Assembly: GCA_022509225.1 (NCBI GenBank)
Contig: JAFLTM010000009.1
Span: forward strand, 1-39,620
Reading direction: 5' to 3'
Origin: Muribaculaceae bacterium
GTDB taxonomy: Bacteria; Bacteroidota; Bacteroidia; Bacteroidales; Muribaculaceae
DNA length: 39,620 nt
The notes under the pieces: generated by a model
The model's input: only the letters and a program-made list of their open reading frames with translations
Database searches by the model: none
Told to the model about the DNA's origin: nothing
Part shown: positions 1 through 39,620 of the stretch, in pieces
How positions within the stretch are numbered: the stretch's first letter is position 1
Layout of the letters: each line of letters begins with the position of its first letter
Position numbers and translations under genes: made by a program

Positions 1-199
1 GACAGTTGTTGCTTGCGCGCTGCCGCCTGCATTCTCAGGAATTATTATTGCTGACGAATACGATACTTACACAGCAATCGGAACAAGTTCTTTGACTCTT
101 TCGGTTATATTGTTTATGGGATTTTGTCCGCTATGGATAATTATTTCGAAAGCCTGCATGGAAGCACATCTATTCGGTTGGAATCTTCCAATCCCTTAA
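1..199 (+). CDS. C-terminal end of a probable AEC-family permease (partial)
   Basis: The window opens inside a plus-strand reading frame (codons from base 2) that encodes 65 residues before a TAA at 197-199. The visible tail has an ALPPA motif, a polar DEYDTY stretch, then one long hydrophobic helix ending near PLWIIISK. This resembles the C-terminus of auxin-efflux-carrier/malate-permease (AEC) transporters, where an ALPPA-like helix break and a final membrane span are typical. The start and about four fifths of the protein lie outside the window, so substrate and full family cannot be judged. A strong rho-independent terminator begins 29 bases after the stop, so this gene ends its transcript. 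Confidence 0.55.
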   Translation, partial: TVVACALPPAFSGIIIADEYDTYTAIGTSSLTLSVILFMGFCPLWIIISKACMEAHLFGWNLPIP

Positions 200-228
200 T
201 TGATTCCTCTTTTTTATAATATACTCTA

Positions 229-267
229 AAAATACCCGGCCTGGATTCGGCCGGGTATTTTATTTTT
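229..267 (+). terminator. Rho-independent terminator of the upstream permease gene
   Basis: A 13-bp perfect stem pairs 229-241 with 249-261 around a 7-base loop. The core is ACCCGGCC/GGCCGGGT and a T-rich tail runs to 267. It lies 29 bases after the permease stop and separates that gene from the GHL10 gene. Confidence 0.9.
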
Positions 268-293
268 ACGATGTTATGTTGACTAATTTTCTG

Positions 294-301
294 TAACTTT
301 G
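294..301 (+). promoter_or_regulatory. Bacteroidetes-type -7 promoter element for the GHL10 gene
   Basis: TAACTTTG matches the Bacteroidetes -7 consensus TAnnTTTG exactly. Transcription would start near 308, about 16 bases before the ATG at 324. No clear -33 TTTG is seen at the right distance. This position argues for the ATG at 324 over the in-frame TTG at 312. Confidence 0.6.
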
Positions 302-323
302 TGATATCAAATTGAAAAGAATT

Positions 324-1829
324 ATGTTTCTAAGACTTGTCCTATCCCTTTTATTGACAGCTTCTGTAATTTGTCAATCATTTTCCCAAAATCCTAAAAG
401 AGAATTCAGGGGAGCTTGGCTGCATGTAATAGGTCAGTCGCAATGGCAAAATAAGAACGTGGAACAACAAAAAAAATATATCCGCGACCAATTTGACCTT
501 CTTCAACAGGCAGGGTGCAATGCAGTCATTTTCCAAGTCCGCCCCACTGCCGACGCTCTTTATGTATCAGAACTTGAACCTTGGAGTGCATGGCTCACGG
601 GTAAAAGGGGAAAAGCTCCGGCTCCTATATATGATCCTATGGAATACGCTATTGAGGAGGCCCATAAGCGTGGAATGGAATTCCATGCATGGCTAAATCC
701 TTATCGAGTCACATCCAATGCAAAAGAAACATTGCCTTCAAATCACGCCGTCAATAGCGAACCTCACCGTTTTGTGAAATTTAACGGACAAATATTTTTT
801 GACCCCGCCTATCAAGAAAACAGGGATCATATCTGTGCCGTGGTTAAAGATATCGTTTCCCGTTATGACGTGGATGCAATTCATATCGACGACTATTTTT
901 ATCCCTACCCTGCAAATGGCAAACGTTTTGAGGGAGACAACGCCAGCTATGCAAAATTCGGAAACGGGATGGAACGTAATGAATGGCGCAGACATAACGT
1001 AGATTTGTTGATCCAACAACTCAATTCAACCATCAAGGAGGAAAAAGACTGGGTAAGATTCGGAGTGAGTCCCTTCGGCATTTGGAGAAACAAACGGAGT
1101 GACCCTAACGGAAGTGAAAGTTCCGGATTACAAAATTACGATGACCTCTATGCCGATGTTTTGCTTTGGGCCAAAAACAAATGGATAGATTATCTGGCTC
1201 CTCAACTTTATTGGACATTAGATATGAAAGCCGCCCCCAGCCGACATCTCGCCCAATGGTGGAACGATCACTCCTATGATGTTGACATATATATCGGCCA
1301 GGATGTGCAACGCACGATGACCAATGCCGATCCGGGAAATAACGACACCAATGAACTCGACACCAAAGTGAAATTATCAAGGAAGCTTCCCAATGTCAAA
1401 GGAAATGTCTGGTGGCATGGATATTGGGTGACCGGCAATCTTAATGGAGTGGCTGATTCCCTTGCGTTGAAATATCAGAGCACCATAGCATTGCCTCCGG
1501 TGTATGGCGACAAGAGTATTAAACCCGGGAAAGTCAACAATCTCAGGCTTGAATCTGAAAATAACCGTTTGTTTTTACGTTGGGATAATCCTTCAAGCGG
1601 AAAAACAAAGACACAGAGGGATGCTGTGATGTATGTGGTTTATCAATTTTTTCCTGATGAAGTGGTGGATATAGAGGATCCGGAGGCAATCATTGCCGTG
1701 ACACCATTCTCATCCGTTCTTGTGGAAGAAGACTCTGAAGGTCCGTCTGCGACAGGCTCGGTTTTTGTAGTCACTGCACTTGACAGGATGAACCGGGAAT
1801 CAGAGCCGGTGAATGTGAAACTCAAATAA
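324..1829 (+). CDS. GHL10-family (DUF187) secreted glycoside hydrolase
   Basis: Protein of 501 residues with an N-terminal signal peptide (hydrophobic stretch LVLSLLLTASVI, likely cleavage after QSFSQ) and no convincing lipobox. The body matches the glycosyl-hydrolase-like GHL10/DUF187 family (PF02638). It begins with EFRGAWLHVI, followed by an NAVIFQVRPTADALY strand, WLNPYRV, a DAIHIDDYFYPY region and APQLYWTLD, as expected for a TIM barrel. About 100 C-terminal residues look like a fibronectin-III-type beta domain. Members such as YngK are assigned to polysaccharide or peptidoglycan-related glycans, but the substrate cannot be told here. An in-frame TTG at 312 is possible, but the promoter at 294-301 favours ATG 324. 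A TIGR02757 gene follows 12 bases downstream, so the two are probably co-transcribed. Confidence 0.85.
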   Translation: MFLRLVLSLLLTASVICQSFSQNPKREFRGAWLHVIGQSQWQNKNVEQQKKYIRDQFDLLQQAGCNAVIFQVRPTADALYVSELEPWSAWLTGKRGKAPAPIYDPMEYAIEEAHKRGMEFHAWLNPYRVTSNAKETLPSNHAVNSEPHRFVKFNGQIFFDPAYQENRDHICAVVKDIVSRYDVDAIHIDDYFYPYPANGKRFEGDNASYAKFGNGMERNEWRRHNVDLLIQQLNSTIKEEKDWVRFGVSPFGIWRNKRSDPNGSESSGLQNYDDLYADVLLWAKNKWIDYLAPQLYWTLDMKAAPSRHLAQWWNDHSYDVDIYIGQDVQRTMTNADPGNNDTNELDTKVKLSRKLPNVKGNVWWHGYWVTGNLNGVADSLALKYQSTIALPPVYGDKSIKPGKVNNLRLESENNRLFLRWDNPSSGKTKTQRDAVMYVVYQFFPDEVVDIEDPEAIIAVTPFSSVLVEEDSEGPSATGSVFVVTALDRMNRESEPVNVKLK

Positions 1830-1841
1830 GTCTTACACGGT

Positions 1842-2594
1842 ATGACTGACATAAAAGAATTGCTCGACAACGAAGCAAAACGTATAAACCATATATCATT
1901 CATTGATAAGGATCCTGTGCAATTCCCTCGGCGGTTTGAATCTTTGCAGGATATCGAGATTGTGTCTTTCTTGGCAGCACTTCTTGCATGGGGGAAAAGG
2001 AGCATGATATGCAATGATATCGAGAAGCTCCTCACATTAATGGATCATAGCCCTTACAATTATTTAATGGATGAAGGATACGAGGATCTCGACCCTAAAC
2101 TTAATATACACCGAACCTTTTTTGCATCTCACCTGAAACACCTTCTAAAAGGATTCAGAAAAATCTATGCTGATTATGGCTCGCTCGATGCATTTGCCGA
2201 TAAACATAGAATCGGGGAAACATCAGCTCCTGCATGGGAATTGACAGACCTGATAAATAAAGTTTTGAGAGAGGTGAATATGTCTGACTGCAGCCGATGT
2301 CTTCCATTGAATATAAACCATACTGCTCTCAAAAGAGTTAATATGGCGTTAAGATGGCTCGTGAGAGACGACGGCATAGTAGATCTTGGAGTCTGGAAAT
2401 CAATTCCCAAAAGCAAGCTTTACATCCCGCTTGACGTCCATGTTGGCAATGTGGCCAGAGAATTGGGATTGTTGACGAGAAAAGCCAACGACCGTAAAAG
2501 CGTGGAGGAATTAACCCACAAGCTTAGAAAATTTCGTCCGGAGGATCCGGCAATCTACGACTTTGCCCTTTTTGGTATTGGGATTGGTTGTTAG
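1842..2594 (+). CDS. TIGR02757 family protein (function unknown)
   Basis: A 250-residue soluble protein that matches the Bacteroidetes-rich TIGR02757 (DUF2400) family over its full length. Typical features are the N-terminal LLDNEAKRIN segment, DPVQFPRRF, the hydrophobic IEIVSFLAALLAWGKR helix, a central MALRWLVRDDGIVDLGVW block, a PLDVHVGNVARELGLL block and a DFALFGIGIG ending. It has no signal peptide, so it is cytoplasmic. The W and DxH motifs are conserved in the family, but no biochemical role is established that I can name. It follows the GHL10 gene by 12 bases, and its stop is only 2 bases from the tail of a convergent lipoprotein gene. Confidence 0.85.
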   Translation: MTDIKELLDNEAKRINHISFIDKDPVQFPRRFESLQDIEIVSFLAALLAWGKRSMICNDIEKLLTLMDHSPYNYLMDEGYEDLDPKLNIHRTFFASHLKHLLKGFRKIYADYGSLDAFADKHRIGETSAPAWELTDLINKVLREVNMSDCSRCLPLNINHTALKRVNMALRWLVRDDGIVDLGVWKSIPKSKLYIPLDVHVGNVARELGLLTRKANDRKSVEELTHKLRKFRPEDPAIYDFALFGIGIGC

Positions 2595-2596
2595 AT

Positions 2597-2920
2597 TTAT
2601 TGTTGCAATTTTCTTGCAAGTTGTGGATTCACTGTCCGAATGGTTGATATAAAGGCAGAATCGAAAGCCTCGGCACATTGGCTTTTACCATTAATAATGT
2701 ATTGGCTTTGTTTCGCCTTTGCATCAAGTAAGGCACGCTGCAACTTTACTGAATCAGTCCATTGAGGTCCTAAAATCACACCTGCCGCCCGTCTTCCTTC
2801 CATTTGTGCTGCAGTTATCTGTGCTGTTATTCCCTCTGTTTTTTCTGTCTCTTTGCATGCTTGCAGAAAAAACAAGGGAATGATGATAACATAAATTCGG
2901 AGAAAAAATTTTATCATCAA
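2597..2920 (-). CDS. Small lipoprotein of unknown function
   Basis: A 107-residue protein with a hydrophobic N-terminus (IYVIIIPLFFLQAC) ending in an LQAC lipobox, so it should be a lipidated envelope protein. The mature part of about 85 residues is mostly helical. It contains EGRRAAGVILGPQW, a KLQRALLDAKAKQSQY helix, one cysteine in KSQCAEAFDSAF and the ending NPQLARKLQQ. I do not recognise a named domain. It is the last gene of the glyS-lemA-FKBP run, starting 9 bases after the FKBP-like gene, and it converges with the TIGR02757 gene. Its full length, lipobox and tight spacing argue for a real gene. Confidence 0.75.
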   Translation of the reverse strand: MMIKFFLRIYVIIIPLFFLQACKETEKTEGITAQITAAQMEGRRAAGVILGPQWTDSVKLQRALLDAKAKQSQYIINGKSQCAEAFDSAFISTIRTVNPQLARKLQQ

Positions 2921-2929
2921 AACAAAACC

Positions 2930-3454
2930 TTATTTGGCCACCAGTTTGACAATGCTGTCTAACCTTATTCCAAAAATAAGAGTGGAATAAGGGGGTATGG
3001 CAGTGGATCCTGAAACTCCATAACCGGCATAATAAGGCATCACGGCCGTGACAGTGTCATTCACATGCATATTTGTCACGGCAGCCCAGAAACCTGTCAC
3101 CAATTGATTCGGGACACATTGGAATGAATCGGAAGAATCAAGCGTGTCTCCATCAACATTTGTCAAGGTATATTTAACAAGAATTGTTGAGGTTGATAAG
3201 GGTGTGACAAGATTGGTGGTTTCGGCCCTGTCGTTATGCCATTTCACCAGGACATAAATGGAACTGTCCCAATCCGGGGTGATTTTATCATAAACAGGTA
3301 TCCCTCCTTCAGTTTCTTTTTCAAGATTATTTATATATTCTAAATTCCGGTTAAGCCAAGCCGTGTAATCGAATACGTCTGAATCTCCAAAACATGATGG
3401 CAAGATAAGAATAACTGAAATAAGAATTATGGGAATAAATTTTGAAATTTTCAT
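2930..3454 (-). CDS. FKBP-type peptidyl-prolyl isomerase-like lipoprotein
   Basis: A 174-residue protein with a signal sequence and an LPSC lipobox at residues 18-21. The C-terminal half carries an FKBP fold signature: VKYTLTNVDGDTLDSS, then GFWAAVTNMHVNDTVTAVMPYYAGYG and IPPYSTLIFGIRLDSI. The last is the usual FKBP strand (IPPYSTLVFDVEL-like). It should catalyse cis-trans isomerisation of prolyl bonds or chaperone periplasmic proteins. Some active-site aromatics are not obvious, so activity is uncertain. It lies 11 bases after lemA and 9 bases before the small lipoprotein gene, which suggests a shared transcript. Confidence 0.8.
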   Translation of the reverse strand: MKISKFIPIILISVILILPSCFGDSDVFDYTAWLNRNLEYINNLEKETEGGIPVYDKITPDWDSSIYVLVKWHNDRAETTNLVTPLSTSTILVKYTLTNVDGDTLDSSDSFQCVPNQLVTGFWAAVTNMHVNDTVTAVMPYYAGYGVSGSTAIPPYSTLIFGIRLDSIVKLVAK

Positions 3455-3465
3455 TCATTTACTAA

Positions 3466-4047
3466 TTAAAATTCAACTTGAGGAGCCCTCTGAGCCCCTT
3501 CTTCGGCCTTGAATTGTGGTTTTGCCTCAAAACCGAACCACCCTGCATAGATTGTAGTCGGAAATTTTTTGATTGCCGTATTGTAATCTCTCACTGCCTC
3601 TGTATATCTCATTCTCTCGGTTGCTATCCTGTTTTCGGTTCCTTCAAGCTGGGTTTGTAGATTCATAAAATTTTCATTTGCTTTCAAATCAGGATAAGCC
3701 TCTGTGACAGCAAGCAATGATTTCAAAGCTTGCGATAATTCATTTTGAGCTGCTTGGAATTTTGCAAGATTCTCTTCATTAAGATTTTCGGGATCTATTG
3801 TGATTGAAGTGGCTTTAGCACGTGCGAGTGTAACCTTTTCAAATGTCTCGCTTTCATGTGATGAATATCCCTTAACAGTATTTACAAGATTCGGTATAAG
3901 ATCAGCACGTCTTTGATATTGGTTCTCAACCTGAGCCCACGCCTGGTCAACATTTTGCTGTTTCTCCACCAATGAATTATAATTGCATGAGGAAAGTGGT
4001 ATCACTGCAATTAGAACGAACACAAATTTTATAATTGTTTTAATCAT
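3466..4047 (-). CDS. lemA: LemA family lipoprotein
   Basis: A 193-residue LemA protein. The start is taken at ATG 4047, giving MIKTIIKFVFVLIAVIPL and an LSSC lipobox. An upstream in-frame ATG at 4080 would overlap glyS and put charged residues before the signal. The hallmark LemA core follows: NSLVEKQQNVDQAWAQVENQYQRRADLIPNLVNTVKGY, an ESETFEKVTLARAKA helix, AYPDLKANENF, the ENRIATERMRYTEAVRDYN helix, and FEAKPQFKAEEGAQ near the end. LemA proteins are four-helix-bundle envelope proteins of unclear role. It starts 26 bases after glyS, with an A-rich leader typical of Bacteroidetes. Confidence 0.93.
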   Translation of the reverse strand: MIKTIIKFVFVLIAVIPLSSCNYNSLVEKQQNVDQAWAQVENQYQRRADLIPNLVNTVKGYSSHESETFEKVTLARAKATSITIDPENLNEENLAKFQAAQNELSQALKSLLAVTEAYPDLKANENFMNLQTQLEGTENRIATERMRYTEAVRDYNTAIKKFPTTIYAGWFGFEAKPQFKAEEGAQRAPQVEF

Positions 4048-4072
4048 ATTGAACTTTTTTTTTTCAACATTA

Positions 4073-5617
4073 TCAGGCAAGTTTTTTCAAAAGAGAGTTG
4101 ATGCTGACCTTCTCCGACAGGATTTTTCCAAGATCGGCGACATTCACCCTCTCCTGTTGCATGGTGTCTCTGTGTCTAAGCGTAACCGTATTGTCTTCAA
4201 GTGTCTGATGATCCACTGTTATACAGTAGGGTGTTCCAATGGCATCCTGCCTTCTATAGCGTTTCCCTATAGAATCCTTTTCATCAATTTGGCATGTGAA
4301 ATCAAACCGCAGTTTTTGTTGGATCTCTTTTGCTTTTTCAGGTAACCCATCTTTTTTCACCAAGGGTAGTACAGCACATTTCACGGGAGCCAACGGAGCC
4401 GGGAAATGCATCACAATCCTCTTATCACCCCCTTCAAGTTGCTGTTCTTCATAACAGCTGCAGAAAACGGTAAGGAACATACGATCTACTCCAATCGAGG
4501 TTTCTATAACAAACGGCACATAACTTTCATTAAGCTCGGGGTCAAAGTATTGGATTTTCTTTCCTGAGAATTTTTCGTGTTGGCTTAAATCAAAGTTAGT
4601 GCGTGAATGGATACCTTCCACCTCCTTGAATCCAAAAGGCAACTGGAATTCAATATCAGTGGCAGCATTGGCATAGTGAGCCAGTTTATCATGGTCATGG
4701 AAACGATATTTTTCATCTCCGAGCCCCAAAATCTTATGCCACCGCATTCTTGTCTGTCTCCACTTGTCAAACCAATGCAGTTCTTCACCGGGACGAACGA
4801 AAAATTGCATCTCCATCTGCTCGAACTCCCTCATCCTGAATATAAACTGACGTGCCACTATCTCGTTCCTAAATGCCTTTCCAATCTGTGCAATTCCAAA
4901 AGGAATCCTCATTCTACCCGTTTTTTGCACATTCAGATAGTTTACAAATATACCTTGGGCAGTTTCAGGACGAAGATACACTTCCATTGCACCGTCAGCA
5001 GTAGATCCCATTTCGGTTTTAAACATCAGGTTAAACTGCCGGACATCCGTCCAGTTCCTTGTTCCCGATATTGGATCAACGATTTCATAATCAATTATTA
5101 TCTGCCTTAATCCCGGCAGATCATTGGCATTCATCGCCTCTTGAAAGCGTTGATGCAGGATATTGCGTTTTTTAGATATCTCTACCACCTTTGGATTTGT
5201 CTGACGGAAAAGAGTTTCATCAAAGCTTTCTCCAAAACGCTTTGCTGCTTTTGCAACTTCTTTATTTATCTTATCATCGAATTTTGCCAACTCCTCTTCT
5301 ATCAAGACATCGGCACGATATCTTTTCTTTGAATCCTTATTATCAATCAAAGGATCATTAAAAGCGTCGACATGGCCTGAGGCTTTCCAGATGGTGGGAT
5401 GCATGAAGATAGCGGAATCTATGCCCACGATATTGTCATGCAGCATAGTCATGGCTTCCCACCAGTATCTCTTGATATTGTTTTTCAATTCAACTCCATT
5501 CTGACCGTAGTCATACACAGCTGACAGTCCATCATAGATTTCGCTTGATTGGAACACAAAGCCGTATTCCTTTGCATGTGCTATGATCGTTTTGAAAAGG
5601 TCTTCTTGTTTTGCCAT
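4073..5617 (-). CDS. glyS: Glycyl-tRNA synthetase (alpha2 type)
   Basis: A 514-residue class II aminoacyl-tRNA synthetase of the homodimeric glycyl type, which charges tRNA-Gly with glycine in the cytoplasm. The N-terminus has FVFQSSEIYDGLSAVYDYG, then YRADVLIEE. Motif 2 appears as IGKAFRNEI with MREFEQMEMQFFV. The glycine-site block is YLRPETAQGIFVNY, and the C-terminal part has ETSIGVDRMFL (motif 3) and an HGTP-type anticodon-binding domain ending in ITVDHQTLEDNTVTLRHRD. Length is normal for the family. It heads a minus-strand run with lemA and two lipoprotein genes, with a possible promoter at 5649-5677. Confidence 0.97.
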   Translation of the reverse strand: MAKQEDLFKTIIAHAKEYGFVFQSSEIYDGLSAVYDYGQNGVELKNNIKRYWWEAMTMLHDNIVGIDSAIFMHPTIWKASGHVDAFNDPLIDNKDSKKRYRADVLIEEELAKFDDKINKEVAKAAKRFGESFDETLFRQTNPKVVEISKKRNILHQRFQEAMNANDLPGLRQIIIDYEIVDPISGTRNWTDVRQFNLMFKTEMGSTADGAMEVYLRPETAQGIFVNYLNVQKTGRMRIPFGIAQIGKAFRNEIVARQFIFRMREFEQMEMQFFVRPGEELHWFDKWRQTRMRWHKILGLGDEKYRFHDHDKLAHYANAATDIEFQLPFGFKEVEGIHSRTNFDLSQHEKFSGKKIQYFDPELNESYVPFVIETSIGVDRMFLTVFCSCYEEQQLEGGDKRIVMHFPAPLAPVKCAVLPLVKKDGLPEKAKEIQQKLRFDFTCQIDEKDSIGKRYRRQDAIGTPYCITVDHQTLEDNTVTLRHRDTMQQERVNVADLGKILSEKVSINSLLKKLA

Positions 5618-5648
5618 TTTAAAATTTTGCTTTTAACGATTGCAATTT

Positions 5649-5677
5649 CAAAGACAATATCTGTCTTAATATGCAAA
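5649..5677 (-). promoter_or_regulatory. Possible glyS promoter
   Basis: Read on the minus strand, TTTG at 5677-5674 is followed 17 bases later by TGTCTTTG at 5656-5649, a one-mismatch version of TAnnTTTG. It is 32 bases upstream of the glyS ATG. Spacing is slightly short for a Bacteroidetes promoter, so this is tentative. Confidence 0.4.
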
Positions 5678-5697
5678 TTTACAAAATATTCTTCAAT

Positions 5698-5715
5698 GAT
5701 GTTAGCTATAACATC
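5698..5715. repeat. Inverted repeat between glyS and the small acidic gene
   Basis: GATGTTA (5698-5704) and TAACATC (5709-5715) are perfect 7-base arms around GCTA. It lies upstream of the candidate glyS -33 element and about 120 bases upstream of the acidic-protein gene. There is no T-run, so it is not a terminator. It could be an operator or chance in AT-rich DNA. Confidence 0.4.
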
Positions 5716-5791
5716 TCCAATAAAAGAACAATTGAGATATTTAGGTCACACATTATTAAAAAAGTTCATGAAAAACATTAATAAAACTTAT

Positions 5792-5803
5792 TTGTTATAA
5801 CAA
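5792..5803. promoter_or_regulatory. 12-bp perfect palindrome upstream of the acidic-protein gene
   Basis: TTGTTATAACAA is a perfect 12-base palindrome ending 29 bases before the ATG at 5833, where an operator could sit. No TAnnTTTG is clear in this leader, so the promoter of the gene is not located. Confidence 0.35.
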
Positions 5804-5832
5804 TATAATAAATAAAATTAAATCTTTTGATT

Positions 5833-6183
5833 ATGGCAACAATTGACAGGAAAACTTTCGTAAAAGCAATAAATGACCTTGTTCAGGAATATATCGATAA
5901 TTTTGACAGATTTGATGAAAATCCTCAGATAAGGGTAAATCCGGAACTTCTTTATGTGGAGGCAATAAACGGATCGGCCATGCTTGAGGGTATTGGAGAT
6001 TCCGATGAAGCAATAGAAGATGCAGCTTATGCACAAGGTGACGAAACTGAAAGCGCCTCCGACTATCAGGCTAAACAAAATCCAGATTTTTATCCCTTGA
6101 AACAACTTCTTAAAGCGGCAGGACCTAATAGTTCCGAACCGGATAAAGATAAAATTGAAAAAATAGCCGACAATTATTTTTAA
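5833..6183 (+). CDS. Small acidic protein of unknown function
   Basis: A 116-residue protein, start at ATG 5833 (an in-frame TTG lies 6 bases upstream). It has no signal peptide or membrane span. The N-terminus is a helix (KTFVKAINDLVQEYIDNFDRF), followed by NPQIRVNPELLYVEAINGSAMLEGI, a strongly acidic stretch (DSDEAIEDAAYAQGDETE) and a C-terminal helix ending KIEKIADNYF. I do not recognise the family. It is alone on its strand, between the glyS promoter region and a convergent metal ATPase. The long AT-rich leader holds a 12-bp palindrome, and the terminator includes the stop codon. Coherent amphipathic helices and a dedicated terminator support a real gene. Confidence 0.75.
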   Translation: MATIDRKTFVKAINDLVQEYIDNFDRFDENPQIRVNPELLYVEAINGSAMLEGIGDSDEAIEDAAYAQGDETESASDYQAKQNPDFYPLKQLLKAAGPNSSEPDKDKIEKIADNYF

Positions 6184-6196
6184 TTGTCGGTTTTTT
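6167..6196 (+). terminator. Hairpin terminator overlapping a stop codon, probably bidirectional
   Basis: CCGACAATTA (6167-6176) pairs perfectly with TAATTGTCGG (6181-6190) around TTTT, followed by six T at 6191-6196. The TAA stop of the small acidic gene (6181-6183) is inside the right arm. On the minus strand the same stem is followed by CTATTTTTTC, so it can also end the convergent P1B ATPase transcript. Confidence 0.88.
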
Positions 6197-6226
6197 ATTG
6201 TTTAAATTCACCTCTATGCCATGGGG

Positions 6227-8191
6227 TTAATACTTTTTCCATAACACCCTCATTGAATTCAATACCGCAAGGATTGTGACACCCACATCGGCAAAAACAG
6301 CAGCCCAAAGAGTGGCAATTCCTATGACACCAAAGGTAAGTACCGCTATTTTTATCGCAATTGCCCCTATAATATTTTGCATAACAATCTTGTGAGTATA
6401 GCGGCCTATCTTTATGGCGGTTACAACACTGGAAGGTTTGTCGGTTTGAATAACTATATCAGCACTTTCAATAGCAGCATCCGAACCAAGTCCCCCCATG
6501 GCAATTCCAACATTACTAAGAGCCAAGACCGGAGCATCATTCATGCCATCACCTACGAAAGCTATTGTCTTGCCCGGAGTTTTTGAAATTTTATCTACAT
6601 AATCTGCTTTATCTTGTGGCAAAAGCTCACCAAGGGCATTTTTTATCCCCATGGTGGCTGCATATTTTGCCACTATTTCTTTTCTATCTCCTGATAGCAT
6701 CACAACATCCGGAACTCCATATTTGTGCAAACCTTTAACCGTATCGACAGAATCTTCCTTAGGCGTATCTGACAAAATTGCATAACCCGCAAACTCACCA
6801 TTTACTGCACATGCCACAATAGTGGAGGAATTTATATTCAACTCCTCAGGATAAGGAATTCCCTCATCTCTCATTAATTTAAGATTTCCTGTCAACACTG
6901 TTTCCCCATTAATAAAGGCTTTGGTTCCTTTTCCGGCAATCTCCTCCATTTTTACAACAGGAGGCATCTGAATTCCTCTTGATGTAACATAAGAATAAAT
7001 TGCTTTAGCCAAAGGGTGATTACTTTCAGACTCGGCAGCTCCCATCAAACCAAGAAGAGCTTTCGGATCCATATTGAAGGTTTCTACACTTTCCACTTGA
7101 AACTTTCCTGTTGTCAATGTGCCTGTTTTATCGAATGCCACGACATTCACACCTTTGATGGTTTCAAGGTAATTCCCCCCTTTGAATAAGATTCCTTTTT
7201 TAGAAGCCGCTCCTATCCCTGCAAAATATGTTAGAGGCACACTAATCACCAAAGCACAAGGACAAGAAATAACGAGGAACACCAACGACCTGTAAAGCCA
7301 TTCAGTGAAAACATAATGGAATCCGGGATGAAGCAGCGATATAAAATAGGGGAATAAGACTACCAATACTGCCAACAAAGTTACAACCGGTGTATAAATC
7401 TTGGCAAATTTCTTTATAAACGCTTCTGATTTAGCTTTTTTTGATTGCGCATTCTTCACCAGATCCAAGATTCTCGAAAGTGCACTTTCGCTATAGGGTT
7501 TTGTCACCTTAATTTTCACTGTGTAAGAAGAAGATATCATACCGGCGAGCACCACCTCTCCCCTCTCTATATCTTTAGGGACACTCTCCCCCGTTAAAGC
7601 TGCTGTGTCAAACAGCCCATCGTTTGATTCTAACTCTCCATCAAGCGGAACCCTTTCCCCGGCATGAACTTCTATAATCTCCCCAATTCCCACATCCTCA
7701 GGTTTCATTATCACCGGATGACCATCTCGCATAACCCTCGCATGTTCAGGCTTGATATCCAATAATTTAGAAATATCGCGTGTTGCTCTGTCAACAGCTT
7801 TGTTTTGTAATGTTTCTCCGATACAATAAAATAACATTACACCGACAGCTTCCGAATATTCTCCAATCAAAAAAGCTCCGATACATGCAATCGACATTAA
7901 TGTCAGTTCATTGAAATAATCCTTTTTTGAAATTCCTTCCGCAGCTTCAATCAATACCGGAACTCCAACAGGCAGAAAAGCGACAAAATACCATAACGGT
8001 TTTACCCAAGTATTGTCATTTATAAAGTTATCATGAAAATGGCTCAAAATTAAGCCTGCCACAAGCAGCAGAAAAGATATTCCTGCTCCAATCAGAGGTC
8101 GCCACCAGGAATTTGGTTCATGCGAACAATTCCCGCCGGAACATTCACAATGCCTGTTCTTCTGTGAATCTATTTTACCCGTTGCTTCCAT
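6227..8191 (-). CDS. Zn/Cd/Pb-type P1B ATPase (heavy-metal exporter)
   Basis: A 654-residue inner-membrane pump that exports soft divalent metal ions using ATP. Visible motifs are TGES at about 200-203, the transmembrane CPC site at 310-312, the phosphorylation motif DKTGTLT at 354-360, SESNHPLAKA with the P1B HP pair at 392-393, and GDGMNDAP at 547-554. K614 and D635 in the last two helices have the same spacing as the Zn-binding Lys/Asp pair of ZntA, which points to the P1B-2 (Zn/Cd/Pb) class rather than copper. There is no ferredoxin-like HMA domain; the first 25 residues instead hold a short Cys/His cluster (HCECSGGNCSH). No metal regulator is adjacent. A TACCTTTG promoter element lies at 8208-8215. 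Confidence 0.93.
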   Translation of the reverse strand: MEATGKIDSQKNRHCECSGGNCSHEPNSWWRPLIGAGISFLLLVAGLILSHFHDNFINDNTWVKPLWYFVAFLPVGVPVLIEAAEGISKKDYFNELTLMSIACIGAFLIGEYSEAVGVMLFYCIGETLQNKAVDRATRDISKLLDIKPEHARVMRDGHPVIMKPEDVGIGEIIEVHAGERVPLDGELESNDGLFDTAALTGESVPKDIERGEVVLAGMISSSYTVKIKVTKPYSESALSRILDLVKNAQSKKAKSEAFIKKFAKIYTPVVTLLAVLVVLFPYFISLLHPGFHYVFTEWLYRSLVFLVISCPCALVISVPLTYFAGIGAASKKGILFKGGNYLETIKGVNVVAFDKTGTLTTGKFQVESVETFNMDPKALLGLMGAAESESNHPLAKAIYSYVTSRGIQMPPVVKMEEIAGKGTKAFINGETVLTGNLKLMRDEGIPYPEELNINSSTIVACAVNGEFAGYAILSDTPKEDSVDTVKGLHKYGVPDVVMLSGDRKEIVAKYAATMGIKNALGELLPQDKADYVDKISKTPGKTIAFVGDGMNDAPVLALSNVGIAMGGLGSDAAIESADIVIQTDKPSSVVTAIKIGRYTHKIVMQNIIGAIAIKIAVLTFGVIGIATLWAAVFADVGVTILAVLNSMRVLWKKY

Positions 8192-8207
8192 AATTTATTA
8201 CCGTTGG

Positions 8208-8215
8208 CAAAGGTA
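8208..8215 (-). promoter_or_regulatory. -7 promoter element of the P1B ATPase gene
   Basis: On the minus strand TACCTTTG matches TAnnTTTG, 16 bases before the ATPase ATG, giving a leader of about 10 bases. No clear -33 TTTG is seen. It separates the ATPase from the hut genes upstream on the same strand. Confidence 0.55.
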
Positions 8216-8272
8216 ATAAAATTTTATTGCAACCCGGTGGCAATTCTATAGATTACAACAAACTGTCAAAAT

Positions 8273-9778
8273 CTATTCTATGACGATATCAAATTTTTCA
8301 AGAAAATCCATAGTCTTCTTGATATAATCTTCCATAACTACATCCTCTTCAACAAAAGGCACTTCTTTCCTATAGGTCTCCATTACCGTTTCTATCAGAT
8401 CAGAGGATTTTAACGGGCGACGGAAATCAATGCCCTGAGCAGCATTCATCAATTCTATGGCAGCTATAATTTTCAGGTTATCAATTATCTTATGCAATTT
8501 GGTTGCCGCATTTGCTCCCATTGAAACAATGTCTTCCTGACCATTTGAACTCACTATAGAATCGCACGATGCCGGCCATGCATACATCTTGTTTTGGCTT
8601 ACTAAAGAAGCTGCGGCATATTGAGGAATCATAAAACCGGAATTTAGTCCGGGTTTGGCTACAAGGAATTCAGGGAGTCCTCTCTTCCCTAATATAAGCT
8701 GTGCCACCCTTCTTTCAGAAATATTTCCAAGTTCATGAAGTGCAACCCCCATATAATCAAAAACCAGAGCTATCGGTTCCCCATGAAAATTACCACCGCT
8801 CACAACCAATTCTTCTTCAGGGAAAACGGTGGGATTGTCGGTGACTGAGTTTATCTCTATATGTAATACTTCAGTGACATGATGCATGGCATCCTTCACA
8901 GCCCCATGAACCTGTGGGATGCATCTAAATGAATATGGATCCTGGACTTGAGTCTTTTCACGTTCGATTATTTCACTTCCTTCAAGAATTTTTCTAAAAA
9001 TCTTACCTGTTTCTATCTGTCCGGGATGAGGACGCACTTGTTGCAGACAATCTAAAAAAGGTTCTATTCTTCCATCGTATGCCTCAAGACTCATAGCTCC
9101 GAATAAATCAAAGCAATTGACAATGTGCCAACCGTCAATCAGGGCTTTGATACCATTTGCCGACATAAATTGGGTTCCATTGAGAAGTGCAAGTCCCTCT
9201 TTAGATTTAAGTTTGATTGGTTCCCATCCAAACATTTCCAATATTTCCGAACCGGACAAAACCTTATTTTCAAAAATAACCTTTCCCTCACCTATTAACG
9301 GAAGAAAAAGATTAGCCAAGGGTGCCAAATCTCCGGAAGCTCCTAAAGACCCTCTGTCATACACTATCGGATAGATTCCGTTATTATAAAAGTCGATGAT
9401 TCGCTGCACCGTAATTATCTGTACTCCACTAAAACCCATTGACAGGGCATGAGCTTTCAATAAAAGCATCAGTTTGACAACAATTGGAGCGACAGGGGTT
9501 CCTACACTGCATGAATGACTTTTAACCAGATTTTCCTGAAGTTCGGTTAATTCTTCACGAGAAATATGTTTGTTACAAAGAGAGCCGAAACCTGTAGTTA
9601 TACCATAGATAGGCTCAGTGTTTTCATCAGTCTTTTTATCAAGGAAATCCCTACATTTTGAAATTCTTGACTTAGCTTCATCAGATAATGAAAGGGTATA
9701 ATCATCCTTTAGAATCTTTTCTATAAGATCATAAGTGAGAAGGCTTGAACCTATCTCATAGTTTTTATCAGGATTCAT
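8273..9778 (-). CDS. hutH: Histidine ammonia-lyase
   Basis: A 501-residue enzyme that deaminates L-histidine to urocanate and ammonia. The catalytic methylidene-imidazolone precursor Ala-Ser-Gly is at 147-149 in GSLGASGDLAP. YGITTGFG near 58-65 supplies the catalytic tyrosine, and the VTDNP, GGNFHGEP and KQ/QDxYSxRCIPQVHG-type segments of the family are present. Length is normal. It is the last gene of the hut run, 3 bases after the cyclodeaminase gene. First enzyme of the pathway encoded last suggests one polycistronic mRNA rather than stepwise control. Confidence 0.97.
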   Translation of the reverse strand: MNPDKNYEIGSSLLTYDLIEKILKDDYTLSLSDEAKSRISKCRDFLDKKTDENTEPIYGITTGFGSLCNKHISREELTELQENLVKSHSCSVGTPVAPIVVKLMLLLKAHALSMGFSGVQIITVQRIIDFYNNGIYPIVYDRGSLGASGDLAPLANLFLPLIGEGKVIFENKVLSGSEILEMFGWEPIKLKSKEGLALLNGTQFMSANGIKALIDGWHIVNCFDLFGAMSLEAYDGRIEPFLDCLQQVRPHPGQIETGKIFRKILEGSEIIEREKTQVQDPYSFRCIPQVHGAVKDAMHHVTEVLHIEINSVTDNPTVFPEEELVVSGGNFHGEPIALVFDYMGVALHELGNISERRVAQLILGKRGLPEFLVAKPGLNSGFMIPQYAAASLVSQNKMYAWPASCDSIVSSNGQEDIVSMGANAATKLHKIIDNLKIIAAIELMNAAQGIDFRRPLKSSDLIETVMETYRKEVPFVEEDVVMEDYIKKTMDFLEKFDIVIE

Positions 9779-9781
9779 AAT

Positions 9782-10402
9782 TTAGAATATAACAGTATCT
9801 AACAAAGCAGCTTCCTTAACCTGTGCCTCATCGTTTAATGCCATACATTCCCTTTCCAGCTCTTCCGCTTTTCTTCTATCTTCCAAGCCTGACAGGTTTA
9901 TTCTTACATTGAGAATTGCGCCCATGGCAGCCGTCCTTGCACACATAATTGCGACACAGGCATCCGTGATTGCATTTTTATTTCCTTTGCTTCCTACAGT
10001 AATTATATCATTCATTATCTGAACCGCTGTTTTTGCCACACTCAATGGCACCAGAGCCGCATGCAATGTGGCAGCCTGAATTGCATCTTTTCTGGATTCA
10101 ATTTCGGACTCTGTCTCTTTTGGCATTTTAAATGCGTCAAACACAAGCTGATAAGCCGCTGCATCCTCATCAATATAATCAAGAAATTTAAGACGCGCTT
10201 TTTCCATTCTGCCGGCAACTTCAATCATTTCATTTTCAACATCAGAATATTTTTTTCTACCTATGGTTAGTCCGGTAACCATTTGCGCCAATGAAGCAGA
10301 CAACGCACCACAGAGAGCCGAAATACTCCCCCCTCCCGGCACGGGTTCATTTCCATAGGTTTTTGCTAAAAATTCTTTTAAGTTAAGGTCTTGAAGTCTC
10401 AT
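9782..10402 (-). CDS. fchA: Formimidoyl-THF cyclodeaminase (stand-alone FchA/FTCD C-domain)
   Basis: A 206-residue all-helical protein of the cyclodeaminase/cyclohydrolase family. It converts 5-formimino-THF to 5,10-methenyl-THF and ammonia, passing the histidine carbon into the folate pool. The N-terminal glycine-rich EPVPGGGSISALCGALSASL motif is the family signature; DEDAAAY and IMNDIITVGSKGNKNAITDA follow. In mammals this is the C-terminal domain of bifunctional FTCD; here it is a separate gene. It sits between hutI (48 bases upstream) and hutH (3 bases downstream), which supports a role in histidine breakdown. Confidence 0.93.
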   Translation of the reverse strand: MRLQDLNLKEFLAKTYGNEPVPGGGSISALCGALSASLAQMVTGLTIGRKKYSDVENEMIEVAGRMEKARLKFLDYIDEDAAAYQLVFDAFKMPKETESEIESRKDAIQAATLHAALVPLSVAKTAVQIMNDIITVGSKGNKNAITDACVAIMCARTAAMGAILNVRINLSGLEDRRKAEELERECMALNDEAQVKEAALLDTVIF

Positions 10403-10450
10403 GATATATAAAGATTAAGATTTATTTTCTAAAATAGGCAAATAGTTAAA

Positions 10451-11716
10451 TCACAGTTTAAGCATTCCTACGCTATCATAAACTAACCGGCCGTGGAATA
10501 TTGTTGATTTCACACAATTCATTCCAACAAAATATGGAAGAACCTTATAATTATCACACCCAAGAATTAACAGATCCCCCCGTTTACCTTTTTCTATTGT
10601 TCCGACCTTGTGCGCCAACCCTAAAGCTGCAGCGCCATTTAATGTCAGTGCCGTGATTACTTCCTCAATGGTCATATTCATGTAAATACAAGCAAGCGCT
10701 ATGGTGAGGGGTATCGATCCTGAGAAACAACTGCCGGGATTTAAATCAGTGGCAAGTGCCACGGCACAACCGGTGTCTATAAATTTTCTTGCCGGAGCAT
10801 AGGGTTCTTTTAAAGCAAAAGCGGTCAGTGGTAATAGAGTAGCCACAACCCCTTTTTCACTCATTCTTTTAATTCCTTCTTCACTTATATGCAACAAATG
10901 ATCAGCCGACGTGGCATCGAGGTCAGCTGCAAGTTCTGCACCCCCAAGACTAACTATCTCATCGGCATGAAGTTTTATTCCATAACCTAATCTTTTTGCT
11001 TCCTCCAACAATCTTCTGGAATCTTGCAGTTCGAAGACATTCTTTTCACAAAAGATATCACAAAACTTAGCTTTGTCTTTGAATTGTGACAAATTGTCTA
11101 TTATAAAATCAATGTAAGCCTCTGCATTTCCGTTAAATTCCTTTGGGATGGCATGTGCTCCCATATAGGTGGAAACAATCTCCTGCTTTTTATGAGGTGA
11201 TGCATTAAGTTCAGAAATAACATCAAGAATCTTCATTTCTGTTTCCAGATCAAGGCCATATCCACTTTTAACCTCCACTGTGGTGACACCCATTTCCGAA
11301 ATCTTATCTAAAAACCATCGGGTTTTAACAATAAGATCATCTTTTGAGATCTCCCTGGTTGCATCTACAGTTGATTGTATTCCCCCACCCCTTTCCATTA
11401 TTGACATATAAGAATCGCCTTTCAACCGCCATTCGAATTCATCAATACGGAAACCACCGAAAACAAGATGTGTGTGGGAATCAATAAAACCCGGCAATAC
11501 CACATTCCCCTTACACTTAAGATTAACATATTCCCCCTTATTGACTGAGATATCACAATCTGAAGCTTTCCCGGCATAAGTTATGATGCCATCTTTAATA
11601 ATTATAGAAGCGTCTTCTACGATATGCAAATCTTTCATTTGCACACCTTTGGCAGCCTTATCTCCTAAAGGGGTTACAATTTTAACGTCTTCAAGAATGA
11701 GATTGCCTTGAGTCAT
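10451..11716 (-). CDS. hutI: Imidazolonepropionase
   Basis: A 421-residue amidohydrolase-fold enzyme that hydrolyses 4-imidazolone-5-propionate to N-formimino-L-glutamate. The metal-binding HTH (H81, H83) follows PGFIDS, EVKSGYGLDLETEMK is a substrate-loop signature, KLHADEI contributes another metal histidine, and ALATDLNPGS contains the catalytic aspartate. Length is typical. Its ATG (11714-11716) directly abuts the TAA of the formimidoyltransferase gene with no gap, so the two are translationally linked. Confidence 0.97.
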   Translation of the reverse strand: MTQGNLILEDVKIVTPLGDKAAKGVQMKDLHIVEDASIIIKDGIITYAGKASDCDISVNKGEYVNLKCKGNVVLPGFIDSHTHLVFGGFRIDEFEWRLKGDSYMSIMERGGGIQSTVDATREISKDDLIVKTRWFLDKISEMGVTTVEVKSGYGLDLETEMKILDVISELNASPHKKQEIVSTYMGAHAIPKEFNGNAEAYIDFIIDNLSQFKDKAKFCDIFCEKNVFELQDSRRLLEEAKRLGYGIKLHADEIVSLGGAELAADLDATSADHLLHISEEGIKRMSEKGVVATLLPLTAFALKEPYAPARKFIDTGCAVALATDLNPGSCFSGSIPLTIALACIYMNMTIEEVITALTLNGAAALGLAHKVGTIEKGKRGDLLILGCDNYKVLPYFVGMNCVKSTIFHGRLVYDSVGMLKL

Positions 11717-12613
11717 TTATTCCATAATTTTAGATTCAAGAATCTGACCGGCACTGAAATTTTCAAGTCCCAGATAATATTCAGCTGTATCCACAATAGC
11801 TGCAAGTGGTACAAGTCCAACAATCTCACTGCCTGCAATAGTTACACCCCATCTTTTTGCTTCAAATTTCACCGTCTCAAAAACACGATAGAGTGAGGTC
11901 TTGGTAAAATCGGTCATATTGATCGAAACTTGAACAATTCCTCGGTCAGCAAGATCCACACCCATTGCCTTGACAAATCTGTAACCTCCGTTTATATGGC
12001 GTATTTTCTTGGCTATGTTAGTGGCTATCTCTATATTCGATGTGTTAAGATTAATATTATATGCCACAAGGGGCATGCGTGCGCCCACTGCAACCGTTCC
12101 TGCGGTGGCATGTCTTTCTGAGGGGCCAAAATCAGGTTTCCATTCCGGCAATTGAATTTTCTCCTTCATGCCCTCAAACTCACCTTTACGAATGGCTGCA
12201 AGATTCTCCCTGTGAGGAGAGCTTGCCGATTTCTCATAAAGGAAAACAGGAAAACCATATTTTTCACCAATTTCCTTACCTACTTGTTTTGACAATTCCA
12301 CACATTCTTCCATGGATGAATTCTTGATCGGGATGAATGGTATAACATCCACTGCACCCATCCTTGGATGTTGCCCTTCGTGCTTATTAAGGTCAATCAG
12401 TTCTATTGCTTTCCCGACTGAAGCTATCACCGCCTCTTTTAGTGGTTGATATTCGCCAACCACAGTCACCACCATCCTGTTGTGATTGATGTCGTTACTG
12501 TAATCAAGAAGTTTCACACCATCCTTGCCACGGAAACAGTCAAGGATTTTTTCCATCTTCTCTTTATCACGGCCTTCACTAAAATTAGGCACACATTCAA
12601 TTATCTGGTTCAT
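11717..12613 (-). CDS. ftcD: Glutamate formimidoyltransferase (FTCD N-domain)
   Basis: A 298-residue protein that moves the formimino group from N-formimino-L-glutamate to THF, giving glutamate. ECVPNFSEGRD at the N-terminus, NHNRMVVTVVG, EGQHPRMGAVDVIPF, and the conserved LNTSNIEIA and FVKAMGVDLADRGIVQVSINMTD blocks are family hallmarks. The start is ATG 12613; an in-frame TTG at 12631 would add six residues. It covers only the transferase domain, the cyclodeaminase being a separate gene in the same operon. It begins 23 bases after hutU and abuts hutI. Confidence 0.95.
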   Translation of the reverse strand: MNQIIECVPNFSEGRDKEKMEKILDCFRGKDGVKLLDYSNDINHNRMVVTVVGEYQPLKEAVIASVGKAIELIDLNKHEGQHPRMGAVDVIPFIPIKNSSMEECVELSKQVGKEIGEKYGFPVFLYEKSASSPHRENLAAIRKGEFEGMKEKIQLPEWKPDFGPSERHATAGTVAVGARMPLVAYNINLNTSNIEIATNIAKKIRHINGGYRFVKAMGVDLADRGIVQVSINMTDFTKTSLYRVFETVKFEAKRWGVTIAGSEIVGLVPLAAIVDTAEYYLGLENFSAGQILESKIME

Positions 12614-12636
12614 ATTGTTATTTTTCAACAAATAAT

Positions 12637-14634
12637 TTAATTTTTCACCAAGGATTCAAGATATTGTTCATCGGCAAGGAATGGTTCCGTTATCATGAAA
12701 CCATTTTTAGACTGCGTTTCATTCCAATCTTTCACAGTGGCCATGGCATTTTCATTCCTGGCCCAAGACCTTCGAGCCACACCCCCCATAACATCCCACA
12801 ACATGGCATTTTTAAGAATTTCATCTACACGTTCTGTTCCGTCGAGCAACATTCCGAAACCACCGTTTATCGCTTTACCAATGCCGACACCTCCTCCGTT
12901 ATGCAGAGCCACAAGACTCATTCCTCGAGCACAGTTACCTGCGAAACACTGCACCGCCATATCCGCCATAACATTGGAGCCATCCTTAATATTTGAAGTC
13001 TCTCTGAAAGGCGAGTCAGTTCCACTAACGTCATGATGATCCCGACCAAGCATTACAGGGCCGATCTCACCATTTCTCACCATTTCATTAAATTTCAGTG
13101 CAATCTTGAGTCTGCCCATTGCATCCTGATATAAGATTCTGGCCTGTGTTCCTACAACCAGGGCATTCTTTTCAGCATCTCTTATCCAGTTATAATTGTC
13201 TCGATCTTGGCCTCTACGATTTATTTCTATGCAATCCATCGCAGCTTTGTCAGTCTTTAAAAGATCTTCATGACTACCACTCAGGCACACCCATCTGAAA
13301 GGACCGTAACCATAATCGAAAAGCATCGGACCCATGATATCCTCAACATAAGATGGCCATATAAATCCATCCTTTTCATCTATGCCATTTTTAGAAATGT
13401 CTTTTACTCCGGCATCATATATCGCTTTCATAAAAGAATTCCCATAATCAAAGAAATAAGTGCCCTTCTCAGTAAGATTCAGGATTGCATTAAAATGACG
13501 TCGTAGAGATTGATCTACCTTTCTCTTGAATTCTTCTGGATTATCATGCAGCATGTCAGTGCGTTCTTCAAAAGTGAGTCCCGCGGGACAATAACCTCCT
13601 TCATAAACTGCATGGCATGACGTCTGGTCACTAAGCAATTCAACAGGAATATTGTTCTCTACTGCATATTCAAGAAGGTCAACAACATTACCATGATATG
13701 CAATTGACAAAGGCTCTTTTTTTGCGAGAGCGACTTCGGCCATTCGGAAAGCTTCAGGGATAGAATCTGTAACCTTTGCCACCCAGCCTTGCTCTTTCCG
13801 GGTCTCTATTCTTGATAAATCCACTTCGGCAATTATCGCTACCGCACCGGCAATTTCAGCAGCTTTTGGTTGTGCGCCACTCATCCCTCCTAAACCGGAA
13901 GATATAAAAAGATGACCTTTGAGATCGCCGTCTTGAGGTATCCCAAGTTTCATTCTTCCGGCATTTAGCAAGGTATTGAATGTGCCGTGAACTATACCTT
14001 GAGGTCCTATATACATCCATCCTCCCGCAGTCATCTGTCCATAATTGGCAACACCCATTTGCATGGCCTCGTGCCAATCTTTAGGATTGTCGAACATTCC
14101 CACCATCATAGCGTTGGTGATAATGACTCTGGGTGCATCTTTTTTAGACGGGAAAAGTCCCAAGGGATGACCGGATTCCACAACCAATGTCTGTTCATCC
14201 GTCAGTTCTTCAAGATATTTTTTTATCAAGGAATATTGCAACCAATTCTGACAAACCTGACCTGTTTCTCCATAAGTGACCAGTTCATAGGGATAAAGAG
14301 CAACATCAAATGAGAGATTGTTATCAATCATGACCTGAAATGCTTTGCCTGCAAGACATCTACCTTTATACTCATCAATAGGTTTTGCTTTCAAGTCACC
14401 TTCGGGTCTCCAACGATAGGCATAAATCCTTCCTCTTGTTCTCAATTCTTCAAGAAATTCCGGTGCTATCGTCTCATGCAATTCCGGGGGAAGATAACGC
14501 AAAGCATTTTTTAATGCTGTCACAGTTTTTTCTGCCGACAATGTATAACCCCTGTCGGGTGCCCGTCTGATACCTTTTTTGAATTCAGGATATGATGGCA
14601 GACACCCGTCAAGCAGGATTTTTGAGGTTTTCAT
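12637..14634 (-). CDS. hutU: Urocanate hydratase
   Basis: A 665-residue NAD-dependent enzyme converting urocanate to 4-imidazolone-5-propionate. Visible signatures are VTYGETGQVCQNWLQY, MTAGGWMYIGPQGIVHG, the NAD-binding SSGLGGMSGAQPKA, LLSDQTSCH, and the active-site cysteine region YGPFRWVCLSGSHEDL. At 665 residues it belongs to the long form seen in Bacteroidetes, about 100 residues longer than the gamma-proteobacterial enzyme. It lies 21 bases after the small ABM-fold gene and 23 bases before the formimidoyltransferase gene, so it is the first hut enzyme in the run. Confidence 0.97.
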   Translation of the reverse strand: MKTSKILLDGCLPSYPEFKKGIRRAPDRGYTLSAEKTVTALKNALRYLPPELHETIAPEFLEELRTRGRIYAYRWRPEGDLKAKPIDEYKGRCLAGKAFQVMIDNNLSFDVALYPYELVTYGETGQVCQNWLQYSLIKKYLEELTDEQTLVVESGHPLGLFPSKKDAPRVIITNAMMVGMFDNPKDWHEAMQMGVANYGQMTAGGWMYIGPQGIVHGTFNTLLNAGRMKLGIPQDGDLKGHLFISSGLGGMSGAQPKAAEIAGAVAIIAEVDLSRIETRKEQGWVAKVTDSIPEAFRMAEVALAKKEPLSIAYHGNVVDLLEYAVENNIPVELLSDQTSCHAVYEGGYCPAGLTFEERTDMLHDNPEEFKRKVDQSLRRHFNAILNLTEKGTYFFDYGNSFMKAIYDAGVKDISKNGIDEKDGFIWPSYVEDIMGPMLFDYGYGPFRWVCLSGSHEDLLKTDKAAMDCIEINRRGQDRDNYNWIRDAEKNALVVGTQARILYQDAMGRLKIALKFNEMVRNGEIGPVMLGRDHHDVSGTDSPFRETSNIKDGSNVMADMAVQCFAGNCARGMSLVALHNGGGVGIGKAINGGFGMLLDGTERVDEILKNAMLWDVMGGVARRSWARNENAMATVKDWNETQSKNGFMITEPFLADEQYLESLVKN

Positions 14635-14655
14635 GGTATTAGATTAAACGAAAAA

Positions 14656-14943
14656 TCAAAGTCTTTTTGTCATGTCGAAATGTTCAAGTTTCAATTCTGC
14701 ATTATTTTGCATTATTGAAACTTCATCATGAAAAACTTGAGAATTAGAATGTGCATCAAGTGCTTCTTTATCTCTCCAGGTCTCACATATCATCAATACT
14801 TCCGGTCTTGTAGCGCTTTCAAAAATATCATACGCCACACATCCATCCTGCTTTAATGATGCTGCAGTAAGTCTTTTTGCAGCTTCAAGAACTAATGCCT
14901 TTTTATCTTCCTTAACAGCTATAAAACAATTTATTCTAATCAT
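14656..14943 (-). CDS. ABM-fold putative quinol monooxygenase
   Basis: A 95-residue protein with the dimeric alpha/beta barrel pattern of the antibiotic biosynthesis monooxygenase family (YgiN-like). It opens with MIRINCFIAVKEDKKALVLEAA, has the DGCVAYDIFESATRPEVLMICETW strand-turn-strand core, and closes with SNSQVFHDEVSIMQ. Family members act on quinols or related small aromatics, some as redox or stress proteins; the substrate here is unknown. It lies between the M3 peptidase gene (24 bases) and hutU (21 bases) in the same direction, an unusual companion for hut genes. Confidence 0.85.
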   Translation of the reverse strand: MIRINCFIAVKEDKKALVLEAAKRLTAASLKQDGCVAYDIFESATRPEVLMICETWRDKEALDAHSNSQVFHDEVSIMQNNAELKLEHFDMTKRL

Positions 14944-14967
14944 ATAGCAAAATTTATATTAAAGTTA

Positions 14968-17109
14968 TTATTTAATTCCGTCACGATGAAGCAATGCTTC
15001 AACACTGGCATCCTTACCTCTGAATTCACGGTAAAGCTCAGTCGGATCAACCGTTCCACCGCTTTGTAGCATTTTCTTGAATCTCTTTGCCGGTTCCGGA
15101 TTAAAGATTCCCTCTTCTTTAAAAGCTGCAAATGCATCTGCATCAAGAACCTCCGCCCATTTATATCCGTAATAACCGGCGGCATATCCTCCTGAAAAAA
15201 TATGTCCGAAAGAGGGGGAGGTCACACAATTCTCCACAACATCAAACACTCTAACCGGGTTTTGTGCATTTTCCTCAAAATCATCTACTGATGTTTCTTT
15301 AGAAATTGGCTCATTGATTGTATGATAAGCCATATCGAGATACCCGAATCCCAACTGACGCATACAGGCATAGGCAGCTCCAAACTGATTTGAACTTATA
15401 AATCTGTCTATCAATTCTTCAGGCATTTTCTCACCGGTGGAATAATGTTTTGCAAACCCATCGAGATATTCCTTTTCTGTAAGGAAATTTTCATTGAATT
15501 GAGAGAATAATTCAACAAAATCATGATATACATTTGTTCCGCTCAATGATGCATAGGTTGCCTGTGAAGAAAGCCCATGCAGGGCATGTCCGAATTCATG
15601 CAAGAATGTTTCAACTTCATACGGAGTCAGCAATACCGGATCATCTCCCACAGGTTTTGAGAAATTGGTGACAATGGAAATCAATGGAAGCTTCCTGTTT
15701 CCCTCGTCATCTTTTGTTTCTCCGCGGAATTCTGTCATCCACGCGCCCGGAGATTTCCCGGGTCTATAATAAAAGTCGGCATATAATATTCCCAGAATTT
15801 CTCCATCGTTATCATAGACTTCAAATACTTTAACATCGGGATGATACACCGGCAACTCTTTATTTTCCTTAAAAGTATATCCATACAGCCTTGTGGCAAG
15901 TCCCAACACTCCCTCTATAGTGTTGTTTAATTCGAAATATGGTTTCATGTCTTCATCATTGAAAGCATATTTGTCATTTTTCAACTTATCTGCCCAATAA
16001 CTATAATCCCATGGCATTAGTTTAAAATCATTCCCTTGGGAAGAGTTGGCATAATCTTCAATCTCCTTAAGCTCTTTTTTCACAGGTTCAGAATAATTTA
16101 TCCTTAACTGCTCAAGGAGATTCATCACGTGTTCCGGTGTACCTGCCATGGTGCCCTGAAGCTGATATTCTGCAAAATTGTTCTTCCCCATTACTTTGGC
16201 AAGTTCTAACCTTGTATTGGCAATATCCTTCAAAATTTTAGTATTGTCATATTCCTCTCCGTTATTCCTTGAGTTATACAATTCATATAGTTGTTTCCTT
16301 AATTCTCTGTTATCGGCATATTTCATAAAAGGTGTGTAGGATGGAGCGAAAACAGTAAAGAGGAATAAAGTTTCGTCATCTTCCTTACCCTCTGCTTCCA
16401 ACGTTGCTTTGGCTTCACTTCTGGCAGCATCCCTGATACTTTGGGGCACACCCGACAAGTCATCCTCTTTTAACCATAGCCTACGTTTGGGATTAGACAT
16501 ATCGTTCGTTACATTCTGACTGAATTTCACTGAAAGGTCTGAGAGTTTCGAGTTCAAAGCTCTGTATTTTTCCCGAGCCTCACCTTCAAGATTAGCTCCG
16601 TTTTCAGCAAAATTCCTATAAGTTTCATCCAACAACCTTATTTGTTCGGGATTTAGATTTGCCCGAGCCCCTGTGTCTTCATAAACTGTCTTTACTCTTT
16701 GCCAGAGTTTTTCATTCAACATGATATCAGTGGAATGATGTGAAAGTTCCGGTGTCACTTTTGCAAGCGTATTCATCAGAATCGTGTCGCCTAACGCCGA
16801 CTCAAGATTGCTTAGGGTGAGAACGGCAAGATTCAACACTTCGCCACTTCGGTCTAAAGCTGCAATTGTGTTTTGGAAAGTAGGGGGTTCGGGATTATCC
16901 GTTATTACATTTATCTCTTCATTCTGAATTTTTATACCCTCCATCACTGCCTCTTCCATATCTGAGGCGGCGATTTGATCAAACGGCACTGCCTGATAAG
17001 GCAATTGAGACGGTTGAAGAAGTGCGTTATGTCCCTTCTTGTTATTGCATGCTACATTCATAATAGTGATAAATATAAATGCACTTAAAAGTAATTTTTT
17101 CATTTTCAT
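14968..17109 (-). CDS. M3 family oligopeptidase lipoprotein (Dcp-like)
   Basis: A 713-residue zinc metallopeptidase of the M3 (thimet oligopeptidase/peptidyl-dipeptidase Dcp) family. The HEFGH zinc site is at 504-508 and the third ligand is probably E533 in DFVELFSQFNE. PGKSPGAWMTEFRG and the C-terminal FSGGYAAGYYGYKWAEVLDADAF region are strong M3 signatures. The N-terminus (LLLSAFIFITIMNVAC) is a lipoprotein signal, so the enzyme acts in the envelope on short peptides. Its ATG is 3 bases after the M16 protease stop, and it precedes the ABM and hut genes. Confidence 0.95.
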   Translation of the reverse strand: MKMKKLLLSAFIFITIMNVACNNKKGHNALLQPSQLPYQAVPFDQIAASDMEEAVMEGIKIQNEEINVITDNPEPPTFQNTIAALDRSGEVLNLAVLTLSNLESALGDTILMNTLAKVTPELSHHSTDIMLNEKLWQRVKTVYEDTGARANLNPEQIRLLDETYRNFAENGANLEGEAREKYRALNSKLSDLSVKFSQNVTNDMSNPKRRLWLKEDDLSGVPQSIRDAARSEAKATLEAEGKEDDETLFLFTVFAPSYTPFMKYADNRELRKQLYELYNSRNNGEEYDNTKILKDIANTRLELAKVMGKNNFAEYQLQGTMAGTPEHVMNLLEQLRINYSEPVKKELKEIEDYANSSQGNDFKLMPWDYSYWADKLKNDKYAFNDEDMKPYFELNNTIEGVLGLATRLYGYTFKENKELPVYHPDVKVFEVYDNDGEILGILYADFYYRPGKSPGAWMTEFRGETKDDEGNRKLPLISIVTNFSKPVGDDPVLLTPYEVETFLHEFGHALHGLSSQATYASLSGTNVYHDFVELFSQFNENFLTEKEYLDGFAKHYSTGEKMPEELIDRFISSNQFGAAYACMRQLGFGYLDMAYHTINEPISKETSVDDFEENAQNPVRVFDVVENCVTSPSFGHIFSGGYAAGYYGYKWAEVLDADAFAAFKEEGIFNPEPAKRFKKMLQSGGTVDPTELYREFRGKDASVEALLHRDGIK

Positions 17110-17112
17110 TTT

Positions 17113-19932
17113 TTATTCAGTGGCAATTCCTTCCATAACTACTTGTATTCGGTTTTTCCCGTCATACAAATTTTTAATAAAATCATTAAAGTCATCTATA
17201 TCAAGATTTCTTAATGCTTCTTCATACCCGGACATAAGATCGATTTCAGGCAATCTCATCTGTAGGGTCAATTGAGAATCCCAATAAATATTCTTTCTTG
17301 AATTGATTTCGTATTGTTTGATCATTGCTTCCTTCACTTTGTTGAAGTCAGATTCATTTGCTCCGTTGGCAAGGAGATTATTCATTTCGTCTTCGGCACG
17401 TTTGATTAGAGTCTCCTGCTGATCTGAATTGGTAAAGAACAAATAGGTTAATTGCCATTCACCATTATAGGGATTCAAACGAGCTCCCGCATAAGGGGAA
17501 TAAGTGCCACCCTCCTCTTCTCTCAAAGTTTCTATGTAAATATTTGCCAATATGTCTCCCAAAATTTCTGTCATTATACCGTTTTTTGCAGAAACAGGAA
17601 CATCCTGTTGGGTATAAATATCTATTACCATGGTGGATGGGGTTTCCATCGGATATGTAAAACTTTCGTTTAGAATCCCTTTAGAAATATTTATCGGAGT
17701 TACGATAGGCGGAGATGGTTCATTCTTTGAAGGCAGAGATGCAAGATACTGTTCTATCAGAGGTTCAATAGTTGCTAAATCGATATTCCCGACGAAAATA
17801 AAAGTATATTGTGATGCATCACTCAAGACACCTTTTATTAGATCCAAACTTTCTGAATAAACAGCATTATCCAAAGTTTCTTCAGTCGGGGACTTAACTA
17901 ATGGATTGTTGTCATATTCTATCTTATTAACTGTTTTTGAAAAAATGGCTTGAGGATTTTTATCGCTGTTGGCAATTATCGGTCTTGATCTTTCCACATT
18001 TGCCTTATATGTCACTTCATCAGGATTCAGATCTGTAAATGCAGCATATATCAATTCAAAAAGATACGGCAGATCCTTGGCTGTGGAGTACCCTTGCAAT
18101 TGATCGAACATTTGTGAGATATTAAAACTCAAGCTCACGTTTTTACCGGCAAGATATTTGCTTAGAGTCTTGTTGTCAAAAGGTCCCAGTTTTGACGATG
18201 CAAATGCATCTTCCATCATAAGCACATTAGCAGCCTGACTCTCATCATAAACTTGTAATCCCCCCTCTCTATAAGCACGCATCAGTATTTCATCTCCGGC
18301 AAAATCAGTGGCTTTTAAAACCACTTTTACACCGTTAGAAAGATTAAGTACTGTTGCCCCTAAGGGATTCTTTTCTGTTTTGGATATTATTTTACCTGAA
18401 TCAGGCAACTCCGCAATTAAAGGCTCAGTGATTCTTTCATCTTCAATAGCATCATATTCAGCGTGCATTGCCTCATTAATTGTTGAAAGCATGGTTTGCT
18501 CATCAGCCAAAACAAAACCTGACCCTTGAGGAGCAGAGGTAACAACAACCATATTCCGGTCGGTCAATAATGTTTCAGCAACTTGATTCACAATGGTTAG
18601 TGGAATGGTAGGGAGAACCATATTCCATAGCTGGTGTTCCATCTCAATCCCGGGTGCAGGCTCGTTGTCGATAAACAACCTGCAGATTTCGTTTGCAAGA
18701 GCCCCGTTATTCTTTTTGTCTTTCTCGGCTAATTCTTTATCAAGACGTGACAACAGCTCACTTTTTACTCTGTCGTACTCACTTTCTGTAAATCCGGTCT
18801 TGCATGCCCTTGCCACTACTCCCATGGCATCGGCCACAGCTTTCTGTGAATCATTTTTTGCCAATATGGTTACATCAAAAGATTCTTTAGTTTTCGAAAC
18901 ATAAAAATCTCCAAATGACACCCCGGCATAAGCATAGTTGCAATCGGGACTTAACGCATATTCTGAAAGTCTTATATTGATAAGACTGGAAAGAATTAAT
19001 TCCATCATATCATTCTGAACATACACCTCAACAGTATTTCTCTGTTCCACAGGTATCTTTTCAGACTTAAAAGAAATCATAGTGAGCATATTTGTCAACT
19101 CCGGATCAGAATACGTCACATAGATTGGTGCTTCATTATCACTTACCGTTGGATAAGTTCTTTCCGCTGCATTTGCAGGCATTTCTATTGTAGAGAAAAG
19201 GTCTTTCACCTTCCTTTCCATCTCATCGGCATCAAAATCACCCACAATTATAATTCCTTGTTGATCCGGTCGATACCATTTTTTATAATAAGCTTTCAAG
19301 ACCTCAGGCTTAAAATGCATTACTACTTCCATCTTGCCGATAGGCATTTGCTGGTATTGGTATTCTTTATAAATCTGAGGGAGGATATTGGTGTACATTC
19401 TTGTATTGGCATTGTTTCTCACACGCCATTCCTCCTGGATAACACCTCTTTCCGCTTCTATTTCCGAATCTTCAAGGAGAATATCACCACTCCAGTCATG
19501 TAGCACCAAAAGAACACTATCCATCAGATTTTTATCTGTGGTGGGAACATTATTGATATTATAGACGGTTTCATCGAACGAGGTATATGCATTTATGTCA
19601 GAGCCGAATCGGATACCTTTGCTCTGAAGATAATCAAGCATCTTTTTCCCCGGATAATTTGTCGTGCCGTTGAATGCCATGTGTTCCAGAAAATGTGCTA
19701 ATCCGAGCTGATCCGGTTCCTCAAGAGTAGAGCCAACCTTTTGGGCAATATAAAAATTTGCTCGCTCTTTGGGTTCTTCGTTATGTAAGATATAATAAGT
19801 AAGACCGTTAGAAAGCACCCCGGTCTTTATTTTAGGATTCAACGGGATTGGTGTCATCCCTGTCTGGGCATAGACACCCCGCTGGCATAGAATAAATAAA
19901 AGAAGACTTATCGCAGGAAATAATTTTTTCAT
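17113..19932 (-). CDS. M16 family zinc protease (pitrilysin-like)
   Basis: A 939-residue secreted peptidase with a signal peptide (LFPAISLLLFILCQRGVYAQ). The inverted zinc motif HFLEH is at residues 80-84 in GLAHFLEHMAFNGT, and the third ligand lies in EIEAERGVIQEEW. A second, inactive M16 half follows, with GNIDLATIEPLIEQYLASLPS and SRKNIYWDSQL segments, giving the usual two-domain clam shape. Bacteroidetes periplasmic M16 proteins of this size degrade peptides. It is followed 3 bases later by the M3 gene and lies 27 bases after the 5-formyl-THF cyclo-ligase gene. Confidence 0.95.
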   Translation of the reverse strand: MKKLFPAISLLLFILCQRGVYAQTGMTPIPLNPKIKTGVLSNGLTYYILHNEEPKERANFYIAQKVGSTLEEPDQLGLAHFLEHMAFNGTTNYPGKKMLDYLQSKGIRFGSDINAYTSFDETVYNINNVPTTDKNLMDSVLLVLHDWSGDILLEDSEIEAERGVIQEEWRVRNNANTRMYTNILPQIYKEYQYQQMPIGKMEVVMHFKPEVLKAYYKKWYRPDQQGIIIVGDFDADEMERKVKDLFSTIEMPANAAERTYPTVSDNEAPIYVTYSDPELTNMLTMISFKSEKIPVEQRNTVEVYVQNDMMELILSSLINIRLSEYALSPDCNYAYAGVSFGDFYVSKTKESFDVTILAKNDSQKAVADAMGVVARACKTGFTESEYDRVKSELLSRLDKELAEKDKKNNGALANEICRLFIDNEPAPGIEMEHQLWNMVLPTIPLTIVNQVAETLLTDRNMVVVTSAPQGSGFVLADEQTMLSTINEAMHAEYDAIEDERITEPLIAELPDSGKIISKTEKNPLGATVLNLSNGVKVVLKATDFAGDEILMRAYREGGLQVYDESQAANVLMMEDAFASSKLGPFDNKTLSKYLAGKNVSLSFNISQMFDQLQGYSTAKDLPYLFELIYAAFTDLNPDEVTYKANVERSRPIIANSDKNPQAIFSKTVNKIEYDNNPLVKSPTEETLDNAVYSESLDLIKGVLSDASQYTFIFVGNIDLATIEPLIEQYLASLPSKNEPSPPIVTPINISKGILNESFTYPMETPSTMVIDIYTQQDVPVSAKNGIMTEILGDILANIYIETLREEEGGTYSPYAGARLNPYNGEWQLTYLFFTNSDQQETLIKRAEDEMNNLLANGANESDFNKVKEAMIKQYEINSRKNIYWDSQLTLQMRLPEIDLMSGYEEALRNLDIDDFNDFIKNLYDGKNRIQVVMEGIATE

Positions 19933-19959
19933 CTTATAAGGTTAACGCTGAACTTTGAT

Positions 19960-20520
19960 TTATTTTATTATAATCGTTGTTTTCTGGGTAACAATCATAT
20001 CCATTCCTACGTCATGAGCCTCTGCAGGAATCTCCTCAATAAGCTGAAACTCATATCCCACACCCACTTTTGTGGCTTTTGTCTGTTTTAGAAAACGATC
20101 ATAGAATCCCTTTCCCCTACCCAAGCGTCTGCCTCTTCTATCGTAGGCCACGGCAGGCACCACAACTAATTCTATCTCTTCGGGATCCGTAATTTCATTG
20201 CCTGTTGGTTCCTCTATATGAAAGTTTCCTAATTCAAGCCTGCTCTCTTCGTAAGGGAGCACTTCCAGATCAACACCATTTACACGAGGAAGATAAAATC
20301 TTTTACGATTTTTCCATTTCTTTAAAAAGGCATGCGTGCTTAATTCATCAGGAAGTGAGTGATACATCATTATTCTGTCTGCCATCAAGAAGGCTGCTGT
20401 CTGTTCAAGTCTGTTGAAAACCTCTTCCGCAGCAAATAGCTTATCGGCTTCAGACATGACTGCCCTGAGATTCTTTATCTTCCTCCTTATTTCATTTTTT
20501 TCAAGTGTCTTCTCTGTCAT
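19960..20520 (-). CDS. 5-formyltetrahydrofolate cyclo-ligase
   Basis: A 186-residue enzyme that converts 5-formyl-THF plus ATP to 5,10-methenyl-THF, keeping folate in active forms. The N-terminal KNEIRRKIKNLRAVMS helix, the DELSTHAFLKKW segment, the catalytic VVPAVAYDRRGRRLGRGKGFYDRFL loop and the ending VGVGYEFQL...VPAEAHD-like block are the family pattern. Its ATG overlaps the TGA of the S41 protease gene as ATGA, implying translational coupling. It feeds the same methenyl-THF pool as the cyclodeaminase encoded further down the run. Confidence 0.93.
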   Translation of the reverse strand: MTEKTLEKNEIRRKIKNLRAVMSEADKLFAAEEVFNRLEQTAAFLMADRIMMYHSLPDELSTHAFLKKWKNRKRFYLPRVNGVDLEVLPYEESRLELGNFHIEEPTGNEITDPEEIELVVVPAVAYDRRGRRLGRGKGFYDRFLKQTKATKVGVGYEFQLIEEIPAEAHDVGMDMIVTQKTTIIIK

Positions 20521-22145
20521 AACTCTTCCTTTTGGATACTTACCGGAGATTCTCCATTCTGAATTCTTGATAATGCCTCTTTCACGACATTGTCATCTTC
20601 ATTCAGAAGCTCAATGAATGCAGGATAGCCCAAAACATCCCTGGCTATCATAGCTTTGAGCTGATTAAGCAATAATTCTCTTGATTTACCTATATAATAC
20701 CACCTTGCCGGAACACCGTTTTCCACTGCAAACGACACAAAATTTTCCAGCAATACATTATCACCGGGTAAAACCTTGTTGAAACTTTCCAATGTTCTGT
20801 CGGAACCTAACATTTCCCTATATTTATCGGCCACTGTATATGCATATTTTTGAATCAATCCTCTGTTGGCTACCGACATATAGTAAGAAGTGAAGCCTGT
20901 GGTATCTTCCGGTATAAATATATCAGGCATTATACCTCCTCCTCCATAAACTTCTCGACCGTTTATGGTATAAAATACATTTTTATGATCAACCTTGATA
21001 CTGTCTGCGTTATAGAACTCCCCATGCGAATATCGATTAGCCAGATCAAGTTCATAATTCTTCAAATCACCTCGTTGATATTCTTTTTGTATTGATCTTC
21101 CGGACGGGGTGTAGTATCGGGCCACAGTCAACCTAATGGCAGAGCTGTCTGGAAGTTCCGTTTGGTTCTGTACGAGCCCCTTCCCAAATGATCTCCTTCC
21201 TATGATCAAACCTCGGTCATTATCTTGAATTGCACCGGCAAAAATTTCGGATGCCGACGCTGAAGATTCATTGGTAAGCACCGTTATCGGATAATCCTGG
21301 AATCGGCCTGAACCGTCGCTCATGGCCATATATTCATTTTCTTTTTTCCTACCTTTGGTATAGACTATCAACCTTCCCGCGGGTAAGAATTCATTAGCCA
21401 TGAAAATTGCCTGGTCCATAAATCCTCCGGCATTTCCCCTCAAATCTATGATAAATGATTCTGCACCCTGAAATTTCAAGTCATTCAAGGCATTGAAGAA
21501 TTCCATGTAAGTATTGCGTGAAAATTTTGACACTTTCACATATCCTACACCATCGCTGATTATATAGCTTACATCAACGGAATTTACAGGGATATCCCCT
21601 CTGATGACGTCATAGACATATTCCTGTTTTTGTCCATACCGACGGATGGTTAACACCACTTTGGAACCCTTTTCTCCCCTTAGATTCTTGAAAACGCTTT
21701 CAGAGGTGACATCTTTCCCTACCAAATTGATTGAGTCAGACATTATGATCCTGTCTCCGGGCATTATACCTACCTTTTCTGCCGGCCCACCGGGCACCAC
21801 CTCTATTACTTGCACGGTGTCATTTATAATTTGAAATGAAACACCCACGCCACTGAATGATCCGAACAAATCATCATTAACAGCCTGAAGTTCTTGCGCC
21901 GGGATATAAGCCGTGTGAGGATCAAGGGATGACAAAAGTTCCGGGAAGTTCGTTTCTAACAATGAATCAACATCAATCTGATCAACATAATCAGACTGTA
22001 TCAATCTTAACACGGTGCGAAGTTTTTCTTCTTTTTGGCTCAAGTTTTTCCGATTCATGTAGCGCCCTAAGAAAATACCGCAACCCATGGTCAATGCCAT
22101 CAACATGGGCAATAACACGACAGCTAAATTTTTTTTCTTAGTCAT
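20517..22145 (-). CDS. S41 family C-terminal processing peptidase
   Basis: A 542-residue serine protease of the CtpA/Tsp type. The start is taken at ATG 22145 (MTKKKNLAVVLLPML), overlapping the deaminase gene by 8 bases; a further ATG at 22175 is less likely. An N-terminal membrane anchor comes first. A PDZ domain spans roughly 90-180 (SGVGVSFQI, VVPGGPAEKVGIMPGDRII). The catalytic domain has LRGNAGGFMDQA, the serine in SSASASEI (about S297) and the lysine in FGKGLVQ (about K322), 25 residues apart as in CtpA. It should process or degrade periplasmic proteins. Confidence 0.95.
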   Translation of the reverse strand: MTKKKNLAVVLLPMLMALTMGCGIFLGRYMNRKNLSQKEEKLRTVLRLIQSDYVDQIDVDSLLETNFPELLSSLDPHTAYIPAQELQAVNDDLFGSFSGVGVSFQIINDTVQVIEVVPGGPAEKVGIMPGDRIIMSDSINLVGKDVTSESVFKNLRGEKGSKVVLTIRRYGQKQEYVYDVIRGDIPVNSVDVSYIISDGVGYVKVSKFSRNTYMEFFNALNDLKFQGAESFIIDLRGNAGGFMDQAIFMANEFLPAGRLIVYTKGRKKENEYMAMSDGSGRFQDYPITVLTNESSASASEIFAGAIQDNDRGLIIGRRSFGKGLVQNQTELPDSSAIRLTVARYYTPSGRSIQKEYQRGDLKNYELDLANRYSHGEFYNADSIKVDHKNVFYTINGREVYGGGGIMPDIFIPEDTTGFTSYYMSVANRGLIQKYAYTVADKYREMLGSDRTLESFNKVLPGDNVLLENFVSFAVENGVPARWYYIGKSRELLLNQLKAMIARDVLGYPAFIELLNEDDNVVKEALSRIQNGESPVSIQKEEL

Positions 22146-22578
22146 CGATTTCCGGGATAAATTCAGTGGAAACACCTGCTTGGTTCAAGAGGTCTATGCC
22201 ATCTGTTATTCTATATAATTTGGAAAAAACCACTCTTTTAATGCCGGCTTGGATTATCAGCTTTGAACATTCTATACAAGGACTGTCGGTGACATAAAGA
22301 GTGCTTCCGAAACTTGAATTATTACTTTTGGCAACTTTGGTTATGGCGTTTGCCTCTGCATGCAATACGTAGGGCAACGTCCTGTTGTCAGAATCTTCAC
22401 AAATGTTGGGGAATCCTGAAGGTGTGCCGTTAAAGCCGTCGGATATTATCATTTTATCCTTCACCAATAATGCCCCGACTTTTCTTCGCTCACAATAAGA
22501 ATTCTCAGACCAAATCTTCGCCATTCGCAAATAACGCTTGTCCAGAAGAAGTTCCTTTGGTTTGTCGGTTTCAACCAT
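22138..22578 (-). CDS. CMP/dCMP-type deaminase (ComEB-like)
   Basis: A 146-residue zinc-dependent deaminase, most like dCMP deaminase, which turns dCMP into dUMP for thymidylate synthesis. The zinc and catalytic residues are seen in HAEANAI (H73, E75) and SPCIECS (C101, C104). The N-terminal YLRMAKIWSENSYCERRKVGALLVKD and GFNGTPSGFPN segments match the ComEB/dCMP deaminase subgroup. Its TAA overlaps the S41 start region, and it starts 24 bases after trxB. Confidence 0.92.
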   Translation of the reverse strand: MVETDKPKELLLDKRYLRMAKIWSENSYCERRKVGALLVKDKMIISDGFNGTPSGFPNICEDSDNRTLPYVLHAEANAITKVAKSNNSSFGSTLYVTDSPCIECSKLIIQAGIKRVVFSKLYRITDGIDLLNQAGVSTEFIPEIDD

Positions 22579-22602
22579 CTGTTAGTTTTATATTTATACC
22601 TG

Positions 22603-23544
22603 TTATTCTGATAGCTGAAGGAATCTTTCTGCATCTATGGCAGCCCTGCAACCTGTGCCGGCAGCCGATATTGCCTGTCGGTAACGTGGATCGGCACAAT
22701 CCCCTGCCGCAAACACACCCTCAATGTTGGTATGCGTGGTGGCTCCCTTCACTTTTATATATCCCTCCTCGTCTCTCTCTATCCAGTCTTTAAAAATTTC
22801 TGTGTTAGGGGTGTGTCCTATCGCCAGGAAAAAACCCTCTATCTCGATATCGAACATATCCTCTTCAGGATCACCCTTATGGCTCACAATATGTGCTCCT
22901 TCAAGAAGTTCATCACCGTACAATCCTACCGTATTGCAGTGGAAAAGTATTTCGATGTTAGGGGTTTCTCTCACCCTGCGTTGCATCACATCAGAAGCTC
23001 TTAAAACTCCTCGACGAACTATAAGATATACTTTCTTTGCCAAGGTTGACAAATACAATGCCTCTTCACAGGCCGTGTCGCCTCCTCCAACCACAGCCAC
23101 ATGCCTTCCCTTATAGAAGAATCCGTCGCAGGTGGCACATCCGCTTACTCCCAACCCTTTAAATTTTTCTTCATCCGGGAGCCCCAGATAGCGGGCTGAT
23201 GCTCCCGTAGAGATTATCACTGTTTCTGCCTCCACAACATCTCCCTTTTCATCCTCACATCTGAAGGGTCGCTTTGAAAAATCAACCTTCGTTATCTTTC
23301 TTGATTTTATTTCGGCTCCAAATCTTAGGGCTTGCATTCGGAAATGTTCCATCATCTCCGGACCCCTGACACCATCAGGATAACCAGGAAAATTCTCTAT
23401 TTCAGTTGTTTGTGTCAACTGTCCTCCAGGTTGATCACCCTCATATACTATGGGTTGAAGATTGGCTCTTGATGCATATAAAGCTGCTGTATAACCGGCC
23501 GGTCCGGATCCTATGATTAAAACTTTAGTATGTATGGTTTCCAT
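22603..23544 (-). CDS. trxB: Thioredoxin reductase
   Basis: A 313-residue FAD/NADPH disulfide reductase that reduces thioredoxin in the cytoplasm. The FAD-binding GSGPAG is at 12-17, the redox-active CATC at 136-139 followed by DGFF, the NADPH-binding GGGDTA at 153-158, and the second FAD motif is GVFAAGDCADPRYRQAISAAGTGC near the C-terminus. Length is standard for the low-Mr class. It has its own promoter element at 23585-23592 and heads the long minus-strand run leading to the hut genes. Confidence 0.97.
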   Translation of the reverse strand: METIHTKVLIIGSGPAGYTAALYASRANLQPIVYEGDQPGGQLTQTTEIENFPGYPDGVRGPEMMEHFRMQALRFGAEIKSRKITKVDFSKRPFRCEDEKGDVVEAETVIISTGASARYLGLPDEEKFKGLGVSGCATCDGFFYKGRHVAVVGGGDTACEEALYLSTLAKKVYLIVRRGVLRASDVMQRRVRETPNIEILFHCNTVGLYGDELLEGAHIVSHKGDPEEDMFDIEIEGFFLAIGHTPNTEIFKDWIERDEEGYIKVKGATTHTNIEGVFAAGDCADPRYRQAISAAGTGCRAAIDAERFLQLSE

Positions 23545-23584
23545 AATTTTATTTGATATTGTTTCTTTCTATCGACTTTCTGTG

Positions 23585-23592
23585 CAAATATA
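23585..23592 (-). promoter_or_regulatory. -7 promoter element upstream of trxB
   Basis: On the minus strand TATATTTG matches TAnnTTTG. Transcription would start near 23578, leaving a leader of about 34 bases. A TTG lies 23 bases upstream, a little far for -33. This is the only good promoter I see between ftsK and the hut genes, so the run may depend on it. Confidence 0.6.
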
Positions 23593-23614
23593 ATAATCAA
23601 ATCGTTAAGTTTAT

Positions 23615-24232
23615 TCAACGCATGTCAATAACTTCAACTTTGGGATAAGATGACGCAGGATATCTGAAATCTCCCGGAGTGAATGTCAATCCAGTCTTTA
23701 TTTTATCAAGGTTAATCGAAATTATTTGTCCGGAAACGCTCACTCCCTTTATTGTTTCCGGTAAATAATTTGATTTATTGATGGTGATTACGATACTCTT
23801 ATACTCATCTCTCTTGCTTTTTGGCAATAGTTGGATTACGTATTTTTCAGATTTGCTTTCCTTGGAGAAACTCGCCTCATAGCGTTTTTCATAAAGTTTC
23901 AAATAACTTAGAGGATTGGTCTCATTAATTTCATCACTGTTAGGAGATGTAAGGGTGGTTTCTGAGGTTGACTGATTATAGGTCCACATATTTTTACCGT
24001 CATACCAAACTTTTATTCCCTCGGCTTGTAAGGAAAATCTTACTCCTTCACTTATAAACTTTCCTGAAATTTTTTTTCCGGAGAAATCAGCCCTGAAATC
24101 GGCGGTCAAACCCTTTGATGAAGTTATTTTATCAGTTGCCTTTTTCAAAACTTCCGCTGCTGTCAAAGGTTGTTGGGCATTGATAGACAATCCCAAGAAA
24201 GTTATTAAAGTCAACAATATAAATCTTTTCAT
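23615..24232 (-). CDS. LolA-like outer-membrane lipoprotein carrier
   Basis: A 205-residue periplasmic protein with a signal peptide (FILLTLITFLGLSINAQ). The mature part has the LolA-like order: AAEVLKKATDKITSSKGLTADFRADF, a beta-rich half-barrel with GVRFSLQAEGIKVWYDGKNMWTYNQSTSETTL, and a C-terminal FRYPASSYPKVEVIDMR. LolA ferries lipoproteins from the inner to the outer membrane. Bacteroidetes homologues are diverged, so the exact cargo is inferred. Its ATG directly follows the ftsK TAG with no gap, so translation is probably coupled. Confidence 0.85.
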   Translation of the reverse strand: MKRFILLTLITFLGLSINAQQPLTAAEVLKKATDKITSSKGLTADFRADFSGKKISGKFISEGVRFSLQAEGIKVWYDGKNMWTYNQSTSETTLTSPNSDEINETNPLSYLKLYEKRYEASFSKESKSEKYVIQLLPKSKRDEYKSIVITINKSNYLPETIKGVSVSGQIISINLDKIKTGLTFTPGDFRYPASSYPKVEVIDMR

Positions 24233-26926
24233 CTAATTTTCTAATAATAAAGATAAGGTCACCGGATCCATCAATACCGAGCGTGGTTTCCCTCCCTGAG
24301 CAGGTCCGACAATACCGGCCGCCTCAAGTTGATCCATAATGCTTCCGGCTCTATTATATCCTATCCTGTATCGACGTTGTATCGAAGATGTGGATGCGGT
24401 GTTTGTCTGCACCACGAGTCTTGCGACTTCTTCAAACAAAGGATCTCTCTCTCCGGAAAGGCTTCCGGCTTCTCCATCGGAATCACCTTTGCTTGTTTCC
24501 GGTTCCGGCAAAAGATATGCACCCTGTTGATAGGGCTGTTTGGCAATGTGTTCAGCTATTTTTTCAACCTCTTTTGTATCAATATATGCACATTGAACAC
24601 GATCCATCGGCCCCCCGTTGCTCACGAGCATGTCTCCTCTGCCGATCAATTGCTGGGCGCCCGTTGCATCCAGAATAATCTTGCTGTCAACCCCGGTTGC
24701 CACCTTGAATGCCATTCTTGCCGGGAAATTGGCTCTGATAACTCCTGTGATTACATTAGCTGCAGGTCTTTGAGTTGCGATTATCACATGAATCCCCACT
24801 GCGCGAGCCATTTGTGCCAATCTCGCTATCGGAATTTCAACCTCTTTACCCGCAGTCATTATTAAGTCACTAAATTCATCTATTATCACTACTATATAGG
24901 GGAGGAATCGGTGACCCAGTTCTGGATTTAGCTTATGCTCATTATATTTTTCATTATATTCTATTATATTTTTTGTTCCCGCTTCTTTCAATAGGTCATA
25001 TCTATTATCCATCTCTATTGTCAGAGAACTTAGTGTATCCACCACTTTCTCCGGCTTTGTTATGATTGCATCTTCAGCATCCGGTGTTTTTGCCAAATAA
25101 TGCCCTTCTATTTTTGCATATAAACTGAATTCAACGCGTTTTGGGTCAACCATCACAAATTTTAATTCATCCGGCCTTTTGCTATATAGAAGCGATGTTA
25201 TGATGGCATTCAACCCAACCGATTTTCCCTGGCCGGTTGCTCCGGCAACAAGAAGATGAGGCATCTTTGCCAAATCTGCCACAAAAACCTCATTACTGAT
25301 AGTTGATCCTAAGGCTATGGGAAGACTAAATTTGGTGTTTTGGAAGTCGGGCGATTTCAGAACTGTCTGCATCGATACTGTCTGTTTCTCCTTATTGGCA
25401 ACCTCTATACCAACAGTTCCCTTTCCCGGTATCGGAGCTATTATCCTTACTCCTTCAGCTGCCAGACTCAATGCTATATCATCAACCAGATTTTTTATTT
25501 TCGCAACCCTTATCCCTTTATCCGGCACAACCTCATAAAGTGTGACAGTGGGCCCAACTGTCGCCTCTATGCTTACGATAGGGATATCGAAATCCAGCAA
25601 AGTTCGTTTTATCCTTTCTTTGTTTTCCAACTGCTCTTCCGGATCCACACTAATTTTTGTAGCTCCCGGTGCCATCAGGTCAAACGGCGGGAATTTATAG
25701 GGATAATGCTCGGGGCTTTCAGAAACAGCTTTTGTAGTATTCCCTTTAACTTGAGAAATATTATTGACATTCACTATCATCTGAAAATCTTCTTCGGCGC
25801 CATTAGCAGAATTTAATTTCTCAGAATTGGTCTCCTGTTCTTCTGCTGTGTCATTCTCGAATTTCTCCCTTAATAATGTATCTTCTGCCGAGTTCTCTTT
25901 TTCCTTACCAGACTCTTCAGACACATCAACATTCTTTTCTTCATCAGTGTTCTCTATGTTATAGGTATCATATTCATGACTGTCAAGTTCAGGAAGTTTG
26001 GAGTATAAGCCGATATCACTGTTATCAAAATCCATCTCTTCAGGATCATCTCCTTCTTTTCTCGATATGTTATCATCCTCAGAAGGGACACCGGCGGCAT
26101 TCATATCCTCAAATTTCCTCATCTCCTCTATCTCACGTTCCCTTTCCTGCTGCTCCCTAAGCAATTCCTCTTTCTGTCTCTTTTTTTCAACACGTCGGGT
26201 ATTCATCCGGATTCCCCATTTCACCACATCCCGCATACATATCAGAACAAAGCAACAAACCATGAAAATACATAGTAACACTGCTCCCGTCCATCCCAAA
26301 AAGTGTATGACAAACTCATTTACGTATCGTCCGTGATATCCTCCCCAATTCACCGTTGATTGTAACCCGATTGTCAATAATCCGACAATAAGTGACAGGG
26401 TGATGAGTGCCACCAAGGCCTTTATCGTAAAATTCAAAGGTTTAAGTCGTGGTCTCCCTGTCAAAAGACGCAATCCGATTACAAATAACCATATAATAAC
26501 TACAAACGAACCGACTCCGAAGAATTCATTTATCAGGAATTCCGACAACCTTGCTCCCCCTTCTCCGGCTGCGTTAGCTATTACTCCTGCCTGACCTACT
26601 GCAGTATTGTTTATCTCTGATTGGTCGGCAATACATGCCCCGAAGTAAGACAAAAAGGCCACTGCCAGATATACTGCAAAAAATCCAAAAAACAAGCCGA
26701 TTATCCAGCGTAGTGTCTGATTTTTTACAAACTTTTGAATGCCGGCTAATTTTTTAGTTCTTACCTCTTCCTTTTCAGGTTTAGTTCTATTTTTAACCTT
26801 TGTTCTGCCGGATTTTGAATCCTCTTTTTTTACTCCTTTCACATCCCGGAAAGGAGGGAGGGTTTCCGACTGGCCACTTTCTATGGTTTCAGGGATCGTA
26901 GGACTGAAATTTTCGTATCGTTTCAT
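24233..26926 (-). CDS. ftsK: FtsK/SpoIIIE DNA translocase
   Basis: An 897-residue septal DNA pump. After a basic N-terminal tail of about 70 residues come four membrane helices (about 74-97, 138-155, 168-189, 213-231). A long acidic, low-complexity linker follows (about 245-400). The motor has Walker A GATGQGKS at 562-569 and Walker B around VVIIDEFSDL, with IATQRP and a GRGDMLV loop. The C-terminal gamma winged helix (SSIQRRYRIGYNRAGSIMDQLE) reads KOPS/FRS-type sites. It moves chromosome dimers toward dif for XerCD resolution at division. A TAAATTTG promoter lies just upstream. Confidence 0.97.
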   Translation of the reverse strand: MKRYENFSPTIPETIESGQSETLPPFRDVKGVKKEDSKSGRTKVKNRTKPEKEEVRTKKLAGIQKFVKNQTLRWIIGLFFGFFAVYLAVAFLSYFGACIADQSEINNTAVGQAGVIANAAGEGGARLSEFLINEFFGVGSFVVIIWLFVIGLRLLTGRPRLKPLNFTIKALVALITLSLIVGLLTIGLQSTVNWGGYHGRYVNEFVIHFLGWTGAVLLCIFMVCCFVLICMRDVVKWGIRMNTRRVEKKRQKEELLREQQEREREIEEMRKFEDMNAAGVPSEDDNISRKEGDDPEEMDFDNSDIGLYSKLPELDSHEYDTYNIENTDEEKNVDVSEESGKEKENSAEDTLLREKFENDTAEEQETNSEKLNSANGAEEDFQMIVNVNNISQVKGNTTKAVSESPEHYPYKFPPFDLMAPGATKISVDPEEQLENKERIKRTLLDFDIPIVSIEATVGPTVTLYEVVPDKGIRVAKIKNLVDDIALSLAAEGVRIIAPIPGKGTVGIEVANKEKQTVSMQTVLKSPDFQNTKFSLPIALGSTISNEVFVADLAKMPHLLVAGATGQGKSVGLNAIITSLLYSKRPDELKFVMVDPKRVEFSLYAKIEGHYLAKTPDAEDAIITKPEKVVDTLSSLTIEMDNRYDLLKEAGTKNIIEYNEKYNEHKLNPELGHRFLPYIVVIIDEFSDLIMTAGKEVEIPIARLAQMARAVGIHVIIATQRPAANVITGVIRANFPARMAFKVATGVDSKIILDATGAQQLIGRGDMLVSNGGPMDRVQCAYIDTKEVEKIAEHIAKQPYQQGAYLLPEPETSKGDSDGEAGSLSGERDPLFEEVARLVVQTNTASTSSIQRRYRIGYNRAGSIMDQLEAAGIVGPAQGGKPRSVLMDPVTLSLLLEN

Positions 26927-26943
26927 TTATCTGGTTTCTATTG

Positions 26944-26951
26944 CAAATTTA
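26944..26951 (-). promoter_or_regulatory. -7 promoter element of ftsK
   Basis: On the minus strand TAAATTTG is an exact TAnnTTTG match, ending 17 bases before the ftsK ATG. Transcription would start near 26937, giving a leader of about 10 bases. The GC-rich hairpin at 27007-27036 would then be upstream of the promoter, not in the mRNA. Confidence 0.6.
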
Positions 26952-27006
26952 GTAATTTTTTCCAACTCTCCCCTCTCTTTGATACTTCTTTCTTTTTTCC
27001 GATATA

Positions 27007-27036
27007 GGAGGGAGGCTTTCCTGCCTCCTGCACTCC
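27007..27036. other. GC-rich hairpin in the ftsK/DUF805 intergenic region
   Basis: The 421-base gap between ftsK and the DUF805 gene begins with AT-rich DNA. It then has a stem of GGAGGC (27011-27016) with GCCTCC (27023-27028), extended by GGAG (27007-27010) pairing CTCC (27033-27036) across a 4-base bulge. GC content is far above the flanks. The T-rich tract precedes it on the plus strand and no T-run follows on either strand, so it is not a standard terminator. Its role is unknown. Confidence 0.55.
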
Positions 27037-27082
27037 CAACGCTACTGCACTTCAAAACTTTAATAATGTTAAAAACCTTTAT

Positions 27083-27090
27083 TATCTTTG
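27083..27090 (+). promoter_or_regulatory. Plus-strand -7 element upstream of the repeat and DUF805 gene
   Basis: TATCTTTG matches TAnnTTTG. A transcript starting near 27097 would carry the whole inverted-repeat element as a leader of about 250 bases before the DUF805 ATG at 27348. No clear -33 is seen. Confidence 0.45.
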
Positions 27091-27145
27091 AATTGTTATA
27101 ATTATATAACTTATGTTTCGTATGTTTATAAAGTCTTGTCAAAAA

Positions 27146-27269
27146 GAAGCTTCGAAGAAGCTTAAGATAGTTAACCCCACGGCAAGATGCCTCCGAGAGG
27201 ATCGCAGCCCGGGGATAAAACAGATATTCAACTACTCCTACAACCTCGGAGAGGTTGAATATTATTCAA
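27146..27269. repeat. Composite inverted-repeat element, likely a dispersed intergenic repeat
   Basis: Several nested inverted repeats are packed in about 125 bases: AAGCTTC/GAAGCTT (27147-27153, 27157-27163); CCCC/GGGG (27175-27178, 27211-27214) enclosing a small CCTC/GAGG hairpin; ATATTCAAC/GTTGAATAT (27224-27232, 27254-27262); CAACCTC/GAGGTTG (27241-27247, 27251-27257); and TTGAATA/TATTCAA (27255-27261, 27263-27269). The arms overlap, so alternative folds compete. GC content exceeds the flanks. Its sequence resembles repeats I recall between genes of other Bacteroidales, but that is memory, not a search result. It encodes no credible protein. Confidence 0.65.
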
Positions 27270-27347
27270 TTTCATAAACTTGCGAAACTTAAATTATATA
27301 ATTATTCATTTTTTCTTTATCAAGTTAATTTTTTAAAAATCAAGGTT

Positions 27348-27713
27348 ATGGGATTCGGAGAAGCAATTAACGTAGGATTAAAAAATTTTTATAATCCTAA
27401 AGGAAGAGCATCCAGAAGTGCTTTCTGGTGGTATTTCCTTTTCATTTTTATTCTCACCGGAGTAATCGGGGTGATTGGAGGTTTCGTTTCCGCTAACGGA
27501 GGTGTTGAACAGACATGGACCGGCATTTTGTTTGATGTGCTTGGAGCGGTTTTGGCAGTCTCCGGAGTTTGTGCTGAAATTCGTAGGCTCCATGATATTA
27601 ATAAATCTGGATGGAATGTCTGTTGGAGTTTAATTCCTGTTGTCGGAGGTCTGTATCTTTTATATCTTCTATGCAAACCCTCATTCCCCAATCCAAACAA
27701 ATACGGTGCGTGA
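27348..27713 (+). CDS. DUF805 family membrane protein
   Basis: A 121-residue inner-membrane protein of the DUF805 (YhaH-like) family. The start is ATG 27348 (MGFGEAINVGLKNFYNPKGRASRSAFWWYFLF); an upstream in-frame start at 27255 would run into the repeat region and add unrelated residues. The family signature RASRSAFWWYFLF is followed by a first span (FIFILTGVIGVIGGF), a second around GILFDVLGAVLAVSGVCAEIRRLHDINKSGW, and a third (LIPVVGGLYLLYLLC). The ending PNPNKYG is typical. The function is not established. It is monocistronic and followed by a strong terminator. Confidence 0.92.
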   Translation: MGFGEAINVGLKNFYNPKGRASRSAFWWYFLFIFILTGVIGVIGGFVSANGGVEQTWTGILFDVLGAVLAVSGVCAEIRRLHDINKSGWNVCWSLIPVVGGLYLLYLLCKPSFPNPNKYGA

Positions 27714-27737
27714 TTCAGGAATAGTATAGAATTTATT

Positions 27738-27769
27738 GGACATGACCTTTCGGGTTATGTCCTTTTTTT
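27738..27769 (+). terminator. Rho-independent terminator of the DUF805 gene
   Basis: GGACATGACC (27738-27747) pairs with GGTTATGTCC (27753-27762), one G-U pair, around TTTCG, followed by seven T. It lies 24 bases after the stop codon and faces the minus-strand terminator at 27774-27808. Confidence 0.92.
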
Positions 27770-27773
27770 ACAT

Positions 27774-27808
27774 AAAAAAAAGCGGAAAAATGTTTCTCAA
27801 CATTCCGC
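27774..27808 (-). terminator. Rho-independent terminator of the candidate sRNA
   Basis: On the minus strand GCGGAATGTT (27808-27799) pairs with AACA and TTCCGC (27782-27787) with a small T bulge, followed by eight T (27781-27774). The nearest minus-strand CDS upstream ends at 28031, over 220 bases away, so this terminator most likely serves the small RNA. Confidence 0.85.
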
Positions 27809-27867
27809 CGCCCTGTGACTTCTCTTTGTTTTTCACCTTCACAGGCGATACACATTGATCCATCACG
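27774..27867 (-). ncRNA. Candidate small non-coding RNA, about 94 nt
   Basis: This minus-strand unit has every part of a small RNA gene and no open reading frame of note. An exact -7 element TAACTTTG (27874-27881) predicts a start near 27867. The RNA would carry a strong hairpin pairing TCACAGG-CG with CG-CCTGTGA arms (27839-27847 with 27809-27818, one bulge) around a purine-rich 20-base loop. It then has a terminator hairpin (27782-27808) and eight U. The loop is rich in A and G and looks single-stranded, so it could pair with mRNAs or bind a protein. It may correspond to a known Bacteroidales RNA family; I cannot confirm which. The ends are approximate. Confidence 0.7.
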
Positions 27868-27873
27868 TACTTA

Positions 27874-27881
27874 CAAAGTTA
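27874..27881 (-). promoter_or_regulatory. -7 promoter element of the candidate sRNA
   Basis: On the minus strand TAACTTTG is an exact TAnnTTTG match, in an AT-rich block. No distinct -33 TTTG is visible. It sits between the thioredoxin gene stop (28031) and the sRNA body. The remaining bases to 28030 are AT-rich and hold no gene I can support. Confidence 0.6.
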
Positions 27882-28030
27882 TATCTTTATTATATTTTTA
27901 AAATTATAAAATATCGTGTGCTCAGTTAAATTAACCACGCATGGCGGTTTATTTACAAGCAAATATAAGCATTTTCTCTATTAATTCACAAAAAACCTTA
28001 TTATTTATATGTCTTCATACATTCACAGCG

Positions 28031-29086
28031 TCATTTGGCTGCTTCCGACATTGTTTTTGCAACAATAGCCTTAAGCTCCTCGCCACCCAGATCACGTGAA
28101 ACTATAATGCCTTCAGGATTAATGAGAATTATACATGGTATCCCCAAAATTCCATAAATATCTGTAGGGATAGTTTGTGCATCAATCATTACCGGCCAAT
28201 CAATTCCCAATTGGTCTATTGCATTTATTGTGTTTTGAGGTTCATCCCACACGGCAACACCCACAACATCAAGACCCTTGGATCCCCATTCTTCCTTAAT
28301 TTCTTTAATCACAGGAATCTCCTGGCGGCACGGCCCACACCAGCTTGCCCAAAAATCCACCAATGTGAAATGACCCGGCTCCATATAATCGCTAAGCTTT
28401 GTGGTTTTGCCATCGTAGGTCACCTCAAAATCTTTATAAGGCTTTCCAACTCCCGTCTCTTGGGCCAATTGTTTTTGAGCCACAATCTTGTTCAATTTGG
28501 CATAAGCCTTGAGCGAAGGATATTGGTTCATGTCCCGTTCCAAATCCTCCAAAGGCATCTCATAAGCTTTTGTAATAAGGAAACTTGCTCCGACGGGGTT
28601 ATCTATATTCGCAAACATGATGCTGTCGGTGTAATTTTCAAATGCCAGAGAAACCTCGTCGATTTGAACTCGTTTGGTGGAATCGCTTAAAACACTGTCT
28701 CCCTGAATTGTCATCAGCTCCTGCATCATTGCCACATAACGTGTATTATATTGATTCATGATGTCATTCAGCGGTGTGCCTCCTATTGATTCCGGCGTGA
28801 AATTGATTGTACCCGGTTCTAAAACAACAGTTCCGGCAGCCGCTCCACCTATCCTCACCTGCGCAAGATCTGCCACAGTCGCATCACCCACAATCGTGAA
28901 TGAGCCATCCTTAATGGTATCTACACACAACGTGTCACCGCTTGACATTGATATCAGGAGAACAGGTTTGTCATTATATTCCTGCCCGAACTGACCTTGG
29001 AGAACATACTCTTTCTTATCTCCGCAAGAATTTACAAGGATTATTCCTCCAACGGCCAAAGTAATTAAAGATAAAAGTTTTCTCAT
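28031..29086 (-). CDS. TlpA-like thioredoxin lipoprotein with DUF4369 domain
   Basis: A 351-residue envelope lipoprotein (signal LLSLITLAVGGIILVNSC, lipobox VNSC at residues 18-21). The N-terminal half, from about 26, is a DUF4369 beta domain (VLQGQFGQEYNDKPVLLISMSSGDTLCVDTIKDGSFTI), followed by a helical linker to about 215. The C-terminal half is an AhpC/TSA-type thioredoxin domain with the WCGPC redox motif in DFWASWCGPCRQEIP and a cis-proline region GIPCIILINPEG. It probably reduces disulfides of envelope proteins. It has its own promoter at 29130-29137 and no co-directional neighbour close by. Confidence 0.93.
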   Translation of the reverse strand: MRKLLSLITLAVGGIILVNSCGDKKEYVLQGQFGQEYNDKPVLLISMSSGDTLCVDTIKDGSFTIVGDATVADLAQVRIGGAAAGTVVLEPGTINFTPESIGGTPLNDIMNQYNTRYVAMMQELMTIQGDSVLSDSTKRVQIDEVSLAFENYTDSIMFANIDNPVGASFLITKAYEMPLEDLERDMNQYPSLKAYAKLNKIVAQKQLAQETGVGKPYKDFEVTYDGKTTKLSDYMEPGHFTLVDFWASWCGPCRQEIPVIKEIKEEWGSKGLDVVGVAVWDEPQNTINAIDQLGIDWPVMIDAQTIPTDIYGILGIPCIILINPEGIIVSRDLGGEELKAIVAKTMSEAAK

Positions 29087-29129
29087 TATAGTGAATTTTA
29101 AATGTGTTAAAAATTTTGATTCACAGCTA

Positions 29130-29137
29130 CAAATATA
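29130..29137 (-). promoter_or_regulatory. -7 promoter element of the thioredoxin lipoprotein gene
   Basis: On the minus strand TATATTTG matches TAnnTTTG, 43 bases before the ATG at 29086. It is divergent from the dapA promoter about 54 bases away. Confidence 0.6.
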
Positions 29138-29190
29138 GTCATTTTTTTCTTTTTAAACTTATCTTAATACTTACCACGGAAATCTTTTAT

Positions 29191-29198
29191 TAAATTTG
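29191..29198 (+). promoter_or_regulatory. -7 promoter element of the dapA-dnaG operon
   Basis: TAAATTTG is an exact TAnnTTTG match, predicting a start near 29205, about 13 bases before the dapA ATG. A -33 TTTG is not clear. Confidence 0.6.
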
Positions 29199-29217
29199 CA
29201 ACATAAATTATCGGTTA

Positions 29218-30111
29218 ATGACAGAAAATAGACTCACAGGCCTTGGTGTTGCGCTTGTAACCCCATTCAAAGAAGACTATTCAATAGATTTTGATGCTTT
29301 AGAAAACCTTATAGAACACGTAATCGACGGTGGGACGGATTATATCGTGGTTTTAGGTACAACAGCTGAGACTCCTACTCTTAATAAAGAGGAAAAACAG
29401 GCAGTGATCTCTTTTGTGAGAGAAAAAAATGCCGGACGCCTTCCTTTGGTATTAGGCATAGGTGGCAATAACACCGCTTCAGTCGTTAATGAGATAAAGG
29501 AAACCGACAAGTCAGGTTTCCTCGCAATACTGAGTGTCACCCCTTATTATAACAAGCCTTCCCAGGAAGGTTTGTATCGGCATTATAAAGCAATTGCAGA
29601 GGCAAGCAAGCTGCCCATAATTTTGTATAATGTGCCAAAACGCACCGGGGTGAATCTTACTCCTGAAACAACCGTAAGGCTCGCAAAGGAATTCTCAAAC
29701 ATTTGTGGCATAAAAGAGGCTTCAGGAAATCTTGTGCAAGTTAAAGAAATAATTGAGAAGGCACCCTCCAATTTCCTTGTAATTTCAGGCGACGACGGAT
29801 TGACTTGTGACTTTATGAAATTAGGGGCCCACGGATTGATATCAGTGCTTGCTAATGCTTTTCCTGCAAAAATAAGCGAGCTCATGAGGCAATGTGAAGC
29901 CTGCAAATTTGAATATGCAGAATATCTCCAAAAAAGTCTTGCTCCCCTAACCTCCTGTATTTTTGAAGATGGAAATCCCTGTGGGATTAAATATGCTTTA
30001 TCACATCTCCATATTGCAAAAAACATTCTCCGCCTTCCTCTTGTAGCTGTGAGCAAAGAAGTTGAATACAAAATCAAGAAAGCAGCTCAAGAATTGTTTT
30101 CTCTCGAATGA
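29218..30111 (+). CDS. dapA: 4-hydroxy-tetrahydrodipicolinate synthase
   Basis: A 297-residue TIM-barrel aldolase that condenses pyruvate with aspartate semialdehyde, the first step of the lysine/diaminopimelate branch. The pyruvate-binding GTTAETPTL is at 48-56, the catalytic tyrosine is Y137 in ILYNVPKRTG, and the Schiff-base lysine is K166 in GIKEASG. ISGDDG completes the site. Length is normal. It heads a four-gene operon and its stop overlaps the dnaG start as ATGA (30108-30111). Confidence 0.96.
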   Translation: MTENRLTGLGVALVTPFKEDYSIDFDALENLIEHVIDGGTDYIVVLGTTAETPTLNKEEKQAVISFVREKNAGRLPLVLGIGGNNTASVVNEIKETDKSGFLAILSVTPYYNKPSQEGLYRHYKAIAEASKLPIILYNVPKRTGVNLTPETTVRLAKEFSNICGIKEASGNLVQVKEIIEKAPSNFLVISGDDGLTCDFMKLGAHGLISVLANAFPAKISELMRQCEACKFEYAEYLQKSLAPLTSCIFEDGNPCGIKYALSHLHIAKNILRLPLVAVSKEVEYKIKKAAQELFSLE

Positions 30112-32282
30112 TTGATCCCGCAACCGTTCAAAAAATAAAAGACACCGCAGATATTGTTGATGTGGTCAGTGACTATGTCCATTTGGTGAGGCGAGGTGCA
30201 AACTACATGGGACTCTGTCCCTTTCATAATGAAAGGACCCCATCATTTTCAGTCAATAAAAGTCGCAATTTCTGCTATTGCTTCTCTTGCCACAAAGGTG
30301 GCTCGCCGGTTAATTTCATAATGGAAAAAGAGGGCATTTCTTATCATGATGCCCTTTTGCAACTGGCAGCAAAATATGGTATAGAGGTTGAAGAAAGAGA
30401 GCTTTCGGATGAAGAACGGGAGGCACAAAGCCGCAGGGAAGGGATGTTTGTGGCAAATGAATGGGCAAAGAATTATTTTATTGAAAATCTTTATGACACT
30501 GGTGAGGGACGTGAAATAGGGATCTCCTATCTTTATGGAAGAAAAGTAACTCCTGAAGCAATAAAGGCATTTCAATTAGGATATTCATTGGATAAGGGTG
30601 CCGATTTCACACAAGCGGCCCTAAAAAAAGGGTTTTCTCTTGATGTTCTTAAGGCAATCGGATTGACAGGCACAAGCAAAGAAGGGCATGACTATGACAG
30701 GTTCAGAGGAAGAGTCATGTTCCCCGTGCTCAATTCTGCAGGTAAAACCGTGGCCTTTGGAGGAAGAGATTTGAAAGGGTCCCCGGCAAAATATATTAAT
30801 TCTCCCGAATCTCAAATCTATAATAAAAGCAAAGAGCTCTACGGAATTTTTCAGGCAAAAGGAGAAATGGTAAGGCAGGATAAATGTTATCTGGTTGAGG
30901 GTTATCTTGATGTGATTGGCATGTGGCAATCCGGCATAAAAAATACTGTGGCGTCTTCAGGAACCGCTTTAACCGATGGTCAGATTGCATTGATTCACCG
31001 TTTCACACAAAATGTTACTTTAATTTACGACGGCGACTCTGCCGGCATGAAAGCTTCAATCAGAGGTATTGATATGCTCCTGAGCCATAACCTCAACGTC
31101 AAGGCCGTGAAATTGCCTGATGGCGAAGATCCTGACTCTATCTCTTCTAAATTAACACCGGAGGAATTAAAAGATTTCCTTTTAAAAAATGAAACAGATG
31201 TAATACGTTTTAAAATAAACGTGCTTCTCGCAGATGCTAACAACGATCCTCAAAAGAAATGGCTCGTCGTCAGGAGCATTGTTGAAAGTCTTGCTCACAT
31301 TTCCGATAAAATCAAACGAGACATATATATTCAGGAATGTAGTAATCTCCTTGAAATAAAGGAAAGTGTCTTAAGTAGAGAAATTGCAAAAGCAAGGGTA
31401 AATGTAATTGAGCAGGAGAAACTAAAACGTCGCACTCAGGAAATTGAAAGGGATTTTCCTCTTCCTTCCCCATATCCTGTCGAAGAAGAAAGGATTGTGG
31501 TGGAAAAAACAACTGCCTTTTATCAAGATTCGCCCCTTTATTTCCTGGAAGAAAAATTACTAAAAGATTGCTTGAAATATGGATTCTTTATTATTTCAGA
31601 TTTCAATGATAATGCCGAGGAGATCAAAACCATTTTAGATTTTATTAATGAAGAACTTTCAATCGACGGTATAACCATCTCTCATCCCGAATATTTAAGA
31701 ATCTTTAATGAACTGTCGAATCTTTTACCCCTCTTCAAAAAAGATGTGATTGAATTCAGAAAAAACCTCGAAAAGATTATTAATCAAAAGAGGAACGAGG
31801 GTTTTGAGGAGATTGCCACGAAAAGTCTTTCAATCAATGAAATCAAAAAAGAAGAAGATAATCTGGAATCTCGTCTTGATAATTTCGCCCGTGCTCAAAC
31901 AGATGAATTCTGTAAAAACTATATTATCGATAAATTCGGAAGTCACGAAGATGACTTGATACGTAAGATAACAAATGATTCGGTGGTTGAAAAACACAGG
32001 TTAAGCTCTTTTTTCACTAAAAACAAAGATCCGGAAGACTCAAGACGTAAAGTGATAGATTTAGTATTGAGCTCTCTGAATATCTTAAAAAACGGAATTA
32101 TTGATGAGGAGTTGAAAAAACTAATGAACGAGCTCAAGAACCTTGATTCTGGTAACACCGATAAAGAAAAAGAGCTCCATCAACGCATTGGCATGATTCT
32201 TCAGCTAAGAAGCAGAATGGCTAAAGATATTGGTGACCGGATCATCGACCCGAATTCCGTTGTTACAAAAAGAAATAATTAA
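30108..32282 (+). CDS. dnaG: DNA primase
   Basis: A 724-residue primase that makes RNA primers for replication. The zinc-binding CHC2 domain has C37, H40, C58 and C61 with the canonical CX2HX17CX2C spacing. The RNAP-like catalytic part has FGGRDLKG, and the TOPRIM motifs are LVEGYLDVIG and LIYDGDSAG. The C-terminal 270 residues, the helicase-interaction region, are charged and poorly conserved, as in other Bacteroidetes. It starts within dapA (ATGA) and ends in a TAATG overlap with the ABC ATPase gene, so all are probably coupled. It is not next to rpsU or rpoD. Confidence 0.97.
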   Translation: MIDPATVQKIKDTADIVDVVSDYVHLVRRGANYMGLCPFHNERTPSFSVNKSRNFCYCFSCHKGGSPVNFIMEKEGISYHDALLQLAAKYGIEVEERELSDEEREAQSRREGMFVANEWAKNYFIENLYDTGEGREIGISYLYGRKVTPEAIKAFQLGYSLDKGADFTQAALKKGFSLDVLKAIGLTGTSKEGHDYDRFRGRVMFPVLNSAGKTVAFGGRDLKGSPAKYINSPESQIYNKSKELYGIFQAKGEMVRQDKCYLVEGYLDVIGMWQSGIKNTVASSGTALTDGQIALIHRFTQNVTLIYDGDSAGMKASIRGIDMLLSHNLNVKAVKLPDGEDPDSISSKLTPEELKDFLLKNETDVIRFKINVLLADANNDPQKKWLVVRSIVESLAHISDKIKRDIYIQECSNLLEIKESVLSREIAKARVNVIEQEKLKRRTQEIERDFPLPSPYPVEEERIVVEKTTAFYQDSPLYFLEEKLLKDCLKYGFFIISDFNDNAEEIKTILDFINEELSIDGITISHPEYLRIFNELSNLLPLFKKDVIEFRKNLEKIINQKRNEGFEEIATKSLSINEIKKEEDNLESRLDNFARAQTDEFCKNYIIDKFGSHEDDLIRKITNDSVVEKHRLSSFFTKNKDPEDSRRKVIDLVLSSLNILKNGIIDEELKKLMNELKNLDSGNTDKEKELHQRIGMILQLRSRMAKDIGDRIIDPNSVVTKRNN

Positions 32283-33199
32283 TGTTAGAAATTAAGGAAT
32301 TAACTAAAAATTATTCCAATGTCAAGGCCTTGGATAATGTCTCCTTTAATATTGAAAAGGGGGAAATTTGCGGTCTTCTCGGTCCCAATGGAGCCGGGAA
32401 AACAACTTTGTTAAGGCTAATCAATAATCTTTTGGTCTCTGATCAGGGCACCATCTTGATTAACGGGGAGCCCGTGTCTTTAAAGTCTGTTAGGCAAATA
32501 GGCTATATGCCTGAGGAGAGAGGCCTATATGAAAAGATGCGGGTGGAAGACCAGATAATGTATTTCGGACGTCTCAAGGGCGGTGAGAAAAATCGTCTGC
32601 GAATTGTCATGAATGAATACATGGAGATATTTAATCTGCAGGGTCAGGGTAAAAGAAAAGTTAAAGAACTTTCAAAAGGGAACCAGCAAAAAGTGCAGAT
32701 TATTGCAACGTTGGTGCATGAACCTGAATTAGTAATACTTGACGAACCTTTCAGTGGATTTGACCCCATCAATGGTGCCCTTCTTAAAGACTTGATTTCC
32801 AAACTGCATGAAAAAGGTAGCACAATTGTTCTCTCTTCCCATAATATGAATGCAATTGAAGAGATGTGCTCTTCAATTGCATTAATCAACAAAGGGGAAT
32901 TGTTGCTTAAGGGTGAGCTCTCTGATATCAAGGATAACCACCGCACCCAAAGGCTTATCCTAACAACAAGGAAACCTATTTCAACAGACCTTCTCGAAGC
33001 AAGCAATCTCACCGAAACCATTGAATCCGTTCCAACCTCCAACGGACGTAAAGGTTATTCTTATTCTATTCAGAAAAAAGAGGGAGTAAAGAACAACGAT
33101 ATTCTTGAGGCTGTGGCTTTTCAAGGTGAAGTGATTCATTTTGAAGAACATCTCCCCTCTCTTAATGATATTTTTCTTAAACTCACCTCTCAATCCTGA
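32282..33199 (+). CDS. ABC transporter ATP-binding protein (NatA-like)
   Basis: A 305-residue ATPase subunit. Walker A GPNGAGKT is at 34-41, the Q-loop-like region follows, the signature LSKGNQQK starts near 130, and Walker B VILDEP is at 151-156, then SSHNM. The C-terminal 90 residues form a DUF4162-type extension typical of NatA/antibiotic-export ATPases (GELLLKGELSDIKDN onward). It pairs with the permease 24 bases downstream and starts one base inside dnaG. Confidence 0.93.
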   Translation: MLEIKELTKNYSNVKALDNVSFNIEKGEICGLLGPNGAGKTTLLRLINNLLVSDQGTILINGEPVSLKSVRQIGYMPEERGLYEKMRVEDQIMYFGRLKGGEKNRLRIVMNEYMEIFNLQGQGKRKVKELSKGNQQKVQIIATLVHEPELVILDEPFSGFDPINGALLKDLISKLHEKGSTIVLSSHNMNAIEEMCSSIALINKGELLLKGELSDIKDNHRTQRLILTTRKPISTDLLEASNLTETIESVPTSNGRKGYSYSIQKKEGVKNNDILEAVAFQGEVIHFEEHLPSLNDIFLKLTSQS

Positions 33200-33223
33200 A
33201 ATCCTCATTGCTAAAATATTGAA

Positions 33224-34126
33224 ATGGAACAATTAAAACTTATTGTCACAACAGAATATTTAACCGATGTCAGAAGTAAATCCTTTTGGATAAGCACCTT
33301 TATTGTGCCCATAATAATCGTATGTGTTGGAGCCGTTTTCGGTGTCTTGATGGCACAATCGGATAGTTTGACCAACACACTTAACGAACTCCCGACTCAA
33401 CCCGATCCTAAAGAGATGACCCCGGCTAAGGTAGTTGGTATGTTATGCGGCATGTTTCTAACATTTTTCCTAATGATATATGGCGCAATGATTTTCAACA
33501 AAGTGAAGGCTGAGAAATGCAACCGGATTATGGAGATTATATGCACTTCGGTATCAGGGAAAACACTTATGCTTGGAAAAATTTTATCAGTAGGTCTGGT
33601 GGGATTGACTCAACTTGCCATTTGGGGGATATTGGTTTTTGCAGGAATTACATTTGTTTTCCTAATTTTCGGGTTTAATATCCCATGGGAATATCTCACA
33701 ACCGGCAAAACCTATCTTGCAATAACTTGGACTTTGCTTTATTTTGTCGGGGGTTATGTGCTATATGGCTCACTGTATGCAGCATGCGGTGCTATCACGG
33801 ATAAAGACAATGAAAACCAGACCTATATGACTGTCATAACATTCATACTTCTTGGTGCTTTTTATTTAGGGGAATATGCTGTTGACAATGGTAATTCCGC
33901 TCTGTCTATCGCATGCAATTACATTCCTTTCACTTCTCCTACGGTGGGAACTGTGAATGCAGTTTCAGGGGCTGCCCCTGTCTGGCAGATTGCAACTTCA
34001 CTTGCAGCACTTTATGCATCTGCGTTCATCTGTGTCCTTATGGCGGGAAAACTCTATAGAAGTTCAATGTTGCTGAAAGGCAAACAATTTACTCCGAAAG
34101 ATATTGTCACCTTTCTCAGATCGTGA
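33224..34126 (+). CDS. ABC-2 type permease (NatB-like)
   Basis: A 300-residue membrane protein with six hydrophobic spans: about 20-43, 66-88, 111-143, 165-190, 200-223 and 255-285. The N-terminal YLTDVRSKSFWISTFIVP motif and the second-span segment KVKAEKCNRIMEIICTSVSGKTLMLGKI are hallmarks of the NatB/ABC-2 exporter permease family. It lacks the large extracytoplasmic domain between spans 1 and 2 of many NatB proteins; only about 22 residues remain. The substrate is unknown. It overlaps the convergent miaA gene tail by 11 bases. Confidence 0.88.
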   Translation: MEQLKLIVTTEYLTDVRSKSFWISTFIVPIIIVCVGAVFGVLMAQSDSLTNTLNELPTQPDPKEMTPAKVVGMLCGMFLTFFLMIYGAMIFNKVKAEKCNRIMEIICTSVSGKTLMLGKILSVGLVGLTQLAIWGILVFAGITFVFLIFGFNIPWEYLTTGKTYLAITWTLLYFVGGYVLYGSLYAACGAITDKDNENQTYMTVITFILLGAFYLGEYAVDNGNSALSIACNYIPFTSPTVGTVNAVSGAAPVWQIATSLAALYASAFICVLMAGKLYRSSMLLKGKQFTPKDIVTFLRS

Positions 34127-35060
34127 GGTTTCTCACACTGTCAACGAATTCCTCTTCCTGCATGTCGAATGGAAGCCAGTTTATCTTGAATCCTCTTTTT
34201 TCCATACCTCGGAACCAGGTCATCTGCCTTTTTGCAAACTGATGGATAGCTATTTCAAGCTGTCTCACCATCTCTGAATAACTTAAATTGCCGACAATAT
34301 AGTTGGTCAGATATTTATACTCCAAACCATAATATATCAACTGTTCCGGCGTCAATCCTGCATCAAGAAGATTCCTGACTTCATCTATCATCCCTTGTTC
34401 AAGTCTGGAATGAAGCCTTTCAGATATTCTTTTACGTCTGACTTCACGCGGTATATCTATACCTACAACTACACAATCCAATGGTTTGGCGTGATTCCTG
34501 TCAAATTTAGGTGATAGTTCAGGGTGTTGGTGATAGTAGTCTTCAATCTCTATTGCACGTATTGCTCTTTTCGCATTATCAACATCTGTTGTGTTATGCA
34601 ACGATTTATATCTCTTTAGAATCAGAGTAAGCTCCTCTAAAGACTTGTTTTCCAATTCTTTTCTCAACCTTGTGTTTTGAGGCACATCCGGCAGCGATAT
34701 CCCACTGATCGCCATCTCCACATACATTCCGGAGCCACCGCATATCACACCTCTTACTCCACGGTTTTCCAAATCTGCGAGAACTTCGCAGAAAGCCTTG
34801 ATATAATCGTGAAGATTATATTTTTCACCGGCGTTACAAATATCAATAAGATGATATGGCACCTCTCCGTATTCCTCCAGATCCTTTCCCGTGCCAATTG
34901 TCATTCCGCGATACACCTGACGTGAATCTGCGCTTATTATTTCTCCACCCAAACTTTTGCATACAGCCACGGCTCGTGATGTTTTCCCTGAAGCCGTGGG
35001 ACCCACTATTGCTATCAGCTTATTTTTTTTTGGGATCTCTGACTTCTGTCTTTCCACCAT
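34116..35060 (-). CDS. miaA: tRNA dimethylallyltransferase, divergent MiaA type
   Basis: A 314-residue enzyme that adds a dimethylallyl group to A37 of tRNAs reading U-initial codons. The P-loop GPTASGKT is at residues 19-26, followed by ISADSRQVYRGMTIGTGKD, YHLIDI, CGGSGMYVEM and KRQMTWFRGM near the C-terminus. Several usual MiaA positions differ: GTGKD replaces GTAKP, and YYGLEYKYL replaces the AVGYR/QxxxYL segment. This looks like the second MiaA paralogue that some Bacteroidetes have. The ATG at 35060 lies 46 bases inside the upstream membrane-protein gene; no other ATG occurs before the P-loop. Confidence 0.88.
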   Translation of the reverse strand: MVERQKSEIPKKNKLIAIVGPTASGKTSRAVAVCKSLGGEIISADSRQVYRGMTIGTGKDLEEYGEVPYHLIDICNAGEKYNLHDYIKAFCEVLADLENRGVRGVICGGSGMYVEMAISGISLPDVPQNTRLRKELENKSLEELTLILKRYKSLHNTTDVDNAKRAIRAIEIEDYYHQHPELSPKFDRNHAKPLDCVVVGIDIPREVRRKRISERLHSRLEQGMIDEVRNLLDAGLTPEQLIYYGLEYKYLTNYIVGNLSYSEMVRQLEIAIHQFAKRQMTWFRGMEKRGFKINWLPFDMQEEEFVDSVRNLTI

Positions 35061-36358
35061 TTCTTAACCTTGTATAAAGGTGTGTCGGAATTAAACAACG
35101 ATATTTTTATCCATTTGTCGTCTTGAAAATCTATGGTGGATTTTCTGACTTCTTGAAGATTAAAAGTCGGATTATAAGATTTAATCCCGGATTTTCTATA
35201 GCCATCTTCATTGAAAATTTTTTCTGTCAATATGATAGTGGCAAGACGTGTAATGTCATAGACCGCCAGTTCAGACATCTTGGATGGATAGTTGGAATAG
35301 ATATATTTAACTTTATCAAACGGCATCCAAATTCCGGCCTTTTCTAATTCGGGGTAGTCGCAAATGTTGCCATCAAGAAAATAAAAATATCGCAAAAGAC
35401 TATGTTTGTCATCGTCAGGACTTTTCCTGCCATAGAAAAATTTTAATTCCCCGTTTTTCACTCCTGTCATCTCTCCTATCAGTCGCTTTATATCCCCTTC
35501 CATCACTCCGTTCATTGAATGTTTCGTGAAGAACGGTGTGTCAATAACCTCTTTATTTGATTGGGGCTCATGTGAATGCTCGGTGACATAGAGATTGTCG
35601 CCGCACACAACATAAAATCTCAGATATGTCTTGGCGGTCATATCCCTTAGTTCTGCCGGGGTTATCAATTCATTGTTTTCTTTCAGGTCAAGATACAGAT
35701 TGTAATATCTGAAAGAAAAATAAAGCTCATCAACAAGGAGACCAAGCACGGTCACCCATGTGAATATATAGGAATCACGACCGTTCAGGTTTACATCGAT
35801 ATAGAAAAATTGATAATAAAGCCAGACAATCAGTGTCAAAATTCCCGACAAGATAATGAAATTCTTCATTTGTCGGTGGGCCTCGTTATTAAGGATACCC
35901 GCTGCCCCTCTTAATCCGCCGAGACTCCGGTTTGATCTGCATTCAATACACATTTTAAGCTTATTATGCCGCCAGAAGAGCAACGAAATAACAATAAAGC
36001 TTATAGGATTTAATATTAGCGAAGGTATGAATGGCTCAGTAAAGAATATGAATTCATGAGGCATGTTGAAAAGCCCCCACACATGCATCAGATTAAGGAT
36101 TATTGTCAGGAAAGCATAGCCCACAATACTATAGAGTATAGAAATAATCGGAAGCATGCATATCCTTGTTGATGATATCCTGACATTATAGACATACAAA
36201 TAGAGTCCGGATGCAATCAAAAGAGCCACAATGGGTGCAAGATAATAAGGAAGGATTTTCGACACCACAATAGTTCCCGTAATTGCCAATAAACAGACAG
36301 TCAGATTTTTCCATAATCCGAAAATCTGGCTGCTATTTACTTTCCCTATATCACGCAT
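35015..36358 (-). CDS. Six-helix membrane protein of unknown function
   Basis: A 447-residue protein I do not recognise. Six hydrophobic segments lie at about 17-36, 38-59, 66-96, 109-128, 162-185 and 197-216. A cysteine-containing loop (CIECRSNRSLGGLRGAAGILN) lies between spans 4 and 5. The last 230 residues are soluble and look alpha/beta: YLRFYVVCGDNLYVTEHSHE, GDIKRLIGEMTGV, LKFFYGRKSPDDDKHSLLRYFYFLDG and WMPFDKVKYIYS. The soluble part vaguely suggests a small-molecule binding fold, but there is no clear nucleotide or catalytic motif. Its 3' end overlaps miaA, and a 16-base inverted repeat lies in its leader. Confidence 0.85.
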   Translation of the reverse strand: MRDIGKVNSSQIFGLWKNLTVCLLAITGTIVVSKILPYYLAPIVALLIASGLYLYVYNVRISSTRICMLPIISILYSIVGYAFLTIILNLMHVWGLFNMPHEFIFFTEPFIPSLILNPISFIVISLLFWRHNKLKMCIECRSNRSLGGLRGAAGILNNEAHRQMKNFIILSGILTLIVWLYYQFFYIDVNLNGRDSYIFTWVTVLGLLVDELYFSFRYYNLYLDLKENNELITPAELRDMTAKTYLRFYVVCGDNLYVTEHSHEPQSNKEVIDTPFFTKHSMNGVMEGDIKRLIGEMTGVKNGELKFFYGRKSPDDDKHSLLRYFYFLDGNICDYPELEKAGIWMPFDKVKYIYSNYPSKMSELAVYDITRLATIILTEKIFNEDGYRKSGIKSYNPTFNLQEVRKSTIDFQDDKWIKISLFNSDTPLYKVKKWWKDRSQRSQKKIS

Positions 36359-36372
36359 AACTTATCTATTTC

Positions 36373-36388
36373 TAAGAGCTCGCTCTTA
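36373..36388. repeat. Short inverted repeat upstream of the membrane-protein gene
   Basis: TAAGAGC (36373-36379) and GCTCTTA (36382-36388) are perfect 7-base arms with a 2-base spacer, 15 bases upstream of the ATG at 36358. There is no T-run, so a transcription-factor operator or a small leader hairpin is more likely than a terminator. Confidence 0.45.
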
Positions 36389-36420
36389 ATAAATAACGCA
36401 GGGATTTCAAAAAGGTTTAA

Positions 36421-38598
36421 TCATTTCATGAGATTGGAGTCGAGAAAGTCGGCTATCTTTCTAAAAAGTTGCACTCTTGCGTCACACATCCGGAGGCTGT
36501 GCTCATATCCTGCATAGATCATCATGTCGCAAACCTTCCCTTCCGACGAAAGCTTTGAGGCATACTTGTAGCTGTTATAAACGTGGACATTATCATCGTC
36601 GGTACCGGAAAGGATAAGAAGTCTTCCATTCACATCCGCCGTGTGATTCAATGCCGAAGAGTTGAAATAGCCGGATGGATTGGTCGACGGAGTCTTCATG
36701 AATCTTTCGGTGTATATACCGTCGTAAAATCTCCAGTCGGAAACTGCTGCCATAGCCACACCCGCCTTTAGAGGTGAAGATTTTGCACCCATTTCCATAA
36801 GTGTCATGTATCCGCCGTAGCTCCATCCGAAACATCCCAGCCTTGCCTCATCTATATATGGTAAAGTTGACAGGTATCTCACTGCGGCAATCTGATCCTT
36901 CGTTTCAAGATCACCCAATCTGGCATAGACACATTTTGTCCATTCGTTCGTACGGTTTCCGGTACCACGCCCATCCACACATGCCACAACATAGCCAAGA
37001 GAAGCCAGATAATAAATCCCCTCCATACTCCACCGGTCGATCACTTGCTGGGATTCCGGACCATTGTACTGATACATCAAAAGAGGATATTTTTTATTGG
37101 GGTCAAACCCTATCGGTTTGATCATATATGCGTTCATTTCCTGACCCTCATCATTCTTTATTTGCATGAACTCCATTTTCGGTGCTGACGCAAATTTTTT
37201 AGCATATTCATAATTCATCTCCAGCTCTGCAAGTTTTGCTCCTGCTGAATTATGTATGGTGTATTGGGGTGGGACTGTTGAGCTGCTGTATGTCATCACA
37301 TAATAATCACGGTTGGCACTGAAAGCTGCCGATGAACTGCCGGTATTGCCAGAAAGTATCTTCGTCGTTCCTTTTGAATCAACCGACATTATGCTACGAT
37401 GTGTGGGTCCTAAAGAAGTGGTCTGTAGATAATGTGTGCCTTTGGCATCCTTCCCATAATAGGCTGTGACATTGAAATCTCCGGTAGTCAGCGCCTTCTT
37501 CAATGTGCCATTGTAATCATAAATATATAGATGTTTGGTTCCTGACCTTTCACTTGCAAACACAAAAGAATCACCGCTATATTTCACCATCTGATATGAG
37601 TCGGGGCTAATCCAGGTGTCGCTTTGTTCGGTCAGCACCAGATTTGCCACTGTGGAGGCAGGATTGGCATTATATAACTTAAGGTTATTTTGCTCCCGGT
37701 TCAACACCATAACCATAAGGCGCGAGCCGTCTGCACCGAATTCAATCGAGGGAACATAATCATCTTCCGCTAAGGGGATATCTAATTTCTTGGTAGCACG
37801 AGTGTCAAGGTTATATGCATGAACGCTTACCCTTGAATTGCTATAGCCCGGCAGCATATATTTATATGAATAGGTAGCAGGGTAAAGATCCCCAAGAGGG
37901 TCGCTGTCACAAAATCCCCTGTATAAGTCATACTTATACGCAGGAACAGAAGATTCATCAAACTTAACGTATGCCAGCACATTATCATCTGAACTCCATC
38001 TCATCATGGTCTGCAAATCAAACTCTTCTTCATAACTCCAATCAGGGATACCGTTGAGTATCCTGCCCTCTTCCCCATCCTCTGTTATAGCAATATCCGT
38101 CTTATAGTCAAGGTTGGATATGTAGATATTGTTGTCTCTCATATAGGCGACACATCTTCCGTCGTGCGACATTGTCGCGCCCCTCTGGAGCCCCTTGTCG
38201 CTAACTCGTGACAAGGTCGACCTAAATGTGTCATAAACATAATATTCAGCCCTGATACTATATCGGTAGATCTTTTCGCTATTGTTCCATAACAAAATCT
38301 TCTTTCCGTTATCACTTACCCTGAAACCTTCGAAATCAGAAATTTTCAAATCTCCCTTCACGTCCTTGATATTGAAGATTTCACCCGTCTTTTTTCCCGT
38401 TTTGTAACTGAATTTTTCTATGGCTGTCCCATCCTGACTGATAGACGCGAAAGATTCACCATCAGGGAGCGGGGTGATAGCCTTTATACTTTTAGGAGAA
38501 GCTAATGCCGGGCTACAGTAATCTTCGATGGTGAGTTGTGCATTACCAAGGAGAATTCCTACTCCCGAAATCAAAATTAATGTTACAAAACGTTTCAT
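36421..38598 (-). CDS. S9 family dipeptidyl peptidase IV-like protease
   Basis: A 725-residue secreted serine peptidase with a signal peptide (VTLILISGVGILLGNAQ). The N-terminal two thirds is an eight-bladed DPP-IV beta-propeller, with the glutamate-bearing helix in DWSYEEEFDLQTMMRWSSD. The C-terminal alpha/beta hydrolase has the catalytic serine S593 in GWSYGG, probably D668 in GTDDDNVH and H700 in GYEHSLRM. The Ser-Asp-His order and Asp-to-His spacing match DPP-IV. It should cut N-terminal Xaa-Pro or Xaa-Ala dipeptides from peptides in the periplasm. It follows proS by 20 bases and precedes the membrane-protein gene by 62. Confidence 0.95.
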   Translation of the reverse strand: MKRFVTLILISGVGILLGNAQLTIEDYCSPALASPKSIKAITPLPDGESFASISQDGTAIEKFSYKTGKKTGEIFNIKDVKGDLKISDFEGFRVSDNGKKILLWNNSEKIYRYSIRAEYYVYDTFRSTLSRVSDKGLQRGATMSHDGRCVAYMRDNNIYISNLDYKTDIAITEDGEEGRILNGIPDWSYEEEFDLQTMMRWSSDDNVLAYVKFDESSVPAYKYDLYRGFCDSDPLGDLYPATYSYKYMLPGYSNSRVSVHAYNLDTRATKKLDIPLAEDDYVPSIEFGADGSRLMVMVLNREQNNLKLYNANPASTVANLVLTEQSDTWISPDSYQMVKYSGDSFVFASERSGTKHLYIYDYNGTLKKALTTGDFNVTAYYGKDAKGTHYLQTTSLGPTHRSIMSVDSKGTTKILSGNTGSSSAAFSANRDYYVMTYSSSTVPPQYTIHNSAGAKLAELEMNYEYAKKFASAPKMEFMQIKNDEGQEMNAYMIKPIGFDPNKKYPLLMYQYNGPESQQVIDRWSMEGIYYLASLGYVVACVDGRGTGNRTNEWTKCVYARLGDLETKDQIAAVRYLSTLPYIDEARLGCFGWSYGGYMTLMEMGAKSSPLKAGVAMAAVSDWRFYDGIYTERFMKTPSTNPSGYFNSSALNHTADVNGRLLILSGTDDDNVHVYNSYKYASKLSSEGKVCDMMIYAGYEHSLRMCDARVQLFRKIADFLDSNLMK

Positions 38599-38618
38599 AT
38601 CAACAATTTAAAAATAAA

Positions 38619-39620
38619 TCAATAAGCTCTTGCGAATATCACACGCTGTTTAGAAGGTTTTCCTGTCACCATGCAAACACCCTCTTCTTTCTCTCCTTTC
38701 AGAGGTATGCACCTGATAGTGGCTTTTGTTTCCTCTTTTATTTTTTCTTCTGTTTCCACAGTTCCGTCCCAGTGTGCAAGGAAAAAGCCTCCATTTTCAA
38801 TCTCTTTCTTAAATTCCTCATAAGAGTTTATCTTCCGGGTGTTTTTCTCTCTAAGTTCAAGAGCCCTCTTAAACAAAGATTCCTGAATGTCTTCAAGTTC
38901 TGATGCGATTCTATCCACAATCCCCTCTAATGGCACGGTCTCCTTCTCAAGAGTGTCTCTTCTCATTATTTCGACCGTACCGTTCTCCAGATCCCTTGCT
39001 CCGATAGCAAGTCTCACCGGCACACCCTTCAATTCATATTCAGCAAATTTAAATCCGGGTCTGCGGTTGTCTGAATCATCATATTTCACACTTATACCCT
39101 TCTTCTTTAATTCTTCCAAAATAGGCTTTACTTTTTCTGAAATCTGATCTCTCTGTTCTTCATTTTTATAAATTGGAACAACAACCACCTGAATAGGTGC
39201 AAGTTTCGGAGGGAGAACCAAACCGTTGTCATCTGAATGTGTCATTATTAAGGCTCCCATCAAACGTGTGGAGACACCCCATGAGTTTGCCCAGACATAT
39301 TCCGGCTTGTTATCCTTGTTCATGAATGTTACATCGAAAGCCTTTGCAAAATTTTGTCCAAGATTATGTGATGTTCCCGATTGCAATGCTTTTCCATCCT
39401 GCATCATCGCCTCTATGGTGTAGGTATTCACGGCACCGGCAAAACGCTCGTTCTCTGATTTTACACCTTTAATCACCGGCATTGCCATATATTTTTCAGC
39501 AAATTCAGCATAAATATTTATCATCTCCACGGTCCTTGCTTCAGATTCTTCTGCGGTTTCATGAGCGCAGTGACCCTCTTGCCACAAGAACTCGGCGGTG
39601 CGGAGAAACATTCTTGTCCT
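38619..39620 (-). CDS. proS: Prolyl-tRNA synthetase, archaeal/eukaryotic type (partial)
   Basis: The C-terminal 333 residues of a class II ProRS; the frame stays open to the window edge ([17 protein letters not shown]), so the gene continues beyond 39620. The visible part has the motif [30 protein letters not shown] and [26 protein letters not shown], then the anticodon-binding domain with [12 protein letters not shown]. The C-terminal extension ends in [11 protein letters not shown], the tyrosine ending of the archaeal/eukaryotic-like (ProRS type 3) enzyme. It lacks the bacterial editing insert in the part seen. The S9 peptidase gene follows after 20 bases. Confidence 0.95.

Follow-up and report, generated by a model that had tools for sequence, protein, structure and literature searches.

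The minus strand of the window, which is the whole stretch of 39,620 nucleotides of Muribaculaceae DNA that was analysed, carries the gene for an RNA of about 181 nt that is conserved, usually in a single copy, across most of the genomes sampled from one genus of the Muribaculaceae. The RNA family is new to Rfam. Because the gene appears to stand alone and contains an AU-rich block with long complements at phage translation starts, it is most simply read as a chromosomal, base-pairing, trans-acting small RNA (sRNA) of about 180 nt that would block translation starts, phage late genes among them; we give this reading roughly an even chance. The RNA would be transcribed from its own housekeeping-type promoter and would end at an intrinsic terminator. 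The AU-rich block would lie between a hairpin on its 5' side and a stem-loop domain on its 3' side (helix P1, the GNRA-capped hairpin P2 and the terminator), and by pairing with mRNA leaders immediately before the start codon it would block translation. In some species, one target would be the capsid-type gene of a resident phage.

Table 1. Features of the RNA gene, in positions of the window
Feature	Position	Strand	Remarks
RNA gene	27774..27954	-	5' end approximate, from promoter spacing; 3' end is the last T of the T-run; R1 and R2 match it
Promoter	27960..27995	-	TTTG 27992-27989, 21-base spacer, TATATTTG 27967-27960; Bacteroidota -33/-7 type
5' hairpin ACCGCCATGCGTGGT	27934..27948	-	Sequence variable; also a hairpin in the window's nearest relatives
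Conserved AU-rich block GATATAACTTTGTAAGT	27869..27885	-	Alignment A5; contains the TAnnTTTG box of the earlier note; predicted pairing region
Helix P1, 5' arm GTGAT	27862..27866	-	Folds and covariation alignment
Hairpin P2 GCCT-GTGA-AGGT	27835..27846	-	GNRA-type tetraloop, with T, G, A or C at N in the homologues
Helix P1, 3' arm GTCAC	27815..27819	-	Folds and covariation alignment
Intrinsic terminator GCGGCGGAATGTTGAGAAACATTTTTCCGC, then T8	27774..27811	-	Changes on both sides in 11 of 13 pairs among homologues

An earlier note, made from the sequence alone, had placed a small RNA in a 317-base gap, and both that gap (between open reading frames (ORFs) ending at 27713 (+) and 28031 (-)) and the terminator with its eight T are confirmed. 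Its 3' end agrees with ours, but its 5' end, near 27867, does not, since the promoter would put the start near 27954 and make the RNA about twice as long as first thought. The promoter count began from 50 homologue loci, of which L015 and L053 lack the anchor GTAAGT and L021 and L051 are cut short, leaving 46. A TAnnTTTG box is found upstream, at -200 to -60 from the anchor, in 45 of the 46 (mean 6.4 and maximum 12 in dinucleotide shuffles); 41 have such a box with C after it (shuffle mean 1.3, maximum 5), and 32 have a TTG box at promoter distance in addition. This comparison of homologues supports the assignment of a housekeeping-type promoter. The element that the earlier note took for the promoter (TAACTTTG, 27881-27874, minus strand) is indeed an exact TAnnTTTG, but it lies inside the RNA and is retained in only 11 of the 46 homologues, although the block surrounding it is retained. 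A short RNA of about 94 nt that starts from this box, for which the exact match speaks, is therefore very improbable. The gap had also been described as free of reading frames; a 31-codon ATG frame does begin at 27863 and continues beyond the T-run. It is not conserved: among the five nearest relatives the ATG is absent in four, and in L016 the frame stops after two codons. A conserved small peptide was rejected as well, as judged by eye from MASQK-type frames upstream of the block, which indels throw out of register and which the window does not have.

The 181-nt RNA of the window folds at -45.3 kcal/mol (z -3.48), and its part at 27770-27868 (minus strand) folds at -34.2 kcal/mol (z -4.46). 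The supported fold consists of a GUGAU/GUCAC helix (P1) enclosing a CCU-GNGA-AGG hairpin (P2), plus the terminator. Over the 40 homologues of alignment A5, 94.6% of cells are paired in P1, an inner helix, P2 and the terminator together; both-sided changes occur in 14 of the 26 pairs, and covariation is 0.457, compared with 0.061-0.131 for the slid structure. Most of the covariation comes from the terminator, with double changes at one pair of P2 and one-sided changes only in P1. The earlier note had drawn a helix of 9-10 bp here, and the inverted repeat behind it (CCTGTGA, 27845-27839, and TCACAGG, 27818-27812) is present, but the helix is unsupported: over 40 homologues 79.1% of its cells are paired versus 77.8% in shuffles, with a covariation of 0.074. 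Additionally, any base may stand at N in the P2 loop GNGA, which fits a GNRA loop and breaks the longer helix. The single-sequence minimum free energy (MFE) folds of the window and of G008 contain P1 and P2 in place of that helix, and the MFE fold of G033 uses neither. In many homologues, UGUGA of the P2 loop is able to pair with UCACA of P1, so that an alternative fold is possible.

The 5' hairpin shows an A-U to G-C exchange among the nearest relatives (CCACAC/GTGTGG versus CCGCAC/GTGCGG) and is weak in the window, where the full-length MFE fold pairs 27934-27948 otherwise. Short variants of the RNA in G021, G063, G080 and G124 seem to end within the P2 hairpin. Three short-form relatives (L165, L173 and L174) share a GGGAGGAGCGTGA...GCTCTGCTC...CCCATTTTT stretch upstream of the RNA that resembles a second RNA or a terminator, with no Rfam family at gathering score. 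The conserved part of the RNA is the AU-rich block, with the consensus GAUAUA(1-4 nt)UUGUAAGU(..)GUGRU. It sits upstream of the A/G-rich loop that had been named as a seed for mRNA pairing, and the block takes the place of that loop as the predicted pairing region.

A 251-base DNA query matched four of 61 genomes. Besides the window itself these are G008, where the match covers 117 bases at 83% and extends from the block through the T-run, G033, with a weak match, and G046, by chance. A covariance model, R1, built from an alignment of three sequences, matched 69 of 101 genus genomes at E <= 1 and 58 at E <= 1e-3, mostly with a single strong match each; the window's own genome has one. Some weak extra R1 matches overlap or resemble terminators, and L053 (G030) is probably no member. 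As a DNA pattern, the block is found at 82 places in 65 of 111 genus genomes (13 places for a reversed-pattern control). A longer pattern matched 47 of 397 family genomes, 46 of them in the genus, and the sole match outside it, in G194, does not continue as the RNA described here. A pattern scan of the genome collection returned 50 stretches, two of them from isolates, in records labelled Muribaculaceae, Porphyromonadaceae, Bacteroidales, Bacteroides or Muribaculum, with one Clostridium. Records RIAY01000007 and RIAZ01000018 are among those that contain the block. In a wider search for spread beyond the genus, R2 had matches in 12 of the 149 genomes taken from the family (E <= 0.01) and in 9 of the 149 from the order (E <= 0.1); those outside the genus all score 25-36 bits, the alignments shown are mainly terminator matches, and absence elsewhere in this search is weak evidence because only 20 candidates were scored per genome. 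The loop UUGUGAAA (A5 columns 140-147) occurs on terminators of the genus and on some terminators in other genera, and can draw covariance-model matches alone.

Across 95 loci (two partly redundant sets, with neighbour names read from the sequences and no family call), a peptidase-like gene is common to 72, usually divergent and about 200-660 bases upstream. A nucleotidyltransferase-like gene lies downstream at 56 loci, and ribosomal-protein and EF-G-like genes occur further out at 13-14. The group of G008 has other neighbours, and the RNA of the window lies between genes for a TlpA-type redoxin (PF00578) and a DUF805 protein (PF05656). Since the neighbours differ between loci, the RNA looks like a gene of its own. 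A leader or riboswitch of the downstream gene was rejected: among the homologues that gene may lie on either strand, and in the window it is convergent. No RNA was seen by eye beside the peptidase gene at 15 loci from other families and G000. At the level of sequence, the changing neighbours, the covarying stems, and the promoter and terminator of its own give good support to the earlier proposal of an intergenic, standalone sRNA gene on the minus strand; homologues with covarying stems and differing neighbours, which the proposal said to look for, were found in related genomes.

Second matches to the block pattern in G064 and G016 are inverted and lie directly upstream of an ORF, and G117 provides a third case. 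The G064 ORF comes after the gene for a head maturation protease (phrog_94); the G016 ORF likewise follows a similar protein and has a terminase (phrog_2) nearby. These are candidate prophage regions, on contigs of 87 kb (G064) and 153 kb (G016). The encoded proteins are tentatively called capsid-type here, from their position and a weak fold match: the fold model is poor (pLDDT 50.5), and among the Foldseek matches listed the top rows are mostly phage capsid proteins (best E 3.2e-5 in BFVD; none in the PDB at E <= 0.001). A solved-structure search with the capsid-type proteins gave a best E of 0.045, to unrelated proteins. They have no Pfam family and no phage-collection match, the two genus proteins have no PHROG, and 17 viral relatives have only PHROGs without a stated function. 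The three capsid-type proteins are 37-43% identical to the first, and the leaders of all of them carry the site inverted and at one and the same place, no more than a few bases before the start codon.

A profile search located such proteins at 19 places in 17 of 111 genus genomes, none of them in the window's own genome, and all places except a 45-residue fragment were scored. A complement of the block directly before the start codon occurs at 4 of these 18 loci, at none of 26 in other genera (28 loci were fetched, two of them partial, and further places were listed without loci) and before none of 62 viral relatives (those of 80 with enough flank, with starts unadjusted where the match begins inside the protein). 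Four of 18 is not an unbiased rate, because three of the four positives, whose proteins were found through the block pattern, seeded the profile; G015 is the independent case. Scored against the RNA consensus, the leaders reach 29 (G016), 23 (G064), 20.5 (G015) and 18.5 (G117), and none of 300 mononucleotide shuffles reaches the score of any of the four. The remaining 14 genus leaders score at most 12.5, the 26 from other genera at most 16 and the 62 viral ones at most 13.5.

The leaders were also compared with the actual RNAs of individual genomes. The G117 leader agrees with its own genome's RNA over 24 positions with 1 mismatch, the A4T3 length variant included. In G064, the leader scores 24.5 with its own RNA and 27.5 with that of its sister G008, and carries the AGAGATATAA..GTAAGTAGTGAT variant of its group's RNA. 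Paired with sister RNAs, the G016 leader reaches 32.5 across 59 columns; the RNA of G016 itself (L401, on G016 C9 near 1085; L015) is missing 15 nt of the block, in a genome whose phage region has the longest complement. The G015 leader scores 25.5 with another species' RNA, and no RNA was found in the G015 genome, which is 65% complete. Predicted duplex energies with the genomes' own RNAs are -35.8 kcal/mol for G117, -40.9 for G064 and -34.5 for G016, which reaches -58.7 with a sister RNA; G015 gives -34.6 with the RNA of another species. The fetched loci and the window supply 442 leaders of host genes, among which the best duplex is -28.9 kcal/mol and the median -14.5. The best complement score there is 15 (same-strand control 14), so that no host target is evident among these leaders. 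In the G016 phage region, 5 of 23 leaders score 13 or more, one of them probably before no gene (same-strand control 0 of 23), and weaker block complements are seen before other late genes (L179; ORFs at 8839, 10864 and 15612). In the G064 region, the count is 1 of 30, as in its same-strand control. Pattern scans of IMG/VR gave 0, 15 and 29 stretches, none of which resembles the RNA by eye or score; one chance match there has a score of 23, so a collection as large as this can produce such scores. At L225, L227, L228 and L235, GATATAA(A/G)TTTGTAAGT occurs on the sense strand inside what is apparently one conserved membrane-protein gene, which we take as coincidence.

The RNA may repress the phage, may be titrated by it or may serve it. 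A broad form of the first idea, in which a genus-wide chromosomal RNA would control resident and incoming phages via capsid and late-gene starts and phage leaders would follow the host RNA variant, is possible but on the doubtful side. Several results tell against an sRNA acting on phages: the site is absent at 14 of 18 genus capsid-type loci, the profile search found no such gene in the window's own genome, the G016 RNA lacks part of the block and G015 gave no RNA, the G064 leader fits a sister's RNA better than its own, the G064 region does not exceed its control, P1 has no double changes, and no host target is evident among the 442 leaders. Loss of the site would also be expected in a phage that its host represses, which counts against repression. 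That expectation instead suits an active phage leader: an anti-sRNA site on the capsid mRNA would titrate or destroy a host RNA that in reality acts on mRNAs of the host. The long complementarity, from 24 to 59 columns, and the host group's own RNA variant carried by G117 and G064 are in keeping with such a decoy. However, a few bases upstream of a start codon is a usual place for translational repression, and the weaker sites before other late genes in G016 also sit poorly with a decoy, which we consider improbable.

It may also be that the RNA is structured or protein-binding, either 6S-like or the ligand of an RNA-binding protein, and that the phage matches are recombination relics or a shared DNA element. 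The GNRA-type hairpin, together with a second UUGNGAAA that occurs as the loop of the terminator, would suit a protein ligand, and the 6S model RF00013 recognised no 6S RNA in 31 genus genomes. The G016 match continues into a stretch that is variable and clade-specific, which is what a copied piece would do. However, a relic would hardly keep one place and one inverted orientation before proteins only 37-43% identical. Additionally, the Rfam search that the earlier note had suggested found no family at gathering score in the window, and a search of 12 homologue loci at E <= 5 brought up 5 hits, weak, unrelated and all below gathering, with 0 at 6 further loci. We regard a protein-binding RNA with relic matches as unlikely. 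6S RNA, which is reported with its product RNAs in Bacteroides thetaiotaomicron (PMC7366714), is similar in being structured and of similar length (187 model positions). It was rejected on the RF00013 result of 0 of 31, a model that is itself weak in this order because only 1 of 60 order genomes matched. The RNA here also differs from 6S in its own terminator hairpin and perhaps in the closing stem: the window's MFE fold has a 4-bp 5'-3' helix, and the covarying domain is without one.

The reading that we prefer, a base-pairing sRNA directed at translation starts, resembles known systems. As in trans-acting sRNAs generally, the gene has its own promoter and terminator and lies away from the predicted targets, and its predicted, conserved pairing region has complementary mRNA starts in four genomes, in one of which no RNA was found and in another of which part of the block is deleted. 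To our knowledge, Hfq is generally lacking in Bacteroidota. The FopS sRNAs of B. thetaiotaomicron, described as about 65-70 nt long with 14 copies and mainly SusC-type mRNA targets, are Bacteroidota sRNAs reported to be able to block translation starts; they come from housekeeping promoters, and FopS and GibS bind mRNA translation starts with a conserved 5' pairing region (PMC11697453). The RNA described here shares with them a conserved region matching mRNA translation starts, but is about 181 nt long by its promoter-derived 5' end, has one copy, and finds its complement in capsid-type phage leaders. A review reports that host sRNAs in Vibrio antagonise phage VP882 by targeting phage mRNAs (PMC12197685). 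The likeness is a host-encoded sRNA acting on phage mRNA, here a prediction; unlike that case, where Hfq is at play, the complementarity here is 24 nt or longer. Among the papers listed in literature searches, none describes this RNA or such a capsid-leader site, judged by title and the start of the abstract.

The mouse gut is rich in Muribaculaceae. With a conserved RNA that has a defined pairing block and a concrete candidate target, RNA control in these bacteria becomes open to direct tests. If the phage link is true, a bacterial chromosome would use one small RNA to steer the translation of phage late genes, or phages would exploit that RNA. In the broad form given above, gut bacteria and their phages would be in a truce or an arms race at the level of RNA, one that involves neither Hfq nor CRISPR.

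Other Rfam families were rejected, with none at gathering score in the window or the homologue loci. A tRNA was tried and rejected, as was SRP RNA, for which the sub-threshold RF00169 match lies elsewhere (G000 C1:76505-76602); RF00169 matches 16 of 31 genus genomes, only 1 of them above gathering score. On the plus strand of the window, a strong intrinsic terminator (27738-27762, 11 pairs, T7) stands behind the convergent DUF805 gene and draws sub-threshold Rfam matches to Bacillus and Listeria sRNAs.
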